From Beijerinckia sp. 28-YEA-48 (GTDB taxonomy: Bacteria; Pseudomonadota; Alphaproteobacteria; Rhizobiales; Beijerinckiaceae), in NCBI RefSeq assembly GCF_900104955.1, contig NZ_FNSI01000001.1, positions 2,576,001 to 2,640,000 of the forward strand: DNA of 64,000 nt. Reading direction: 5' to 3'. Shown piece after piece: positions 1 through 64,000 of the stretch. Under the pieces are notes generated by a model, which saw nothing but the letters and a program-made list of their open reading frames with translations, did no database searches and had not been told where the DNA came from. The translations under genes and the position numbers were made by a program. Position 1 is the first letter of the stretch; every line of letters starts with the position of its first letter.

Positions 1-130
1 TGCAGAAGGGGCGATATTCCGGCGTCGCGGGACGGCCGCAGATGGCGCAAGGGCCGAGGTCGGCCGCGCCGGCGTCATCGGCCATGAATTTGGCGACGAG
101 ATCCGGTGATCCCGATTTCTTGTCGGTCAT
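1..130 (-). CDS. yacG: YacG-like zinc-binding protein, 3' part missing at left edge
   Basis: Reading the minus strand from ATG at 130 gives about 43 residues before the window ends. They include the first half of a YacG zinc site, CAIC-GRP followed by RPFC, spaced as in the C-x2-C...C-x3-C family. YacG is a small protein described in E. coli as an inhibitor of DNA gyrase. It lies 26 bp downstream of maf on the same strand, the usual alphaproteobacterial order infA-maf-yacG, which supports the call. Only the N-terminal half of the metal site is visible, so the second cysteine pair cannot be checked. Confidence 0.75.
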   Translation of the reverse strand, partial: MTDKKSGSPDLVAKFMADDAGAADLGPCAICGRPATPEYRPFC

Positions 131-156
131 TGGCAGCTCCAAATCAGATACCGAAA

Positions 157-798
157 TCAGATACGGTTCAGCCAGAACATATGGGCAGGATAACCCTCGC
201 CCGCCAGGAGGGCCATGGTTTCGGCGAGCGGCAGGCCGACGACTGCCGAATAGGAGCCGACGATTTTGACCGGAAACACGCCCGCAAGCCCCTGGATGGC
301 ATAGCCACCCGCCTTACCGCGCCATTCACCGGAGGCGAGATAGGCCTCCATCTCCTGCGTCGACAGGCGCTTGAAACGGACCCTGGTTTCCACAAGCCGA
401 CGGCGCTCAGCGCCTTTCGGCGTGATCAGGCTGATGCTGGTCCAGACCCGATGGGTGCGCCCCGACAGCAGCCGCAGGCAAGACCCCGCCTCCTCGGCCA
501 ATTCGCATTTCGGCAGGATGCGCCGTCCCACCGCCACCACCGTGTCGGCGGCCAGCACGAAGCAATCGGCAAAACCATCGCGGGCGCCGGCGATTTTAGA
601 AGCAGCCTGAGCCTTCTCGCTGGCCAGACGCGTCGCCAAAGTGCGGGGCAGTTCGCTGCGTTTCGGAGTCTCGTCGAGATCGGCGGGAATGAGCGCATCC
701 GGCTCGATGCCAATCTGCTGTAGCAGCGCCAGGCGGCGCGGCGAACTGGAGGCAAGCACCAGTTTCGGCCGCCAGCCGGTCGTATCATGCCCGCTCAT
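157..798 (-). CDS. maf: Maf family nucleotide pyrophosphatase
   Basis: This 213-residue protein has the Maf signature near its start: [10 protein letters not shown] at about residues 13-22, which is the phosphate-binding SxSxRR loop. An internal VLAADTVV segment supplies the conserved acidic residue. Maf proteins hydrolyse nucleoside triphosphates, often modified or non-canonical ones, to monophosphates and pyrophosphate in the cytoplasm. Length is normal for the family (about 190-210). The gene sits between infA and yacG on the minus strand with short gaps, so the three are probably co-transcribed. The exact substrate class (dTTP/UTP versus m7GTP type) was not decided. Confidence 0.9.
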
Positions 799-835
799 CA
801 GCGAGCCTCCCTGCGGGCGGCGGCCATCATCGAGT

Positions 836-1054
836 TTATTTGAACCGGTAGGTGATACGGCCCTTGGTCAGATCATAGGGCGTCATTTCGACCAGCACCT
901 TGTCGCCTGTGAGCACGCGGATGCGGTTCTTGCGCATCTTGCCCGCCGTATGGGCGATGATCTCGTGGTCGTTCTCGAGCTTCACGCGAAACGTCGCGTT
1001 CGGCAGGAGTTCGGTCACGAACCCCGGAAATTCAAGCAGTTCTTCTTTCGCCAT
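836..1054 (-). CDS. infA: Translation initiation factor IF-1
   Basis: A 72-residue protein beginning [11 protein letters not shown] and ending GRITYRFK, the full length of bacterial IF-1. It is a single S1/OB-fold RNA-binding domain (core [22 protein letters not shown]) that binds the ribosomal A site of the 30S subunit during initiation. The frame stays open upstream to 1195, but the family start is the ATG at 1054 and the upstream residues match nothing, so the shorter form was chosen. It precedes maf on the same strand by 37 bp. Confidence 0.97.
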
Positions 1055-1198
1055 AAACCTCGTCCAATCTCGGCCGGACGGCCGACCACAGCCGGCGGCT
1101 GCGGAAAGTGGCCGGAACCTACTGCAACAGTGACGCTTTGTGAACAGCGGCAGCGCTGTCATGCATGAAATTGTGACAAAACCCCATTTCCGCAAGGA

Positions 1199-2017
1199 TT
1201 ATGGGGCTTCCACCGCCGCTGCGGCCTCCGCATCCATGCGCTGGAGGGCCCGATATCGCCGGTAAGCGAAGGGGATATGGGCCAGGTAGAGGATGCTGAT
1301 CCCGGCTAGAACCTCCATGGGGAAGCTGTAGAGGAACAGGATGGCGACCACGACGCCAAACAGCACCACGATGAAATATTCGCGCGGCACCCGGCCCATT
1401 TCCTTGCCCGACAGGTGTGGAATGCGGCTCACCATCAAAAAGCCGATCAGCAGGGTGTAAATGATGAGGGCCACGACCATGGCCTTGCCGGAGGCAAAGC
1501 CGAACCAGGAATGGGTGAGGTAGATCGGCAGCAGCACGACGATGGCGCCTGCCGGCGAGGGCATGCCGACGAAGAAGCGCGCGGCCCATTTCGGCTTGTT
1601 GGGATCATCAATCGCCACGTTGAACCGGGCGAGCCGCAGCGCGCAGGCCACCGCATAGACCATGGCGGCGAACCAGCCGGCGGATTTAATGTCGTTCAAA
1701 GCCCACATATAGAGGATCATCGCCGGGGCGACGCCGAAGTCGATGAAGTCGGCCAGCGAATCAAGCTCAGCGCCGAAGCGCGAGGTGGAATCAAGCGCGC
1801 GCGCCAGGCGGCCGTCGAGACCGTCCAGCACCGCCGCGCCGGCGATGGCGTAAACGGCGAGATCGAAACGCGCCTCGATGGCGAAGCGAATCGCGGTCAG
1901 ACCCATGCAAAGGCCGAGCAAAGTCACCAGATTGGGCAGGACATAACGCAGCGGAATGCGCTGGAAGCGCCGCCGCTCTCCGCCTGCCTGTGCCGGTTTG
2001 ATCAATGGATCGTCCAT
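1199..2017 (-). CDS. pssA: CDP-diacylglycerol--serine O-phosphatidyltransferase
   Basis: An integral membrane enzyme of the CDP-alcohol phosphatidyltransferase family. The signature D-G-x2-A-R-x8-G-x3-D-x3-D is visible as DGLDGRLAR...GAELDSLADFIDFG. Several hydrophobic helices follow. It makes phosphatidylserine from CDP-diacylglycerol and serine at the inner membrane, the first committed step to phosphatidylethanolamine. ATG at 2017 (MDDPLIKP) has AAGG upstream. A TTG at 2032 overlapping the psd stop is a possible alternative and would add five residues. It lies directly downstream of psd on the same strand, so the two consecutive steps form an operon. Confidence 0.94.
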   Translation of the reverse strand: MDDPLIKPAQAGGERRRFQRIPLRYVLPNLVTLLGLCMGLTAIRFAIEARFDLAVYAIAGAAVLDGLDGRLARALDSTSRFGAELDSLADFIDFGVAPAMILYMWALNDIKSAGWFAAMVYAVACALRLARFNVAIDDPNKPKWAARFFVGMPSPAGAIVVLLPIYLTHSWFGFASGKAMVVALIIYTLLIGFLMVSRIPHLSGKEMGRVPREYFIVVLFGVVVAILFLYSFPMEVLAGISILYLAHIPFAYRRYRALQRMDAEAAAAVEAP

Positions 2018-2028
2018 CGCGGCAGCCT

Positions 2029-2727
2029 TCAAGCGGAACGGAAGACGCGGCGCGGCGTGCCTGCGGCCAGATTGGCGATCACGGTTTCGCCAGCGATCAT
2101 CTTGGAGCCGATATCGACCGTCGGGGTCGCTGTATCGGGCATGTAGACATCGACGCGCGATCCGAAGCGGATAAGGCCGATGCGCTCGCCCGGCTGCACG
2201 CCGTCGCCTTCCTTGCTGAAGCTGACGATGCGGCGGGCGATCAGGCCGGCGATCTGCACCACGCCGAAAATGCCGGCATGGGTTTCGATGACGAAGCCGT
2301 TGCGCTCGTTGTCCTCGCTCGCCTTGTCGAGATCGGCATTGACGAACAGGCCCGGCTTATAAGCGATGCGCTGGATGCGGCCGGCGACCGGCGACCGGTT
2401 CACGTGGCAGTCAAACACCGACATGAAGACAGAGACACGCTTCATCGGCCGTTCGCCCAGGCCCAATTCCGGCGGCGGCACGAAGGAGCCGACCGAGCAG
2501 ACGATGCCATCGGCGGGCGAAATCACGAGGTTTTCATCGACCGGCGTCACCCGGATCGGATCGCGGAAGAAATAGGCGCACCAGAGCGTCAGCAGCGCGC
2601 CGATCCAGCCGAGCGGCGACCAGAGCCAGTACAGAATCAGCGACGCGATCGCGAAGCCGACGATGAACAGATAGCCCTCCGGATGAACGGGCGTGATCTG
2701 CCGGCGTACGCTGTCCAAAATGCTCAT
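2029..2727 (-). CDS. psd: Phosphatidylserine decarboxylase proenzyme
   Basis: A 232-residue protein of the short PSD class. It has two N-terminal membrane segments (about residues 17-52), the SPADG motif, a [12 protein letters not shown] block, and near the C terminus [11 protein letters not shown]. The last contains the Gly-Ser bond where these proenzymes self-cleave to make the pyruvoyl cofactor on the alpha subunit. It decarboxylates phosphatidylserine to phosphatidylethanolamine. It is first in the psd-pssA pair, and the divergent neighbour starts 261 bp away, so that gap should hold the operon promoter. Confidence 0.94.
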
Positions 2728-2988
2728 TAATCTGCCCTTGCCCTATCTTGGCCCGATCTTGCCCAACACGGGGGCGAGTGGAGCCGGTCTTTTGCCATTG
2801 AAACGGGTTAAAGTCACGGCCAAGGAAGGATTCCGGGGTAAATCCCCGGTTTTGCCCCCATTCAACGGTTTTGACTTGGATCAAAGCCCCGCGCCTCGCG
2901 CGGCTGGACGGGTTCCAGCGCGAAAACCTACAGTCGGCCCACGATAAAGGCGGCTGGCTTAAGCGCCGGCTCGGGGGGAAACCAATTC

Positions 2989-4611
2989 ATGACCGCGCTC
3001 GACAGGACCTACGACGGCATCATCATCGGCGCCGGCCACCATGGGCTGGTGCTCGGCAGCTATCTAGCGAAGGCCGGGCTGGACATCCTGCTCGTTGATC
3101 GGCGGCTCGACTATGGCGGTGGCCTCTCGACCAAGGAAGCGACCCTGCCCGGCTTTTATCACAACCTGCATTCGATCAATCATTTCCACATCAGCGAGAC
3201 GCCCTGGTTCAAGGATCTCGGCCTGGCCGAACGGGTCACCTACATCACGCCGCGCTACGAGTTCGGCCAACCGCATCTCGATGGCTCGGCTTTGGTCTTC
3301 GGCCGCGATCTTGAAGAGACGCTCGCCAATGTAGCCCGCTTTTCGGAAAAAGATGCGCGCACCTTCCGCGAGTGGAACCGCAAGGCCGAACAGATCACTC
3401 GCGATATCTTTTTGCCGGAACGCTACAGCGAGCCGCTGCCGCAAGCCGAGCGCGAGCGGCTCCTGGCGCGCACGGCGGCGGGGCGCGACTTTCTGGCGAT
3501 GACCCAGCGCCAGCCGCTCGACGTGGTCCACGAATTGTTCGAGAACGAGCACGTCAAACTGCTTTTCCTGTTCAAGGTCTCGTTGTTTGGCACCTGGCTT
3601 GTCGACACGATGTCGAAGACGAGCCCAATGGGCTCGATCATCCGCGCCTTCGATCTGCAAAGCGGCTATCAGCTCTGTCAGGGCGGCTCATTCAATCTGG
3701 CCCGCGGCCTGATGGAGACGTTCATCGCCGCTGGCGGCCGCTTCCAGCCGCAAGTTTCTATTGACCGCATTGTGATTGAAGGCGGACGCGCCACCGGCAT
3801 CGCGTTGACCGATGGCCGCACGGTGCGGGCGCGCCAGTTCGTCTCTTCGACGCTTGACGTGCATCAGACCTTCGAGAAACTGATCGGCCGAACGCAACTG
3901 CCGCAGGCTTTCACGCAAAAGCTCGACGGCTTCCAATATACCGGCTGGACGCTCTTTGGCGTCCATCTGGCGCTGGAAGAATCGCCCAATTTCACCGCCG
4001 CGCAGTTCGATCCCAACGTCAATCGCGCCCTGAAATGGAGCCTCGGCGCGGAAACGATGGAGGACCTGTTTTCCGCCTTCGCCGATGTGCGCGCCAACAA
4101 AGTCCCCAAGGTCATCCAGTTCGGGTCCGGGCCGATGAGCCTGCTTGATCCGACCCAGGCGCCGCCCGGCAAGCACACCACCTATGCCTGGCATGTCATG
4201 CCGCTGGATCCCGACATCGGCACGCAGAGCTGGGAGGATTTCAAGGAAGAGTTTTCCGAAAAGGTGATCGAGACCTTCGCCCGCTATGCCCCCAACGTCA
4301 GCGGCAAAAAGATTCTCGGCAAATATGTTTATACCGCCAAGGAATATGCGCAGGAGATGATCAACATGCGCGGCGGCGATATTTTCATGGGGGCCTTCAA
4401 CGCCGAACAGGTGATGTACAACCATTTCGGCTATCGCACGCCCATTGCCAATCTCTATATGAGTGGATCAGCGACCCATCCCGGTGGCGCCATCTCGGGC
4501 GGCGCCGGCTATATCAGCGCCGGCCTCATCGCCCGCGACATCGGCGCGAAATTGTGGTGGAAGCCCTGGGATGCGCACGAGGCGCTTGGGGCAATGCAAG
4601 AGGCGTATTGA
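2989..4611 (+). CDS. CrtI-like NAD(P)/FAD-dependent oxidoreductase
   Basis: The 540-residue protein starts with a dinucleotide-binding beta-alpha-beta unit (IIIGAGHHGLVLGSYLAKAG, ending in an acidic LLVD), the FAD ADP-binding fold. Its C terminus carries the phytoene-desaturase-family pattern LYMSGSATHPGGAISGGAGY. It is therefore a CrtI/PYROXD2-like amine-oxidase-fold enzyme. No carotenoid genes are nearby, so phytoene is unlikely to be the substrate, and the true one is unknown. The start follows a strong GGGGGGAA ribosome site. It is monocistronic, divergent from psd and followed by a palindromic repeat at 4622-4664. Confidence 0.8.
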   Translation: MTALDRTYDGIIIGAGHHGLVLGSYLAKAGLDILLVDRRLDYGGGLSTKEATLPGFYHNLHSINHFHISETPWFKDLGLAERVTYITPRYEFGQPHLDGSALVFGRDLEETLANVARFSEKDARTFREWNRKAEQITRDIFLPERYSEPLPQAERERLLARTAAGRDFLAMTQRQPLDVVHELFENEHVKLLFLFKVSLFGTWLVDTMSKTSPMGSIIRAFDLQSGYQLCQGGSFNLARGLMETFIAAGGRFQPQVSIDRIVIEGGRATGIALTDGRTVRARQFVSSTLDVHQTFEKLIGRTQLPQAFTQKLDGFQYTGWTLFGVHLALEESPNFTAAQFDPNVNRALKWSLGAETMEDLFSAFADVRANKVPKVIQFGSGPMSLLDPTQAPPGKHTTYAWHVMPLDPDIGTQSWEDFKEEFSEKVIETFARYAPNVSGKKILGKYVYTAKEYAQEMINMRGGDIFMGAFNAEQVMYNHFGYRTPIANLYMSGSATHPGGAISGGAGYISAGLIARDIGAKLWWKPWDAHEALGAMQEAY

Positions 4612-4621
4612 AAAACTCCCC

Positions 4622-4664
4622 ATGTCATTCCCGACAGCCGCGTAGCGGCGGAGCGGGATGACAT
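4622..4664. repeat. Palindromic intergenic repeat (TGTCAT...ATGACA family)
   Basis: Arms ATGTCATTCCCG and CGGGATGACAT flank a GC-rich centre (CGTAGCGGCG). The outer part matches the elements at 11441-11488, 15629-15675 and 15731-15774 (CGGGATGACA...). It sits directly after the FAD oxidoreductase, so it may also end transcription. It resembles the dispersed extragenic palindromes common in Hyphomicrobiales. Confidence 0.6.
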
Positions 4665-4827
4665 CAAGGATTTTCAATATCCAGCTGGACGCCCCGGTTT
4701 GAAAATCTATAGTCGACGTCGATAAGGCGGCCGTCAGATGCCGCTGGCTGGAGGGAATGCATTCATCGTCGCGGTTTGATCGCGCGCATGCCCTCTTACG
4801 CCGAACAAGGCTTCAGGAAGGAAACAT

Positions 4828-5823
4828 ATGCGCCGGTTTACACACACTCTCATCGCCTGCCTCGCCGCCACGCTCGCTTTCTCCGCCCAAGCGGCAACCA
4901 AGATCATCGTCGGCACAGTGCCCAACACCAGTGACGGGCCGATCATCTGCGCCATAGAGAAGGGCTATTTCAAGGAGCAGGATATCGAGGTCGAGCTGAC
5001 CTCGTTCCGCACCGCGTCCGACATGACGCCGATGGTGGTGCGTGGCGATATTCCGATCATGGGCGGCGGCGTCAGCGTGTCCTATTTCAATGGCGTCGCC
5101 CAGGGCATGCCGCTGCGCTATTTCCTCAGCCGGGCGCAGATCCGCTCGCATCATAAGATCATCCTGCGCAAGGGATTGGCGGAGAAGGTCAAGACCATCG
5201 CCGACCTGAAAGGCCTGCGCATCGCCACCACGGCGGCTGGCGGCTTCTCCGAATATGAACTGGGCAAGGCCTTAGAAACGGCGGGGCTGACGCTCGACGA
5301 TGTCGACACCAAGCCGCTCGCCATGCCGCAAACCCTGACGGCGATGATCAATGGCGCGATCGATGCAGCAGTGCTGATCCCGCCCTTCGATGGCGGCGCC
5401 TTGCGCGATGGGGCCACCATGCTGGTGCGCCTCGATCAGATCGTCAAACCGGAGATGGAAGTCGCCGGCCTCATCTACAACACCGAATGGGCCGCCAAGA
5501 ACCGCGATCTGCTGGATCGCTTTACCGCCGCCTACATCAAGGGCGCGCGCTACTTTCAGCAGGGCGTCGAGAACGGCCCCAACCGCGACGAGATCATCGA
5601 CTACTTTCTTAAATATGCGCCGATCAAGAACCGCGCCATTTTCGCCGATACCTCTTGGTCGGACGTCAATCCTGACGGCAAGGTCGTCGTCGCTTCCCTA
5701 CTCGACCAGCAAGACTTCTACATCCGCCGTGGCTATCTGAAGACGAAAATGCCGATCGAGAAATTGGTCGATGAAGAGACCGCGGTTCGTGCGCTGAAGC
5801 TTCTGCAATCCCAAGGACAGTGA
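4828..5823 (+). CDS. ABC transporter periplasmic binding protein, NitT/TauT (SsuA-like) type
   Basis: A 331-residue protein with a clear Sec signal peptide (MRRFTHTLIACLAATLAFSA, cleavage near AQA-AT). The mature type-2 periplasmic-binding fold begins KIIVGTVPNTSDGPIICAIEKGYF, as in nitrate/taurine/sulfonate and thiamine-precursor binding proteins. It would capture a small anion or cofactor precursor in the periplasm. The ribosome site AAGGAA lies just before the ATG. No permease or ATPase gene is adjacent: the downstream ABC gene is a convergent exporter. Its partners must be elsewhere, and the ligand is unknown. Confidence 0.8.
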   Translation: MRRFTHTLIACLAATLAFSAQAATKIIVGTVPNTSDGPIICAIEKGYFKEQDIEVELTSFRTASDMTPMVVRGDIPIMGGGVSVSYFNGVAQGMPLRYFLSRAQIRSHHKIILRKGLAEKVKTIADLKGLRIATTAAGGFSEYELGKALETAGLTLDDVDTKPLAMPQTLTAMINGAIDAAVLIPPFDGGALRDGATMLVRLDQIVKPEMEVAGLIYNTEWAAKNRDLLDRFTAAYIKGARYFQQGVENGPNRDEIIDYFLKYAPIKNRAIFADTSWSDVNPDGKVVVASLLDQQDFYIRRGYLKTKMPIEKLVDEETAVRALKLLQSQGQ

Positions 5824-5824
5824 C

Positions 5825-5843
5825 GAGCGCCTATTTGGCGCTC
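5825..5843. terminator. Short hairpin between convergent genes
   Basis: A perfect 7 bp stem GAGCGCC/GGCGCTC with a five-base loop (TATTT) occupies the whole gap between the binding-protein stop and the stop of the convergent exporter. It could terminate both transcripts, but there is no long T-tract. Confidence 0.45.
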
Positions 5844-7834
5844 TGATCTTCCTCACTGCGCCGCACCAGGTTTTCGTCGTTCCGGTCGTCGTCCAAATCG
5901 CCAGCGGTGGCGACGGCGGCCTCCTGCATGAGCACACCGAAATCGCCTGTGATCGCGACATGTTTCGATTTGCCTTCGGCGGCCTCGGCGCGACGCAGGG
6001 TCTCCTGCGCCTCGTCGACTTCGCGCTGGCGGTTCCACATGGCGTTGTAGACGCCGCCCAAGGCGAGCAGATCTTCATGCCGGCCACGTTCAACGATCTG
6101 GCCGCTATCGAGCACCAGGATTTCGTCGGCATTGACGATGGTGGATAGGCGATGCGCGATCACCAAAGTGGTGCGATCTTGGGCAACGCGCTCCAACGCA
6201 CCCTGAATTTCCCGTTCGGTGAAGGAATCGAGCGCCGAGGTCGCCTCGTCCAGCATCAGGATCGGCGGCGCCTTGAGGATGGTGCGGGCGATGGCGACAC
6301 GTTGCTTTTCACCACCCGACAATTTCAACCCGCGCTCGCCGACCTGGGCATTGTAGCCGCCGGGAATGGTGCGGATGAACTCGTCGATCTGCGCCAGTTT
6401 GGCTGCTGCTTCGATCTCTTCCTGGGTCGTATCCCAGCGGCCATAGCGAATGTTGTAGGCGATGGTTTCGTTGAACAGCACCGTATCCTGCGGCACCATG
6501 CCGATCTTCTCGCGTAGCGAAACCTGGGTGATGTCGGAGATATTCTGGCCGTCGATCAGGATGCGGCCGCTCTGCGGTTCGTAGAAGCGGAACAGCAGCC
6601 GCGAGAGCGTCGATTTGCCGGCGCCCGAAGGCCCGACAACCGCGACGGTTTTGCCAGCCGGAACCTCGAAGGAAATGCCCTTCAGGATTGGCCGTGCCGG
6701 ATCATAGGCGAATTGGACATTTTCGAACGTGACCGTGCCCTGGGAAATCTTCAGCGGCAGCGCGCCCGGCTTATCCTTAACCTCCGGATTCTGCTCCAGG
6801 ACATCGAACATCTGCTCGATGTCGATCGTCGCCTGTTTGATCTCGCGATAGACCATGCCCATGAAATTCAACGGTTGGTAAAGCTGGATCATCAGGCCGT
6901 TCAAGAGAACGAAATCGCCGATCGTATTGGTGCCATTGCGGATGCCGTTGACGCAGAGAATCATCACGACAGACAGCGCTGCGGCGAAGATGATCCCTTG
7001 ACCGGAGTTTAGGACGGCCAGCGAGACATAGCTCGAAATGCTGTTCTTCTCGTAACGGGCCATGGACTTGTCGTAGCGCGCGGCCTCGCGCTTCTCGGCG
7101 GTGAAATATTTCACCGTCTCGTAGTTGAGCAGCGAGTCGATCGCCTTCACATTGGCGTCTGTATCGCTTTCGTTCATGTCGCGACGGATGGAGATGCGCC
7201 AATCGGTGGCCACTTGGGTGAACCAGAGATAGGCGACGATCATGATGCTGATCGACAGCATGTAGCGCCAATCGAAGGCGAAGTAGAACACGCCGAGGAT
7301 CAACGCGAATTCGACGACCGTGGGCACGCCGGTCAGCATGCTCATGCGCACGATCTGCTGGATCGCCTCGCGGCCGCGCTCGAGAATGCGCGTCAGGCCG
7401 CCGGTCTTGCGCTCGAGATGGAACCGCAGCGACAAATCGTGCAGATGGACGAAGACTTCATTGGCAAGGCGGCGCACCGCATGCATCGCCACGGCGGCGA
7501 ACAGAGCATCGCGCGCCTGGGTGAAGAGCTGCATGAAAATACGCAGCAGGCCGTAGAGCACGCAGATCGCGATCGGCCCGGCGAGAAGCGCCGGCAAGGG
7601 CACGTTGGCGCTGCCCGGGTGGGCCAAGGCATCCGTCGCCCATTTGAACGAATAGGGCACGAGGATCGTGACCACTTTCGCGGCGAGTAGCAAAACGAGC
7701 GCGCCGAGGACGCGCATTTTCAGGTCAAGCCGATCCGTCGGCCAGACGTAGGGCCAGAGGTGCTTGACGGTTTCACTGAGCGTGGCTTCGCGGCGCCCGG
7801 TTTTACGCGGCGGCGGATTGGCGGGAGGGGTCAT
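5831..7834 (-). CDS. Atm1/ABCB7-type ABC exporter (membrane and ATPase domains fused)
   Basis: A 667-residue half-transporter. A six-helix type-1 exporter membrane domain (about residues 40-350) is followed by a nucleotide-binding domain with Walker A GPSGAGKST, signature LSGGEKQR, Walker B ILMLDEAT and the H-loop AHRLSTI. The domain carries the DWRISIRRDMNESD and NYETVKYF segments typical of the Atm1/HMT1 family, which exports glutathione-linked sulfur or metal compounds. It should act as a homodimer in the inner membrane. The start is ATG at 7834. A TATGA-TTC-TCATA inverted repeat lies about 55 bp upstream and could be an iron-type operator. Confidence 0.9.
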   Translation of the reverse strand: MTPPANPPPRKTGRREATLSETVKHLWPYVWPTDRLDLKMRVLGALVLLLAAKVVTILVPYSFKWATDALAHPGSANVPLPALLAGPIAICVLYGLLRIFMQLFTQARDALFAAVAMHAVRRLANEVFVHLHDLSLRFHLERKTGGLTRILERGREAIQQIVRMSMLTGVPTVVEFALILGVFYFAFDWRYMLSISIMIVAYLWFTQVATDWRISIRRDMNESDTDANVKAIDSLLNYETVKYFTAEKREAARYDKSMARYEKNSISSYVSLAVLNSGQGIIFAAALSVVMILCVNGIRNGTNTIGDFVLLNGLMIQLYQPLNFMGMVYREIKQATIDIEQMFDVLEQNPEVKDKPGALPLKISQGTVTFENVQFAYDPARPILKGISFEVPAGKTVAVVGPSGAGKSTLSRLLFRFYEPQSGRILIDGQNISDITQVSLREKIGMVPQDTVLFNETIAYNIRYGRWDTTQEEIEAAAKLAQIDEFIRTIPGGYNAQVGERGLKLSGGEKQRVAIARTILKAPPILMLDEATSALDSFTEREIQGALERVAQDRTTLVIAHRLSTIVNADEILVLDSGQIVERGRHEDLLALGGVYNAMWNRQREVDEAQETLRRAEAAEGKSKHVAITGDFGVLMQEAAVATAGDLDDDRNDENLVRRSEEDQSAK

Positions 7835-7888
7835 GGGTTCGATCTACACGGCCCGCGGCCAAGCGCGGGCAAGGTCAAGTTTGATTGT

Positions 7889-7901
7889 TATGATTCTCAT
7901 A
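7889..7901. promoter_or_regulatory. Candidate operator upstream of the Atm1-type exporter
   Basis: A perfect 5+5 bp inverted repeat TATGA-TTC-TCATA sits in an AT-rich patch inside GC-rich sequence, 55-67 bp upstream of the exporter ATG. Its appearance (AT-rich, TGA-n-TCA) is like Fur-family or Irr-family sites. The regulator is inference only. Confidence 0.3.
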
Positions 7902-7962
7902 TAAGCGCTTCCCGGCCAAAAGGCACGGGTGCGCCGGCATTTTCAGAAGGAGGACCGGAGGT

Positions 7963-9150
7963 TTATGGCACCGGATTGGGCACAACCAGGACCTGTCCCG
8001 GGTAAATCAGATCCGGATTGCGGATTTGGTTGGCGTTGGCATCGTAGATCTGAGTGTAGCGCATGCCTTGCCCCAGCACAGTTCGGCTGATCCGCCACAG
8101 GCTGTCGCCGCGCTCGACCCTGGCGGTGCGCAGTTCCGGCACGATCGTCGATTGGGCGGTTCCAGCCGTACCCGTGCGCTTTTCGGCTGAGGGCGCCGCC
8201 GCAGCCTGAGTCGCCGCGGCCCGTTGGGACGTCTGAGAAGCTGAAGCCGTGGATGGCCCCGTCCCCTCGCGCTTGTCCGCTGCGGCGGCAACCGCCCCCG
8301 CACCGGGATAATCGAACGGCACTTCGGCGCGGGCCGCGACCCCAACGCCATCCTTGGCGACGAGATCGGCGCGCACCGCATATTTGCCCGGCGACATGCC
8401 CTTTTCGATCCGCATCGACCAATGCCCATCCGCCGCCGTCTCGGCCATGGCGATGAAGGCGCCGTTCAGATAGAGCCGAACCCTGGCGCCTGCCGCCGCG
8501 AGACCGGATAGGAAAAAGCCGCCGCCGTCCTGGGCTTCGACCGTGCGGATGGTGACGGAGGGGGCAGCGGAGGATGCCGGCGCGCTGCCGGCAACCGGCC
8601 CAGCTTGCGGTTTGGCGTCGGAGAGAATGCGCGTCGGCTTGTCCGGCTCCGCCAGCGCCACGATCACGTCACGGCTGCCGGGCTTGGGCACCACCACCGC
8701 GACCGTCTGATCCGAAGCCACAGCATCAGCCTCCAGCGAGAGCAGATGATCGCCTGGCGGCAGCGTCGGCGGCAGGATGACGAACTGGCCCTCGGCATTG
8801 GCCGTCGCCTGGCCGACCGGCTTGCCCGTCGCGAATAAAGTGACCTTGGCGTTGGGCGCGGCGCGACCGGCCACCACCGTCTCACCCGACGGCTCGACGC
8901 GCACGACATCGAACTGCGGTTTCTGCGGCTTATCGGCTGCCGATTTGCTTGGCTCTGGATTGGTCGATTGGGGCTTGGCGGGCTCGAGCTTGGCCTGCGG
9001 CTGAGCGACTGTTTCGGCTGGTGTCCCGGCTGAGATCGTGGACGCGGGCACGGGCAAATTGCGCCAGAAATTCCAACCGATGACGATGCCCGCGATCACG
9101 ACCACCGCGGCGCCGATCCCATAAACAACCCTGTTCGACACACCAGACAT
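7963..9150 (-). CDS. LysM-domain peptidoglycan-binding protein with N-terminal membrane anchor
   Basis: From ATG at 9150 (MSGVSNRVVYG) the protein is 395 residues. It has a single membrane segment at about residues 8-27, a long Ala/Pro/Lys-rich linker, repeated Ig-like segments (VVAGRAAPNAKVTLFATGKPVG and a similar second block), and a C-terminal LysM domain. The LysM runs VERGDSLWRISRTVLGQGMRYTQIYDANANQIRNPDLIYPGQVLVVP. It is probably tethered to the inner membrane with the LysM contacting the cell wall. ATG at 9201 would add 17 residues but lacks a ribosome site. It is divergent from the LOG-family gene. Confidence 0.82.
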   Translation of the reverse strand: MSGVSNRVVYGIGAAVVVIAGIVIGWNFWRNLPVPASTISAGTPAETVAQPQAKLEPAKPQSTNPEPSKSAADKPQKPQFDVVRVEPSGETVVAGRAAPNAKVTLFATGKPVGQATANAEGQFVILPPTLPPGDHLLSLEADAVASDQTVAVVVPKPGSRDVIVALAEPDKPTRILSDAKPQAGPVAGSAPASSAAPSVTIRTVEAQDGGGFFLSGLAAAGARVRLYLNGAFIAMAETAADGHWSMRIEKGMSPGKYAVRADLVAKDGVGVAARAEVPFDYPGAGAVAAAADKREGTGPSTASASQTSQRAAATQAAAAPSAEKRTGTAGTAQSTIVPELRTARVERGDSLWRISRTVLGQGMRYTQIYDANANQIRNPDLIYPGQVLVVPNPVP

Positions 9151-9296
9151 TTCCAACACCGCCCGCCCGACATCGCCTGAATATTCAGGCGATTTAACCA
9201 TTGTGGCAGCGAAAGGCCAATCTCGGCGATTCACGCTGGTTAAGCTTGCCTTTCTGTGCCTTGACCCTGCCACAACCGCACGGCAAAAGCTGTGAC

Positions 9297-9899
9297 ATGA
9301 CTGAAATTCGCAATGTTTGTGTTTACTGTGGTTCTTCTCCCGGAACCGATCCGATTTTTGCAGATGCGACGCGCAAGCTCGCCACCGAGCTGGTGAACGC
9401 CGGCATGGGCCTCGTCTATGGCGGCGGCAGCCACGGCCTGATGGGCATTCTCGCCCGTTCGGTCTTCGAGGCCGGCGGCCACGTCACCGGCATCATTCCC
9501 GACTTCCTCGACGTGCGCGAGCGACGCTTCAAAGAAGCGCAGGAACTGGTCGTCGTCGCCGATATGCATACGCGCAAGCGCATGATGTTCGAGAAGGCCG
9601 ATGCCTTCGTTGCTCTGCCAGGCGGCATCGGCACGCTTGAGGAACTGGTCGAACAGCTCACCTGGGTGCAGCTTGATCGCCACAACAAGCCGGTCGTGCT
9701 GGCCGATGTTGGCGGCTTCTGGCGGCCGTTGCTCGATCTGTTCGCCCACATGCGCTATAAGGGCTTCATCCGCAGCGATCTCGAAGTACGCTATCAGGTC
9801 GCCGAGAAAATCGAGGACGTGGTGCCGATCATTCGTGCGGCGAGCGAACGTGCCGCCCGCGCCGGCCTCGAGTCCGCCGATTTGACGCCGCGCCTTTAG
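9297..9899 (+). CDS. LOG family protein (TIGR00730), nucleoside 5'-monophosphate phosphoribohydrolase
   Basis: A 200-residue Rossmann-like protein with the LOG-family motif PGGIGTLEELVEQLTW and the N-terminal VCVYCGSSPG strand-loop. Characterised members remove ribose 5'-phosphate from cytokinin nucleotides or from AMP-type substrates. In bacteria outside plant interactions the physiological role is often unclear. ATG at 9297 was chosen because homologous sequence begins at MTEIRNVCVYCGSS. The open frame upstream overlaps the divergent LysM promoter region. It is followed after 39 bp by a small secreted protein, possibly in the same transcript. Confidence 0.88.
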   Translation: MTEIRNVCVYCGSSPGTDPIFADATRKLATELVNAGMGLVYGGGSHGLMGILARSVFEAGGHVTGIIPDFLDVRERRFKEAQELVVVADMHTRKRMMFEKADAFVALPGGIGTLEELVEQLTWVQLDRHNKPVVLADVGGFWRPLLDLFAHMRYKGFIRSDLEVRYQVAEKIEDVVPIIRAASERAARAGLESADLTPRL

Positions 9900-9938
9900 T
9901 TGGCGATGTTTCGGCAAAACTCAGGAGGAACTGCCATC

Positions 9939-10304
9939 ATGACGTTTAGCCGCCATTACGTTACGCATGCGCTGGTTGTCGTCGCCGCCACGGCGACGCT
10001 GTCCATGACGGCAACCTCCGGTTTCGCCCAATCGAAGCGCGGGCCCGCGAGCGCCGGCCGCATCACGATCGAGAACAAGCGCGACGCGACGCTCGTTGAA
10101 TTGAAAGTGATCGGCCGCGAAGGCGCGGCTGCCACCGAGCGGGTGGTGGCTAAGAACCTGGCGCCGGGCAAGCGCGTCACCGTCACCCTGCCGCCGCGCT
10201 CCGGCTGCACCTTCGATCTTGCTGGCACGTTCGAGGACGACAGCGTGATGGAAGCGGAAGGCCGCAACCTGTGCAAGGACAAGGTGCTGCGCCTCGTCGA
10301 GTGA
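9939..10304 (+). CDS. Small secreted hypothetical protein
   Basis: A 121-residue protein with a perfect AGGAGGAA ribosome site 9 bp before the ATG. The signal peptide MTFSRHYVTHALVVVAATATLSM has a cleavage region TSGFAQ-SK. The mature part is about 95 residues with two cysteines (SGCTFDL and NLCKD) that could form a disulfide, and a basic, beta-rich core. No family was recognised. Its position after the LOG-family gene suggests co-transcription. A GCGCCTC/GAGGCGC stem overlaps its stop codon and may act as a terminator. Confidence 0.75.
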   Translation: MTFSRHYVTHALVVVAATATLSMTATSGFAQSKRGPASAGRITIENKRDATLVELKVIGREGAAATERVVAKNLAPGKRVTVTLPPRSGCTFDLAGTFEDDSVMEAEGRNLCKDKVLRLVE

Positions 10305-10539
10305 GGCGCGGGTCGGAGGGCAAGTAAAAGAGCAAGTGGGCTGGCAAGTGACCTTGATAGCGCCCTTGCATGGGGTTGTTCCTCAGAATTGCGTGGCACC
10401 CCCTCCCCACCCGATCCAAGCATTGTTCTCCCCCGCCAAGCCGTAGCGCACGCCGCGGCGAATCTGGCTTAAAATACAAAGCCAGGGCGGCGGAATTATG
10501 CCTTGTCTTGCTCTCAGCGCTTCCTCGCGTGACGGCGGC

Positions 10540-10893
10540 CTAACCCTGAGGCATTCGACGCGACCACAGTTCGATCTGGTCGAGTATGCCGACCAGATCG
10601 CGCCCTGCCGCTGAGAGAGAGTAGCTGACGCTGCGTGGAAAGCTGGCCAAAGCCGTGCGCGTGATGAGGCCGCGCTTCTCCAAACCGTCGAGACGCTCGG
10701 TCAGTACTTTCGGCGCGATGGCCGGCAGCACCGCGCTCAATTCGCCATGACGTTTGGCGCCTCCCTGCAGATGCCAGAGGATGAGCGCGTTCCAACGATG
10801 GCCGAGAAAGGCCAGCCAATCCTCGACCGGGCAATTGTCGGGCCGGCGCGGCTCGGGCCGGTCGAGCACCGCGGCAGCTTGCAATATCGCCAT
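10540..10893 (-). CDS. HxlR-family transcriptional regulator
   Basis: A 117-residue winged-helix protein with the HxlR hallmark: an N-terminal cysteine followed by CPVEDWLAFLGHRWNALILWHL, then the recognition region GELSAVLPAIAPKVLTERLDGLEKRGLI. HxlR proteins act as dimers and usually control the gene divergent from them. Here that is the SnoaL-like gene starting 67 bp away. ATG at 10893 was chosen because the frame upstream has no homology. Its start codon lies inside one arm of an inverted repeat at 10891-10931, which suggests autoregulation. Confidence 0.88.
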   Translation of the reverse strand: MAILQAAAVLDRPEPRRPDNCPVEDWLAFLGHRWNALILWHLQGGAKRHGELSAVLPAIAPKVLTERLDGLEKRGLITRTALASFPRSVSYSLSAAGRDLVGILDQIELWSRRMPQG

Positions 10894-10952
10894 GTCAGTC
10901 CTTCCCGTTTGGTGAGCCCAGGACTGGCATGATGTCCTCGTCGCAACGAGGA
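10891..10952. promoter_or_regulatory. Inverted repeats in the HxlR/SnoaL intergenic region
   Basis: Two dyads are visible. Arms CATGTCAGTCC (10891-10901) and GGACTGGCATG (10921-10931) match at 10 of 11 positions and are a good candidate HxlR operator. A second perfect hairpin, TCCTCGT-CGCA-ACGAGGA (10935-10952), covers the GAGGAG ribosome site of the SnoaL-like gene and could mask it in the mRNA. Confidence 0.5.
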
Positions 10953-10960
10953 GATGCATC

Positions 10961-11344
10961 ATGCCCGTAACCCAGCCCGACCAGATGAACACCACATTCG
11001 CCCGCGCCTTCAACAGCCGCAAGATCGGAAATCTGCTTGTTCTTTACGAGCCCGACGCCACCCTGCGCGTCGATGACATCGCGAGCGACATCACTGGGCT
11101 CGAGGCGATCTCGCATGCGCTGCGTCAACTCCTAGGGCTGCCCGGCACGATGACGTCACGCAACCGCTTCTGCGTTGTGCACGGCGATCTCGCCTTGCTG
11201 CGCGCCGACTGGGATCTGACGGATGGCGACGGCACGGTACTGGCCAGCGGCAGTTCCGCCGAACTCATCCGGCGGCAGCCCGACGGCACATGGCTCTATG
11301 TCGTCGACCACGCGGTCGGCGCAAGCTTGTCGCGTGCGGAATAA
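10961..11344 (+). CDS. SnoaL-like / NTF2-fold protein
   Basis: A 127-residue protein with the look of the YybH/SnoaL-type NTF2-like fold: an N-terminal helix with AFNSRKIGNLLVLYEPDATL, then ITGLEAISHALRQLLG and the alternating strands RADWDLTDGDGTVLASGSSAELIRRQPDGTWLYVVDHAVG. Members are small-molecule isomerases, hydrolases or ligand-binding proteins, and the substrate cannot be read from the sequence. It is divergent from and probably controlled by the HxlR gene. Transcription appears to end before the repeat at 11441. Confidence 0.78.
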   Translation: MPVTQPDQMNTTFARAFNSRKIGNLLVLYEPDATLRVDDIASDITGLEAISHALRQLLGLPGTMTSRNRFCVVHGDLALLRADWDLTDGDGTVLASGSSAELIRRQPDGTWLYVVDHAVGASLSRAE

Positions 11345-11440
11345 GCCACGATTGAGAGCTGAAGCCATCCAAGGCGCGTGTCGGAACGCTTTTCGTCAAA
11401 AATTATGACTGTGCCGCAGTTGTTTTTCTTCACCCACTCG

Positions 11441-11488
11441 CCCCTGGTCCCGGATCACGCTCCGCGTGTCCGGGATGACACCTAGGTG
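11441..11488. repeat. Dispersed palindromic repeat, copy 1
   Basis: Begins CCCCTGGTCCCGGATCACGC and ends in CCGGGATGACACCTAGGTG, with an internal dyad GGATCACGC/GCGTGTCC. A close copy lies at 15629-15675 and an inverted one at 15731-15774, and a related palindrome is at 4622-4664. All are intergenic. Confidence 0.75.
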
Positions 11489-11496
11489 CAAGCTTC

Positions 11497-13086
11497 TCAG
11501 GCTTCGGCCTTCATCAGCTTGTAGTTGATCGAATCCAGCAGCGCCTGGAACGAGGCGTCGATGATGTTGGCGGAAACGCCGACCGTCGACCAGGTATTGC
11601 CCTGGCTATCGCCGAATTCGATCAGCACGCGCGTCACCGCGTCAGTGCCGCCCTGGAACACGCGCACGCGATAGTCACGCAGCTCCAGATCTTCGATATA
11701 GGGCTGGTATTTGCCAAGATCCTTGCGCAGCGCCAGATCGAGCGCGTTCACCGGGCCGGCGCCTTCGGCGGCCGAGATCAATGTCTCGCCATCGACGCGC
11801 ACTTTGACGATCGCCTCCGACACGCTGACCAAATCGCCGACGGCATTGTGCCGACGCTCGACATTGACGTTGAAACGCTCGACTTCGAAATAATCCGGCG
11901 CTTGGCCCAGAACACGGCGGGCGAGCAGTTCGAAGGACGCATCGGCGCCTTCATAGGCATAGCCCTGCGCTTCCTTCTCCTTCACCTCTTCCAGAACGCG
12001 CATGACGCGCGGATCATCCTTGGCGACGACGACGCCGAGACGTTCAAGCTCGGCCAGCACGTTCGACTTGCCAGCCTGGTCCGACACCAGAACCTTACGC
12101 ACATTGCCGACAGCATCCGGTTCGACATGCTCGTAGGTGCGCGGATCTTTCAGCACGGCCGAGGCATGGATGCCGGCCTTGGTGGCGAAAGCGGAGGCCC
12201 CGACATAGGGCGCATGGCGGTTTGGCGCGCGGTTGATCAATTCGTCGAAGGCGTGGCTGAGCTTGGTCAGGCCGCGCAGCTTTTCAGGACTGACGCCGAT
12301 CTCGAAACGATCGGCATAGGCGCTCTTCAGCAACAACGTCGGGATGATCGAAACCAGATTGGCATTGCCGCAGCGCTCCCCAAGACCGTTCAAGGTGCCC
12401 TGTATCTGGCGCACGCCGGCCCGCACGGCTGCCAGCGAATTGGCCACCGCGTTCTCGGTGTCGTTATGGGTATGGATGCCAAGATGGCTGCCGGGAATAT
12501 GGCGTGCCACTTCGCCGACAATGCGCTCCACTTCATCGGGCAAAGTGCCGCCGTTGGTGTCGCACAGCACCACCCAACGCGCGCCGGCCTCATAAGCGGC
12601 GCGCGCGCATTGCAGCGCATAGTCGGGGTTGGCCTTGTAGCCATCGAAGAAATGCTCGCAATCGAGCATGGCTTCGCGGCCGTTCTTGCAGGCATAGGCG
12701 ATGGAATCCGAAATGCCTTCGAGATTTTCCTCGAGCGTTATGCCGAGCGCCACATGCACCTGAAAGTCCCAGCTCTTGGCGACATAGACGATCGCATCGG
12801 CGTCGGCTTCCATCAGGCCGGCGAGACCTGGATCGTTGGAGGCTGAACGTCCCGGCCGCTTGGTCATGCCGAAGGCGGCGAAGCGCGCCTTCTTCACCGC
12901 CTTTTTGCGGAAGAATTCGGTGTCGAGCGGATTGGCGCCGGGATAACCACCCTCGACATAATCGAGGCCGAGATCGTCGAGCAGCGCGGCGATGCGGCGC
13001 TTGTCGTCGATCGAGAAATCGACGCCAGTGGTCTGGGCGCCATCGCGCAAGGTGGTGTCGAAGAGATAAAGGCGTTCGCGGGTCAT
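11497..13086 (-). CDS. cimA: (R)-citramalate synthase
   Basis: A 529-residue protein of the LeuA/CimA family. It has an N-terminal DRE-TIM barrel with the metal-binding LFDTTLRDGAQT motif and H-T-H-N-D (GIHTHNDTENAVANS), then a C-terminal LeuA-type allosteric domain. The GTTLRDGAQ...SFEL pattern and the DPRTYEHVEPDAVGN region match the long CimA class. It condenses pyruvate with acetyl-CoA to citramalate, giving a threonine-independent route to 2-oxobutanoate for isoleucine. Its ATG overlaps the stop of the upstream GNAT gene by four bases, so the two are translationally coupled. Confidence 0.92.
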   Translation of the reverse strand: MTRERLYLFDTTLRDGAQTTGVDFSIDDKRRIAALLDDLGLDYVEGGYPGANPLDTEFFRKKAVKKARFAAFGMTKRPGRSASNDPGLAGLMEADADAIVYVAKSWDFQVHVALGITLEENLEGISDSIAYACKNGREAMLDCEHFFDGYKANPDYALQCARAAYEAGARWVVLCDTNGGTLPDEVERIVGEVARHIPGSHLGIHTHNDTENAVANSLAAVRAGVRQIQGTLNGLGERCGNANLVSIIPTLLLKSAYADRFEIGVSPEKLRGLTKLSHAFDELINRAPNRHAPYVGASAFATKAGIHASAVLKDPRTYEHVEPDAVGNVRKVLVSDQAGKSNVLAELERLGVVVAKDDPRVMRVLEEVKEKEAQGYAYEGADASFELLARRVLGQAPDYFEVERFNVNVERRHNAVGDLVSVSEAIVKVRVDGETLISAAEGAGPVNALDLALRKDLGKYQPYIEDLELRDYRVRVFQGGTDAVTRVLIEFGDSQGNTWSTVGVSANIIDASFQALLDSINYKLMKAEA

Positions 13087-13571
13087 TGGGTGGTTTCCAT
13101 CGCCAGCGGCTTGGCCATCGTCGTATTGGCGAGCCAGACACCGGCACGTTCGACGCTGTTGCGCCGGAGCGGCTCGTAGCCGCGTTGTTTGAAGAAGGGC
13201 TGCGCCGTATCGCTGGCGTCGGTTGTCAGCTCCTTGACGCCACGGGCCGCCGCGAGCCGCTCAAGCCCATCGCACAGCGCGCTGGCGACACCCTGGCGGG
13301 CAAAGCCCGAGTGAACATAGAGCATGTCGAGCACGGCGCCACGCAAAGTGGCGAAGCCAGCGATCTCGCCATCGACTTCGGCCAAAATCGTCAGCCCCTT
13401 GGCGATATTTTCGCCAAATTTCTTTTCGTTCTCGACGCTGGAAATCCAGGCGGTGCGCTGTTCCTCGTCGTAATCCTCCTGGGTCAATTCCTCGATGCTG
13501 TCGACGAAGACGTCGACCAGCGCCGGCAGGTCTTGCGGCAACAGGATGGGGCGCAGGGTCGGCGTGCTCAT
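13083..13571 (-). CDS. GNAT family N-acetyltransferase
   Basis: A 162-residue single-domain acetyltransferase. The acetyl-CoA-binding motif is [22 protein letters not shown] (Q/R-x2-G-x-G/A), followed by the C-terminal [12 protein letters not shown] strand. It lies between cysS and cimA with four-base ATGA overlaps at both ends, so its expression is locked to theirs. The acceptor is unknown. Cotranscription with cysteinyl-tRNA synthetase and citramalate synthase is the only functional hint. Confidence 0.85.
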
Positions 13572-14947
13572 CGCTTAACCTCCCACTCCGTGATCAATTC
13601 GCCGGCCGCATCCTTGCCGTCCTTGAGCTGCACGCCCATGGCAACAAGCTCGTCGCGAATTTCGTCCGAACGCTTCCAGTCCTTGTTCTTGCGGGCCTGC
13701 ACGCGCTCGCGAACGCGCGCGTCGATCAATTCCTTATCGAGCTCCGCCGTGCGCTGCTGCACCTGCGGCTGGTAGGCGTCAAGGTCGAGCCCCAACAGAG
13801 GCAAGCAGGCGGCCAGCGTCTGCACCTCGCCGGCGCGCGCCAGACGATGCAATTCGGTCAGCGCCAGGGACGTGTTGAGATCGTCGGCCATCGCCGCGAT
13901 GAACGCGTCCGACACCACGCCCGGCTGGACGCCCTTCACCAGCGCCGCCCAATCATCGAGCGTCGCTTCGGCCTCGGTGAGGCTGCGCACGGTCCAGTCG
14001 ATCGGCTGGCGATAATGGGTGCGCAGCATGGCCAGGCGCAACACCTGCCCTGGCCACGTGCGACCACCAAAATTTTCCGTCGTCAGCAATTCATTGATGG
14101 TGACGAAATTGCCGAGGCTCTTTGACATCTTCTCGCCTTCGACCTGCAAGAAGCCGTTGTGCATCCAGACATTGGCCATGACCGGATGATCGAAGGCGCA
14201 ACGCGACTGGGCGATCTCGTTTTCATGATGCGGGAACACCAGATCGATGCCACCGCCATGAATGTCGAACGTTTCGCCGAGATGTTTCCACGACATGGCC
14301 GAGCATTCGATATGCCAGCCCGGCCGGCCACGGCCCCAGGGCGACTCCCAGCCCGGCTCTTGGTCCTTCGAGGGCTTCCACAGCACGAAATCCATATCGC
14401 CCTTCTTATAGGGCGCGACATCGACGCGAGCGCCAGCGATCATCTCGTCGAGCGGACGGCGCGACAGGCGGCCGTAGTCGGCCATCGAGGGCACCGAGAA
14501 CAGCACATGGCCATCGGCGGCATAGGCATGGCCGCCAGCGATCAGCTTTTCGATAATGGCGATCATCTCAGCGATATGGTCGGTGGCGCGCGGCTGCACG
14601 TCCGGCGGCAGAGCGCCCAGCGCCTCGACATCGCTCTGGAAGATGGCGTTGGTCTCTTCCGTCAGTTGGCGGATGGAAATGCCGCGCTCGGCCGCCCGCG
14701 CGTTGATCTTGTCGTCAACGTCGGTGATGTTGCGGACATATTTGACGTGACCCGCGCCATAGACATGGCGCAGCAGACGGTAGAGCACGTCGAAGACGAT
14801 GATCGGCCTAGCATTGCCGATATGGGCAAAGTCATAGACCGTCGGTCCGCAGACATACATGCGCACATGGGCCGGATCGAGCGGTGTGAAATCCGCCTTC
14901 GTCCGGGTCAGCGTGTTGTAGAGGCGCAGGGGCAGCAATGTAGACAT
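13568..14947 (-). CDS. cysS: Cysteinyl-tRNA synthetase
   Basis: A 459-residue class I aminoacyl-tRNA synthetase with every expected landmark. [18 protein letters not shown] holds the zinc cysteine and the HIGH-like [14 protein letters not shown] and [17 protein letters not shown] hold the remaining zinc ligands. [12 protein letters not shown] holds KMSKS. The C-terminal anticodon-binding region with [16 protein letters not shown] completes the protein. It charges tRNA-Cys in the cytoplasm. Full length for the family. First gene of the cysS-GNAT-cimA operon. Confidence 0.97.
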
Positions 14948-15205
14948 AGGTTCCCTCTCCGGCCGGCTGGCGGGGGGGCTTTGTCGTTTTCAATGCGCGA
15001 AAAGACGGCTCCAGCCAGCGGGCGGGCTAGCTAATAATAATCCGGCAAAGGCAGGGGCGGAGCGACATGGGCGGCACCATGATCGAGAGCAGCCGGCCCG
15101 TCAAGCGCGACACCAGGCTATTGTTACCGAGGTTAAACGAATTTTCACGGGATTGCGGCACGGTTCAGTCACCAAGACGATCCGATCTGCGCCCCGGTGC
15201 CCCCT

Positions 15206-15541
15206 ATGCGTAAGCTTTTCCCCTTCGAAGTCCCCTTCCCGCCGATGATCATCCCGCTGGCTGCCGCTTTTCTGGCGCTCGCCGCCACGTTCGGCCAAGT
15301 GCGGGCGGCCGAGCCGGTTCGCTCCTTCGTGATCGCCGCGGAGGATGGCTACGGCGTCAGCGAATGCGTCGCCAGCCGTCAGGAGTGCGGCCGGGTGGTC
15401 GCCGACGCCTGGTGCGCGGGCCATGGCTTCGGCAAGGCCTCGGCCTATGGGTCAGCTGACGATGTGACCGGCTCGACCGGGATAACGACCGCTGCGGCGG
15501 CGCCGGCACGCGGCTCGGTCATCATCACCTGTGGCGACTGA
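15206..15541 (+). CDS. Small secreted hypothetical protein near cysS
   Basis: A 111-residue protein from ATG at 15206. The N-terminal hydrophobic segment (PPMIIPLAAAFLALAATFG) ends in VRA-AEP, a probable signal peptidase I site. The mature domain has four cysteines (ECVASRQECGR, WCAGHGFG and ITCGD) and a glycine/serine-rich stretch, suggesting a small disulfide-bonded periplasmic protein. No function was recognised. It is divergent from cysS. The cysteine pairing pattern is the most useful handle for identifying relatives. Confidence 0.7.
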   Translation: MRKLFPFEVPFPPMIIPLAAAFLALAATFGQVRAAEPVRSFVIAAEDGYGVSECVASRQECGRVVADAWCAGHGFGKASAYGSADDVTGSTGITTAAAAPARGSVIITCGD

Positions 15542-15628
15542 CCGGCGCTTCTCTCTTCCAGTGTAGCGAAACGCGCCGTAGTCATTCGTGACGCGCCGAC
15601 CGCGTCCTGTTGATCACGCTACCACGCG

Positions 15629-15675
15629 CCCCTGGCTCCCGGATCGCCTGCGGCGTCCGGGATGACACCGAGGTG
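15629..15675 (+). repeat. Dispersed palindromic repeat, copy 2
   Basis: CCCCTGGCTCCCGGATCGCC to CGGGATGACACCGAGGTG, same layout and polarity as the element at 11441-11488. It differs mainly in the loop of the internal dyad. Confidence 0.75.
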
Positions 15676-15730
15676 TCGGGCTACTTTTCGAGGCACTGCT
15701 TTTCAAGGCTCGGCGTCATCTCCGCAGCTT

Positions 15731-15774
15731 CCGTGTCATACCGGACACGCGCAGCGTGATCCGGTATCCAGGGG
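15731..15774 (-). repeat. Dispersed palindromic repeat, copy 3 (inverted)
   Basis: On the minus strand this reads CCCCTGGATACCGGATCACGC then CGTGTCCGGTATGACACGG, an inverted copy of the neighbouring element. It forms an inverted pair with the copy at 15629 separated by about 55 bp. Confidence 0.7.
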
Positions 15775-15872
15775 CAGCTGCCGCGCTGCTGCGGACACCA
15801 AGCCCAATTTCATCGGCCGCGCTGATTTGCTTTCCCGGGCCTATCGCGTTAGCCTCGCTTACAATCTATAAT

Positions 15873-15903
15873 TCTTAAAATATAAGATACTTATTTTATA
15901 AGA
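15873..15903. promoter_or_regulatory. AT-rich dyad before the MarR gene
   Basis: Arms TCTTAAAATATAAG (15873-15886) and CTTATTTTATAAGA (15890-15903) are nearly perfect inverted repeats separated by three bases. They end five bases before the MarR start codon. A dimeric MarR protein commonly binds such a site to repress itself. The AT richness also provides a likely -10 region. Confidence 0.5.
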
Positions 15904-15907
15904 CAAT

Positions 15908-16399
15908 ATGGCGGCGATGTCGACGAAACCGAGCAGCGTGAACGGCACAGAGATTTTGAACGGGGCGGAGGCGTTGCGCGAACTGAGCGCGCGGACGATT
16001 TTCCTGCATCAGGCCGTGGCCGATCACCTGGGCCTGAACATCACCGACCATAAATGCCTGGATATCGTGCTGAAGCACGGCCCGATGACCGCCGGACGGC
16101 TAGCCGAGGACAGCAGCCTAACCACCGGAGCCATCACGGGCGTCGTCGACCGGCTGGAAAAGAAGGGCTTCGTGCGCCGTGTCGCCGCGCCCCAGGACCG
16201 GCGCAAGACAATGATCGAAGTGGTGCCCGAGGGCGTGCGCCAGATCGAACAGATTTTCGCCGACCTGGCGCAAAAAACGGCGGAGATTGTCGCGCGCTAT
16301 AGCCAAGCCGAGCGCGCGGCGATCGACGATTTCGCCCACCAAACGGCGGCGATGATCGACGCTTTCGTCAGGGATCTGCGAAACAGAAAAGATCCCTGA
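15908..16399 (+). CDS. MarR-family transcriptional regulator
   Basis: A 163-residue winged-helix protein. Domain order is the dimerisation helix, then HGPMTAGRLAEDSSLTTGAITGVVDRLEKKGFVRR (recognition helix) and the wing APQDRRKTMIEVVPEG with the family D-R-R motif. It is probably an effector-responsive repressor. ATG at 15908 directly follows the dyad at 15873-15903 without a ribosome site; ATG at 15917 is an in-frame alternative. The next gene is convergent, so the target may be itself or lie elsewhere. Confidence 0.87.
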   Translation: MAAMSTKPSSVNGTEILNGAEALRELSARTIFLHQAVADHLGLNITDHKCLDIVLKHGPMTAGRLAEDSSLTTGAITGVVDRLEKKGFVRRVAAPQDRRKTMIEVVPEGVRQIEQIFADLAQKTAEIVARYSQAERAAIDDFAHQTAAMIDAFVRDLRNRKDP

Positions 16400-16409
16400 C
16401 TTTAAGCAT

Positions 16410-16940
16410 TCAGTTCTTCAAGAAATCAGCGCATTTGGGGATATCGCCACTGGCGCCCCAGGGCATGATCGGCACGCTGGAGGTCGAGTTCTGCGGGCTG
16501 CCGTCGATCAGCTTATCGGAATAGACCATATAGACCAAGACGTTGCGCTTGGGGTCGCAACCGCGCACGATCTGCATCTTCTTGAAGATCAGCGAACGGC
16601 GCTCAGAGAAGACCACATCGCCCTGCTCGAATTTGGCCTTGAAACTGATCGGGCCATATTGCCGGCAGGCCAGCGAAACGTCTGAAACCTCTTCGGCCAC
16701 GCCAAACATGCCCTTGAAGCCGCCCTTCTCGGGAACGGTGTAATGGCAGGCGACGCCCTCCACGACAGTGTCGTCGATGCCATAAGTCGCCAGCTTGTCG
16801 TTGGGCGTGAGCCATTTGAAGACTGTGGATTTGCGGAAGATCAATTCCGGCTCGCCAGCGGCCTGCGCAGCCACACCCGCCGACACGGTGATCAAGGCCA
16901 AGGCCCCGCAAAATCTGGCAAATCCGTTCCATCTCGACAT
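16410..16940 (-). CDS. creA: CreA family protein
   Basis: A 176-residue exported protein. A signal peptide at residues 1-30 ends in AQAAGEP. The conserved CreA domain follows (VEGVACHYT, FGVAEEVSDVSLACRQYGPISF, SERRSLIFKKMQIVRGCDPKRNVLVYMVYSDKLIDGSPQNS). CreA is a widespread periplasmic protein of unknown function, first seen in the E. coli cre locus. ATG at 16940 was preferred over 16958 because it has a GGAGG ribosome site six bases upstream. Convergent with the MarR gene. Confidence 0.9.
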   Translation of the reverse strand: MSRWNGFARFCGALALITVSAGVAAQAAGEPELIFRKSTVFKWLTPNDKLATYGIDDTVVEGVACHYTVPEKGGFKGMFGVAEEVSDVSLACRQYGPISFKAKFEQGDVVFSERRSLIFKKMQIVRGCDPKRNVLVYMVYSDKLIDGSPQNSTSSVPIMPWGASGDIPKCADFLKN

Positions 16941-17109
16941 GTGCAGCCTCCGGAGCAAGCCCTCCTCATATGGGGAGCAGCCTTGGCGCTACAACGATTG
17001 CCATCAAGGGAACAAGAAGTTAACGAAAGTTCGCTGTTCACCGCTTCCAGGATGGGTCTGGTAGACTTCCCGAATCAAACGCGCAGGATCGACGAGTTCG
17101 AAACGCTTG

Positions 17110-18333
17110 ATGCCAGTCTCACAAAAAAGCCTTTTGCCGACCATCGCTTCCGACGGTGCCGGACACCTGCGCGCGGCGCGGCGTGTTATTGCCGCCGCGT
17201 CCCTGTGTTTTCTCGCCTGGCTGCCCCCAGCCCTGGCGCAAGCGATCAATTGCGGCGGTCTGCAAGCGCAGATCGCCCGTGCGGGCCAGTCCAATGACAG
17301 TGCCGGACGCTATCTCGCCGCCGCCAATCGGCAGCGCGGCGAACTCGCCCGCACCCAGGCCTATGCCCAGTCGATCGGCTGCGACCGCCGGCAGTTCCTC
17401 TTCTTTGGATCGCCGCCGCCGGCGCAATGCGGCCCGCTGGAACAGCGCATCGCCGCCATGCAGGGCAACCTCGCCAATCTGCAGGCGCAGGTGCAAATGG
17501 CCAGCGGTGGCCGGGCCCAGCTCATCGCCCAATACAATACTTATTGTCGCAATCAGGTCGCGGTGCAGCAGCCGCGCTCCTTGTTCGACCAATTGTTCGG
17601 CGGCGGCCCGCAGTACGAGCAAATGCCAGCCAGTCCGCTGCCCGACGACGATATGCTCGGCGACGAACAGCGGCCGCGCGGCGGCGGCTCGACCGCGATC
17701 TGCGTGCGCACCTGCGACGGCGGTTTCTTTCCGGTAAGCTATAGCGCCGGCAGCCGCGATCTCGACAGTTTCGCCGATCTCTGCAAGGCGCTGTGCCCGA
17801 ACGCCGAGACCGAGGTCTATCGCTTCACCAACGGCGGCAATATCGAAGACGCGGTGAACGATGTCGGCGCCAGCTATACGAGCCTGGCCAATGCCGGCAA
17901 GTTCAAGAAGACCTACGATCCAACCTGCAGCTGCAAGCCGCCGGGCAAGTCCTGGGCGGAGGCGCTCGATGGCGCCGAGAAATTGCTCGGCTCACGCCGT
18001 AACGACCTGATCGTGACACCGGAGAAATCCGAGGAACTGTCGCGTCCGCGCCCAGCGCGCGGCACCCAGGCCGCCGCCACTCCGCGCAACGCACCGCAAC
18101 CGCAGGCGCAGGCGCAGCCTCAAGCTTCTTCGCTCTCCGCTATCCAGGAGACGGAAAAACAGGATGCGGCGATCGGCGAAAACGCGCCGACGGCTGGATC
18201 GGCCAGCGCCGGCATCGAAGGTGGACGCGCCACCCGCGGCAGCGTCTATGGCGTCACCGATGGCGCCCGCCAACAGAGCAAGGATGCGCAGGGCCGCAAC
18301 CGCCGGGTGCGGGTGATCGACCCGTCGCTGTAG
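17110..18333 (+). CDS. DUF2865-domain exported protein
   Basis: A 407-residue protein with an N-terminal signal segment (residues 15-40, ending ALAQA) and a Q/R-rich helical part. A cysteine-containing domain follows (ICVRTCDGGFFPVSYS...DLCKALCPNAETEVYRF...CSCKPPGKSWAEAL), characteristic of DUF2865. A low-complexity Ala/Pro/Gln tail and a basic C terminus complete it. The family is common in Hyphomicrobiales and has no assigned function. The six cysteines and export signal suggest a disulfide-bonded periplasmic or envelope protein. The adjacent TTG at 17107 was not chosen as start. Confidence 0.85.
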   Translation: MPVSQKSLLPTIASDGAGHLRAARRVIAAASLCFLAWLPPALAQAINCGGLQAQIARAGQSNDSAGRYLAAANRQRGELARTQAYAQSIGCDRRQFLFFGSPPPAQCGPLEQRIAAMQGNLANLQAQVQMASGGRAQLIAQYNTYCRNQVAVQQPRSLFDQLFGGGPQYEQMPASPLPDDDMLGDEQRPRGGGSTAICVRTCDGGFFPVSYSAGSRDLDSFADLCKALCPNAETEVYRFTNGGNIEDAVNDVGASYTSLANAGKFKKTYDPTCSCKPPGKSWAEALDGAEKLLGSRRNDLIVTPEKSEELSRPRPARGTQAAATPRNAPQPQAQAQPQASSLSAIQETEKQDAAIGENAPTAGSASAGIEGGRATRGSVYGVTDGARQQSKDAQGRNRRVRVIDPSL

Positions 18334-18339
18334 AGCCTG

Positions 18340-19611
18340 CTACCGCGACAGATGCAGTTGCGACAGCGATGCGCCGATCGAGGCGAAGGTGGTGATGATC
18401 TGGTCGGCCGTGGTGAGCATCACGAATTTTGAAGGATCGCTGGCGCAATATTGCAAGGCTGTCTGTAGCGCCTCTTTGTCAGTATTGACCTGCACCGCAT
18501 AGATGGTGACGCCCGTTGCTTTAATGGCATCGCAGAGCTTCTTCTGGCGCCCATCGATCGTTGCTTTGTTCGAACTCGTGCGGTTCTGGGTGTTGTCACC
18601 GTCGGTGAGAAGGATGATGACGTCCGCATAATTGAATTTCGGATCCTTCGCCGGTGCGTTCAGCGGCGCGCTCATCGTCAACGATTGCCAGGCCCAGGCG
18701 AGGCCGATCGGTTGATTGGTGTTCCCGGCCGGGACCATGTCCGGAACCTTGGCTCTGAGCGCCGCCCAATTATAGGTCAAGCCCATGAGACTCGCGGTGC
18801 CGGTTCCAGCTGGTGCTGCCGGAAAGAATGTCGAATTGCTGGTCGGAGTTGCATTCGAGAGATCGTAGTTCTGGTCACGATCCATGATCGAACCATCCCA
18901 GGTCGAACGACTATTGGGCTTGCATACTTTAGAATTTCCCTTCCCTGTACAGGTCTGGTTACCTGCGTCTGCTTCCCACTCGGTCCATCTAATCCACGAT
19001 GCCGAGACATTCGACGTGTCGACTTTGACGGCTGTGGAGAATGGAATGATCGACACATAAACGTCGCCGTCCTTGACCGCCGCGTTTTGCAACGACGTCA
19101 GCAGATTGGTCGTCGCCGTTCTCAATGCCAGAATTTTGTCGCCCTTCATCGAACCGGTGTTGTCGAGCGCCAGCGCCACGCGCAGCTTGGTGTTGCCCCA
19201 GGTGGACGTTGAGGTTGCAGCCACCGCATTCGACGCGAACCCGAACAGGCTCATGAACGAGTTCGGAACGGCCACCGAGGCCGAAACCTTGATCCTCGCG
19301 TTCTCTGTTCCCGCCGCCGTATAGGTGAGCGTCGTGACAGGCTCGCCCAGGCCGCCGACATTGAAGGCGCCAGCCACCGAATTCTGCGCGATGACCAACA
19401 TTTGAGCGGTCGTCAGCCCCGGCGATTGGCGCGCGGTGTTCAACGCCGCCGCATCGACCGCCGCCTGCAACACCGTCTTGACCCGCAGACCGCGGCTGTA
19501 ATCGATGACCGAGCCAACCAAGATCAGGATTGGAATGATCGCGAAAGCCGTGATCACCGCGACGTTGCCGCCGGTTGCCTGAGAAAAATTCCTGAAATGT
19601 TTAATCGCCAT
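18340..19611 (-). CDS. TadE/TadG-like protein with von Willebrand A domain
   Basis: A 423-residue protein from ATG at 19611. An N-terminal Flp-pilus-assembly TadE/TadG-like segment (GGNVAVITAFAIIPILILVGSVIDYSR, one membrane helix) is followed by a TadG region. A von Willebrand A domain starts at about residue 145, with the metal-ion site DNTGSMKG at 150-157 and a later LLTDGDNTQN. In alphaproteobacteria such proteins are tied to Tad pili or act as envelope adhesins. No other tad genes are in the window, so this is an orphan. The upstream frame to 19689 lacks a ribosome site. Confidence 0.85.
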   Translation of the reverse strand: MAIKHFRNFSQATGGNVAVITAFAIIPILILVGSVIDYSRGLRVKTVLQAAVDAAALNTARQSPGLTTAQMLVIAQNSVAGAFNVGGLGEPVTTLTYTAAGTENARIKVSASVAVPNSFMSLFGFASNAVAATSTSTWGNTKLRVALALDNTGSMKGDKILALRTATTNLLTSLQNAAVKDGDVYVSIIPFSTAVKVDTSNVSASWIRWTEWEADAGNQTCTGKGNSKVCKPNSRSTWDGSIMDRDQNYDLSNATPTSNSTFFPAAPAGTGTASLMGLTYNWAALRAKVPDMVPAGNTNQPIGLAWAWQSLTMSAPLNAPAKDPKFNYADVIILLTDGDNTQNRTSSNKATIDGRQKKLCDAIKATGVTIYAVQVNTDKEALQTALQYCASDPSKFVMLTTADQIITTFASIGASLSQLHLSR

Positions 19612-19745
19612 AATAAATATCCGTGCGATGAGTGTCGGCCGTCCTTCTAGCGGCTTTCTGTTACATAACTGTATTAACGTCCATCCCACCGACTCTCGTG
19701 CAATTCACGGATCGTTAAGGCTAACGGTTTGGTGATTTGCCGCCC

Positions 19746-20648
19746 TCAGAGCCGATTGATCAACGGATTGCTCCTGAGCCGCTGCGTCGCCAGCTCGACG
19801 AAGGTTCTGACCTTCGCTGTGACCTTGCGGCCTTCCGGATGCACCACATGGATGGGCAAGGGTTCTTCTTCATCATCGGTGAGGACAGCAACGAGCTTGC
19901 CTTCGGCGATCAGCGGCGCGACCTGGTAGGACATCACCCGCGTCAAACCCCAGCCTCGAACGGCCGCTTCGATCGCGGCATCATTGGTATTGCACAACAG
20001 GCGCGGGGCGATGCGCACGCTTGTCTTCTGCTCTTGGCCGAAACGCCATTCCGACGAGGACCAGGCGCTGTTGGTGCCAATCAGCCGATGCGCCGGCAGA
20101 TCGGCCGGGGTCCGCGGGGTGCCAAAGCGGCGGAAATAATCGGGCGAACCGCAGACCACACGCCGTACTGTTCCCACCCGCGAGGCCATCAGATTCGACA
20201 TCGGCAAGTGGCCGATGCGGATGGCGACATCGATCCCCTCTTCGAGCAAATTCGTCACGCGATCGACAAGGAAGGTTTGCGCGGTCACACCGGCATGAAG
20301 ATCGAGATAATCCATCACGACAGGCAGCACGTAGATGCGCCCGAAGAGCGCCGGCGCGGAGATCGTCAATGTGCCGCTCGGCGTCGCGAACGATCCGGCC
20401 GCGGCCGCCTCCGCCTCCTGCACGTCGGCCAGGATGCGGTGACAATCCTCCAGATAACGCGCCCCCGCCTCGGTCAGCGTCACGGTGCGCGTCGTGCGGA
20501 CGAAGAGACGCGTGCCGATCAGCTCTTCCAGGCTGGTCACGGCGCGCGTTACCGCCGGCGGGCTGACGTGCAGCTCCCGGGCGGCCCGCGCGAAGCTGCC
20601 GGTGTCGGCGACCCTGGCGAAGAGGCGCATGGCCTGAAAGCGATCCAT
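19746..20648 (-). CDS. LysR-family transcriptional regulator
   Basis: A 300-residue regulator. The N-terminal winged helix-turn-helix is MDRFQAMRLFARVADTGSFARAARELHVSPPAVTRAVTSLEE, and the C-terminal periplasmic-binding-like effector domain carries ISAPALFGRIYVLPVV. It is divergent from the glutathione S-transferase gene with a 115 bp AT-rich gap. That is the classic LysR arrangement, in which the regulator controls the divergent gene in response to a small molecule. ATG at 20648 was chosen because homology starts there. Confidence 0.9.
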   Translation of the reverse strand: MDRFQAMRLFARVADTGSFARAARELHVSPPAVTRAVTSLEELIGTRLFVRTTRTVTLTEAGARYLEDCHRILADVQEAEAAAAGSFATPSGTLTISAPALFGRIYVLPVVMDYLDLHAGVTAQTFLVDRVTNLLEEGIDVAIRIGHLPMSNLMASRVGTVRRVVCGSPDYFRRFGTPRTPADLPAHRLIGTNSAWSSSEWRFGQEQKTSVRIAPRLLCNTNDAAIEAAVRGWGLTRVMSYQVAPLIAEGKLVAVLTDDEEEPLPIHVVHPEGRKVTAKVRTFVELATQRLRSNPLINRL

Positions 20649-20763
20649 AGCCTGGCTTTTATTCCTAAAAATGAAATAATGAATTACATAATACGATAAT
20701 TCAACGATCATTTGGAATAATCTAGAGGTCCTGTCCTCAGCGGTTTCAACAAGAGGCAGCGCT

Positions 20764-21381
20764 ATGAAGCTCTACCACCACCCCTTATCCGGCCATTCGC
20801 ACCGGGCGCGGCTGTTCTGCACCTTGGCCGACATCCCGCTCGAGCTGGTCGAGCTCGATGTCCTTAAGGGCGCCCACAAGTCGGCCGACTATCTGAAGCT
20901 CAATCGCTTCGGGCAGGTTCCCCTGCTCGACGACGGTGGCGTGCTGATCCCCGATTCCAACGCCATCATGGTCTATCTCGCCAAGAAATTCGGCCGCAGC
21001 GATTGGTTGCCCGAAGAGGCCATTGGCGCGGCTGCGGTGCAGCGCTGGCTGTCGGTTGCCGCAGGGCAGATCGCCTTTGGTCCGGCGGCGGCACGGCTCG
21101 TCACGGTCTTCGGCGCGAAGTTCAATGCTGAGGAAGTGGTGCAGCGCGCCCATGGGATCCTGCGTCTTCTCGATGCGGAACTGCAGGCGCGCGACTGGCT
21201 CGCGGCCGCGCGGCCGACCATCGCCGATATCGCGCTCTACAGCTATGTCGCCCGCGCGCCGGAGGGCAATGTTGATCTTTCGCCCTATGGCCATGTCGCG
21301 GGTTGGCTGGAGCGGATCGAAGCTCTTCCCGGCTTTGTCCCGTTCCAGGAAACCGCTATCGGCCTTGCCGCCGTGCGTTGA
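20764..21381 (+). CDS. Glutathione S-transferase family protein
   Basis: A 205-residue two-domain protein. The N-terminal thioredoxin-like domain ([18 protein letters not shown] ... [26 protein letters not shown]) has the cis-proline VP and the glutathione-binding D-S-N-A/I pair. An all-helical C-terminal domain contains [16 protein letters not shown]. Such enzymes conjugate or reduce electrophiles with glutathione in the cytosol. It is followed 13 bp later by a PNPOx-like gene, so the pair probably responds together to the divergent LysR. Confidence 0.9.
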
Positions 21382-21394
21382 TGAGTATGTCGTC

Positions 21395-22348
21395 ATGACT
21401 GATCTGGTCGAAACATCGCCGTTTCATTGGGGCGAGATCATGCTGCAGCGGCGGATTGGCTCCGCTGAACGGATCGGCGCCATCGGCAGCAAAGTCGTGC
21501 GTTCCTTCATGCCCGATCAGCATCGCGACTTCTTTGCGCAATTGCCGTTCGTCCTTGTCGGCGCGGTGGATCAAGCGGGCGATGCCTGGGCGAGCCTCGC
21601 CGCCGGCAAGCCCGGCTTCATGACCTCGCCCGATCCGACATCGCTGGAGATCCGCGCCGCCCGCGACGCGGAGGATCCCGCCGATGGCGGCCTGGAAGAT
21701 GGCGATAGCGTCGGTCTGCTCGGCATCGAGCTGCACACGCGTCGGCGCAACCGTCTGAATGGCCGGCTCCGGCGCGCCAATGACAGCGGCTTTGTGCTCG
21801 AGGTCGAGCACAGTTTCGGCAACTGTCCAAAATATATTCAGCTGCGCGATTTCGAGAGCGTGTCACCCGGCACGAGACCGCCGCCTGTGTGGCTGCAAGG
21901 TCTCGACGCGCGGGCGCGCCAGATGATCGCCTCCGCCGATACATTCTTCGTGGCAAGCTACGCCGACAGAGAGGACGGGCACCGGCAGGTAGACGTTTCA
22001 CACCGGGGTGGTAAGCCGGGTTTCGTGCGCATCGACGAGAACGATCGCCTGACCATTCCCGATTTTCTCGGCAATCACTATTTCAACACGCTCGGCAATA
22101 TTGTCGCCAATGGCAAAGCTGGCTTGCTGTTTCCCGATTTCGACACGGGGGACCTGTTGCAGCTGACGGGAGACGCAAGAGTCGAACTCGATGCCAACGC
22201 CGAGGCGACCTTTCAGGGCAGCGAACATATCTGGACGTTCACGCCGCGCCGCATGGTTTATCGCGCGAAGGCTGCCGGATTGCGATGGCATGCACGTGCG
22301 GACGGGCAATCGCCATTCAATGCGACCACCGGCGTGTGGAACGCCTAG
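21395..22348 (+). CDS. Pyridoxamine 5'-phosphate oxidase-like flavin-binding protein
   Basis: A 317-residue protein that appears to hold a split-barrel flavin-binding fold. The segment FVASYADREDGHRQVDVSHRGGKPGFVRI, followed by NTLGNIVANGKAGLLFPDFDTGDLLQLTGDARV, matches the PNPOx-like family. An N-terminal part of about 180 residues is also related to that fold. It probably uses FMN or FAD to reduce an unknown compound. Start ATG at 21395. Cotranscription with the GST suggests a detoxification role (inference). Confidence 0.78.
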   Translation: MTDLVETSPFHWGEIMLQRRIGSAERIGAIGSKVVRSFMPDQHRDFFAQLPFVLVGAVDQAGDAWASLAAGKPGFMTSPDPTSLEIRAARDAEDPADGGLEDGDSVGLLGIELHTRRRNRLNGRLRRANDSGFVLEVEHSFGNCPKYIQLRDFESVSPGTRPPPVWLQGLDARARQMIASADTFFVASYADREDGHRQVDVSHRGGKPGFVRIDENDRLTIPDFLGNHYFNTLGNIVANGKAGLLFPDFDTGDLLQLTGDARVELDANAEATFQGSEHIWTFTPRRMVYRAKAAGLRWHARADGQSPFNATTGVWNA

Positions 22349-22363
22349 CGGAGTAGAAGAAGC

Positions 22364-23239
22364 TTAAAGCCAGATCTGCGCCGCATCGGCACCGGCGCGA
22401 TAAGTGCCCACCGTCTGCACCGTGTTGCGATTGACCAGCGGACGGCCATACATCGGATGGGTCATGCTGCGCACTTCGTGGTCGATGGTAAATACGGTGC
22501 GGCCGCTATCGAGATCGACGATGTTCTCGAAGCGATATTGCTGGCGATTGCTCTCTTCTGAAATCAGATCGCGCTCCCACAGCCTCTCGTAAGGCCCGGA
22601 AAAATCCGCCACGTAAATCTGGATGTGATGCGGCTGGCAGACGACCGTCTCGGCATCGCTCTCGCGAAAGATCAGCGCCTGGCCGGGGCCGCAGGCAATG
22701 CGCAGGAAAGCCCCCTCCCCATCGGCATCCATGCGATGGCGCGCGCCGATCATCTCGCTATAGAAACGTCCGATCGCCGCCAGCGATCCCAGCGGCACTT
22801 CGAACTCCACATAGGCCATCCCCGAAGCCATCTGGCCGAAACGCTGCGGATCGGGCGTATGGCAGCGGGCGCGATTGCCCCAGGGGCAGTTGAGCTCGAT
22901 GGCATCATTGGTGGCATGCCAGGAGAAGCGCGTGCCGGCCAGGTGGGGACCGACCTTCTGCAATCGCTCAACCAGCCCGGCGCGATCGGGCACAACGAGG
23001 CCAGCCACCGTGCGTGGTGCGTAAGCCGCTTCACCTGTCGGCAGATGAAACTGGCTCTGGCCGACATTGACCCACATATTGTCGACGCCGGTCATCAGAT
23101 AAGGATCACGCGTGAGCCCGAGGCCGGTGACGTAATAGAGCGTCGCCAGCCGCTGGTCTGGCACGCGCAGGTTGATGTGGCCGATATCGATGATATTGCC
23201 GAGGTCTTCGCCGGCGCGGTCGACCCTTTTCCTGTCCAT
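22364..23239 (-). CDS. VOC (glyoxalase/extradiol dioxygenase superfamily) protein
   Basis: A 291-residue protein with two paired beta-alpha-beta-beta-beta modules. The first is IGHINLRVPDQRLATLYYVTGLGLTRDPYLMTGVDNMWVNVGQSQFHLP. The second holds YVEFEVPLGSLAAIGRFYSEMIGA and HHIQIYVADFSGPYERL. Metal-binding His and Glu are plausibly present, but the reaction cannot be assigned. ATG at 23239 follows a GGGAG site. It lies 75 bp downstream of the intradiol dioxygenase on the same strand, so both may work on aromatic compounds. Confidence 0.72.
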   Translation of the reverse strand: MDRKRVDRAGEDLGNIIDIGHINLRVPDQRLATLYYVTGLGLTRDPYLMTGVDNMWVNVGQSQFHLPTGEAAYAPRTVAGLVVPDRAGLVERLQKVGPHLAGTRFSWHATNDAIELNCPWGNRARCHTPDPQRFGQMASGMAYVEFEVPLGSLAAIGRFYSEMIGARHRMDADGEGAFLRIACGPGQALIFRESDAETVVCQPHHIQIYVADFSGPYERLWERDLISEESNRQQYRFENIVDLDSGRTVFTIDHEVRSMTHPMYGRPLVNRNTVQTVGTYRAGADAAQIWL

Positions 23240-23313
23240 CACCAGCTCCCTACATTCTCTCTTCGTTGAGACGAGGCTAGCCTCGCCGCGCGGCGCGAGC
23301 AATGCCTTTGGTC

Positions 23314-24048
23314 TCAGCGCCTCGAACCGCCCGATGATGGCCTGACCCCGATGATCATGGAAACGAGATAGCCATCGCTGTCTTCCTTCACGTTGGCGAG
23401 AGACGCGGAGCCAGCGGAACGCGCGATAAAATCACGTGCGTTGAGCGTATCGCGCGCCAGCTTCCGGCCCGCGTAAGGCGGCTTGTTCTTGTAAATGACG
23501 TCGCTCACCGCATCGGGAAAGAAAATCTGCCCGGTCAGAACGCTGGTGGGATTGATAAAAGCTTTGAAGTGAATGTGGGTCGTGCGCCCCGGATACCAGC
23601 CGGGATAGATGGATTTGAAGTCGACAACGCCACGCTCATCGGCCATCTGCGTCCCACGCAGATAGGTTGCGCCCTTGGTATTGATGGGATGCGCGCGATC
23701 ATCGCCCTGCCCCGGGTAGTTCGAATAGAGGCCCAGGGCATCGCAATGCCAGATGTCCATTCGGGCCCCCGGCAAAGGTTTGCAGGCCTGGTCGACCATC
23801 TGCAGACGCACGGTGACCGGCACACCCGGCCGCCCTTCCGTGATGTCGGATCGCACCAGTTTGGGGTCGAAATAATACGGCCCTTCCGTTGATGCCGGCG
23901 TCATGACGCAGACATCGGCATGAGGCAGGAGCTGCGTGGCCCCTGCGGCTGCTTGGGCGAAAGCATCTCGCGGCATCATCATACCGCCAGCAGCGGTCAC
24001 GACGAGCCGCTGGAGGATCTGCCTGCGGCTGGCATCTGTGCGAAACAT
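23314..24048 (-). CDS. Intradiol ring-cleavage dioxygenase-like protein with export signal
   Basis: A 244-residue protein of the protocatechuate 3,4-dioxygenase fold. The block GARMDIWHCDALGLYSNYPGQ is followed by the iron-ligand region YPGWYPGRTTHIHFKAF, in which the Tyr and two His ligands are visible. STEGPYYF lies near the N terminus. The N terminus SRRQILQRLVVTAAGG is a twin-arginine-like signal, so the protein may be exported folded with iron. That is unusual for catechol dioxygenases but known for this subfamily. ATG at 24048 has GGAGG upstream. Substrate unknown. Confidence 0.82.
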   Translation of the reverse strand: MFRTDASRRQILQRLVVTAAGGMMMPRDAFAQAAAGATQLLPHADVCVMTPASTEGPYYFDPKLVRSDITEGRPGVPVTVRLQMVDQACKPLPGARMDIWHCDALGLYSNYPGQGDDRAHPINTKGATYLRGTQMADERGVVDFKSIYPGWYPGRTTHIHFKAFINPTSVLTGQIFFPDAVSDVIYKNKPPYAGRKLARDTLNARDFIARSAGSASLANVKEDSDGYLVSMIIGVRPSSGGSRR

Positions 24049-24374
24049 TGCGCCTCCAAGACAACAGGAAGACCAACAGGAAGATATCGGTGGAAGAGTG
24101 CGCCCCTCCAGGCCCAGCCACCTTAAGGTCCCGCGCCGGGAAGTCAGCTGAAAAAACTGTAATGTCATGGCCGTACGACGACTTGCGCCCAAGGACAGCC
24201 ATGAGAGGCCTGGCCACTAGTCCTCATCAAAATTTTTACAAATTCGCCTGGGGTTTCAGCATGATTGCAGGAAAGACCGGCAATCTGACGCATATTCGCG
24301 CAGCGCTTGCATTCAGTTTTTAAAGATTTCGAGTACACTGAGTGAGTCGTTAACAACCGAAAGGAGGTGATCCA

Positions 24375-24452
24375 GTGTCTCATTGTCAGTTATCGCAGTC
24401 GCCGGTTTCTGAGGCCTGGACTCTCGCTTATGCGGAGTTCTGCACCGCGTGA
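24375..24452 (+). CDS. Candidate 25-residue small protein or leader peptide with extreme Shine-Dalgarno
   Basis: A GTG codon at 24375 opens a 25-codon frame (MSHCQLSQSPVSEAWTLAYA then EFCTA, stop at 24450-24452). The ribosome site AGGAGG lies exactly seven bases upstream. It belongs to a 17-base stretch (24359-24375) that complements the conserved 16S rRNA 3' end without mismatch. A GCACCGC-GTGA-GCGGTGC hairpin spans the stop codon, and a terminator follows at 24516. A weak promoter (TTCAGT, 16 bp, TACACT at 24334) lies upstream. It may be a translated peptide, a leader, or a small RNA that titrates ribosomes. The conclusion that it is expressed is inference. Confidence 0.5.
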   Translation: MSHCQLSQSPVSEAWTLAYAEFCTA

Positions 24453-24459
24453 GCGGTGC
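24442..24459 (+). promoter_or_regulatory. GNRA-tetraloop hairpin over a stop codon
   Basis: A perfect 7 bp stem GCACCGC/GCGGTGC is closed by a GTGA loop, a GNRA sequence. The small ORF's TGA stop lies in the loop. Stability and loop type argue for a functional RNA structure. Confidence 0.5.
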
Positions 24460-24515
24460 TCGTGTCATGTCAGCTTAATGTGACGTGGGTCCAACCGGCC
24501 GCGGTCGCGACAATG

Positions 24516-24547
24516 GAAGGGCCATCGAAAGATGGCCCTTCTTGTTT
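24516..24547 (+). terminator. Strong rho-independent terminator of the small-ORF transcript
   Basis: A perfect 11 bp stem GAAGGGCCATC/GATGGCCCTTC with a GAAA tetraloop, followed by TTGTTT. Best read on the plus strand, ending the transcript that carries the 25-codon ORF. Confidence 0.8.
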
Positions 24548-24595
24548 GAAGATACCTGCTTGTTTCAAGGTCTGCATTGTTTCAAGAGAGCAAGG

Positions 24596-25495
24596 TCAGG
24601 CAACCGAAGCTTCGGCGACATAAGGTTGCGCCAGTAGGGCTTTGTCACCGGCCACGGTGGTGCGGTGCAGGACGCGCCGTTCGTTCTGCATGTCATATTC
24701 CATCGCCCGGTGCATGGTGCAGCGATTATCCCACATCACCAGGTCGCCCAGCCGCCATTGATGGCGATAGGTGAATTGCGGTTGCGTCGTGAAAGCCGTC
24801 AGCTCAGCAATCAGCGCCTTGCCCTTCGCCTCATCCATGCCTTCCACATAGGCGATGTGCGAGCCCAGCAGCAAAGCCTTTCGGCCATTCTCGAGCCTTC
24901 GCACAAGCGGCTGGCGCACGGGCGGCGTGGCCTTACGAACCGCTTCCGGCCGCGATGGCAGATTGTTGCGCCGACGTGTCTCCTCGAAATCATGGACGAC
25001 GACAATATTGTCGATCTCGGCTTGCTTCGCCGCGGGCAAAGCGTCGTAAGCCTTGCCGGTGTGGGCGAACATGGTGTCGCCGCCGGCTTTGGGGATCTCG
25101 CGCGAGAACAACAGCGACGCCTTGCTCAGCACAGGACGGAAGGATGAATCCGTGTGCCAATCGCTGGTGCCAAGCCAGAAGGATTTATGGCCCGCATCGT
25201 CGATCGGCTTGATGCGATCGGTGTGCTTTTCGACATTGGAGACGCGCAACACCGTCTTGAAGCCATGGGCCTGATCCTTCGGATCGGGAAAATCCTCCAG
25301 CGGGCCAAACCATGCGCTGAAGGCAACCTGCTGCTCGTCGGAGAACGTCTGGCCGCGCAGAATGACGACGCCATGTTCCTCGAAGGCGTGGCTCCAGAGG
25401 CCGAATGTGTTTTCGTTCAAGGGTTGCGACAGATCGAGATCGACAATCTCAGCGCCAAAGCCCGTGGAAAACGGGCGCACCTGTGCTTGTGACAT
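24596..25495 (-). CDS. TauD/TfdA family 2-oxoglutarate-dependent dioxygenase
   Basis: A 299-residue protein with the family iron site: H-x-D in LGTSDWHTDSSF and the distal His in DNRCTMHRAMEYD. The 2-oxoglutarate-binding Arg lies in RRVLHRTTVAGD. The N terminus GAEIVDLDLSQPL and HGVVILRGQ also fit TauD/TfdA. These cytosolic enzymes hydroxylate sulfonates, aryloxyalkanoates or related compounds using Fe(II), oxygen and 2-oxoglutarate. The substrate is not evident. No sulfonate transporter is adjacent, although an orphan SsuA-like binding protein lies at 4828. Confidence 0.9.
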   Translation of the reverse strand: MSQAQVRPFSTGFGAEIVDLDLSQPLNENTFGLWSHAFEEHGVVILRGQTFSDEQQVAFSAWFGPLEDFPDPKDQAHGFKTVLRVSNVEKHTDRIKPIDDAGHKSFWLGTSDWHTDSSFRPVLSKASLLFSREIPKAGGDTMFAHTGKAYDALPAAKQAEIDNIVVVHDFEETRRRNNLPSRPEAVRKATPPVRQPLVRRLENGRKALLLGSHIAYVEGMDEAKGKALIAELTAFTTQPQFTYRHQWRLGDLVMWDNRCTMHRAMEYDMQNERRVLHRTTVAGDKALLAQPYVAEASVA

Positions 25496-25724
25496 AGCGT
25501 ATCCTCCCCATCCGCTTTTAGCATGAAATCATCCGCGATGGCATCAGCGGAGAAGGTGGGCAGCCAGGACACGCGTGGTGTTCGTCCCACGAATCACTTT
25601 AAAACAGCGATGGATTTGAGCACCGCCACTTTTACACGGCCGAACCGACGCCTCATGGACCGCTAATGGTTGCGGCAGAGCGACCCAGCCGGTTTTGCTC
25701 CCGATTTGAAGAGGGAACTTCACG

Positions 25725-26966
25725 ATGAATTTCGAAACCTTGCGCCAACAAGCGTCGACGGCATTGCAGACCGCCCTGCAATGGCTGGTCAGCCCACAAT
25801 TTTACGCGCAGATCGGCGCCATCATCGTCGCCCTCGCGATCGCTTATTTCGTCGCGCAGAAAGTCCGCTCGCGCTCCGGCCTGTTCTCGTCGGCACCAGA
25901 CGACGGACCGATGCTGCGGCTGCGGCAATGGCTGTTCACCTGCCGTGATCTCCTCTTCCCCGTCTTCACGGTTCTGGCGCTCGCCATCGCGGCCGAACTG
26001 GTGCAATCGGCGGTCGGCGCGGCGTGGCTGGTGCGCATCGCCCAGGGCCTTGCGGTGGTCGGCGTTCTCTATACGGCGATCAATCGGTTCATCACCCATC
26101 CGATCATCAATTCACTGGCGCGGTGGATCGGCATTCCCATTGCCGCCCTCTATGTGTTCGGCGTTCTCGGCGCCGTCGTCGGCTATCTCGATTCCATTTC
26201 GCTCGAGGTCGGCAATATCCGTCTATCGGTTTACACAATGGCCAAGGCGCTGCTCGCCGCGGCCATTCTGTTCTGGCTCGGCCGCGCCTCCAACGATGCC
26301 GGCCAAAAGGTCATCCGCAAGCAGGAAGCCTTCGATATTCCGACGCGCGAACTGTTGGCGAAAGCCTTCCAGATCGCGCTGTTCCTGTTGATCTTCGTCC
26401 TGTTGCTGCAGGTTCTCGGGCTTGATCTCACGGCTCTCACCGTCTTCGGCGGCGCGCTCGGCGTCGGCCTCGGCTTTGGCATGCAGCAGATTTCGTCGAA
26501 TTTCGTCTCCGGCATCATCCTTTTGATCGAACGCTCGATGAAGGTCGGCGATTATGTCGACCTTGGTGGCGATCGAGCCGGCGTGCTCCAGGAAATGAAC
26601 ATGCGTTCGAGCACGCTACGCACGAGCGATGGCCGCGACATTCTGGTGCCGAACGAGAAGTTCATCACCTCCGAATTCATCAACTGGACAAAGAGCGATC
26701 TGCATCACCGCTGCGAGATCAAATTCGCCATCGGCTATGATGTCGACATTCACCGCGTGCCGGCGATCGTCGAAGCGGCCGTCAAACAGCACCCACAGGT
26801 GCTGAACGCGCCCGCGCCGCCGACCTGTCGCTTGCTCAACTTCGGCGGCAACGTCAATTTCGCCGTCACTTATTGGGTGGCCGGGATCGACAGCTACAGC
26901 TCGCCGATCCAGTTCCTCATCTGGGACGCGCTGAAAAGCGCCGAGATCAAAATCCAGCCGTCGTGA
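25725..26966 (+). CDS. MscS-family mechanosensitive channel
   Basis: A 413-residue membrane protein with four to five hydrophobic helices (about residues 25-45, 70-130, 140-190 and 215-240). The MscS pore and beta domain follow: TVFGGALGVGLGFGMQQISSNFVSGIILLIERSMKVGDYVDLGG, then GRDILVPNEKFITSEFINWT. It should be a homoheptameric inner-membrane channel that releases solutes upon osmotic downshock. A GAGGGA ribosome site precedes ATG. Convergent with nadE, with only 4 bp between stops. Confidence 0.92.
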   Translation: MNFETLRQQASTALQTALQWLVSPQFYAQIGAIIVALAIAYFVAQKVRSRSGLFSSAPDDGPMLRLRQWLFTCRDLLFPVFTVLALAIAAELVQSAVGAAWLVRIAQGLAVVGVLYTAINRFITHPIINSLARWIGIPIAALYVFGVLGAVVGYLDSISLEVGNIRLSVYTMAKALLAAAILFWLGRASNDAGQKVIRKQEAFDIPTRELLAKAFQIALFLLIFVLLLQVLGLDLTALTVFGGALGVGLGFGMQQISSNFVSGIILLIERSMKVGDYVDLGGDRAGVLQEMNMRSSTLRTSDGRDILVPNEKFITSEFINWTKSDLHHRCEIKFAIGYDVDIHRVPAIVEAAVKQHPQVLNAPAPPTCRLLNFGGNVNFAVTYWVAGIDSYSSPIQFLIWDALKSAEIKIQPS

Positions 26967-26970
26967 GCGC

Positions 26971-28740
26971 TTATTCCTCAAACCGCTCCGACACGCCCAC
27001 CGGCTTGCGCGGCGCAATCGAGGGATCATGGGCGCGCGCAGGCGCGCCGGAATCGCGGAAGCGGTTGACGATCGGATAGCGGCGATCGCGGCCGAAGTTC
27101 TTGCGCGTCACCTTCACGCCCGGCGCTGACTGGCGGCGCTTATATTCGGCGATGTAGAGCAGGCGCTCGACCTTCTTCACCGTTTCGAGATCGTGACCGC
27201 GCGCGACGATGTCGGACACCCGCATTTCCTTCTCGACCAGGCATTCCAGCACATCGTCGAGCACATCATATTCCGGCAGCGAGTCCTGGTCCTTCTGGTT
27301 CTCGCGCAGTTCAGCCGTCGGCGGCTTAACGATGATGTTGTTGGGGATGACTTCGCCATCCGGCCCCATGGCGCCTTCCGGCTTCCAGCGGTTGCGCAGG
27401 TGACACAGGCGGAACACCTGCATCTTGTAGAGATCCTTAATCGGATTAAAGCCGCCGTTCATGTCGCCATAGATGGTGGCATAGCCAACCGACATTTCCG
27501 ACTTGTTGCCGGTGGTCACCAGCATCGAGCCGAACTTGTTCGACACCGACATCAGCAAGGTGCCACGGGCGCGCGACTGCAGGTTTTCTTCAGTCGTGTC
27601 GCGCGGCTTGCCTTGGAACAGCGGTTTCAAAACGCTCTCAAGCCCTTCGACCGCCGGTGCGATCGGCAGAATGTCGTAGCGCACGCCCAACGCACTGGCG
27701 CAGCCCTGCGCATCCGACAGCGACTCATTGGAGGTGAAGCGATAGGGCAGCATGATGCAGTGAACGCGCTCAGGCCCCAGCGCATCGACGGCGAGCGCGG
27801 CGCAGATCGCCGAATCGATGCCCCCCGACAGGCCCATGACGACGCCGGGAAAGCGGTTCTTGTTCACATAGTCGCGCAGGCCCACCACGCAGGCGGTGTA
27901 GTCGGCCTCATCGCCTTCCGGCACGAGCGCGCGCTCACCCGGCAGGCAATGCCAGCCTTTTGGGCCACGCTCCCAGATCGACACGGTGAGATCCTCGCGG
28001 AAGGCCGGCATCTGGAAGGCCAGTGAACGATCGGCGTTCAGCGCGAAGGAGCCGCCGTCGAACACCAGTTCGTCCTGACCGCCGACCTGGTTGAGATAGA
28101 GCAGCGGCAGGCCGGATTCGGTGACGCGCGCCACCGCGATCCCCATGCGCTCCTCTTGCTTGCCGCGCCAATAGGGCGAGCCATTGGGCGAGAGCAGGAT
28201 TTCAGCGCCGGTTTCCACCAGGCATTCGACGATATCGGCGCCCCAGATGTCCTCGCAGATCGGCACGCCCAAGCGCACGCCACGAAACACGATCGGTCCC
28301 GGCATCGGCCCCTGGGTGAAGACGCGCTTTTCGTCGAAAACGCCATAGTTGGGCAGATCGACCTTGAAGCGCACCGCCTCGATACGGCCGCCGTCGAGCA
28401 GTGCATAGGCGTTGTAGAGCCCGCCATTCTCGGCCCAGGGCAGACCGATCAGCACCGCCGGGCCGCCGTCGGCGGTCTCGCGCGCCAGATCCTCCAGGGT
28501 GGCGCGGCAGGCCTCTTGAAAGGCCGGCTTCAGCACCAGATCCTCGGGCGTATAGCCGGCGAGATAGAGTTCGGAGAACAGCACCAGGTCGGCGCCCTGG
28601 GCGCGGGCCTTGGTCCGGGCCTCGCGCACGCGGTCGGCATTGCCGCCGACGTCGCCAACGATACAATCGATCTGCGCCAGGGCGATCGCCAAACGGTCGG
28701 TTGGGCGATCGGCGGGGCGGGAGGAAGCTTTTGCGCTCAT
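26971..28740 (-). CDS. nadE: Glutamine-dependent NAD+ synthetase
   Basis: A 589-residue two-domain enzyme. The N-terminal nitrilase-like glutaminase domain has SELYLAGYTPEDL (catalytic Glu), KVDLPNYGVFDEKRVF (Lys) and GVPICEDIWG (Cys). The C-terminal synthetase domain has the PP-loop GLSGGIDSAICAALAVDALG and the TGNKSEMSVGY block. It amidates nicotinate adenine dinucleotide to NAD+ using ammonia channelled from glutamine. ATG at 28740 (MSAKASSRP) was chosen; 28749 and 28803 are alternatives without better support. The repeat element at 28798 lies just upstream. Confidence 0.94.
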   Translation of the reverse strand: MSAKASSRPADRPTDRLAIALAQIDCIVGDVGGNADRVREARTKARAQGADLVLFSELYLAGYTPEDLVLKPAFQEACRATLEDLARETADGGPAVLIGLPWAENGGLYNAYALLDGGRIEAVRFKVDLPNYGVFDEKRVFTQGPMPGPIVFRGVRLGVPICEDIWGADIVECLVETGAEILLSPNGSPYWRGKQEERMGIAVARVTESGLPLLYLNQVGGQDELVFDGGSFALNADRSLAFQMPAFREDLTVSIWERGPKGWHCLPGERALVPEGDEADYTACVVGLRDYVNKNRFPGVVMGLSGGIDSAICAALAVDALGPERVHCIMLPYRFTSNESLSDAQGCASALGVRYDILPIAPAVEGLESVLKPLFQGKPRDTTEENLQSRARGTLLMSVSNKFGSMLVTTGNKSEMSVGYATIYGDMNGGFNPIKDLYKMQVFRLCHLRNRWKPEGAMGPDGEVIPNNIIVKPPTAELRENQKDQDSLPEYDVLDDVLECLVEKEMRVSDIVARGHDLETVKKVERLLYIAEYKRRQSAPGVKVTRKNFGRDRRYPIVNRFRDSGAPARAHDPSIAPRKPVGVSERFEE

Positions 28741-28797
28741 ATCCGGCATGTAGCCCGCCGACGCAGCAGCGGCAATGCGGCGGGCGCATTTCGCCAA

Positions 28798-28896
28798 GAG
28801 CAAATCGCGTTTCGATAGAAACGCGATTTTGCCTAGGACCTTTGTTTTGACGCGTCTTTGTGGCGTTTGATGAACTCATCAAACTGCAAAACGCTA
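28798..28896 (+). repeat. Structured ~100 bp dispersed element, copy A
   Basis: Starts GAGCAAATCGCGTTTC and ends AAAACGCTA. It contains hairpin GCGTTTC-GATA-GAAACGC and a distal hairpin GTTTGATGA-AC-TCATCAAAC. It lies 104 bp upstream of, and in the same orientation as, the YeeE/YedE transporter gene. Copies B (33213) and C (36595) share the layout. Confidence 0.8.
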
Positions 28897-29000
28897 TAAT
28901 CACCCACACGCAGGTTCGTTTTCCGGGTTCGCTTTTTTCCTGTCGATCACGATATAGGGCTCTATGGCGCCTTTGCCCGGCCAATCGAGGAGCAACGCCC

Positions 29001-30236
29001 GTGACGCTTGCCACCAGACAGCCCAGCCCACCGCTCGTCGCCGCGCCGCCGGCGCAGACCGTGGTGGTCGGCGGCGCCGTGGTGCTGGCGGCAGCGTTGG
29101 GGCTGCATCTGGCGCTTGGCCAGGGCGCCCGCATGGCGCTGCTCTATCTCACCGGCATTCTGCTCGGCTTGGCGCTTTACTATGCCTCCTTCGGCTTCAC
29201 CGCCGCTTTCCGGGTGATGATCTCCGACCGGCGCAGCGCCGGCATCCGGGCGCAGATGCTGATGTTCGCCCTCGCCTGCCTGTTGTTTTTCCCGGCGCTG
29301 GCAGCGGGAACGGTTTTCGGCCAGCCGGTGGGCGGTTTCGTTTTCGGCATTGGCCCCGGTGTCGTGCTGGGTTCCTTCATGTTCGGCATCGGCATGCAAT
29401 TGGGCGGCGGCTGCGGCTCAGGCACTTTGTTCCCCACCGGCGGCGGCAATGCCCGCATGCTGCTGACCCTGATCTTCTTCATCGTCGGCTCGATGCTGGG
29501 CTTCGCGCATCTGCCATGGTGGGAAAGCCAGGCGAGCCTACCGGCGCTGTCACTGGTCAATCTGTTGGGCTGGGTACCGGCCCTGGCGCTCAATCTGGCG
29601 GTCTTCGCCGCCATCTACTTCGCCAGCCGTGCGTTGGAATTACGCCGGCACGGCAAGGTCCAGCCGATCAGTGGCTGGCGCGCGTCGGAAACACAGCGGC
29701 CCTTTCTGGCCCGGCACTGGCCGATGCTGGCCGGCGGCGTGGCCCTGGCGGTGCTGAACTTCGCCACTTTACTGCTCGCCGGGCGGCCCTGGGGCATAAC
29801 CGCCGCCTTCCCGCTCTGGGGCGCCACCGCTTTACAGGCGCTTGGCATCGACGTGGCACAATGGCCGTCCTGGTCCGATCCATTCTATCGCGACTGGCTC
29901 GCCGCCGGCGTGCTCGGCGACGCGACCTCGGTGATGGACATCGGCCTGATGCTGGGGGCGGCGGCCGCCGCCGGCCTTTCCGGTGAGTTTCGCCCGACGT
30001 TGCGCATTCCGATTAGGCAGATCGCCGCCAGCATCATCGGTGGCCTGCTGATGGGCTATGGCGCGCGCATCGCCTATGGCTGCAACATTGGCGCTTATTT
30101 CGGCGGCATCGCCTCGGGCAGCCTGCACGGTTGGGCCTGGATCGTCTTCGCTTTGGCCGGCAATTGGCTGGGAACATGGCTGCGTCCCAGCTTCGGTATG
30201 GCCGTTGAGCGTACCGCGCCCGCCGCATCCTGCTGA
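29001..30236 (+). CDS. YeeE/YedE family membrane transporter (sulfur-compound type)
   Basis: A 411-residue polytopic protein with about ten hydrophobic helices. It has the two conserved YeeE/YedE motifs, GGGCGSGT in the first half and YGCNIGAYFGGIASGSLHGW in the second. Characterised family members import thiosulfate through cysteine-containing relays. The cysteines of both motifs are present here. The GTG start at 29001 was chosen because it has GAGGAG eight bases upstream and homology begins shortly after. The frame from 28860 would run through the repeat element. Confidence 0.87.
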   Translation: MTLATRQPSPPLVAAPPAQTVVVGGAVVLAAALGLHLALGQGARMALLYLTGILLGLALYYASFGFTAAFRVMISDRRSAGIRAQMLMFALACLLFFPALAAGTVFGQPVGGFVFGIGPGVVLGSFMFGIGMQLGGGCGSGTLFPTGGGNARMLLTLIFFIVGSMLGFAHLPWWESQASLPALSLVNLLGWVPALALNLAVFAAIYFASRALELRRHGKVQPISGWRASETQRPFLARHWPMLAGGVALAVLNFATLLLAGRPWGITAAFPLWGATALQALGIDVAQWPSWSDPFYRDWLAAGVLGDATSVMDIGLMLGAAAAAGLSGEFRPTLRIPIRQIAASIIGGLLMGYGARIAYGCNIGAYFGGIASGSLHGWAWIVFALAGNWLGTWLRPSFGMAVERTAPAASC

Positions 30237-30472
30237 AATCATTCCTGTCACGACAGGTGTTGCTAGGGAGCCACGGCAAGCTTCTCCTGCTGCTGTCAAA
30301 CACTTGTGAACGGAAAATTTATTGCGTCACCGCCAAGGTAGGCGAGAATGGGGCGCGATTACGGCGATTCACAGTTGCGCCGCAACTCTTCGGGCTTTCG
30401 CCAATTGGCGGTCTCCGCCGGCTGGCATTGACGCGACCACCTAGATGCGACTTGCACTGAGGGAATGTCTAA

Positions 30473-31063
30473 ATGACGAAAATTTTTTCCGCTGTCGCTG
30501 CTACAATTCTGAGCGCGGCGCTTTTTGCTCCTGGCGCCGTCCAAGCTCAGGAAACCCACGCTTCGTTCTTCTCGCAGATTTTCAATCCCGGCCCGTCCGG
30601 CGGCGACCGGCCGCAAGTCAGCGCCATCCCGCGTGAAGTCGTCTCCTTTACCGGCCAATATGCCCCCGGCACCATTCTGATCTCGACCAAGGAGCGCCGG
30701 CTCTATTACGTCATGCCGAATGGCCAGGCGATGCGCTACGGCGTCGGCGTCGGCCGTCCCGGCTTCGAATGGGGTGGCACCAAGGTCGTCTCGCAGAAGC
30801 GCGAGTGGCCGGATTGGACGCCGCCGTCGCAGATGCTGAAGCGTCGCCCCGATCTGCCCCGCCACATGAAGGGCGGCATCGACAATCCGCTCGGCGCCCG
30901 CGCCATGTATCTGGGCTCGTCGCTCTATCGCATCCACGGCTCGAACGAGCCGAACACGATCGGCCAGGCCGTTTCCTCGGGCTGCATTCGCATGACCAAC
31001 GAGGACGTCGTCGACCTCTACGAGCGGGTGCGAGTCGGCACCCGGGTCGTTGTTGTGCGCTAA
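30473..31063 (+). CDS. L,D-transpeptidase (YkuD domain)
   Basis: A 196-residue secreted enzyme. The signal peptide MTKIFSAVAATILSAALFAPGA ends near VQA-QE. A YkuD catalytic domain follows with HGSNEPNTIGQAVSSGCIRM, matching HxnnxxxxG...S-H/G-x-C-x-R with the catalytic Cys and His. These periplasmic enzymes make 3-3 peptidoglycan crosslinks or attach proteins to the wall; members are numerous in Hyphomicrobiales. A terminator hairpin at 31094-31119 ends the transcript. Confidence 0.92.
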   Translation: MTKIFSAVAATILSAALFAPGAVQAQETHASFFSQIFNPGPSGGDRPQVSAIPREVVSFTGQYAPGTILISTKERRLYYVMPNGQAMRYGVGVGRPGFEWGGTKVVSQKREWPDWTPPSQMLKRRPDLPRHMKGGIDNPLGARAMYLGSSLYRIHGSNEPNTIGQAVSSGCIRMTNEDVVDLYERVRVGTRVVVVR

Positions 31064-31093
31064 CTGGATATAGCCCTCTAAAAAATAGACTGA

Positions 31094-31119
31094 AAAGCCG
31101 GGGTAACCTGGCTTTTTTG
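31094..31119 (+). terminator. Rho-independent terminator after the L,D-transpeptidase
   Basis: Stem AAAAGCC/GGCTTTT around a ten-base loop, followed by a run of T. It is 30 bp past the stop codon. Confidence 0.65.
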
Positions 31120-31186
31120 CTGTTTGACAGACCGTTATCCAAACACGACCTTCGTCGCCCTTCCGAATTGGACTAACGCTCTATAT

Positions 31187-32257
31187 ATGAAGGACATGGC
31201 GCACGACGCAGACCTAGCAATCGCTGCCAAGCCACAGCTGGCGGCCAAAGCGAAGGCCCCCCCTGCCCTGATCGATCCGTTCGGGCGGGCGGTGACCTAT
31301 ATCCGCGTGTCGGTGACCGACCGCTGCGATTTCCGCTGCGTCTATTGCATGTCGGAAGACATGACCTTCCTGCCCAAGCGCGACCTGCTGACGCTCGAGG
31401 AACTCGACCGGCTGTGCACGGCCTTTGTCGACAAGGGCACGCGCCGGATTCGCATCACCGGCGGCGAGCCTCTGGTGCGGCGGGGCATCATGACCCTATT
31501 CCAATCGCTGTCGCGCCATCTCGGCAGCGGCGCGCTCGACGAGATCACCGTCACCACCAACGGCTCGCAGCTCGCCCGCTATGCCAAGGAACTCGCCGCC
31601 TGTGGCGTGCGCCGGATCAATGTTTCGCTCGACACGCTCGATGCCGACAAATTCCGCCGCATCACCCGCTGGGGCGACCTCAAGAAAGTGCTTGAAGGCA
31701 TCGATGCGGCCCAAGCCGCCGGCCTGCAGATAAAGCTCAACGCGGTGGCGCTGGCTGGCGTCAACGAAGACGAATTCGTGCCGATGATCCGCTGGGCCCA
31801 TGGCCGCGGTATCGACATCACCTTCATCGAAGTGATGCCGCTCGGCGAGATCGAAGGCCAGCGCGCCGACCAATATCTGCCGCTGAGCAAAGTGCGCGCC
31901 GATCTGATGGACCATTTCACCCTGCAAGACAGCAGCTACCAGACCGGCGGCCCGGCACGCTATGTCACGGCGCAGGAGACCGGCGGGCGCATCGGCTTCA
32001 TCACGCCGCTGACTCACAATTTCTGCGAAAGCTGCAATCGCGTCCGCCTCACCTGCACCGGCACGCTCTATATGTGCCTGGGCCAAGAAGACGCCGCCGA
32101 TCTACGCAGCCCGTTGCGCGCCTCGGAATCCAACGACCTTCTGAACGCCGCCATCGATCGCGCCATTCTGCGCAAGCCCAAGGGCCACGATTTCATCATC
32201 GACCGTACCACCCGGCAACCGGCTGTCGGCCGGCATATGAGCGTCACGGGCGGCTGA
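31187..32257 (+). CDS. moaA: GTP 3',8-cyclase, molybdenum cofactor biosynthesis
   Basis: A radical-SAM enzyme of 356 residues. The first [4Fe-4S] site is CDFRCVYC, preceded by DRCDFRC. The SAM-binding GGEPLVRRG follows. The second cluster's cysteines are in [20 protein letters not shown], and the protein ends with the functional Gly-Gly (SVTGG). It converts GTP into 3',8-cyclo-7,8-dihydro-GTP, the first step of molybdopterin synthesis. ATG at 31187 was chosen; 31196 is equally possible. It stands apart from other moa genes. The EamA-family gene 26 bp downstream may be co-transcribed. Confidence 0.95.
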
Positions 32258-32283
32258 CGCAGCGTTAAAAAGCCCGGGGGGAT

Positions 32284-33129
32284 ATGGGCGAGGGCAATCG
32301 TAAAGGCATCGTCGCCATGTGCGCGGCGGTTGCCTGTTTCACGACAACCGATGGCTTGATGAAACTGGCGACGGAGACGTTGCCAGCCTCGCAGATCATC
32401 GCGCTGCGCGGCCTGATCGCCCTGACATTGATGAGCGCCGTCGCCATCAGCGCGCGCATGTGGCGCCACGCCGGCGGCCTGCTCCACCCGCTCGTGCTGC
32501 TGCGTGTCTTCTTCGAAATGTCGATGATCGTCGCCTATGTGAGCGCGCTGAGCCGCCTGCCCCTCGCCAATGTCTTCAGCGTCCTGCAGGCCGCCCCCAT
32601 CGTCATGACCGCCTTTGCCGCCTTCATCTGGGGCGAACGGGTGAGCCTGGGCCGTTGGATCGCCATCCTCATCGGCTTTGCCGGTGTCGCCCTGATCATC
32701 AAGCCGACGCCGAGCGGCTTTGAACCGGCGATGACGCTCGCCCTCATCGCCAGCCTATGCGTGGCTGGGCGCGATCTGTCCACGGCGCGCATCCCGCGCA
32801 CCCTGCCCGCCATCCTGATTACATTTTCAGCAACGCTCGGCAGCACGCTGGCGGGCGGTCTGTTGTCCTCCGTCGAGACCTGGCATCCGGTCGGCCAACG
32901 CGAGGTGCTGATCCTGGGCGGCGCCGCCCTTGCCTTGGCAATCGGCAATTACGCCGTCATCGTCGCCTATCGCAGCGCCCCCGTCTCTATCGTATCGCCC
33001 TTCCGCTACATGGGCGTGGCCTTTGCCATTTTCTTTGGCTGGATGGTGTGGGGTTTCGTGCCCGACGCCATCGCCCTGGCCGGCATTGTCATCGTGGTTT
33101 TGGCGGGTCTCTACACCATCAGGCGATAG
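32284..33129 (+). CDS. EamA/DMT-family transporter
   Basis: A 281-residue membrane protein with ten predicted hydrophobic helices arranged as two EamA repeats. FSVLQAAPIVMTAFAAFIWGERVSLGRWIAILIGFAGVALI closes the first, and the equivalent FRYMGVAFAIFFGWMVWGFVPDAIALAGIVIVVLAGLY closes the second. These are drug/metabolite exporters or permeases, and the cargo is unknown. The start follows a GGGGGGAT site. The gene is followed by repeat copy B. Confidence 0.88.
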   Translation: MGEGNRKGIVAMCAAVACFTTTDGLMKLATETLPASQIIALRGLIALTLMSAVAISARMWRHAGGLLHPLVLLRVFFEMSMIVAYVSALSRLPLANVFSVLQAAPIVMTAFAAFIWGERVSLGRWIAILIGFAGVALIIKPTPSGFEPAMTLALIASLCVAGRDLSTARIPRTLPAILITFSATLGSTLAGGLLSSVETWHPVGQREVLILGGAALALAIGNYAVIVAYRSAPVSIVSPFRYMGVAFAIFFGWMVWGFVPDAIALAGIVIVVLAGLYTIRR

Positions 33130-33212
33130 GCGCTGTCCACATAAGACAAAAGACCAATGGCCAAACGCCCGCCGGAAATGCCTTTGGTGGCGGATTACAA
33201 AACACGGTGCTA

Positions 33213-33312
33213 GAGCAAATCGCGTTTCGGTAGAAACGTGATTTTGCTTAGGTCCTCTTATGTGGACGCGTCTTCATGGCGCTCGACGATTCCGTCGAGC
33301 TGTGAAACGCTA
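33213..33312 (+). repeat. Structured ~100 bp dispersed element, copy B
   Basis: Same layout as copy A, beginning GAGCAAATCGCGTTTC. The distal hairpin here is GCTCGACG-ATT-CGTCGAGC. Both arms changed relative to copies A and C, so pairing is kept. It ends 46 bp before the TRAP small permease start, in sense orientation. Confidence 0.8.
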
Positions 33313-33357
33313 TGAGAAGGGTTTTAAGCATTAGCCGTGGGGGCGGCAGGGGGATTC

Positions 33358-33897
33358 ATGCAGTTCTTATTACGACTGAGTCGCGGCATTGACGCACTCA
33401 ACGAGCGGGTCGGTTACCTCTGCGATTATCTTGTCCTCATCGTTTGTTTCATCAGCGGCGGCAATGCGCTCATGCGCTACACGTTCAGCTATAGCTCGAA
33501 CGCCTTCCTCGAAATCCAATGGTATCTGTTTGGCGCCATCGTCCTGCTCGGCGCCTCCTATACGCTCAAGCGCAACGAACATGTGCGCGTCGACGTGCTC
33601 TACGCCAATCTGTCGGAACGCGGCCGCCTGATCATCGATGCTGTCGGCTTCCTCTGTTTCATGCTGCCGGTGATGATCTTTCTCATCTATCTCAGCCTTC
33701 CGGTTTTCCTGCGCTCCTTCGCCAATGGGGAACTGTCGCAAAATGCCGGCGGCCTCACGCTTTGGCCGGCGAAACTGCTGCTGCCGCTTGGCTTCTTCCT
33801 TTTGTCGTTGCAAGGCGTTTCGGAGCTGATCAAGCGCTGCGCCGCCCTGATGGGCTTAATCGAACTTGAAACGAAATACGAGAAACCCCTGCAATAA
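33358..33897 (+). CDS. TRAP transporter small permease (DctQ-like)
   Basis: A 179-residue protein with four hydrophobic helices and the family motif RNEHVRVDVLYANLSERGR after helix 2. The DctQ subunit bridges the binding protein and the large permease of tripartite ATP-independent periplasmic transporters. ATG at 33358 follows a GGCAGGGGG site. It is 39 bp upstream of the large permease in the same operon. Confidence 0.92.
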   Translation: MQFLLRLSRGIDALNERVGYLCDYLVLIVCFISGGNALMRYTFSYSSNAFLEIQWYLFGAIVLLGASYTLKRNEHVRVDVLYANLSERGRLIIDAVGFLCFMLPVMIFLIYLSLPVFLRSFANGELSQNAGGLTLWPAKLLLPLGFFLLSLQGVSELIKRCAALMGLIELETKYEKPLQ

Positions 33898-33936
33898 AAG
33901 GGTTTCCATAGAGGGTACGGGCTGAGGGGCTAGCAC

Positions 33937-35337
33937 ATGTTTTCTCACGGCGTCATGCCGCCACTGATGTTCGCCGGAATGATCTGTTTCATGGTCATCG
34001 GCTTTCCCGTCGCCTTCTCGCTCGGCGCGGTCGGCATGTTCTTTGGCCTCATCGGCATTCTCACCGGCCATTTCGATGCCAGTTTCCTGCAAGCGCTGCC
34101 GTTGCGCGTCTATGGCATCATCAGCAACGAACTGCTGTTGGCCATTCCATTCTTCACCTTCATGGGCGCGTTGCTCGAACGCTGCGGCCTTGCCGAGGAT
34201 CTGCTTGAAGGCACCGGCCAGCTCTTTGGCCCGATGCCCGGCGGCCTCGCTGTCGCGGTCATTCTCGTCGGCGCGATCCTGGGCGCGATCACCGGCACGG
34301 TCGCCGCCTCCGTCATCGCCATGGGCGTGATCTCGCTGCCGGTGATGATGCGCTATGGCTACGATATGAAGCTAACCACGGGCGTCATCGCGGCGTCCGG
34401 GACGATCACCCAGCTCATACCACCCTCCCTGGTGCTGGTGGTGCTGGCCGACCAGCTCGGCAAATCGGTCGGCGACATGTATCTGGGCGCCATCGGCCCC
34501 TCGATCCTGCAGGTGTCGATCTTCCTCCTCTATATTCTGGCACTGGCGATCCTGCGCCCCAATGCCATGCCGCCGATCCCGCCGGAAGCGCGCCAGCCGT
34601 TCGGCTGGAAGCTGTTGCGCCGCGTGCTGTGGGGCATGATTCCCTCGATCGTCCTGATCTTCCTGGTGCTCGGCACGATCTTCATGGGCCTGGCGACGCC
34701 AACCGAAGCCGGCGCGCTCGGCGCCATCGGCGCGCTGGTGCTGGCCGCCATGCACCGGCGCCTGACCTGGACTTTGGTGCGTCAGGCCATGGCCTCGACC
34801 ATGACGCTGACCTCCATGGTGGTGTTCATCCTGATCGGCTCGACCGTGTTCAGCCTGGTCTTCCAGGGCATGGATGGCGGACGTTGGATCGAGCACATGC
34901 TGACGGGCCTGCCTGGCGGTCAGGTCGGCTTCCTGATCTTCGTCAACATTTTCATCTTCTTCCTGGCGTTCTTCCTCGACTTTTTCGAGATCGCCTTCAT
35001 CGTCATTCCGCTCTTGGCGCCGGTCGCGGCAAAGCTCGGCATCGATCTCATCTGGTTTGGCGTGCTGCTCTGCGTAAACATGCAGACGTCGTTCATGCAT
35101 CCACCGTTCGGCTTCGCTCTGTTCTATCTGCGCGGCATCGCGCCGCCGCAGGTGAAGAGCTCCGATATCTATTGGGGCGCGCTGCCTTGGGTGGCAATGC
35201 AGCTCATCCTCGTGATCGTCGTCATCGCCTGGCCGGAATCAGTCACCTATTGGCTCGATCACGGACCGAAGGTCGATCCAAATTCGGTCAAGATCGAAGT
35301 GCCGATGAACGACGCGCCGCCGCCGCTCAAGTTTTGA
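33937..35337 (+). CDS. TRAP transporter large permease (DctM-like)
   Basis: A 466-residue polytopic protein with about 12-14 hydrophobic helices and the DctM/ion-transporter family pattern. ELLLAIPFFTFMGALLERCGLAEDLL is near the N terminus, GVIAASGTITQLIPPSLVLVVLADQLGKSVGDMY in the middle, and LCVNMQTSFMHPPFGFALFYLRG near the end. It carries out sodium-coupled import of an organic acid. Together with the convergent binding protein at 35431 it resembles the TakP-like / mannitol-chloroaromatic TRAP class. Confidence 0.93.
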   Translation: MFSHGVMPPLMFAGMICFMVIGFPVAFSLGAVGMFFGLIGILTGHFDASFLQALPLRVYGIISNELLLAIPFFTFMGALLERCGLAEDLLEGTGQLFGPMPGGLAVAVILVGAILGAITGTVAASVIAMGVISLPVMMRYGYDMKLTTGVIAASGTITQLIPPSLVLVVLADQLGKSVGDMYLGAIGPSILQVSIFLLYILALAILRPNAMPPIPPEARQPFGWKLLRRVLWGMIPSIVLIFLVLGTIFMGLATPTEAGALGAIGALVLAAMHRRLTWTLVRQAMASTMTLTSMVVFILIGSTVFSLVFQGMDGGRWIEHMLTGLPGGQVGFLIFVNIFIFFLAFFLDFFEIAFIVIPLLAPVAAKLGIDLIWFGVLLCVNMQTSFMHPPFGFALFYLRGIAPPQVKSSDIYWGALPWVAMQLILVIVVIAWPESVTYWLDHGPKVDPNSVKIEVPMNDAPPPLKF

Positions 35338-35350
35338 AGCCTTGAACCCA

Positions 35351-35372
35351 ACCCGTCATTGCAATGACGGGT
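35351..35372. repeat. Perfect 22 bp palindrome ACCCGTCATTG/CAATGACGGGT
   Basis: The two 11 bp arms meet with no spacer. The sequence CGTCATTGC is also the outer arm of the repeat at 37861-37997, so this looks like a collapsed copy of the same extragenic family. Confidence 0.6.
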
Positions 35373-35381
35373 CGACATAAA

Positions 35382-35415
35382 AAATCCCCGGCCAAGGCCG
35401 GGGATTTCTTTTTTG
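35382..35415. terminator. Bidirectional rho-independent terminator between convergent TRAP genes
   Basis: A perfect 12 bp stem AAATCCCCGGCC/GGCCGGGGATTT with a two-base centre. It is followed on the plus side by CTTTTTTT and preceded by an A-run, so it can serve both the permease transcript and the convergent binding-protein transcript. Confidence 0.9.
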
Positions 35416-35430
35416 CAAGGGTGGATCCGA

Positions 35431-36960
<1,530 letters not shown>

Positions 36961-37842
36961 ATGCAAGCGCGTTTGAATGTGGCTTTCCTCGGACTGGGCG
37001 TCATGGGTTACCCGATGGCCGGTCATCTCAAGCGCAAGGGCGGCCACACCGTCACCGTCTACAATCGCACCGCCACCAAGGCGCTGAAATGGGCCAGCGA
37101 GTTCGACGGCAAGGCCGAACCGACCCCGGCGGAGGCCGCCCGCGGCCAGGACATCGTGTTCGCCTGCGTCGGCAATGACGAGGACCTGCGCTCCGTCACC
37201 CTCGGCCCGCAGGGCGCTTTCGCCGGAATGAAAAAAGGCGCGGTGTTCGTCGATCACACCACGGCCTCGGCCGATGTGGCGCGCGAGCTGCATGCCAAGG
37301 CGCAGGAACTCGGCATCGGCTTTATCGATGCACCCGTCTCGGGCGGCCAGGCTGGCGCGGAAAACGGCGTCCTCACCGTCATGTGCGGTGGCGACGAAGC
37401 GGATTACGAACGCGCCGAACCGCACATCATGGCGTTCGCGCGCGCCTGTCGGCGCATGGGTGGCCCGGGCGCCGGCCAGCTCACCAAAATGGTCAACCAG
37501 ATCTGCATCGCCGGCCTCGTGCAAGGCCTGGCCGAGGGCATTGCCTTCGCGCAAAAGGCCGGCCTGGATGCTGGCGCCGTGATCGACGTGATCTCGAAGG
37601 GCGCGGCGCAATCCTGGCAGATGGAGAACCGTTACAAGACGATGATCGACAATAAGTTCGACTTCGGCTTCGCGGTCGATTGGATGCGCAAGGATCTGTC
37701 GATCTGCCTGAATGAAGCGCGCAACAATGGCGCGCATCTGCCGGTCACGGCCTTGGTCGATCAGTTCTATTCCGACGTGCAGGCCATGGGCGGCAGCCGC
37801 TGGGATACGTCGAGCCTGGTCGCGCGCCTCAACAAGAAGTAA
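36961..37842 (+). CDS. 3-hydroxyisobutyrate dehydrogenase-family NAD(P)-dependent reductase
   Basis: A 293-residue beta-hydroxyacid dehydrogenase. The N-terminal Rossmann motif is VAFLGLGVMGYPMAGHLKRKG. The substrate-site DAPVSGGQAGAENGVLTVMCGG contains the family Ser-Gly-Gly, and the catalytic Lys is in GQLTKMVNQ. A helical C-terminal dimer domain completes it. Relatives oxidise 3-hydroxyisobutyrate, tartronate semialdehyde or similar short hydroxy acids; which one cannot be read. ATG at 36961 has GAGGAG seven bases upstream. It is divergent from the TRAP binding protein, so a related organic acid is possible. Confidence 0.88.
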   Translation: MQARLNVAFLGLGVMGYPMAGHLKRKGGHTVTVYNRTATKALKWASEFDGKAEPTPAEAARGQDIVFACVGNDEDLRSVTLGPQGAFAGMKKGAVFVDHTTASADVARELHAKAQELGIGFIDAPVSGGQAGAENGVLTVMCGGDEADYERAEPHIMAFARACRRMGGPGAGQLTKMVNQICIAGLVQGLAEGIAFAQKAGLDAGAVIDVISKGAAQSWQMENRYKTMIDNKFDFGFAVDWMRKDLSICLNEARNNGAHLPVTALVDQFYSDVQAMGGSRWDTSSLVARLNKK

Positions 37843-37860
37843 GGCGCTCGACCACCTTCC

Positions 37861-37997
37861 CGTCATTGCGAGCGAAGCGAAGCAATCCAAGAGTCAAGGT
37901 GTAGATCATAGACGTAAAATGCCCGCGCGCAGACATTTCCTAACGTCCTACCGTTTGCCCCTGGATTGCTTCGTCGCTGCGCTTCTCGCAATGACGG
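37861..37997. repeat. Inverted-repeat intergenic element (CGTCATTGCGAG...)
   Basis: Left arm CGTCATTGCGAGCGAAGCGA then AGCAATCCA (37861-37889). The right arm runs from GGATTGCTTCG (about 37963) to CTCGCAATGACG (37997). The arms pair over nearly their full length around a centre of about 70 bp. This is a widespread Hyphomicrobiales extragenic repeat type. It may end the dehydrogenase transcript. Confidence 0.8.
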
Positions 37998-38023
37998 TAA
38001 GCGTTCTGCGAAATGCCAACGCG

Positions 38024-38800
38024 TTATTCGGCCGTCGCTTCCACCATCAGCACGTCAAGCATGAAGGAGCCATTGGCTTCGATGCCGAAATGCGCACGCG
38101 TTTCGGCGGAAGCCGCCTCCTGCAGCACATGGATGGCGCGGATATTGTCCGGTGGCGTGCGCATACGCGCTGTCCACGTCGGAAAATCCATCCGCAGCCG
38201 CCAGGTGCGGCTGCCCTGCACGGCGAAACCGGCACGACCCAACCCTGAGAACCATTGCGCCGCCGTGTAGTCGCGCACATGCGAGGTATCGCGCAACAGC
38301 TCGATCGCCTGCAGATGCGTGTCGAACAGGGCCTGCCCCGGCGCATAGGCATCGATGAAGATAGCCGGCGCCTGGCGCTTCAACACGCGCCGCGCCTCGC
38401 GCAAACCGCCTTCGAAATCGCGCCAGTGATGAGCTGAATAGCGGCAGCCGAGGAAATCGAACGAACCATCCTCGAACGGCAGGCGTTCGGCCGGCGCTTC
38501 GACGGTTTCGATATTCGTCAGTTTCCGGTCGCGCGCGGTGGCTGCAACCGCCGCCAGCATGTCACGCGACAGATCGCTGGCGACGACCGAGCCGGCGTGA
38601 CGCGCCATCGCATAGGCGACATGGCCGCCGCCACAGCCCAGATCAAGCGCGCGCGCTGGGCGATGCGCGCGGGCGCTCGCCTCTACCGCCTGGAGATCCT
38701 CGCCCTTGGCGTGGACGACGCTTTCCACATAGGCCTTGGCCCGGGGCCCGAACTGGGCCTCGACGACTTTCTCATGCACTTTATTCGCTGTCTGGTTCAT
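38024..38800 (-). CDS. Class I SAM-dependent methyltransferase
   Basis: A 258-residue UbiE-like methyltransferase. Motif I is RALDLGCGGGHVAYAMA. The acidic loop DLSRDMLAAV and the post-motif LPFEDGSFDFLGCRYSAHHW follow. It has a substrate domain typical of small-molecule methylases. It is divergent from an XRE/MmyB-like regulator with an 85 bp gap, so it is probably that regulator's target. The methyl acceptor is unknown. Confidence 0.87.
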   Translation of the reverse strand: MNQTANKVHEKVVEAQFGPRAKAYVESVVHAKGEDLQAVEASARAHRPARALDLGCGGGHVAYAMARHAGSVVASDLSRDMLAAVAATARDRKLTNIETVEAPAERLPFEDGSFDFLGCRYSAHHWRDFEGGLREARRVLKRQAPAIFIDAYAPGQALFDTHLQAIELLRDTSHVRDYTAAQWFSGLGRAGFAVQGSRTWRLRMDFPTWTARMRTPPDNIRAIHVLQEAASAETRAHFGIEANGSFMLDVLMVEATAE

Positions 38801-38885
38801 CGCGCCGCTCCTTCATCCTTGCAGGCAGAATGACCCAAATTTAAACTGTTACAATCTAGATAGTTATCCTAGTATAACTGCTCCC

Positions 38886-39722
38886 ATGCTCGATACAGAT
38901 CAACGCCGGCTTCTCGGCGCCTTCATTCGCACCCATCGCGAGCGGCTGCGACCCAGCCTGCCGGGCCGCCGGCGCACGCCTGGCCTGCGCCGCGAGGAAC
39001 TGGCGGCGGAAGCTGGCATGAGCGCCACCTGGTGCGCCTGGCTGGAACAGGGTCGCCCGGTGCAAGCTTCGCCCGATGCGCTTGGCCGCCTGGCCAAAGC
39101 TTTGTCGCTGTCGCAAGCCGAGCGTGCCTATCTGTTCGAACTCGCCGGCCGGCTCGACCCGCAGGCACCGGCCGAGCCGGAAGCCGATGCGCCCGCCTCC
39201 CTGCTCGCCATCGTCAACGATCTGGCGCATCCCGCCTATGGCCTCGACCGGCTGTGGAACGCCTGCTGCTGGAACCCTGCCGCGGCGCGGTTGTTCCTTG
39301 GCTGGCTCGACGGCGATCATCAGCGCAATCTGCTGCGCTACATCTTCCTCGAAGAGTCAGCGCGCCAACTGATCCCTGAATGGGAAGATCGGGCGCGCCG
39401 TCTGCTGGCGGAATTCCGCGCCGATTATGGCCACACCTTTCGCGACGCCCGCGTCAAGAGCCTGGTCGATACGCTACGCCGCGACAATCCCTTGTTCGCG
39501 CGCGCTTGGGCCGAACAGGACGTGCAGCATCGCGCCGGCGGCTTGCGCGATTTCGACCATCCGCAAGATGGTGCCCTCTGTTATGCGCAACACACGTTCA
39601 CGCCTGCCGAACGGCCGGACTACAAACTGGTCGTGCTGGTCCCCGTCGCAGCGGAAAGCGGCGCGACAAAGCGTGGCGCACACGGCAAGGGCCAAACAAA
39701 AAGCAAACGCGACGGGCGTTAA
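38886..39722 (+). CDS. XRE-type regulator with MmyB-like ligand-binding domain
   Basis: A 278-residue regulator. The N-terminal helix-turn-helix is FIRTHRERLRPSLPGRRRTPGLRREELAAEAGMSATWCAWLEQGRPVQ, with the family RTPGLRREE motif. The C-terminal MmyB-like sensor domain is PAYGLDRLWNACCWNPAAARLFLGW...LRYIFLEESARQLIPEW. Such regulators commonly sit divergent from one enzyme gene and respond to its substrate or product. The basic Lys/Arg tail ends at a stop inside the hairpin at 39709-39731. Confidence 0.9.
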   Translation: MLDTDQRRLLGAFIRTHRERLRPSLPGRRRTPGLRREELAAEAGMSATWCAWLEQGRPVQASPDALGRLAKALSLSQAERAYLFELAGRLDPQAPAEPEADAPASLLAIVNDLAHPAYGLDRLWNACCWNPAAARLFLGWLDGDHQRNLLRYIFLEESARQLIPEWEDRARRLLAEFRADYGHTFRDARVKSLVDTLRRDNPLFARAWAEQDVQHRAGGLRDFDHPQDGALCYAQHTFTPAERPDYKLVVLVPVAAESGATKRGAHGKGQTKSKRDGR

Positions 39723-39731
39723 GCCCGTCGC
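39709..39731. terminator. Hairpin over the XRE stop codon, between convergent genes
   Basis: Perfect 9 bp stem GCGACGGGC/GCCCGTCGC with the TAA stop in the loop. No T-run follows, so termination strength is uncertain. Confidence 0.4.
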
Positions 39732-39756
39732 GCTCTAAATCCTCTGGAACGCTGTT

Positions 39757-42700
39757 TTACGGGCGCTCCGGTTTCTTCTGTTGCGGCGGGCTCCGCTGCT
39801 GCTGTTGCTGCTGATGCTGCTGTTGCTGGCGTTGCTGCTGCATCTGCTGTTGTTGCTGCTGCTGACGTTGCTGCTGCATCTGTTGTTGCTGCTGCTGTTG
39901 GCGTTGCTGCTGCATCTGCTGTTGTTGCTGCTGCTGACGTTGCTGCTGCATCTGCTGTTGTTGCTGCTGCTGACGTTGCTGCTGCATCTGCTGTTGTTGC
40001 TGCTGCTGACGTTGCTGCTGCATCTGCTGTTGTTGCTGCTGCTGACGTTGCTGCTGCATCTGCTGTTGTTGCTGCTGCTGACGTTGCTGCTGCATCTGCT
40101 GCTGCTGACGTTGTTGCTGCATCTGCTGCTGCCTCACCTGATCCTGCTGTTGCTGCTGACGCTGCTGTAACTGGCGGGCTTGATCCGCCTGCTGGCGCTG
40201 CTGCTGCAAGATCTGCTGTTGCGCCGGGCTTGGTCCCGCATTGGGAGGCGCAACAGGCGGGCGACCAGGCTGTGCCTGCGGCGGCACATTGGGCACCGAC
40301 GGACGGTTCGGCTGCGCCCCGGGCACGCCCGGCGGTCGACCTGGCTGCGGCTGCGCATTCGGCGAGGTCTGCGGCAAGGTCTGCGGCAACGCCTGACCAC
40401 CCGGCACAGGCCCACCCGGACGACCAGGTTGCGCGCCTGGAACCGGCGCTGGGGTCGGCGGTGTGCCCGGCGGATGCGCGGCCTGCCCGGGCTGACCCGG
40501 TGCTCCCGGAACGGCCGGCGGATGGCCTGGTTGCTGCGGCTGCACATTGGGCAAGGTCTGCGGCAAGGTCTGCGGCAATGCCTGGCCACCCGGCACAGGC
40601 CCACCCGGACGACCGGGTTGTCCTGGTTGTCCTGGCTGAGCACCCGGAACCGGCGGCGTGCCCGGCGGACGAGCGGCCTGCCCCGGCTGGGCTCCCGGTG
40701 CTGCCGGCACGCCCGGCGGGCGGCCTGGCTGCGGCTGCACATTGGGCAAGGTCTGCGGCAACGCCTGACCACCCGGCACCGGGCCGCTCGGACGGCCTGG
40801 CTGACCCGGCTGTCCGGGTTGGGCGTTCGGCAAAGGCGCCGTCGGCGCGGTGGTCACCGCACCGGGCAAGCCGGGCGGCACCGCACCGGGCAAGCCGGGA
40901 GGACGACCGGGCTGAGCCCCCGGGACCGGCGGCGCGCCCGGACGACCCGGCTGCTGCACGCCTCCTGGCTGCACACCTCCTGGCTGCACGCCTGGCAGCG
41001 GCGCGGTGGTCGGTGCGGTCGTGACGGGCGTGCCCGGCTGACCCGGGCGGGCGCCCAAGCCCAGGCCTGGCGTGTTCAACAATTGCTGCGGATTGCCCTT
41101 CACCACCACAGGGGCTGCCTGCACCGGCGCACCCGTGCCCGGACGCAGATTGATCAGCTGCGTCGTGCCCGGCTTGACGGCGCTCGGCGGCGCGGCGACC
41201 GGCGGCAGGAAGGGACGTTGGCCACCGATCGGCGCGGTGACCGGACCACCCGGACCACCGGGAGGCATATTTGGCGGCGGCGCGCCGACGATCGGCGGAC
41301 GGCCCTGGCGGTTGGCGATGATACGACCAGCGACAATGCCGACAGCCAACGCGGCGGGGATCGCCACATAAGGCGCGATCCCAACACCCGCCGGACGATC
41401 TTCTTCATAGACGATCGGCGGCGGCGGGGCGGCCACATAGGCCGGCGGGTAAACCCACGGCGGCGGCGGCACGACAACCGGCTCGGCCAGGTAGTATTCC
41501 GAATCAGCACCCCAGACCGGCGGCGGCGGCGGCGTCCACCAGGCCGGCACAGGCGCCATGAAGACGGCCGCTGGCGGCGGCGGCGCCGGCTCATAATAGA
41601 CCGGGCCTCCACCGCCCGCGAAAAACACCGTTTCCTCCGGCGGCGGCGGCGGCACGTCATAGCTGATTTCGGTGAAGCTCGGCGGCGGTTGCAACGCGGA
41701 CGACAACCGGGCCAGACGGCCCTGCGCCTCCCTCACATGAGGACCGCGCGGATAGTGGCGCAGATAGCTCCAATAGGCGTCGGGCGAATTAACGATCAGC
41801 GTCCGCCGCCAGACGAAGGCCTCGCGACGGGCCGCCAGCATGCCGCGCACATTGCGCGAATAGGGGCTCGAGGGGAAAGCAACGAGGAAATCATCATAGC
41901 CACGGATGGTGTCGAGCTCGAGCGCCGTCGCATAAGCCTCATCCACGCTAAGCTCGCGCAGCGGCCTGCGGCGACGTTCGATCACCGCCTGGGGCGAGAC
42001 CTGCATCGCCGGCGCGCCGGCGCCACGATCGAGCAAGGCCAGCGGCGGATCAATCTTCGAGACATGCCAGGGCACTTGTGCGCCGGCGGTCAATTCGGCG
42101 GTGCGCGCCCGCACGCGCACCATGATCTCATTCAGGTCGAGACCAGGTTGGCGCAGCATTTCGGCCAGCGCCTGGGCATAGGGCCCATAGGGCGCCTTCG
42201 GCATCGGCGCCACTTCGCCGGGGCCAGCGTTGAAACCAACGAGGCTGCCACGGTCCGGATCGGTCAGCGTCAGCCCTGGCGGTGTTGCGGCTTCCTTGGC
42301 GAAGGGGCTTGGATAGGCCAGATCGAACAGAACGATCTTGGCGCGGTTCTGCAGACCCGCGAGAGGACGCGTCAGATCGGAAAGACGAATGGCGGCCAGC
42401 GCCAGATCAGCCTCGCGGGTGATGCGCGCGCCGGTCGGCACGAAATAGTTTTCGCCATCGCTCTGCACGCCATAGCCAGACAGATAGATGGCAGCAACAG
42501 CGCCAGGGCCAGCCGCTTCCACCTTCTCGACGAACTCGCGATAAGCGGCGCGGAAAGTATCGACATCGAGATTGCGCGCGCCGGTGACATCAAAGCCCGC
42601 GGACTTCAGGGCGTCGGCGACAAGCGCCGCATCATTGGCCGCTGTCGGCAGCGAGGCAGGGCCGTAATCATCATTGCCGATGACAAAGCCAAAGCGGGCT

Positions 42701-42795
42701 TCAGTGGGTTGCGCTGGTGCGGGTTGTGCGATGGAAGGCGTGTGGATTGGGATTGCGAGCAAAGTGGAAACGATCAGAGTCCAGATCAAACGCAT
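39757..42795 (-). CDS. Caspase-fold (peptidase C14) pseudoenzyme with Pro-rich and polyglutamine tail
   Basis: A 1012-residue exported protein. The signal peptide MRLIWTLIVSTLLAIPIHTP ends in SIAQ. A caspase-like domain spans about residues 34-290, starting FGFVIGNDDYGPASLPTAANDA. Where active members have SGHG and DACRxNPF, this protein has SGYG (Tyr108) and FDLAYPSPF (Ala160), so both catalytic residues are replaced. Next come a repeat-like helical region (to about 385), a Pro-rich stretch with one hydrophobic segment (YVAIPAALAVGIVAGRII), and a PGQPG-type region with a GGQALPQTLP module three times. A Q/M/R tail completes it. It is probably a cell-surface or periplasmic scaffold. The in-frame start at 42897 has no export signal. 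Confidence 0.82.
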   Translation of the reverse strand: MRLIWTLIVSTLLAIPIHTPSIAQPAPAQPTEARFGFVIGNDDYGPASLPTAANDAALVADALKSAGFDVTGARNLDVDTFRAAYREFVEKVEAAGPGAVAAIYLSGYGVQSDGENYFVPTGARITREADLALAAIRLSDLTRPLAGLQNRAKIVLFDLAYPSPFAKEAATPPGLTLTDPDRGSLVGFNAGPGEVAPMPKAPYGPYAQALAEMLRQPGLDLNEIMVRVRARTAELTAGAQVPWHVSKIDPPLALLDRGAGAPAMQVSPQAVIERRRRPLRELSVDEAYATALELDTIRGYDDFLVAFPSSPYSRNVRGMLAARREAFVWRRTLIVNSPDAYWSYLRHYPRGPHVREAQGRLARLSSALQPPPSFTEISYDVPPPPPEETVFFAGGGGPVYYEPAPPPPAAVFMAPVPAWWTPPPPPVWGADSEYYLAEPVVVPPPPWVYPPAYVAAPPPPIVYEEDRPAGVGIAPYVAIPAALAVGIVAGRIIANRQGRPPIVGAPPPNMPPGGPGGPVTAPIGGQRPFLPPVAAPPSAVKPGTTQLINLRPGTGAPVQAAPVVVKGNPQQLLNTPGLGLGARPGQPGTPVTTAPTTAPLPGVQPGGVQPGGVQQPGRPGAPPVPGAQPGRPPGLPGAVPPGLPGAVTTAPTAPLPNAQPGQPGQPGRPSGPVPGGQALPQTLPNVQPQPGRPPGVPAAPGAQPGQAARPPGTPPVPGAQPGQPGQPGRPGGPVPGGQALPQTLPQTLPNVQPQQPGHPPAVPGAPGQPGQAAHPPGTPPTPAPVPGAQPGRPGGPVPGGQALPQTLPQTSPNAQPQPGRPPGVPGAQPNRPSVPNVPPQAQPGRPPVAPPNAGPSPAQQQILQQQRQQADQARQLQQRQQQQQDQVRQQQMQQQRQQQQMQQQRQQQQQQQMQQQRQQQQQQQMQQQRQQQQQQQMQQQRQQQQQQQMQQQRQQQQQQQMQQQRQQQQQQQMQQQRQQQQQQQMQQQRQQQQHQQQQQQRSPPQQKKPERP
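39841..40092. repeat. 36 bp coding minisatellite, seven units
   Basis: The triplet CAT recurs at 39841, 39877, 39913, 39949, 39985, 40021, 40057 and 40093, exactly every 36 bp, with degenerate partial units on both sides (39805-40130). Each unit encodes MQQQRQQQQQQQ on the minus strand. Unit 2 carries the only clear substitutions. Length preserving the frame suggests slippage under coding constraint. Confidence 0.92.
40355..40810. repeat. Three coding copies of a Pro/Gly module, about 190 bp period
   Basis: Within the caspase-fold gene, sequence encoding GGPVPGGQALPQTLP recurs near 40370-40430, 40550-40615 and 40740-40795. It is separated by PGQPG-type spacers. The copies are close in DNA as well as protein, suggesting recent tandem duplication. 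Confidence 0.7.
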
Positions 42796-43207
42796 GATTT
42801 CCCTCGTCGTTCGTTGTGCCCGCGTCGCACCCAATAGAATATTCAGGGTACAGCTAGCCTTCTTCACCTGAACCATGGCTGAACAAAGACAAAGCACAGC
42901 ATGAGCTGTGATTCATCCATCCAGACGTACCAGGCCTTTTGTGGCAATAACTTAGCATACGTTCCATCGCCTAACGATCAACATGGCGACGGAGCAGCTT
43001 AGCCACATCTGCAAGGACTGTCTCCATCAACACATGATAACGCCGACGTTGTCCATGTGTTCCTCCGCTGGATATCCGCTACTTCCACATGCGCGCGAAA
43101 CACTTGAAAAAACGACGCGCAACTTCGGATGGCTGCTGACGCGACGATAGTGCGAGGTCGCTTTCAGATTCGCTGTGCAAACATCGAATTGGCCAGAGGC
43201 TCTCCGC
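42796..43207. other. 412 bp region between the caspase-fold gene and the TetR gene
   Basis: No convincing gene. It should hold the promoter of the caspase-fold gene and the 3' end of the TetR transcript. Base composition becomes more AT-rich toward the right, marking the left edge of the catabolic cluster. Confidence 0.55.
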
Positions 43208-43873
43208 TTATCTCTTTTCAGGCTTGCGCTGCGCCGTGCCGATACGCTGCGGCGAATGCAACCCGGTCTTGTTGCGGGCCACACGCCGCGGCGGACGTGG
43301 CGGCGTCCCTTCAAGCAGATTGCAAATAAGGTCGATGACCTCGTCCGTACAGACGGCCTTCGGATTGAGCCGGCTGTTGAGCGAGAAGCCGTCGAAAGCC
43401 ATGAACAAAAGATGGGTGCAGCTGCCGTCCGCGAGCAAAATCTGCCGTTCGGCCGGCAAGCATTTGTGCAGCATCTCGCTCAACTTCTGCTTGCTCCATT
43501 CGATCGTACGCGCGTCATACTCCGTAGGCTGCGCCGTCGAGAGCGCCTGCATGATGTTATTGGCGAAGCAATTATCCTCAGCTGGAATTTCGCGCCAGAA
43601 GGCGGCGATGATGAAGCGCAGCCGTTGCCGGGGATTCTTGATCTCTTCGAGGTCGCGCTCCAATTGCTCCAAGCGATCGCGCAGCCAAGGGTCGCTGATG
43701 GCAACCAGCAGATCGAGTTTCGAGGCGAAGTAAGAATAGACATTGGCGAGCGATACGTCGGCGGCAGTCGCTATTTGGCGCAACGTTGTCCCGCTATAGC
43801 TGTGCTGCCGAAAAAGCTCATGCGCTGCGGCCACGATAGCATCCCGCACCTCCGCCTTTTTAACTTGGGCCAA
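43208..43873 (-). CDS. TetR-family regulator of the adjacent catabolic cluster
   Basis: A 221-residue protein. The TetR helix-turn-helix is HELFRQHSYSGTTLRQIATAADVSLANVYSYFASKLDLL, followed by a variable helical effector domain. The start was set at TTG 43873 because AAAGGAGG lies five bases upstream and the family N terminus (AQVKKAEVRDAIVAAA) begins there. ATG at 43930 would place the start inside the divergent promoter. The C terminus is basic and low in complexity. Two inverted repeats flank the divergent promoter and recur before the NicX-like gene, so this protein probably represses both units and itself. Confidence 0.87.
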   Translation of the reverse strand: MAQVKKAEVRDAIVAAAHELFRQHSYSGTTLRQIATAADVSLANVYSYFASKLDLLVAISDPWLRDRLEQLERDLEEIKNPRQRLRFIIAAFWREIPAEDNCFANNIMQALSTAQPTEYDARTIEWSKQKLSEMLHKCLPAERQILLADGSCTHLLFMAFDGFSLNSRLNPKAVCTDEVIDLICNLLEGTPPRPPRRVARNKTGLHSPQRIGTAQRKPEKR

Positions 43874-43891
43874 CACGCCCTCCTTTATCCA

Positions 43892-43950
43892 AACACTGTT
43901 CGCTATTGACACCGAATAGATTTGAGTCATTATCAAAAACGTTCATCGTT
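43892..43950 (+). promoter_or_regulatory. Promoter with two inverted repeats, copy 1 (before alpha/beta hydrolase)
   Basis: Consensus-like -35 TTGACA (43906-43911), 17 bp spacer, -10 ATTATC (43929-43934). One dyad AACA-C-TGTT (43892-43900) abuts the -35. A second, AACGTTCATCGTT (43938-43950), lies just past the -10. The whole block matches 46370-46430. Likely TetR operators (inference). Confidence 0.7.
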
Positions 43951-43984
43951 TGCTATTGCTAATACCTCATGCGGAGCCCTCTGG

Positions 43985-45154
43985 ATGTTCGAGTACTTCG
44001 ACGGCAATTACCCCTGGAACAGCGCCACTGTCATGGTGTTGAACACCGGTGCCCAGATCGCCGAAGTGGATGACGTTCTGTCTCCTATCAAGCACCTCGC
44101 GGCAGGAGCGACAGACCAAGCGAATGAAGCTTTTTGTCAAGCTTGGCAGAATGCAGCACAAAAAGTCGAGGGCTTTGCAGAGGCTGACGAAGCCCTAGGC
44201 AATCTGCGCGCAGCCGGCGGGAAATATGCCCGAGCCGCCGGCTATTACTTTGCTGCGGAGCGGCAAACATCCGTTAAAGATCCCAACCGGCTAGCGCTCT
44301 ATCGCAACATGCTCCACGCATTCACAAAGTACGTGGCCTTGCGGCGCGAACCATGCGAGCGCGTCGAGATACCTTTTGATAATGGAACATCCCTGCCCGC
44401 TCTCTACGTTCGCGGTAAGGGGGCGGTCGCTAGGAAGCCATGCATCGTTCATTTCGATGGGCTGGATGTCAACAAAGAGTGGATTTACCTGAGCGGCATG
44501 CCGCACGAACTGGCGGAACGCGGGGTCTCCACATTGATCGTCGACCACCCTGGCGTAGGAGAAGCCCTGCGTCTGCGCGGATTGAAAAGCATCGTGGAAA
44601 TCGAACGCGCGGCGTCGGCTTCCGTGGACTGGCTGATCACGCAATCCGATGTTGATCCCGAACGAATTGGAATGATGGCGCCCAGCCTCGGCGGCTACTA
44701 CGCCATGCGCTCTGCCGCACACGAGCCTCGGTTTCGTTGCGTTGTCGCCTGGGGCGCCATGTATGACTTTGGTGCCGGCGTACGTCGTCGTCTGGCGGGA
44801 AATGGAACGCAAAAGTCCGTTCATCACTTCTTCGATCATGTGCAGTGGGTCACGGGTGCATCCAACCTAGAGGAAGCTCTCCGGATCGCGGATCAAATGA
44901 CCCTCAAGGGCATTCTAGATAGAATCCGCTGCCCAATGCTTGTCGTACATGGCGAGAACGACCGGCAAGTGTCGCTCGATGCTGCAAAGCAGGTGTATGC
45001 CGAGGCCATCAACAGCGTCAAAAAAGAGCTGAAGGTGCACACGCTTGCCGAAGGCGGGAGCGAGCACTGCAGCATCGACAATATGAGTCTTAGCATCGAT
45101 TACATCGCGCATTGGATTGCCCGCACACTCGACGCTCCAAAAGAGCTGGCCTGA
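43985..45154 (+). CDS. Alpha/beta hydrolase of the 2,6-dihydroxypseudooxynicotine hydrolase-like group
   Basis: A 389-residue protein with an N-terminal helical cap of about 130 residues and a C-terminal alpha/beta-hydrolase domain. The nucleophile elbow is MMAPSLGGYYAM, the catalytic acid is probably in HGENDRQVS and the His in EGGSEHCS. The layout resembles the FrsA-like C-C hydrolases, including the nicotine-pathway enzyme that cleaves 2,6-dihydroxypseudooxynicotine. Specificity is not proven. ATG at 43985 has GGAG upstream. First gene after promoter copy 1. Codon use and composition look more AT-rich than in neighbouring regions. Confidence 0.72.
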   Translation: MFEYFDGNYPWNSATVMVLNTGAQIAEVDDVLSPIKHLAAGATDQANEAFCQAWQNAAQKVEGFAEADEALGNLRAAGGKYARAAGYYFAAERQTSVKDPNRLALYRNMLHAFTKYVALRREPCERVEIPFDNGTSLPALYVRGKGAVARKPCIVHFDGLDVNKEWIYLSGMPHELAERGVSTLIVDHPGVGEALRLRGLKSIVEIERAASASVDWLITQSDVDPERIGMMAPSLGGYYAMRSAAHEPRFRCVVAWGAMYDFGAGVRRRLAGNGTQKSVHHFFDHVQWVTGASNLEEALRIADQMTLKGILDRIRCPMLVVHGENDRQVSLDAAKQVYAEAINSVKKELKVHTLAEGGSEHCSIDNMSLSIDYIAHWIARTLDAPKELA

Positions 45155-45208
45155 GCGTCGTCTATTTGGCACCTCGATCAAAATTCGTTTTAACATACGG
45201 AGGCAACG

Positions 45209-46183
45209 ATGTTGATGACGCGCCGCCATGTCCTGGCTGCATCCGCCGGCACTCTTGTCGCCGCGCCAATCACGGGTCGAGCGCAGGAAGCGCTTCCGGA
45301 CGTGATGCGCGTGATCGTGTCGGTCCCAGCGGGAAACTCAATAGATAGTTCAGCGAGGGTATTCGCGGAGGCTTATCGAATCGCGACAGGCCGCAAATGC
45401 TACGTTGAAAATAAAACAGGGGCAGCAGGAACCATCGCGGCAACGGAGGTGTCGCGCGCAAAGCCCGACGGATCGGTGCTTCTGTGGACGACAGGAGGGC
45501 ATACCACCACGGCAGTCCTGATGAAGAAATTGCCATATGACCCCGTCGAAGGGTTCACTCCGATGACGCCAGTCAGTGCCGGAGATGGCTTCGCTTTGAT
45601 CACGCGCGCTGCGAGCCCATTGAATAGCGTTCAGGACGTCATCGATATCGCAAAGAAGACGCCCGGCAAACTTACCTACGCATCCGGTGGCATCGGGAAC
45701 ACCACGCACGTGGTCGGCGCACTTTTTGCCAAATACGCCGGAATCGATTTAACCCACGTTCCCTACCGATCGGACTTCCTGCCCGACCTGATCGCTGGCG
45801 TCACGGACATGATGTTCTCTTCACCGGCCGTGCTCGACCCTTTCATTAAAGACGGCCAGCTGAAACTTATAGGCATCAGCAGCCCCAGGCGATCTGAGAG
45901 ATACCCAGACCTTCCTACTTTTTCTGAATTTGCCGTGCCGGATATAGGAATTCCTGCTTACTCGGCTCTACTGGCGCCGCCGAATATGCCACCTGCCACG
46001 CTTGCTACTTTGCATGAAGGAATCACACAGGCGCTTCGCTCGCAGCTCGTTGCCGCCAACTTCTCGATGATCGGCAACCGCGTCTGGACTCTGTCGCCGC
46101 AAGAATTCAAAACCTATTTGCAGAATGAAGTAGTCTATTATCAACGTGTACTGCCGCCGCTCGGCATTCAGATGAACTTCTAA
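45209..46183 (+). CDS. Bug-family (tripartite tricarboxylate) periplasmic binding protein
   Basis: A 324-residue exported protein. Its TRRHVLAASAGTLVAAP signal is of twin-arginine or Sec type, cleaved near RAQ-EA. The Bug pattern follows: MRVIVSVPAGNSIDSSARVFAE, ENKTGAAGTIAATEVSRAKPDGSVLL, and YASGGIGNTTHVVGALF. Bug proteins bind carboxylated ligands, including nicotinate-type acids. No TctA/TctB permease is nearby, as is common. A perfect GGAGG precedes ATG. It lies 54 bp after the hydrolase in the same direction. Confidence 0.88.
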   Translation: MLMTRRHVLAASAGTLVAAPITGRAQEALPDVMRVIVSVPAGNSIDSSARVFAEAYRIATGRKCYVENKTGAAGTIAATEVSRAKPDGSVLLWTTGGHTTTAVLMKKLPYDPVEGFTPMTPVSAGDGFALITRAASPLNSVQDVIDIAKKTPGKLTYASGGIGNTTHVVGALFAKYAGIDLTHVPYRSDFLPDLIAGVTDMMFSSPAVLDPFIKDGQLKLIGISSPRRSERYPDLPTFSEFAVPDIGIPAYSALLAPPNMPPATLATLHEGITQALRSQLVAANFSMIGNRVWTLSPQEFKTYLQNEVVYYQRVLPPLGIQMNF

Positions 46184-46451
46184 GAAAGCGGACAGGCCGC
46201 CGATTTTCGACACCTCGGTCGACCGGCTCGAAGCCTATTAAAACTAGATTCGCACTCGGCACCCGCAATGCAATCGCCGTTCAATCTCAAAAGTACGTAA
46301 CTGCCCGTCCAAAAGCGGTGAAGTGCTCCGCGAGACGCGATCCATTGATCAGAATCTTCACTATTTAGCGAACAATGTTCTCTATTGACATCCGTGAAAT
46401 CCTAGCCATTATTCAAAAACAATCATTGTTCGTTATTTAAGGAGAGGGTTC
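46184..46451 (+). promoter_or_regulatory. Promoter with two inverted repeats, copy 2 (before NicX-like gene)
   Basis: -35 TTGACA at 46385-46390, a 17 bp spacer and -10 ATTATT at 46408-46413. Dyad GAACA-A-TGTTC (46370-46380) precedes the -35, and perfect dyad AACAAT-C-ATTGTT (46418-46430) follows the -10. It shares spacing and most bases with 43892-43950. The remaining left part of this gap shows nothing notable. Confidence 0.72.
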
Positions 46452-47531
46452 ATGCTGCATGCCGCCTATCGATCGCAGGAAATGAATCCCGGCAAAATGC
46501 CGGCATTGTTCCGCAAGCAATTTGAACTCTGCCAGGTCAAGCCAGGCGAGACGATCGCCTGCATCACCGACCTCGGCACGCGGCGCGAATATGTACAGGC
46601 GGCCTTTGCCGCCGCCGACGAATTGCGCGCCGATGTTTTCGAGATGTGCGTCAATATGATTCCCGGCTGGACGAAGGTTGGCGTGCCGACGATCGGTCAG
46701 TGCAAGGGCACCCTCGACGCGCTGCGCCAGGTGGATATGATCGTCATCTTCCACGTGCCGCTGTTTGCCTCGTGGCTGAAGGAGGTTCGCGCCGCGGGTG
46801 TGCGCGTGTTGATGATCATCGACGCGCCCGACGATCTCGAACAGCTGCAATCGCCGCCCGGCCTGAAAGAAGCGGTAGTCTACGGCCGCGATCTTTATAC
46901 CAAGACCAAGACGGCCCGGCTCGTCTCGGATGCGGGCACCGACCTCACCTGGTCGCGCGGCGAATTTCGGGTGATGGCGCAATATGGCTATGCGGACGAA
47001 CCCGGCCGTTTCGACCATTGGGGCGCCGGCCACATCCATACCTTCCCCAACGAAGGCAGCGCCAACGGCACAGTGGTGATCCAGCCCGGCGACATCATCA
47101 TTCTTCCCTACTGCCGTTATGTGGTCGATCCGGTCCGCCTCAAGATCGAGAACGGCTTCATCACCGAACTGGATGGCGGCCTTGACGCCAAACTGATGCG
47201 CGACTGGCTCGACGACGCCAAGGCGTCCGACGACGATCGCGATCCTTATGCCATTTCGCATCTGGGCTGGGGCCTCAATCCGCAAGCGCCTTGGTACTGG
47301 ATGGGTCTACAAGGCGAAGTGCCAGAACGGTCCCGCGTAGCGGCACGAGCCTTCGCCGGCAACTTTCTGTTCTCGACCGGACCGAATTCGGAAGGCGGCG
47401 GCAATCGCAAGACGCGCGGCCATTACGACGTGCCGATGCGCGATTGCACCTTGATGCTCGATGATCAGGTGATCATCGAGAAAGGCCGCATCATCGATCA
47501 AAACATGATCGTCGAACGCATCCGACGCTGA
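46452..47531 (+). CDS. NicX-like 2,5-dihydroxypyridine 5,6-dioxygenase
   Basis: A 359-residue protein with the length and organisation of NicX, an iron(II) extradiol-type dioxygenase unrelated to the VOC class. NicX opens 2,5-dihydroxypyridine to N-formylmaleamate in nicotinate degradation. The iron ligands proposed for NicX (H265, H318, D320) correspond by spacing to H270 (ISHLGWG), H324 and D326 (TRGHYDVPMRD). E201 and the HIH at 194-196 supply other conserved positions. Such proteins are sometimes labelled M29 peptidases. GGAGAGGG precedes ATG, and it is first after promoter copy 2. The actual ring substrate may differ. Confidence 0.7.
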   Translation: MLHAAYRSQEMNPGKMPALFRKQFELCQVKPGETIACITDLGTRREYVQAAFAAADELRADVFEMCVNMIPGWTKVGVPTIGQCKGTLDALRQVDMIVIFHVPLFASWLKEVRAAGVRVLMIIDAPDDLEQLQSPPGLKEAVVYGRDLYTKTKTARLVSDAGTDLTWSRGEFRVMAQYGYADEPGRFDHWGAGHIHTFPNEGSANGTVVIQPGDIIILPYCRYVVDPVRLKIENGFITELDGGLDAKLMRDWLDDAKASDDDRDPYAISHLGWGLNPQAPWYWMGLQGEVPERSRVAARAFAGNFLFSTGPNSEGGGNRKTRGHYDVPMRDCTLMLDDQVIIEKGRIIDQNMIVERIRR

Positions 47532-47620
47532 TCCGCCGGCCTGGAGGGGATCCCGCGCCCATGGCGCGGGACTGGGCCACAACGAGCCTTTCCGAGCAGT
47601 CGGAAACACGGAGGGAATGG

Positions 47621-48454
47621 ATGCTGATCGCCGATTATCCGCAGCAAGAGCCACCGTCGGCTGTCGGTCTCGCCTATGGCGAGGCCTGCGCGACCCGCTC
47701 GGCCGCCGTGACATTCGATGAGCTCCGCTACGGCGACAATCCCTATCAAAGCATCGCCATCTACCGGCCGGAGAAACCAAACGGCATCCTGTTCGGTTTC
47801 TCCCACGGCGGTGGCTGGACTGGCGGCTATAAAGAATGGATGGGCTTCATGGCGCCCGTTCTGAACGCCAGCGGTATCACCTTCGCCTCGATCGGCTATC
47901 GCCTCGCGCCACAACATCTGTTTCCAACGGGCGTGGAAGATATCGCCCAAGCCATCGCTCTCCTAAGCCATCGGTGCAGCGACTGGGGTTGCGATCCAAG
48001 GTCCTTCTTTCTCGGCGGACACTCAGCCGGCGGGCACTATGCCGCCCTGCTCGCGGTCACGCGCGACTGGCAAAAGCCACTCGGGCTCGACAACACGGTC
48101 ATCAGAGGTTGCCTACCCATTTCCGGTGTCTACCGCTTCGGCGATGGGTCTGGATTGTCGATGCGTCCGCGCTTTCTCGGCCCCGAAGGCAATGGCATGG
48201 ACATCGCGGCCAGCCCCGTCCTGCGCATCGACGGCACGCCGCCACCTTTTCTGATGGCCCATGGCGATCGCGACTTTCCGCATCTCATCACCCAGGCGGA
48301 AGAGATGGAGCGCGCGCTGGAGACCGCAGGCGGCGATGTCACCCGGCTGGTGTTGCGAGACGCCGATCATTTCCAGGCGAGCCTCGCTGCGGGCGACGAC
48401 ACGGCCTTATGGGCGCCCACCGCGATCGGCTGGATGAAGGAACGGGCGGCATGA
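47621..48454 (+). CDS. Alpha/beta hydrolase (esterase/formamidase-like)
   Basis: A 277-residue enzyme with oxyanion motif FSHGGGWTGG, nucleophile elbow GGHSAGGHYAAL, catalytic Asp in AHGDRDFPHL and His in DADHFQ. This pattern is shared by hormone-sensitive-lipase-like esterases and kynurenine-formamidase-like proteins. Following a NicX-like gene, an attractive role is hydrolysis of the N-formyl ring-cleavage product, the job done by NicD (inference). ATG at 47621 has GGAGG upstream; ATG at 47561 is an alternative adding 20 residues. Its stop overlaps the start of the ABC ATPase. Confidence 0.78.
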   Translation: MLIADYPQQEPPSAVGLAYGEACATRSAAVTFDELRYGDNPYQSIAIYRPEKPNGILFGFSHGGGWTGGYKEWMGFMAPVLNASGITFASIGYRLAPQHLFPTGVEDIAQAIALLSHRCSDWGCDPRSFFLGGHSAGGHYAALLAVTRDWQKPLGLDNTVIRGCLPISGVYRFGDGSGLSMRPRFLGPEGNGMDIAASPVLRIDGTPPPFLMAHGDRDFPHLITQAEEMERALETAGGDVTRLVLRDADHFQASLAAGDDTALWAPTAIGWMKERAA

Positions 48455-49893
48455 GCCCGCCCTCCGCGCTCAGTGTCGCCCATCTGTCGCGGCGGTTTGG
48501 CGCGACGCAGGCGCTGCAGGATGTCTCATTCGATCTCGCGCCCGGCGAATGCCTGGCGCTGCTCGGCCAGAACGGCGCTGGTAAATCGACGCTGATCAAA
48601 ATTCTCAGCGGTTTGCAGCGGCAGGACAGCGGCACGATCAAACTGTTCGGCGACGCCGTGGCCTTCGCTCATCGGCGCATGGCGCTCGATGCCGGCCTCG
48701 TGGTCGTGCCGCAGGAATTGCGCGTGGTGCCGCTGGCGAGCGTGGCGGAGAATGTCATGCTTGGACGCCTTCCCAGCAATCGTCTGTTCGGGGTTTTGCC
48801 GCAGGTCGACCGGCAGGCGCTGCGCCGCGAAGCGGCGGCGGCTCTGGCGCTTGTTGGGGTTTCTCTCGACCTCGACCGCCCGGCCGGGGCGCTGTCCTTC
48901 GCCGAGCGACAGATGATCGTGATCGCTCGTGCCCTTGGCCATCGTGCCCGCATTCTCATGCTTGATGAGCCGACAGCCGCGCTCGACCGGCCGGAGGTTG
49001 AACATCTCTTCACGGTTTTGCGTCGCCTTAAGCAACAGGGCGTCGCGTTGATTTATGTGTCGCACCGGCTCAAGGAAATAGACGTCATCGCCGATAAGCT
49101 GCTCGTTCTGCGCGACGGCCGGGTCGCGATGAATAGCGCGGCGCCCCCCTTCCCCCATTCCGGCATCATCAGCGCGATGACCGGCCATGTGAAGGCACCG
49201 GAAGACACGCGCCACGAATTTCACGAAGCTGGCGCAGAGGTCGCGCGACAGGATGTCAACGGCGTGGTCATTGCCTGTCAGCGCGCCAGGTGTATCGGCC
49301 TTGGCGGATTGCTCGGGTCGGGCATCAGCACGGTCGTCCGGCGCTTCTTTGGCAGCAATGGTTCAGCGATCAGCCGGTCCATCAATCGCGGCTGGGGCTA
49401 TCTGCCGCCCGAGCGCGCGCTAGCCTTGGTGCATGCGCTTTCGGTCCGCGACAACATCGTCCTGCCGCATCTGCGCCATTTCGCCACCGCCTTCGGCCGC
49501 GACGAAAAGAAAATAGATCAGGCGGTGATGCGCATGATGCAGATGCTCGACGTCAGACCCTTGCGGCCAGACCTGCCAGTCCGCGCCCTCTCCGGCGGCA
49601 ATCAGCAGAAAGTCGCGCTGGCGCGCTGGCTTGTCGGCAAGATCGATCTCCTGCTGCTCGACGAACCGACTCACGGCATCGACGTCGCGGCAAAAGACCA
49701 AATTCATGCGCAGATCCGCCGTTTCGTGGCGAAAGGCGGCGCGGTTCTGATGGCCAGTTCAGATGTGCCCGAACTCCTGAGCATTAGCGACGAAATCAAG
49801 ATCATGCGCCAAGGCCATGTCACCGGCAGCCTGCGGCGCGACGAAGGTTTCGACGAACTCGCCTTTCACGCGCTGGCAGAGGAAACCGCATGA
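48451..49893 (+). CDS. RbsA-type ABC importer ATPase (two nucleotide-binding domains)
   Basis: A 480-residue tandem ATPase. Domain 1 has Walker A GQNGAGKST, a Q-loop and Walker B ILMLDEPT, but its signature is SFAERQ in place of LSGGQ. Domain 2 has a degenerate Walker A (GLGGLLGSGIST) and an intact LSGGNQQKVALARWL signature with LLLLDEPTHGID. This is the usual asymmetric RbsA/MglA arrangement. ATGA overlaps tie it to the hydrolase before it and the permease after it. It energises import together with the next two genes. Confidence 0.92.
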   Translation: MSPPSALSVAHLSRRFGATQALQDVSFDLAPGECLALLGQNGAGKSTLIKILSGLQRQDSGTIKLFGDAVAFAHRRMALDAGLVVVPQELRVVPLASVAENVMLGRLPSNRLFGVLPQVDRQALRREAAAALALVGVSLDLDRPAGALSFAERQMIVIARALGHRARILMLDEPTAALDRPEVEHLFTVLRRLKQQGVALIYVSHRLKEIDVIADKLLVLRDGRVAMNSAAPPFPHSGIISAMTGHVKAPEDTRHEFHEAGAEVARQDVNGVVIACQRARCIGLGGLLGSGISTVVRRFFGSNGSAISRSINRGWGYLPPERALALVHALSVRDNIVLPHLRHFATAFGRDEKKIDQAVMRMMQMLDVRPLRPDLPVRALSGGNQQKVALARWLVGKIDLLLLDEPTHGIDVAAKDQIHAQIRRFVAKGGAVLMASSDVPELLSISDEIKIMRQGHVTGSLRRDEGFDELAFHALAEETA

Positions 49894-50867
49894 GCGACAC
49901 GACATTGCGTCCTTGGACCACGGCTTTCGTCAAAAACCGCGTCCGCCTGAGTGAACAGACACCGCTTCTGGTTCTAGTCGTCCTGTGCACGGTCGCTTCG
50001 ATTGCATCCGAGAATTTCCTGACGCCCTTCAACATCACCAATCTGCTGCTGCAGGCCGCGGTAATCGCCGTCATCACCATCGGCATGACCTATGTGATTG
50101 TCGCCGGCGGTTTCGATCTGTCTGTCGGCTCCGTGGTGGCTCTCTCGGGCTGTCTGGCGGCGCAGACGATGCTTCACTTCGGTATCGTCGCGGGGATTAT
50201 CGTCGGCGGCGCCACTGGCGCTGCGGTCGGATTGATCAATGGCTTGGTCATCACGCAGCTCAGAGTGAGCCCCTTCATCGCCACATTGGCGAGCATGGTT
50301 CTCTTTCGCGGCGTCGCGCTCATCATCACGCAAGGCGCGCCCGTCGTCGGCGATGAAGGCCTGCCGGCATCTTTCGTGCATTTTGGCGTCGGCCGTTGGC
50401 TTGGCATCCCCCTGCTCGTCTGGGCAGCCCTGGTCCTCGCCGTGGTGTGCGGTTGGATATTGCATCGCACCATCCTTGGCACACGCATTTTCGCCGTCGG
50501 TGGCAGCCGTGAAGCCGCTTTGCTCGCCGGGATCATGGTCGAGCGCGTTACCACCACGGCTTACGTGATCTGTGGCACGCTCGCGGGCCTTGCAGGCGTC
50601 ATGCTGGCTGCACGGCTGCAATCGGGGCAACCGACCGCCGGCGAGTTTTATGAATTGACCGCTATCGCGGCCGTCATCCTGGGCGGGGCTTCCCTACAAG
50701 GCGGCGAAGGCCGTCTGCATCGCAGTCTGATCGGCGTGCTGATCATGACAGTGCTCGCCAACACGCTCAATCTGATCGGCGTCGATAGCTATTGGCAGCG
50801 CGTCACGATCGGCGTGGTTCTTGTCGCTGCGGCCGCCGCCGATCAGGCGCGTCGCCGGTTTTCTTAA
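49890..50867 (+). CDS. RbsC-type ABC permease
   Basis: A 325-residue membrane protein with eight to ten hydrophobic helices. Signature segments are TYVIVAGGFDLSVGSVVALSG and AGVMLAARLQSGQPTAGEFYELTAIAAVILGGASLQGGEG, both diagnostic of the ribose/galactose/autoinducer-type permease family. Probably forms a homodimer with the RbsA-like ATPase. Start overlaps the ATPase stop by four bases. Confidence 0.92.
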   Translation: MSDTTLRPWTTAFVKNRVRLSEQTPLLVLVVLCTVASIASENFLTPFNITNLLLQAAVIAVITIGMTYVIVAGGFDLSVGSVVALSGCLAAQTMLHFGIVAGIIVGGATGAAVGLINGLVITQLRVSPFIATLASMVLFRGVALIITQGAPVVGDEGLPASFVHFGVGRWLGIPLLVWAALVLAVVCGWILHRTILGTRIFAVGGSREAALLAGIMVERVTTTAYVICGTLAGLAGVMLAARLQSGQPTAGEFYELTAIAAVILGGASLQGGEGRLHRSLIGVLIMTVLANTLNLIGVDSYWQRVTIGVVLVAAAAADQARRRFS

Positions 50868-50892
50868 AATGCTCCAGCAAGGGAAGAAGATC

Positions 50893-51831
50893 ATGATCAG
50901 CAAACGGATATTTCTCGGACTTGTGTTGGCACCGCTGCTTTCAACAAGCGTCATGACGCATGCCATGGCCCAGACCAAGGAATACACCATCGGCGTTGCG
51001 CTCGCTTCGGACACCAATCCTTTCTACATCGCCATGCGGCGCGGCATCGAGGCGCGAGCCAAGGAGCTGGGCGTCAAAGTGGTCTTCGTGACGGCCAATG
51101 AAGTCATCGCGCAACAGGTGACCGGCATCAACGATCTGGTCGCCCGCAAGGTCGATGGGATTCTGGTGTCGCCGATCGATGCCGTGGCCGTCGCAGCAGC
51201 CTATCAGGCCGCCGGCGAAGCGCGCATTCCCGTGATCTCCGTGGCCCGCCACGCCAATTCGCCGCATCAGTCGGCTTATGTCTCCATGGATGAGAAAGGT
51301 GTCGGGCGCGACATCGCCACCTGGATCGGCAAAGCTGTCGGCGGTAGCGCCGACGTGGCGATGATTACCGGCCCCGCCGGTGCGGCGACCTTCCGCAACA
51401 TCAATGCCGGCCTTGACGAAGGTTTTAAGGCACAACCGCAGATCAAGATCGTCTACCGCAAGGATGCGGCGCTGACCCGCGAGGATGGATTGAAATATGC
51501 CGAAGACATTCTCGTCGCCCGCCCCGGCATCAAGGCGATCTATTGCGCCAATGACGAAGTGGCGCTTGGCGCCGTCCAGGCCGTGACGGCTGCGGGCAAG
51601 CGCGGCCAGATCATCGTGACTGGCATGAACGGCATTCCTCCGGCCCTGCAGGCGGTCAAGAATGGCTCACTCGGGCTCACGGTGGAGCTCAATCCCGTCT
51701 CTTGGGGACGGCTGGGCCTTGAGACCATGGTTGATTGGCTCAACGGCAAACGCGCCTCTGACCTTGTGACGGTCCGTCACGTGCTCATCGACGCGAGCAA
51801 TGTCGCCAATGCCTTGCCGCCTGCAAAATAG
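50893..51831 (+). CDS. RbsB-type sugar-family periplasmic binding protein
   Basis: A 312-residue protein with signal peptide MISKRIFLGLVLAPLLSTSVMTHAMA-Q. A type-1 periplasmic-binding fold follows (YTIGVALASDTNPFYIAMRRGIEARAKELG, KVDGILVSPIDAVAV, YCANDEVALGAVQAV, TGMNGIPPALQAVKNGSLGLTVE). Family members bind pentoses and hexoses, but also AI-2, xanthosine-like and other polar ligands. In this cluster the cargo may be the precursor of the NicX substrate (inference). AAGGGA upstream of ATG. It converges on the HTH-citrate-synthase gene with a 4 bp gap. Confidence 0.9.
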   Translation: MISKRIFLGLVLAPLLSTSVMTHAMAQTKEYTIGVALASDTNPFYIAMRRGIEARAKELGVKVVFVTANEVIAQQVTGINDLVARKVDGILVSPIDAVAVAAAYQAAGEARIPVISVARHANSPHQSAYVSMDEKGVGRDIATWIGKAVGGSADVAMITGPAGAATFRNINAGLDEGFKAQPQIKIVYRKDAALTREDGLKYAEDILVARPGIKAIYCANDEVALGAVQAVTAAGKRGQIIVTGMNGIPPALQAVKNGSLGLTVELNPVSWGRLGLETMVDWLNGKRASDLVTVRHVLIDASNVANALPPAK

Positions 51832-51835
51832 CAAC

Positions 51836-52981
51836 TCATTCGGAAACAGGGGCCACGCCGACATAACGCGCACGTGGGCGGATGAGACGGCCGCTCTGGA
51901 ATTGCTCCAACGCATGCGCGATCCAGCCGGTGCAGCGCGCTGTCGCGAAGAGCAGGAACGGCGCGTCGTCGACCAGCGCAAGCGATGAAGCCAATGCGGC
52001 GAGTGCGAAATCGATATTCGGCGCTTCGCCGGTGATCGTCTCGGCGACGCGCTGGATGTCTTCGAACTCAGCCGGCATTTTGCATGCCGACAGCAGGGCG
52101 CGGGCACGCGGATCGCCTTCGGGATAGAGCGGATGGCCAAAGCCCGGTACGGCCGCGCCGAGGTCGAGCCGCGCTTGCACGGCGTTCTCCGCGCCAACGC
52201 GCCGCGCCTCCTCCAAGAAGGCACGCACGCGGCGCGCCATGCCGCCATGCAACGGCCCCGACAAAGCGGCGAGCCCCGCCATGACGCAAGCCGCCAATGA
52301 CGCGCGCGTCGAGGCAGTGACACGCACGGCGAAAGTCGAGGCGTTCAGCTCATGATCGGCGAGCAGCACCAATGTCCGGCGAATGAGATCGGCGCCTTTC
52401 GCGTCACACCCCCAGGCACGCGCCAGGCGATCGTGGATCGGCCCCTCGCCCGGCCCGCCCGCCACCGCATCGACCAAGGCATCGAGGACGGCGGCGGCCT
52501 CGAAATAGAGCGCCTTGGGCGTGCGGCCGGCAATGGCAGGATCATTCGCGGCGCGCGCGGCGATGGTCGCGAACATGCGCTGCAAGGGCGTACCAGGACC
52601 GATCGGATTGGACTGCGGCGGAAAGCGCGCATTGCCGCACGCCCAAAGCAGGCGCGCGACGTCTTCAAGACGCGCGGTCTGCGCCAGCGTCTCCACATCC
52701 TGGCCGCGATACCACAAACGCCCGTGCGCCACCGTGGTGATCGTCGAGGCCAACACCGGCTCGCCCCAGGCGATGGCGTCTTCGGCGATCGCCGCGTTCC
52801 GCCGCCCGCGCGTCTTGCGATAGCTCAGACGGTCGACGTCGGCGGCGCGATAGAGCCGGCGGCGCGGATCCTCGTCATCCGCCTTCGCCTCGATGCGGCC
52901 GCGACTGACATAGGCATAAAGCGTCTGCGGCCGCAGTTTCAGCCGGGTCATCACGTCCTGCGCGCTCAGCCATTCGCTCAT
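51836..52981 (-). CDS. Citrate synthase-family protein with N-terminal helix-turn-helix
   Basis: A 381-residue fusion. Residues 4-55 (WLSAQDVMTRLKLRPQTLYAYVSRGRIEAKADDEDPRRRLYRAADVDRL) form a MerR/excisionase-like helix-turn-helix. The rest is a citrate-synthase fold with DHELNASTF, GPLHGGM, GFGHPLYPEGDPRA and NIDFALAAL. The catalytic His, His and Asp positions are therefore retained. It could be a metabolite-sensing regulator, an enzyme that binds DNA, or an enzyme with a decayed helper domain. It is divergent from a second citrate-synthase paralogue across a perfect 8 bp dyad at 53003-53025. ATG at 52981 was chosen because homology starts there. Confidence 0.82.
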   Translation of the reverse strand: MSEWLSAQDVMTRLKLRPQTLYAYVSRGRIEAKADDEDPRRRLYRAADVDRLSYRKTRGRRNAAIAEDAIAWGEPVLASTITTVAHGRLWYRGQDVETLAQTARLEDVARLLWACGNARFPPQSNPIGPGTPLQRMFATIAARAANDPAIAGRTPKALYFEAAAVLDALVDAVAGGPGEGPIHDRLARAWGCDAKGADLIRRTLVLLADHELNASTFAVRVTASTRASLAACVMAGLAALSGPLHGGMARRVRAFLEEARRVGAENAVQARLDLGAAVPGFGHPLYPEGDPRARALLSACKMPAEFEDIQRVAETITGEAPNIDFALAALASSLALVDDAPFLLFATARCTGWIAHALEQFQSGRLIRPRARYVGVAPVSE

Positions 52982-53002
52982 ATCGCTACTTTTCACGTCG
53001 AT

Positions 53003-53025
53003 ATATTGATTATCTTTATCAATAT
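53003..53025. promoter_or_regulatory. Perfect dyad between the divergent citrate-synthase genes
   Basis: ATATTGAT-TATCTTT-ATCAATAT, 8 bp arms and a 7 bp centre, lies 22 bp upstream of the HTH-fused gene and 58 bp upstream of its partner. Further TTGAT half-sites follow. The AT richness is sharp against the local background. Likely operator, possibly bound by the HTH-citrate-synthase protein itself. Confidence 0.5.
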
Positions 53026-53082
53026 TGATTCTATGCCGATCAGGGCCAATCCTCAAGCATCATTGATTGATGGAGTTCAGCC

Positions 53083-54180
53083 ATGCCCGATCTCACCCCC
53101 ATCTCCGACGGTCTCGAAGATGTCGTCGCCGCCAGCACGGTCCTTTCCGAGGTCGATGGCGCTGCCGGCCGCCTGATCCTGCGCGGCCATGCGCTCGAAG
53201 ACATCGCCGGCCATGCCGACTTCGCCGAAGCGGCGCGGCTGATGTTCGACGGCTTCTTTCCCGATCTGCCGGCGGGCGAGGCTTTCGCCCGGGCGCTTGG
53301 CCAGAGCCGGGTGGAGGTGTTCAGCGAAGTCGCAGCCCTCGACAGCACGCTCATCAGCCGCACACCGACCGAGGCGCTCCGCGCCCTGATGGCGCGGCTG
53401 CCCGATGGCGACGATCTCGCCACCGCCCTGCGGTTTTTGGCGGCGCCAGCCGTGTTCACGCCAGCAATCGTGCGGGCGCAGCGCGGCCTTGCCGCCATCG
53501 CGCCCGATGCCTCGCTTTCCCATACGCAAGATATTTTGCGGATGATGCACAGCGACGGCCCGACCACGACCCAGGCGGCGGCGCTCGATGCCTATCTCGT
53601 CACCGTCTGCGACCACGGGCTCAACGCCTCCACCTTCGCGGCGCGTGTCGTTGCTTCCACACGCGCCGGCCTTGGATCGGCGGTGCTCGCGGGCTTGAGC
53701 GCGCTGAAAGGGCCACTGCATGGCGGCGCGCCGGGGCCGGTCATCGACATGCTCGATGAGATCGGCGACGCCAGCCACGCGAAGGCCTGGTTGGAAGCAG
53801 CATTGCAGCGTGGCGACCGGCTGATGGGTTTCGGCCATCGCATCTACCGTGTGCGCGATCCGCGCGCCGATGCGTTAAAGCGGGCGATCCGTAAACTCGA
53901 CGCAAGCGCCGGCCGCCTCGCCTATGCCGAGGCTGTGGAAGCGGCGGCGCTCGCCATCCTGCGCGAGCGCAAGCCGAACCGCTCCTTGCAGACCAATGTG
54001 GAATTTTACACCGCATTGCTGCTGGAAGCTCTGGCCTTTCCGCCCGACACATTCACTTGCGTCTTCGCCATGGGCCGCACCATCGGCTGGCTCGCCCATG
54101 CGCGCGAACAGATCGCCGGCGGCCGCCTCGTGCGCCCGCAATCGATTTATATCGGCCCGATGCCGCAACAGGCGGCGTGA
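53083..54180 (+). CDS. Citrate synthase/methylcitrate synthase-family protein
   Basis: A 365-residue citrate-synthase fold without the HTH. DHGLNASTF (H178), GPLHGGA (H213) and GFGHRIYRVRDPRADALK (H252) are present. The catalytic Asp of citrate synthases, normally in NVDFYS, is Glu307 (NVEFYT). C-terminal GRTIGWLAHAREQ is typical. It condenses acetyl-CoA or propionyl-CoA with oxaloacetate or another acceptor if active. The Asp-to-Glu change and the paired HTH paralogue leave open a specialised reaction or a heteromer. A terminator hairpin follows at 54200. Confidence 0.87.
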   Translation: MPDLTPISDGLEDVVAASTVLSEVDGAAGRLILRGHALEDIAGHADFAEAARLMFDGFFPDLPAGEAFARALGQSRVEVFSEVAALDSTLISRTPTEALRALMARLPDGDDLATALRFLAAPAVFTPAIVRAQRGLAAIAPDASLSHTQDILRMMHSDGPTTTQAAALDAYLVTVCDHGLNASTFAARVVASTRAGLGSAVLAGLSALKGPLHGGAPGPVIDMLDEIGDASHAKAWLEAALQRGDRLMGFGHRIYRVRDPRADALKRAIRKLDASAGRLAYAEAVEAAALAILRERKPNRSLQTNVEFYTALLLEALAFPPDTFTCVFAMGRTIGWLAHAREQIAGGRLVRPQSIYIGPMPQQAA

Positions 54181-54199
54181 ACGGCACGCATTAAACGCA

Positions 54200-54237
54200 A
54201 CCCTGCTGCTGTCATGATTTGGCAGCAGGGTGTGTTT
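54200..54237 (+). terminator. Terminator hairpin after the citrate-synthase gene
   Basis: Perfect 10 bp stem ACCCTGCTGC/GCAGCAGGGT with a 12-base loop followed by GTGTTT, 20 bp after the stop. Confidence 0.65.
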
Positions 54238-54342
54238 CAGGGTCCATCCTCAAGTACTGTCGCCATCGCGCTATGAAACCTGTCGTCGCCGAGAGCGACG
54301 GCACGGGTTATCATCGCCGATGGACAGACCAAGGATGCGATG

Positions 54343-56070
54343 ATGGACGATCAACAGCGGGATGAATTCTTCGAGCGGCTCTGGACGGGGGCGGCGACGC
54401 TGGAGGATTGGACGGCGACGGTGGCGGGTGGTGTCGCCCAGCCGATCGCCGACGACGTCATCACCATCCACACCAGCTATCTGTTCGGCAATGCCACGGC
54501 GCTGCGGACCAGCGAAGGGATCGTTCTGATCGACAGCGGCAGCCGCGAGACGGCGGCGCAAACCTTCGCGGTGCTGCGCCGCTGGGACGAGGCGCCTGTT
54601 CACACCATCATCTACACCCATGGCCATATCGACCATACCTGGGGCGCCCGCCTTTACGATCAGGAAGCCGACGGCAAAGGGTTCGCCCGTCCCCGCGTCA
54701 TCGCCCATCGCAATGTGCTCAACCGCTTCAAGCGCTACGACACGACCCATGACCTCAATTCGCTGGTGATGGGCCGCCAGTTCAACCAGCCGGGCTATAC
54801 ATTCCCCGATCAGCATCGCCGGCCCGACGAGGTCTATGACGAGACATTGTCGCTCGACATCGGCGGCACGAAGATCGAGCTGATGCACGGGCGCGGCGAG
54901 ACCGACGACGCCACTTTCGTCTGGCTGCCGCAGAAACAGATCGTCGCCAGCGGCGATTTCGTCATCTGGGTGTTTCCCAATGCCGGCAACCCCCGCAAAG
55001 TGCAGCGCTATGCGCCCGACTGGGCGCGCGCCTTGCGCCAGATGCAGGCGCTGACGCCGGCGGTGCTCGTGCCCGGCCATGGCCCGGTGGTGCGCGGAGC
55101 CAAGCGCGTCGATGAAATGCTCGGCAGCGCTGCCGACGTGCTGGAGAGCCTCACCACGCAAACATTGGCGCTGATGAACACGGGCTCGTCCCTCGACGAC
55201 ATCCTTCATAAAGTCAGCGCGCCGCCGGAGCTGTTGGCACGGCCGTGGCTGAAGCCAAAATATGACGATCCGGAATTCGTCGTGCGCAACATCTGGCATC
55301 TCTATGCCGGCTGGTTCGACGGCAATCCATCGCACCTGAAGCCGGCGTCGGATGCCGAACTCGCCGCCGAGATCAGCACGCTGGTCGGCGGCGTCGACCG
55401 GCTGGCACGCCGCGCGGGCGAATTGGCGGCCAGCGGCCACACGCGGCTGGCGGCGCATCTGATCGAATTCGCCAGCGATGCCATGCCGCAGTCGCCGCAA
55501 ATCCAGAGCGTGCGCGCTGAGGTCTATGGGCGCTGCGCCGAGGCGGAAACGTCGCTGATCGGCAAGGCGATCTTTTCGGTCTATCAGCGTGATGCGAAGG
55601 AGCGGTCAACCGTACCCATCCGCGCCGTGACATTCCCCAGAGACGAGAGCGCGCATGAAACCGAGGAGATTCTTGCCGAGACCGAAGGCGGCCAACAGAT
55701 TCTAGACTGGCTTGCCAGCTTCCCTGGCTACCTACACGCTGGCGCCGCCTTTGGCGATTTTGAAGTCGTCTCCTTCCATCTGCGCCGTGAAAGCCCAAGC
55801 GAACTGGTGTTGAACTTGCCCGACTCTCCCCGCCCGGTGACTGTAACTTTCACGCTTGGCGATTGGATTGATACACGCATAGAAGGCTTCAGCCATCAAA
55901 ACGTCATCGGCGGCCTGCGCCTGCGTCGTGCCGGCCTGCGAGATACACAGCTCTGGGAACAGGGTGTTGGTATGGTCCCCGGCCTGATCGAAATCGAATT
56001 GGAGCCCTGCTTCGGTGCCAACGGCGTCATCCGTGCCACCTTGCAAAAGGTGCATCTGCAATTCTCGTGA
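54343..56070 (+). CDS. Alkyl-sulfatase-like metallo-beta-lactamase-fold hydrolase
   Basis: A 575-residue enzyme. The N-terminal metallo-beta-lactamase domain carries THGHIDHTWG, the zinc motif with H93, H95, D97 and H98. Later ligands lie in HGRGETDDATFVWLPQK and LVPGHGPVVRG. A helical dimerisation domain follows (about residues 280-400, WHLYAGWFDGNPSHLKPASDAEL). The C-terminal domain is SCP2-like. This order is that of SdsA1/BDS1-type alkyl sulfatases. The WYDGNP-like motif is kept as WFDGNP. The substrate may still be another ester. The adjacent ATG at 54340 is an alternative start. No partner gene is obvious. Confidence 0.8.
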   Translation: MDDQQRDEFFERLWTGAATLEDWTATVAGGVAQPIADDVITIHTSYLFGNATALRTSEGIVLIDSGSRETAAQTFAVLRRWDEAPVHTIIYTHGHIDHTWGARLYDQEADGKGFARPRVIAHRNVLNRFKRYDTTHDLNSLVMGRQFNQPGYTFPDQHRRPDEVYDETLSLDIGGTKIELMHGRGETDDATFVWLPQKQIVASGDFVIWVFPNAGNPRKVQRYAPDWARALRQMQALTPAVLVPGHGPVVRGAKRVDEMLGSAADVLESLTTQTLALMNTGSSLDDILHKVSAPPELLARPWLKPKYDDPEFVVRNIWHLYAGWFDGNPSHLKPASDAELAAEISTLVGGVDRLARRAGELAASGHTRLAAHLIEFASDAMPQSPQIQSVRAEVYGRCAEAETSLIGKAIFSVYQRDAKERSTVPIRAVTFPRDESAHETEEILAETEGGQQILDWLASFPGYLHAGAAFGDFEVVSFHLRRESPSELVLNLPDSPRPVTVTFTLGDWIDTRIEGFSHQNVIGGLRLRRAGLRDTQLWEQGVGMVPGLIEIELEPCFGANGVIRATLQKVHLQFS

Positions 56071-56148
56071 TTGCTACGCATGTTGGAATATCCGCGTTGC
56101 AGCTGCTATGCGAACAGGTCCGATATCGATTCACTTTCGAGTACGCTG

Positions 56149-56571
56149 ATGAGCCTGACAATCCGAAGCGCCAAATCCGATGACGAAAGCGCAGTCACAG
56201 CCCTATGGCGTGCCTGCGATCTCGTCGTCAGCTATAACGATCCCGGCGCTGACTTTCGCTTCGCACGCGGCGGCGCGGCATCCGATATTTTGGTTGGGAC
56301 GGATGCGGCAGGTCGCATCGTCGGCTCCGTCATGGTCGGCCATGATGGCCATCGTGGCTGGCTGTATTATGTGGCTTCCGACCCGACGTCGCGTGGCAGC
56401 GGCATCGGCCGGCAGATGGTGACGGCGGGCGAGAATTGGCTGCGGCAGCGGGGCGTCGTCAAAGTGCAATTGCTGGTGCGCGAGACCAATACCAAGGTCA
56501 TCGGCTTCTACGATCATCTGGGCTATGAGGAGACACCGCGCGTCATCATGGCGAAGTGGCTGGACCGCTGA
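56149..56571 (+). CDS. GNAT acetyltransferase, YpeA-like
   Basis: A 140-residue acetyltransferase with RSAKSDDESAVTALWRACDLVVSYNDPG at the N terminus and the acetyl-CoA motif DPTSRGSGIGRQMVTAGENWL. ETNTKVIGFYDHLGYEE ends the domain. That matches the YpeA family, a small group of uncharacterised bacterial GNATs. ATG at 56149 is where homology begins. Convergent with the AraC gene, 6 bp apart. Confidence 0.87.
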   Translation: MSLTIRSAKSDDESAVTALWRACDLVVSYNDPGADFRFARGGAASDILVGTDAAGRIVGSVMVGHDGHRGWLYYVASDPTSRGSGIGRQMVTAGENWLRQRGVVKVQLLVRETNTKVIGFYDHLGYEETPRVIMAKWLDR

Positions 56572-56577
56572 CTGCGA

Positions 56578-57453
56578 TCAGTTTGTCCGCCCGCCGCGAT
56601 CCGATTGCATTCCACGTCTGATGTTGCGGTATTCGCGTGGGGTAGCCCCAACGACCTGCTTAAATCGCGCCGCGAAATGGCTTTGCCCGCTGAAGCCAAC
56701 TTCCAACCCTATGTCGACGATTGACTGCTTTGTCGCGTCCAGCAATTCGCAGGCGCGGTTAACGCGTTTGCCCGTGACATATTGATGTGGCGACACACCC
56801 GTTCTTGCCTTGAGACGACGCGAAAACTGCAGAGGGCCGAGGTTCAACACGCCAGCCAAACGCGACACATCAATATCCGCGTCGAGATGGGTATGGATAT
56901 ATTCATCGATGATCGCCATCTGCTTGCTGGTCAGAGGTGAGACTGGCAGGCTGGGAGCAATCTTAGCGTCCGTGAAATGTCTCAGCAAACGAACGGCGAG
57001 GAGATTGGCGACCGATTCCGCATAGAGCGCTGAAGAGAGCGGATTGGTGGCGGTTTCTCGATACAGCATGAATGCCAGATGCCATATCGTGTCGTCGCGG
57101 CCGTTCGGCGTGCCCTGGATGCTGATATCGTCGCGCATATCGAGCTCGGCTGCGACCCGCTTTACAACCCCGCAATCCAATTCGAGCATGACCCGCTCCA
57201 AGGAGCCGGTCCAATCAATGGAATGACAAGCCTCAGCGGGATTGATGACAATATTCCTGTTCCCGGCGAGAACCTTCCGCAAGCCAGCGTCTTCATTCCA
57301 CCACGCGAGATTGGCCCCGCCTCTCAGACATACGCCAATCTGATGAAACTCATGCCGATGGCGCACATGCGCCGGCCGATACGCCTGCTCGTGCTTAACC
57401 TCGAGCCATGAGGAATGGGGGGCGTCGGCAAGTGGCTGTGTTCCCAACGACAT
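56578..57453 (-). CDS. AraC-family transcriptional regulator
   Basis: A 291-residue regulator. The N-terminal cupin-like sensor domain has RHRHEFHQIGVCLRGG. The C-terminal double helix-turn-helix is YIHTHLDADIDVSRLAGVLNLGPLQFSRRLKARTGVSPHQYVTGKRVNRACELL...GLEVGFSGQSHFAARFKQVVGATPREYR. It is divergent from a Bug-family binding protein (about 210 bp gap), which it probably activates together with the M24-like gene. ATG at 57453 was chosen; 57474 is an in-frame alternative. Confidence 0.9.
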   Translation of the reverse strand: MSLGTQPLADAPHSSWLEVKHEQAYRPAHVRHRHEFHQIGVCLRGGANLAWWNEDAGLRKVLAGNRNIVINPAEACHSIDWTGSLERVMLELDCGVVKRVAAELDMRDDISIQGTPNGRDDTIWHLAFMLYRETATNPLSSALYAESVANLLAVRLLRHFTDAKIAPSLPVSPLTSKQMAIIDEYIHTHLDADIDVSRLAGVLNLGPLQFSRRLKARTGVSPHQYVTGKRVNRACELLDATKQSIVDIGLEVGFSGQSHFAARFKQVVGATPREYRNIRRGMQSDRGGRTN

Positions 57454-57662
57454 CTGGCTACACCTGCGCTGCAAAAGTCAGACCTATTTTTTAGCAGCAA
57501 CCTCCGCCACCAGCAATGTCCGTCGCCTCCCGCCCCAGCGCCCCAAAGCCTTGAGAGCCGGAAATGACGGAAATCAGACAATTCGCCCCGCCGTGATAGA
57601 CGCGAACTTAACGGCGACTTACAGCCCGGAGATAAGAATTCAGGCCTGGGAGGGCGGCGGAC

Positions 57663-58676
57663 ATGACTTGGTTCAAGACCACTTGGCTCAAGACCACTTG
57701 GCGCAAGATCGCCGCGTATGGCATCGCCGTTTTGTCGATAAACCTGTCATCGGCGCAAGCCGACACCGCCAAGACCGACCTGGCGCACAACTTTCCCAAT
57801 CAAATGGTCAGAATAGTCACGCCGATTGGAGCCGGCAGCGCCGTCGACGGGCTGGCGCGCGTCATCGCCGACAAGCTGCAGGACATCTGGAAGCAATCCG
57901 TCGTTGTTGAAAATCGACCCGGCATGCCGGGAACCGCGAGTGTGGCGAAAAGCGCCCCCGACGGCTACACGCTCATGATGATGTCAAACGGCCACGTCGT
58001 CGGTGGGCTCATCAACAAAAGCCTGTCGTTTGATCCGATCGCGGACTTCCAAGGCGTTATCAAACTCGCATCCGTCCCTCTTGTCTTGGTGACGGAACCC
58101 AAGCTCCCGGCAAACACGCTGCAGGAGCTGATCACCCTGGCACGAACGAAGCCTGGCCAGATGAATTATGGGTCGGCGGGTCTCGGCAGCACCTCTTTCC
58201 TTTCCGCCGAGCTGTTTAAGAAAATAACCAACACAAATTTCGTTCAAATTCCCTACAAGGGCGGCGGCGATGCGCTGATCGGAATTCTGCGTGGCGATTC
58301 TCATATTTATTTTCTGGCGCTCAATCTGACGGTCGAGCAGGCCAAGGGCGGGAATCTCAAAGCGCTGGCGATCGCAACGTCCAAGCGCAGCCCCGCCCTG
58401 CCTAATGTTCCAACCTTCGCCGAGGCTGGCCTGCCAGAGTATCAGTACGATGCGTGGTTCGGCGCCATGGCGCCGGCACATACGCCAGTGCCCATCCTGA
58501 ACAAGATCAATGCCGACATCAGCCGCGTGTTGCAGATGCCCGATGTCATCGAACGGCTGCAGGCACAGGGTTTTGAGCTCACCAGTAGCACGCCCGATGA
58601 GTTCAACGAGTTGATGAAGTCAGATGAGAAACTTTATCGAGAGCTTCTGAAAGACACAAGGGTCGGCACGCCCTGA
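57663..58676 (+). CDS. Bug-family periplasmic binding protein, second in window
   Basis: A 337-residue protein with signal segment (IAAYGIAVLSINLSSAQA) and Bug motifs: MVRIVTPIGAGSAVDGLARVIADKL, VENRPGMPGTASVAKSAPDGYTLMMM, and NYGSAGLGSTSFLSAELFK. It likely binds a carboxylated small molecule for uptake or sensing. No tricarboxylate permease is adjacent. The first residues repeat TTWFKTTWLKTTW, an odd Trp/Thr-rich triplet; a later start would lose the signal. It lies upstream of the M24-like gene in the same direction. Confidence 0.88.
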   Translation: MTWFKTTWLKTTWRKIAAYGIAVLSINLSSAQADTAKTDLAHNFPNQMVRIVTPIGAGSAVDGLARVIADKLQDIWKQSVVVENRPGMPGTASVAKSAPDGYTLMMMSNGHVVGGLINKSLSFDPIADFQGVIKLASVPLVLVTEPKLPANTLQELITLARTKPGQMNYGSAGLGSTSFLSAELFKKITNTNFVQIPYKGGGDALIGILRGDSHIYFLALNLTVEQAKGGNLKALAIATSKRSPALPNVPTFAEAGLPEYQYDAWFGAMAPAHTPVPILNKINADISRVLQMPDVIERLQAQGFELTSSTPDEFNELMKSDEKLYRELLKDTRVGTP

Positions 58677-58748
58677 CCGACAGAGGCCGTTCTCAACAGA
58701 CAAGATAGAGATCACAGAACACTGATAACTTCGATGGAGTAAGAACTT

Positions 58749-60056
58749 ATGGCCAGCGATACATTGCAAGCGACCAGCACGAACGCATGGCAGGCGTTGC
58801 GCGGCCGATTGGACCAATCGATCCCTTTCGCCAATATGCGCGATACACCCTATTATAGAGATGCTGTCTACGAGCAATTTTCGGCGAAAGAATATGCGCG
58901 CCGCTATGAAGCGCTGCGTGCCAAAATGCGCGAGCATCGGCTTGATTGCATGATCGTGCCAGGAGGGCCGAGTCACTGGAGCTTTGGCGGCGGCATGGCG
59001 TGGCTTACGGGCCATTGGGAGTGGCATGCGCTGTGCTGCTACATCCTGGTTCCCCTGCACGGTGAGCCCACCATGATCTATTCGATGGGCGGCACGCATG
59101 CGGAGGCCGTCCGCCGACTGGTCGAGGTTGCAGTGACGGACGTTCGCCACAGTCGCGGCGGGCGCTATGCCGATGTCATGGTCGAACGGTTGCGCGAACT
59201 CAAGCTCGAACGCGGTCGCATCGGCCTGATGGAGATCGACCCACGTCATGGCGATTACATGCCGGTCAATCAATATGAGGTCTTGCGTCGCGGCTTGCCC
59301 GACGCGGAACTCATATTCACGAAAGACTTCCTGCACGAACTTCTGGTGATCCACAGCGAGGAAGAACTCGCCTGCGTCCGCAAAGCCGGAGTGCTGACGC
59401 AACGCGCCATGGAAGCCCTCGTCGCCCGCGCCAAGCCGGGCGTGAAGGAATATGAACTGCGCGCGGCGGCGGCGAACGCGATCCTGGAAGGCGGCGGCGA
59501 TATCGACTTTCTCATCATCGGCTCGACCCCGATGGCAAACCCGGCGATGATTTTCGGCAACCCTCGCCCTTCGAGCCGGGTGCTGCAGAAGGGCGATATC
59601 ATCAATATGGAGCTTGCCGCGGCCTATCGAGGCTATACCGCTCAGATTGGCTCACCCGTCTGTATCGGCGAACCGACCGATATGGTGCGCAAATTCTGGG
59701 AAGACATCACCCTGCCCGGCTATCGCAAAATCGTCGCCGAAATCGCTCCTGGCAAGCCGGTCATCAACATGTGGGAAGCGTCGAAATTCTTTCGCGAGAA
59801 AGGCGTGCAATCAAGGCCGATCCATTGCCACGGCATTGATCTTGTCACCGACGAACCCCATGTCACGACGGAATATGGCAGCCAGCATCACACGGTCGAA
59901 TTGCTGAAGCCGGGGATGATCATCATGGCGGAACCCAACCCGATCACCATGGATGGGCTTTTCGGCATTTTCCTGGGGCACACCTTCATTCTCAACGAGC
60001 ATGGCCACGAAGTCGTCGATACATTTCCATTGGAATTGGCAATCGCAGGCACTTGA
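58749..60056 (+). CDS. M24 (creatinase/aminopeptidase P fold) protein with altered metal ligands
   Basis: A 435-residue protein with a creatinase-type N-terminal domain (about residues 45-190) and a pita-bread C-terminal domain. The five metal ligands of active M24 peptidases are only partly kept. The first Asp is E288 (INMELAAAYRG), the second is Gln299 (TAQIG), His361 (CHGID) and Glu395 (AEPN) remain, and the last Glu is replaced (FLGHTFILNEHG). A classical dimetal peptidase is unlikely. A creatinase-like C-N hydrolase or an atypical lyase is more plausible. Cotranscribed with the Bug gene, GGAG ribosome site. Confidence 0.8.
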   Translation: MASDTLQATSTNAWQALRGRLDQSIPFANMRDTPYYRDAVYEQFSAKEYARRYEALRAKMREHRLDCMIVPGGPSHWSFGGGMAWLTGHWEWHALCCYILVPLHGEPTMIYSMGGTHAEAVRRLVEVAVTDVRHSRGGRYADVMVERLRELKLERGRIGLMEIDPRHGDYMPVNQYEVLRRGLPDAELIFTKDFLHELLVIHSEEELACVRKAGVLTQRAMEALVARAKPGVKEYELRAAAANAILEGGGDIDFLIIGSTPMANPAMIFGNPRPSSRVLQKGDIINMELAAAYRGYTAQIGSPVCIGEPTDMVRKFWEDITLPGYRKIVAEIAPGKPVINMWEASKFFREKGVQSRPIHCHGIDLVTDEPHVTTEYGSQHHTVELLKPGMIIMAEPNPITMDGLFGIFLGHTFILNEHGHEVVDTFPLELAIAGT

Positions 60057-60115
60057 GCGCAGGCTCCACGAACCAGGCGCGTCAGGCCCACAAAGCGTGA
60101 GCCGGCGCGCCACTC

Positions 60116-60592
60116 CTATTTGTCTTCGACCTGCGCCTGAAGATTGTCGCGCAGCACCCCCAGAACAGTGCGCGCCGTTTCGATATCCTTGAGCGTCAGG
60201 CCCTCGGCCACGCTTTCGGCCCAGGGTATCTGCAACTTCAACGCCCGGTCGTAAACGGTCTTACCGTGTTCGCTGAGACTGACCAGTTGCGCGCGCCGGT
60301 GATGCGGATTCGGCTCGAAGGCGACGAGCCCTTCTTTTTCCAGATCGTTGACGATGCGTTGGACGTTCTGCCGGTTCGCGCCCATGTCACGCGCCAACCA
60401 TGCGACAGGCTGCGGGCGATCGGCGGCCACGATGGCGCCGAGAACCTGCCAGCGCGCGCTGGTCAACCGCAGTTCGGCGACGAGCCTGTCTCCGGCCGTC
60501 AGCATGCGGTTATTGACCTGAAACAGATCCAGAATGAGGTCGGTCACGGCCGCCCCCGTCGTGGTTCTTTTGTTCTTTACCATGGGCACCAT
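60116..60592 (-). CDS. MarR-family regulator of the divergent monooxygenase
   Basis: A 158-residue MarR protein. The recognition region is VAWLARDMGANRQNVQRIVNDLEKEGLVAFEPNPHHRRAQLVSLSEHG, and the C-terminal helices are PWAESVAEGLTLKDIETARTVLGVLRDNL. It is divergent from a small monooxygenase gene with a 77 bp gap that holds two tandem operator-like dyads. Those dyads overlap both promoters, so it likely represses itself and the target. ATG 60592 was used; 60583 is possible. Confidence 0.9.
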   Translation of the reverse strand: MVPMVKNKRTTTGAAVTDLILDLFQVNNRMLTAGDRLVAELRLTSARWQVLGAIVAADRPQPVAWLARDMGANRQNVQRIVNDLEKEGLVAFEPNPHHRRAQLVSLSEHGKTVYDRALKLQIPWAESVAEGLTLKDIETARTVLGVLRDNLQAQVEDK

Positions 60593-60601
60593 ACACCTTA
60601 A

Positions 60602-60645
60602 TTGACATTATGATGTCAATATGCAAGATGACACCATGATGCCAA
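60602..60645. promoter_or_regulatory. Two tandem MarR operator-like dyads
   Basis: Site 1 is TTGACAT-TATG-ATGTCAA (60602-60619, perfect 7 bp arms). Site 2 is ATGACAC-CATG-ATGCCAA (60628-60645, the same pattern with mismatches). Centres are 26 bp apart. Both lie between the MarR start and the monooxygenase start. Confidence 0.65.
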
Positions 60646-60669
60646 TATAGTTCATCGTAGGAGCGTGTC

Positions 60670-61038
60670 ATGCCGGTTCGGCGCCCCATGGATCCCGCTT
60701 TTCCAATCGAAAAGCAGATTGCCATCGATGCATCGCCTGTCGTTCTGGTGAACGTCTTCACCCTCGATATCGCCGACGAAGAGACGTTTCTCGCCGCCTG
60801 GCGCAACGACGCCGATTTCATGACACAGCAGCCGGGATGCATCTCGACGCAGCTTCACCGCGCCATCGGCGACAGCCCGACCTATCTCAACTACGCCGTC
60901 TGGGAATCGACGGCGGCGTTCCGGGCCGCCTTTACGCATCCGGAGTTTCATGCCCGGCTGGCGAGCTATCCGTCGAGCGCCGTCGCCTCGCCGCATCTGT
61001 TCCAGAAGATCGCGGTTCCCGGCATCTGCGTCACATAG
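60670..61038 (+). CDS. Antibiotic biosynthesis monooxygenase (ABM) domain protein
   Basis: A 122-residue ferredoxin-like fold protein. Core strands VVLVNVFTLDIADEETFLAAWRNDADFMTQQPGCISTQLHRAIGDSPTYLNYAVWESTAAFRAAF match the ABM family. Members are cofactor-free monooxygenases acting on quinols or haem-degrading enzymes; the substrate is unknown. It lies 29 bp before the DUF1772 gene, forming a two-gene unit under the divergent MarR. Confidence 0.88.
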   Translation: MPVRRPMDPAFPIEKQIAIDASPVVLVNVFTLDIADEETFLAAWRNDADFMTQQPGCISTQLHRAIGDSPTYLNYAVWESTAAFRAAFTHPEFHARLASYPSSAVASPHLFQKIAVPGICVT

Positions 61039-61067
61039 ACCCCTTCCAAGGTTGCAAGGAGAAAGCC

Positions 61068-61520
61068 ATGGCCATGCGTTTGCTCTTCAACATATTGGCG
61101 ATTTCGGGAGCCGCGATGTTCGCCGGCGTCATGCTGGCGATCGGCGTCATCCTCGGCGCCTATTGGAAAAGCTTACCGCCGCAAGGGTTTCTCGACTGGT
61201 TCAGCCAGAACAATCATTTCGTGGCGCAAGTCATTCCGTTCGTCGTCGCTCCCGCCCTAATCGGTCTCGCGGGCTCGCTATACATCAGTTGGGGCGACAC
61301 GACAGGGCGCACGCTCTGGCTGGTCGCCTCAGCTTGCATCATCGCGGTTCTGGCTGTGACGTTTGCCTATCATCTGCCGAGCAATGCGCAATTTGCCGCC
61401 AAAGCCGTACCTCTGGATCAAGTCTCCGGAAAACTCGACAGCTGGCTCCTGCTCCACAGTCTGCGCATTGTTCTGGCGCTCGTCGCCTCCATCCTCGGCA
61501 TTGTCGCGATCGCGCGTTGA
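61068..61520 (+). CDS. DUF1772 (anthrone-oxygenase-like) membrane protein
   Basis: A 150-residue protein with four hydrophobic helices: about residues 5-30, 55-78, 83-103 and 128-148. The spacing and the N-F-F/W-x-Q region (WFSQNNHFVAQVIPFVVAP) resemble DUF1772, a family that includes fungal anthrone oxygenases. Its AAGGAG site lies just upstream of ATG at 61068. Partnered with the ABM monooxygenase, it may act on a quinone-like compound at the inner membrane (inference). Confidence 0.65.
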   Translation: MAMRLLFNILAISGAAMFAGVMLAIGVILGAYWKSLPPQGFLDWFSQNNHFVAQVIPFVVAPALIGLAGSLYISWGDTTGRTLWLVASACIIAVLAVTFAYHLPSNAQFAAKAVPLDQVSGKLDSWLLLHSLRIVLALVASILGIVAIAR

Positions 61521-61529
61521 ACGCCCAGT

Positions 61530-62342
61530 TCACACCTTCGGCAGCAGCGCGATGATCTCGCTATGGGCAATGCCCTTAGCCGCCGAGGCGATGTCGCCGT
61601 TCTTCAGCGCCTCCGCCGCCTGGACGAGATCAGCCATGACGCGGCGGTAGAGCGCGCCGCCGAGGCTGACGCGCTTGACGCCCGCTTCTTCCAAAACTTT
61701 CAACGGCACCGGGCCGCTGCGCGGTCCCACAACCACATTGACCGGCTTGGGCGCTACGGCGCGCACGACTTTCTTGATCGCATCGAGATCCGGCAGGCCG
61801 GGCGCATAGAGCACGTCGGCACCCAGTTCCGCGAAAGCAACAAGGCGGCGGATGGTGTCGTCGAGATCGGGCCGGCCTTGCAGGAAATTGTCGGTGCGCG
61901 CGGTGAGCACGATGCGGCCGCGCGCCGCCTGCACCGCGCCTTTGATGCGCGCCACGGCAGCGTCGAAATCATGGATCGGATGCTGCGGATCAGCGGTCGT
62001 GTCCTCGATGCCCAATCCGGCAAGGCCGCCGGCGATGGCGGCGCGCACAGTGAGCGCGCAATCTTCCGGCGAAGGACCGAAACCATCTTCAAGATCGCCA
62101 TTGATCGGCAGGCCGGTGAGCCGCGCCAGCATACTGGCGTTCTCCATCGCAATATCGCGGCTGATCGCATGGAAGCCATCGAGCCGGCCAAGCGCGAAGG
62201 CAATGGCCAGCGATGTGGAACCCAAGGCCTCGAAGCCGGCGCGCTTCAGCAGCACCGCTGAAGCGCCATCCCAGGCATTGGGCATGATGAAGGTGCGCGC
62301 ATGCAGCGCCAGAAAATGCTCATAAGCTTGCGGCTGAGACAT
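61530..62342 (-). CDS. Isocitrate lyase/PEP mutase-family enzyme
   Basis: A 270-residue TIM-barrel protein. LHARTFIMPNAWDGASAVLLKRAGFEALGSTSLAIAFALG and GLPINGDLEDGFG fit the family's oxaloacetate-decarboxylase/methylisocitrate-lyase-like branch. So does LAGLGIEDTTADPQHPIHDFDAAVARI. The catalytic KKCGH loop of true isocitrate lyases is absent. These enzymes break C-C or P-C bonds next to a carboxylate with Mg2+. Product unknown. Convergent with DUF1772 and 71 bp downstream of a small GNAT gene. Confidence 0.87.
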   Translation of the reverse strand: MSQPQAYEHFLALHARTFIMPNAWDGASAVLLKRAGFEALGSTSLAIAFALGRLDGFHAISRDIAMENASMLARLTGLPINGDLEDGFGPSPEDCALTVRAAIAGGLAGLGIEDTTADPQHPIHDFDAAVARIKGAVQAARGRIVLTARTDNFLQGRPDLDDTIRRLVAFAELGADVLYAPGLPDLDAIKKVVRAVAPKPVNVVVGPRSGPVPLKVLEEAGVKRVSLGGALYRRVMADLVQAAEALKNGDIASAAKGIAHSEIIALLPKV

Positions 62343-62413
62343 GAGAGGCCTCCCGATGGGGGCGCGACTGTCGGACGAACCAGCGCGCCAGGCAAATCAT
62401 GGCTGGGCTGCGA

Positions 62414-62731
62414 TTATGGATCCTCGCCGGGCTTTGTGGTGAAGGCATCGGCCCATTCCGGACGCTTGGCGTATTGCGCCCGCACATAGGGGCAACGCGG
62501 CACGATCTTGAAGCCGGATTGGCGGGCGTCGGCCACCATATGTTCGACAAGAGCGAGCGCCACGCCGGTGCCGCGCATAGCCGGCGGCGCGCCGGTGTGG
62601 TCGGCGCTGACGATGCCCGGGCCTTCAATGGTGAAAGCGATTTCCGCCTCGGCGTCGATGCCGGCGACGTGCGCCACGTAGCGGCCGTGGCTGGCGTCGC
62701 GCATGTCTTTCGTGATGGTGATCGCGCTCAT
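62414..62731 (-). CDS. Small GNAT-like N-acetyltransferase (YjdJ type)
   Basis: A 105-residue minimal acetyltransferase. EAEIAFTIEGPGIVSADHTGAPPAMRGTGVALALVEHMVADARQSGFKIVPRCPYVRAQYAKRPEWAD matches the compact YjdJ/NATD1 family, which keeps the acetyl-CoA site R-G-x-G but lacks the N-terminal strands of ordinary GNATs. ATG at 62731 was chosen because homology starts at MSAITITKD; the open frame upstream to 63007 overlaps the divergent surface-protein gene. Substrate unknown. Confidence 0.85.
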   Translation of the reverse strand: MSAITITKDMRDASHGRYVAHVAGIDAEAEIAFTIEGPGIVSADHTGAPPAMRGTGVALALVEHMVADARQSGFKIVPRCPYVRAQYAKRPEWADAFTTKPGEDP

Positions 62732-62943
62732 GAATCCTTCAACCCCGCGTTGCCCCTGCCTCTTGGGCTCCCCTTCCGTCGATATCGCCTGGTTTCGCCG
62801 CCGTCGAGGGCGCCATCGGCCCAATTGAGCAAAAGCGGCCAGGAACGCCGTGTGGTCGCATCCCCACACAAGCCAAAAAAGCTTTATGCCACAGAAAGAT
62901 AGGCCGATAGCGGGGCTGGCGTTGGCAGAATCATCGCTATACG

Positions 62944-64000
62944 ATGCAGGAATCGCGCGGGAATGTGGCCAGGGGCTTGGCTGCCGCGATTGGGGCTTTG
63001 GGCACAATGTTCGGATGGCAGGTTTCCAGGCTCGGCATCGCCATGCCGAGGCGCAATGGCGCGTTTCTTTCCGGTGTGTCGGTGATGACCCTACTGCTAG
63101 CCAGCAGCCTAGGCATCGTGCTCACATCTGGCTCGGCCATCGGTCAGGAAATTCTTTACAGCGGCGGCAGAGGCGGCAATGGCACGCCGGATGCCGGCGG
63201 CATCGTTGGCGGCGGCGGGGGCGGTGGCGGCTTTGGCCCAGGCGGAAGCGCTGACATCAATCCCGGTCAATCTGGCTCAGCGACAGACGGCGGAAGCAGT
63301 GGCAGCGGAAACGCGGGTGGCGCCGGCGGCGGAACAGTTTCGAATTCGACGCCTTTGGCTCAGGGTTATGTGGGTGGCAACGGCGTCACCAGTCTCTCCG
63401 GCGGCGGCGGTGGCGGCACTGGCCTTGTGCTAACCGGCAACGGTTCCACAGACACGAATGGACGAACCATCACTGGCGGCGTGGGCGGCGGTGTCATCGC
63501 TGCAAGCAGCGGCCGCGGCAGCGGCGGCGGCGGAACCGGTCTTCTCGCACAGGATGGCCGTAACGTCCTGATCAACAGCAGCACCATCAGCGGCGGCGAT
63601 GGCGGGAATGGCGACTTCACTAACCCCAATAATTTCTCGCATGGCGGCGGCGGTGGTGCGGGTATCTTTCTGCAATCAGGTGGCAGTATCAGCAACGTCA
63701 GCGGCAACGTTCAGGGCGGCAACGGTGGCTATGGTTCGTTTGGCGGCGATGGCGGCGATGGCGGGGCCGGTATATTGGCCAACAATGGCAGCATCGAAAA
63801 CGCTGGCATCATCACCGGCGGCGTCGGTGGCTCTACAGCCTATATACAATTTCCCCAGCTCGCAGGCCGCAGCGGTGTCGGAGGTGCCGGTATCGAGGCT
63901 TGGGGCACGACGATCACCAATATGGCCAGTGGTCAGATCACTGGGGGTATGGGCGGGGCAAATATATACGCGGGCGTTGGCGGCGATGGCGTGATGCTCC
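62944..64000 (+). CDS. Glycine-rich autotransporter-like surface protein, C terminus off window
   Basis: The frame is open from ATG 62944 to the window end, 352 residues. A long N terminus of about 65 residues resembles an extended signal peptide of type V secretion: a basic start, then FLSGVSVMTLLLASSLGIVL and a cleavage region SAIGQ. Gly/Asn/Ser-rich repeats follow, such as GGGGGGGTGLVLTGNG, ISGGDGGNGDF and NNGSIENAGIITGGVGGS. The I-x-N-x-G-x-I-T-G-G pattern recurs every 50-60 residues and predicts a right-handed beta helix. Such proteins usually end in an autotransporter barrel, which would lie beyond 64000. No strong ribosome site is visible before the ATG. Confidence 0.75.
   Translation, partial: MQESRGNVARGLAAAIGALGTMFGWQVSRLGIAMPRRNGAFLSGVSVMTLLLASSLGIVLTSGSAIGQEILYSGGRGGNGTPDAGGIVGGGGGGGGFGPGGSADINPGQSGSATDGGSSGSGNAGGAGGGTVSNSTPLAQGYVGGNGVTSLSGGGGGGTGLVLTGNGSTDTNGRTITGGVGGGVIAASSGRGSGGGGTGLLAQDGRNVLINSSTISGGDGGNGDFTNPNNFSHGGGGGAGIFLQSGGSISNVSGNVQGGNGGYGSFGGDGGDGGAGILANNGSIENAGIITGGVGGSTAYIQFPQLAGRSGVGGAGIEAWGTTITNMASGQITGGMGGANIYAGVGGDGVML

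Follow-up and report, generated by a model that had tools for sequence, protein, structure and literature searches.

The question raised by this locus is why a reading frame of only 25 codons should be preceded by a complement of the conserved 3' tail of 16S rRNA. The window, by which is meant the whole 64-kb stretch (64,000 nucleotides) of Beijerinckia sp. 28-YEA-48 DNA that was analysed, has a single Rfam match at the gathering cut-off. This is RF01867, the CC2171 family, and the model is covered over its entire length (1-159 of 159; Table 1). The locus is not an artefact; it belongs to a known, little-studied RNA family of unusual design. Our main reading, to which we give a probability of about 0.5, is that a freestanding small RNA of the CC2171 family, about 200 nt long and translated, is encoded here, in which ribosome loading and not the peptide has been selected.

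The initial annotation of the DNA had listed a 17-base complement of the 16S tail, a GTG start codon, a hairpin holding the stop codon and a terminator. All four are present where it placed them, but the stop hairpin did not hold up as a conserved element. Its remark that no rRNA lies nearby agrees with Rfam, which detects no rRNA in the window. It had named a lack of conservation in related genomes as the result that would speak against it, and the ribosome site, the start codon and the short open reading frame (ORF) are kept well beyond the Beijerinckia genome. The RF01867 identity and the two long-range helices around the ORF, here designated P1 and P2, were absent from it.

Table 1. Features of the RNA gene in window coordinates; the hairpin z-scores are flattered because the pieces were picked for folding.
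Feature	Position	Strand	Basis
Candidate -10 box TACACT	24334..24339	+	28 nt upstream of AGGAGG; weak
Short leader; consensus of relatives TCGTCAACAAnC	24346..24358	+	32-relative alignment, 189-locus base counts
RF01867 (CC2171) match	24351..24539	+	79.9 bits against a cut-off of 75, E 9.5e-15
Complement of the 16S rRNA 3' tail, 16 nt	24359..24374	+	match to own 16S, base counts, RNAduplex
25-codon ORF, GTG start, TGA stop (VSHCQLSQSPVSEAWTLAYAEFCTA)	24375..24452 (including TGA)	+	start set and stop position conserved; GC periodicity
P1 5' strand CATTGTC (codons 3-5)	24381..24387	+	pairs with 24509-24515 in the fold; covaries across classes
P2 5' strand ATCGC	24392..24396	+	pairs with 24501-24505 in the fold; two of the pairs are G-T/A-T ends
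Stop hairpin GCACCGC-GTGA-GCGGTGC, TGA in the GTGA loop	24442..24459	+	7 bp, z -4.0 as cut-out
P2 3' strand GCGGT	24501..24505	+	fold; helix tested over 59 loci
P1 3' strand GACAATG, immediately ahead of the terminator	24509..24515	+	fold, consensus, covariation
Intrinsic terminator GAAGGGCCATC-GAAA-GATGGCCCTTC, 11-bp stem 24516-24541, T-rich tail	24516..24547	+	z -6.9

CC2171 reportedly comes first from the work of Landt in 2008. The Rfam entry as displayed gives RF01867 as 'caulobacter sRNA CC2171', type sRNA, and nothing more, and in the accessible part of the Rfam 15 paper the family is one table entry. In Mesorhizobium huakuii the RF01867 transcript is MH_s33, a 215-nt RNA obtained with RNA-seq; according to the accessible text of that paper it falls outside the nine RNAs tested by Northern blot, which were drawn from the unannotated ones (PMC5596092). 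No description of the design or function of RF01867 was found in the open-licence literature searched, where the family appears only in lists.

The RNA gene is flanked by two ORFs on the minus strand: the one at 23314-24192 weakly matches intradiol dioxygenases and the one at 24596-25495 is taurine-dioxygenase-like, both below the NCBIfam cut-offs. The next downstream ORF of at least 90 codons is co-directed with the RNA gene in 84 loci and reads the other way in 94, and no widely common downstream gene was found, the largest downstream family comprising 7 loci. A role as leader or attenuator of a downstream gene is ruled out by these figures. Attenuator leaders of the trpL/rnTrpL type, in which an intrinsic terminator comes after a short ORF, are alike in this respect, but the locus described here has no widely common or regularly co-directed downstream gene. 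On the other side, one and the same upstream gene precedes the RNA gene in 28 loci (L031, L033, L037 and 25 more); the 12 named loci among the 28 are sphingomonads, a case of local synteny.

If TACACT is the -10 box, a transcript start would be expected near 24345-24347. In 92 of the 189 loci the best -10-like box sits 27 to 31 nt ahead of AGGAGG. The box scores over these 189 loci are hardly above those of shuffled sequence, and the box of the window ties with three others.

The ribosome site

The sequence GAAAGGAGGTGATCCAG at 24359-24375 is the exact complement of the 3' end of the genome's own 16S rRNA (near G000:C1:5409275-5409292). The perfect 17-base complement described in the initial annotation is thus correct as a match to 16S, but its final base (24375) is already the first letter of the GTG codon and only 16 nt lie before the start. 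That the ribosome site is an extended one was borne out, since the 16-nt complement ends at the start codon and is conserved beyond the Beijerinckia genome. With up to three mismatches allowed, the 16-base core gave one match in the 64-kb window, which is the locus itself with no mismatch, against a chance expectation of 0.39. The 12-mer AAGGAGGTGATC is found four times in the whole genome: at the locus, in the 16S complement and at two other places, neither of which has the matching flank or a suitably spaced RTG. A chance origin of the site is ruled out by these window and genome counts together with the reversed controls of the search patterns AAGGAGGTGATCNNNTGTC and AGGAGGTGATCNNRTGTC, which gave none among the matches listed. 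The leader, including the G of the start codon, is predicted by RNAduplex to pair with the 16S tail at -35.2 kcal/mol, compared with -9.5, -13.5 and -12.6 kcal/mol for three made-up leaders with ordinary Shine-Dalgarno (SD) sites.

Base counts were obtained from 189 distinct loci that match AGGAGGTGATCNNNTGTC, with duplicates removed. Most loci were gathered by patterns that include the SD core and TGTC, and these letters cannot be counted as conserved because the search patterns fix them. At the free positions G is found at -3 in 183 loci and A or G at -2 in all 189, while +11 is C or T in 182 and +12 is A or G in 171. The variation at the edges is restricted mostly to bases able to pair with 16S, G-U pairs included; the misfits are G at +11 in 7 loci and C or T at +12 in 18. 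The complement stops at -4, the base before GAAAGG, because pairing with the next 16S base is possible there in only 28 of the 189 loci. An rRNA fragment or an antisense relic of 16S is ruled out, as there is no complement beyond the tail.

The 30 best loci by the RF01867 model, which is itself biased toward sequences with such a site, all bear it. The pattern fits 23 of them, six have GGTGGTC instead and one has GTGAAA for GTGTCT. The GGTGGTC variant would pair by G-U if the 16S tail is the usual one. The pattern of the 16S tail itself was seen in one of ten genomes, that of Beijerinckia alone; the others may lack or mask the tail. An extended SD has been described in S. aureus, where, according to the accessible text, the SD-anti-SD pairing near the start codon is longer than usual by two extra pairs (PMC13009471). 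That site is carried by ordinary mRNA, whereas here up to 16 nt are found on a small freestanding RNA.

One explanation of so long a site, raised already in the initial annotation, is that the RNA acts as a sink, which would hold 30S subunits by tight binding of the 16S tail and so lower the translation of SD-led mRNAs. The predicted duplex and the pairing-compatible variation at the edges are consistent with it. In E. coli a six-base SD outperforms longer ones in efficiency (accessible text of PMC2176067), which fits a long site that retains ribosomes instead of only supplying them, and an SD is reported for only 24.6% of the genes in Caulobacter (accessible text of PMC4117421). A pure sink would, however, have no use for the conserved start and stop codons. 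The SD core, moreover, is predicted to be only partly unpaired (with a mean of 0.41 for 176 loci, of which 57 exceed 0.5, and a value of 0.64 for the window), and a sink is on balance unlikely. Another proposal is a sponge of the Sis type, in which GGAGG would bind sRNAs with anti-SD-like motifs. The accessible text on Caulobacter SisA-D, which share an anti-SD-signature motif and pair with CrfA, offers a precedent (PMC12559287). The proposal is hardly credible for this locus, where the complement continues through GTGATCC in agreement with 16S and the start codon would be left unexplained.

The reading frame and its peptide

The start codon at the end of the complement is part of the conserved pattern. 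Among the 81 matches in which the first base of NTG is unconstrained, a hand count gave A in 43, G in 32, T in 6 and C in none; the start codons ATG, GTG and TTG are thus conserved, with CTG absent (0 of 81). A pattern of the GGTGGTC form with five free bases matched in 10 of 240 genomes. Six of the ten have an NTG in place, with A, G or T as the free base, and all six are RF01867 matches as well; the remaining four are chance-like. As a whole this noisy pattern was not above its reversed control, which gave 12 matches in the same 240 genomes.

The end of the frame is also kept. The first in-frame stop is found at 16-28 codons in 172 of the 184 loci with enough sequence, and in 28 and 46 loci for the other two frames. 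It lies ahead of the terminator in all 185 loci, compared with 137 and 129 for the other frames. In the group of peptides beginning with MSHG all three stop codons are in use at codon 19 (TAA 20, TGA 20 and TAG 2). Conservation of the stop may merely serve to prevent run-off at the 3' end and is on its own no proof that the ORF functions. Of 94 non-redundant ORFs, 83 have a GC content at third positions above the average for the first and second positions and 9 have one below it; past the stop the figures are 41 above and 47 below. These 94 remained of 161 loci (out of 185) that were long enough, once near-copies had been removed; the unfiltered figures are 146 against 10. An enrichment that ends at the stop argues for translation of the frame. 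The 25-codon ORF with a GTG start that had been annotated is present (Table 1), with its start set and stop position both conserved.

The amino acid sequence gives a different picture. Codon position 2 differs more than position 3 in the groups of 18, 25, 23 and 26 codons, and the two are about equal in the group of 24 codons. The synonymous fraction is lower than expected in the 18-codon group (0.216 against 0.313) and slightly higher in the 25-codon (0.298 against 0.269) and 23-codon (0.315 against 0.261) groups; one of three changes in the 24-codon group is synonymous. Over these length groups the codon-position and synonymous tests gave no clear sign of purifying selection on the peptide. 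The suggestion in the initial annotation that a particular tiny peptide matters is not supported, as differences are more frequent at position 2 than at position 3 in four of the five groups and synonymous changes are without clear excess. A weak constraint may still act, for example in the MSHC group, because of the slight synonymous excess in two of the four groups, those of 25 and 23 codons. The N-termini MSHC, MSHG and MSSE recur among the peptides, and a TWIVAS-like stretch recurs in many of the MSHC group. The peptide of the window has no Pfam match over the cut-off, the best E being 0.12.

These observations bear on the possibility that the locus is a strongly translated mRNA for a functional, fast-evolving micropeptide of 18-27 residues. 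Such a peptide would account for the conserved start, stop and length, for the codon periodicity, for the recurring N-termini with the slight synonymous excess in two groups and for the longer, protein-like ORF of four Azospirillum-type loci. It agrees poorly with the variation at position 2, with the synonymous deficit of the 18-codon group and with the Pfam result, and the helices P1 and P2 would be superfluous for an mRNA. The conservation of codons 3-5 is explained by the RNA, because they form a strand of P1. The micropeptide is rather doubtful as the object of selection.

The dual-function sRNAs SgrS and RNAIII are alike in that a small structured RNA carries a short translated ORF. The peptides of SgrS and RNAIII are conserved, whereas the amino acids of the RF01867-type ORF are without clear conservation. 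In a family filed as sRNA, the signs of translation are conserved and the product is not clearly so. Speaking against translation, Schrader 2014 (PMC4117421) reports that the majority of Caulobacter ncRNAs are not translated; two earlier ones, not named in the accessible text, are.

A longer ORF is found under the site in four loci, designated Azospirillum-type: L076 and L109 are from Azospirillum, and L125 and L216 resemble them in sequence. It comprises 56-59 codons, with a signal-peptide-like start that is similar in all four. A P1-like strand and a terminator are still found after the long ORF. The product may matter in these four loci because of the longer ORF with its similar signal-peptide-like start, and the ORF is possibly a protein gene born within the RNA gene.

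RNA structure and ribosome loading

The whole RNA of 197 nt folds at a z-score of -6.4. The RNAalifold consensus of 32 relatives contains P1, the terminator and a three-pair hairpin within the ribosome site. The 11-bp terminator with a GAAA loop, already recognised in the initial annotation, is well founded: among the 32 relatives both partners have changed at 9 of its 11 pairs, and a terminator-like hairpin was found by script in all 185 judgeable loci. The hairpin with the stop codon in its GTGA loop is strong in the Beijerinckia sequence (Table 1) but missing from the consensus structure of the 32 relatives.

P1 is almost invariant inside the group of 32 relatives, and covarying pairs are found across the wider set (CATTGTC/GACAATG, CATGGTC/GACCATG, CATCGC/GCGATG and ATGAGATT/AATCTCAT). 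When the stretch ahead of the terminator was taken as the 3' strand, 41 of the 46 classes of 5' strand scored better with their own partner than with a swapped one; five did not. The mean scores were 13.6 and 9.7, and the p value of 5e-10 ignores kinship, the loci being related by descent. For P2 the own pairing beats the swapped one in 53 of 59 loci. A cruder test that accepts any helix gave a small gap to shuffled sequence (mean 6.97 against 6.36; a score of at least 7 in 95 against 40 of 185).

From the patterns in the sequences we infer that selection has acted on loading a ribosome and running it along the RNA rather than on the peptide. The ribosome would then be the ligand, and the duplex with the 16S tail would capture the 30S subunit. 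Since P1 starts at base seven of the ORF, where a ribosome covers the RNA during initiation, initiation would have to open P1 and P1 would have to resist initiation. Each round of translation would in this way convert the RNA from a closed into an open form and back, and the ribosome, stopped early, would be released ahead of the 3' structure. The open or ribosome-bound form might act by its stability, by pairing of the freed strands or by holding 30S.

A simpler possibility is an ordinary trans-acting sRNA, the ORF of which merely recruits ribosomes that protect the RNA from nucleases. The freestanding gene with its structure and terminator and the Rfam type sRNA would suit it; a complement to the whole 16S tail, in place of a 6-nt SD, would be left unexplained, and this explanation is distinctly unlikely.

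A more far-reaching proposal is suggested by 6S RNA, a mimic of the promoters that RNA polymerase binds, which is set free when the enzyme makes a short product without meaning. The likeness, as an analogy only, is that of a structured RNA mimicking the target site of a central machine, here a ribosome site. A ribosome counterpart of 6S RNA would be a widespread perfect-site mimic that takes 30S by its whole 3' tail, frees it by way of a short, meaningless ORF that opens the RNA's own helix, and so shifts translation between SD-led and SD-less mRNAs; in this full form the proposal is quite unlikely. As context for the class, Caulobacter, the best-studied member of the Alphaproteobacteria, is reported in the accessible text of PMC4117421 to have no SD at the majority of its genes (75.4%). 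Should ribosome loading prove to be what the RNA is for, this would be a new means by which RNAs sense or adjust the translation machinery.

Distribution among genomes

RF01867 was found in 85 of 385 Alphaproteobacteria genomes at E of 0.001 or less and in 14 of the 385 over the cut-off. Six of the 85 genomes have two or three matches. The exact pattern AAGGAGGTGATCNNNTGTC gave 81 matches in 80 of the 385 genomes, one in each save for a single genome (G012) with two. The two copies in that genome (C1:805114 and C1:2922049) have sites ending in CGAATG and CCGATG and come perhaps one from each of two subgroups. In the order to which Beijerinckia belongs, AGGAGGTGATCNNRTGTC was found in 73 of 150 genomes.

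The scan of genomes gave at least 120 loci. The 80 of these with listed titles comprise sphingomonads, caulobacters, Hyphomicrobiales, Rhodospirillales and Acetobacteraceae, in addition to broadly titled Alphaproteobacteria or Proteobacteria. Twenty chosen loci, mostly from other subgroups, gave no RF01867 match at gathering. Many of the relatives found lie outside RF01867.

A draw from across the phylum gave matches in 51 of 299 genomes, six of the 51 being outside the Alphaproteobacteria. Four of these six loci are the start of one long ORF and the other two are 18-codon ORFs followed by a terminator-like hairpin. The long ORF (L261, L262, L263 and L264), which we take to be an oxoacid-ferredoxin oxidoreductase subunit, begins with AAGGAGGTGATCTGATGTC; because of this, SD sites of 12 bases can be said to occur on ordinary genes too. 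Candidate members from the Gammaproteobacteria, a class assignment by our own judgement, were found in 2 of 148 genomes of one order, and a looser pattern was found in 2 of 79 genomes of one family whose class was likewise judged to be Gammaproteobacteria. In L265 and L266, which lie outside the class and come from the order with 2 matching genomes in 148, AAGGAGGTGATCATATGTC at around position 301 is followed by an 18-codon ORF with AMSEGR and, past GGAAAGCCGC, by a terminator-like hairpin.
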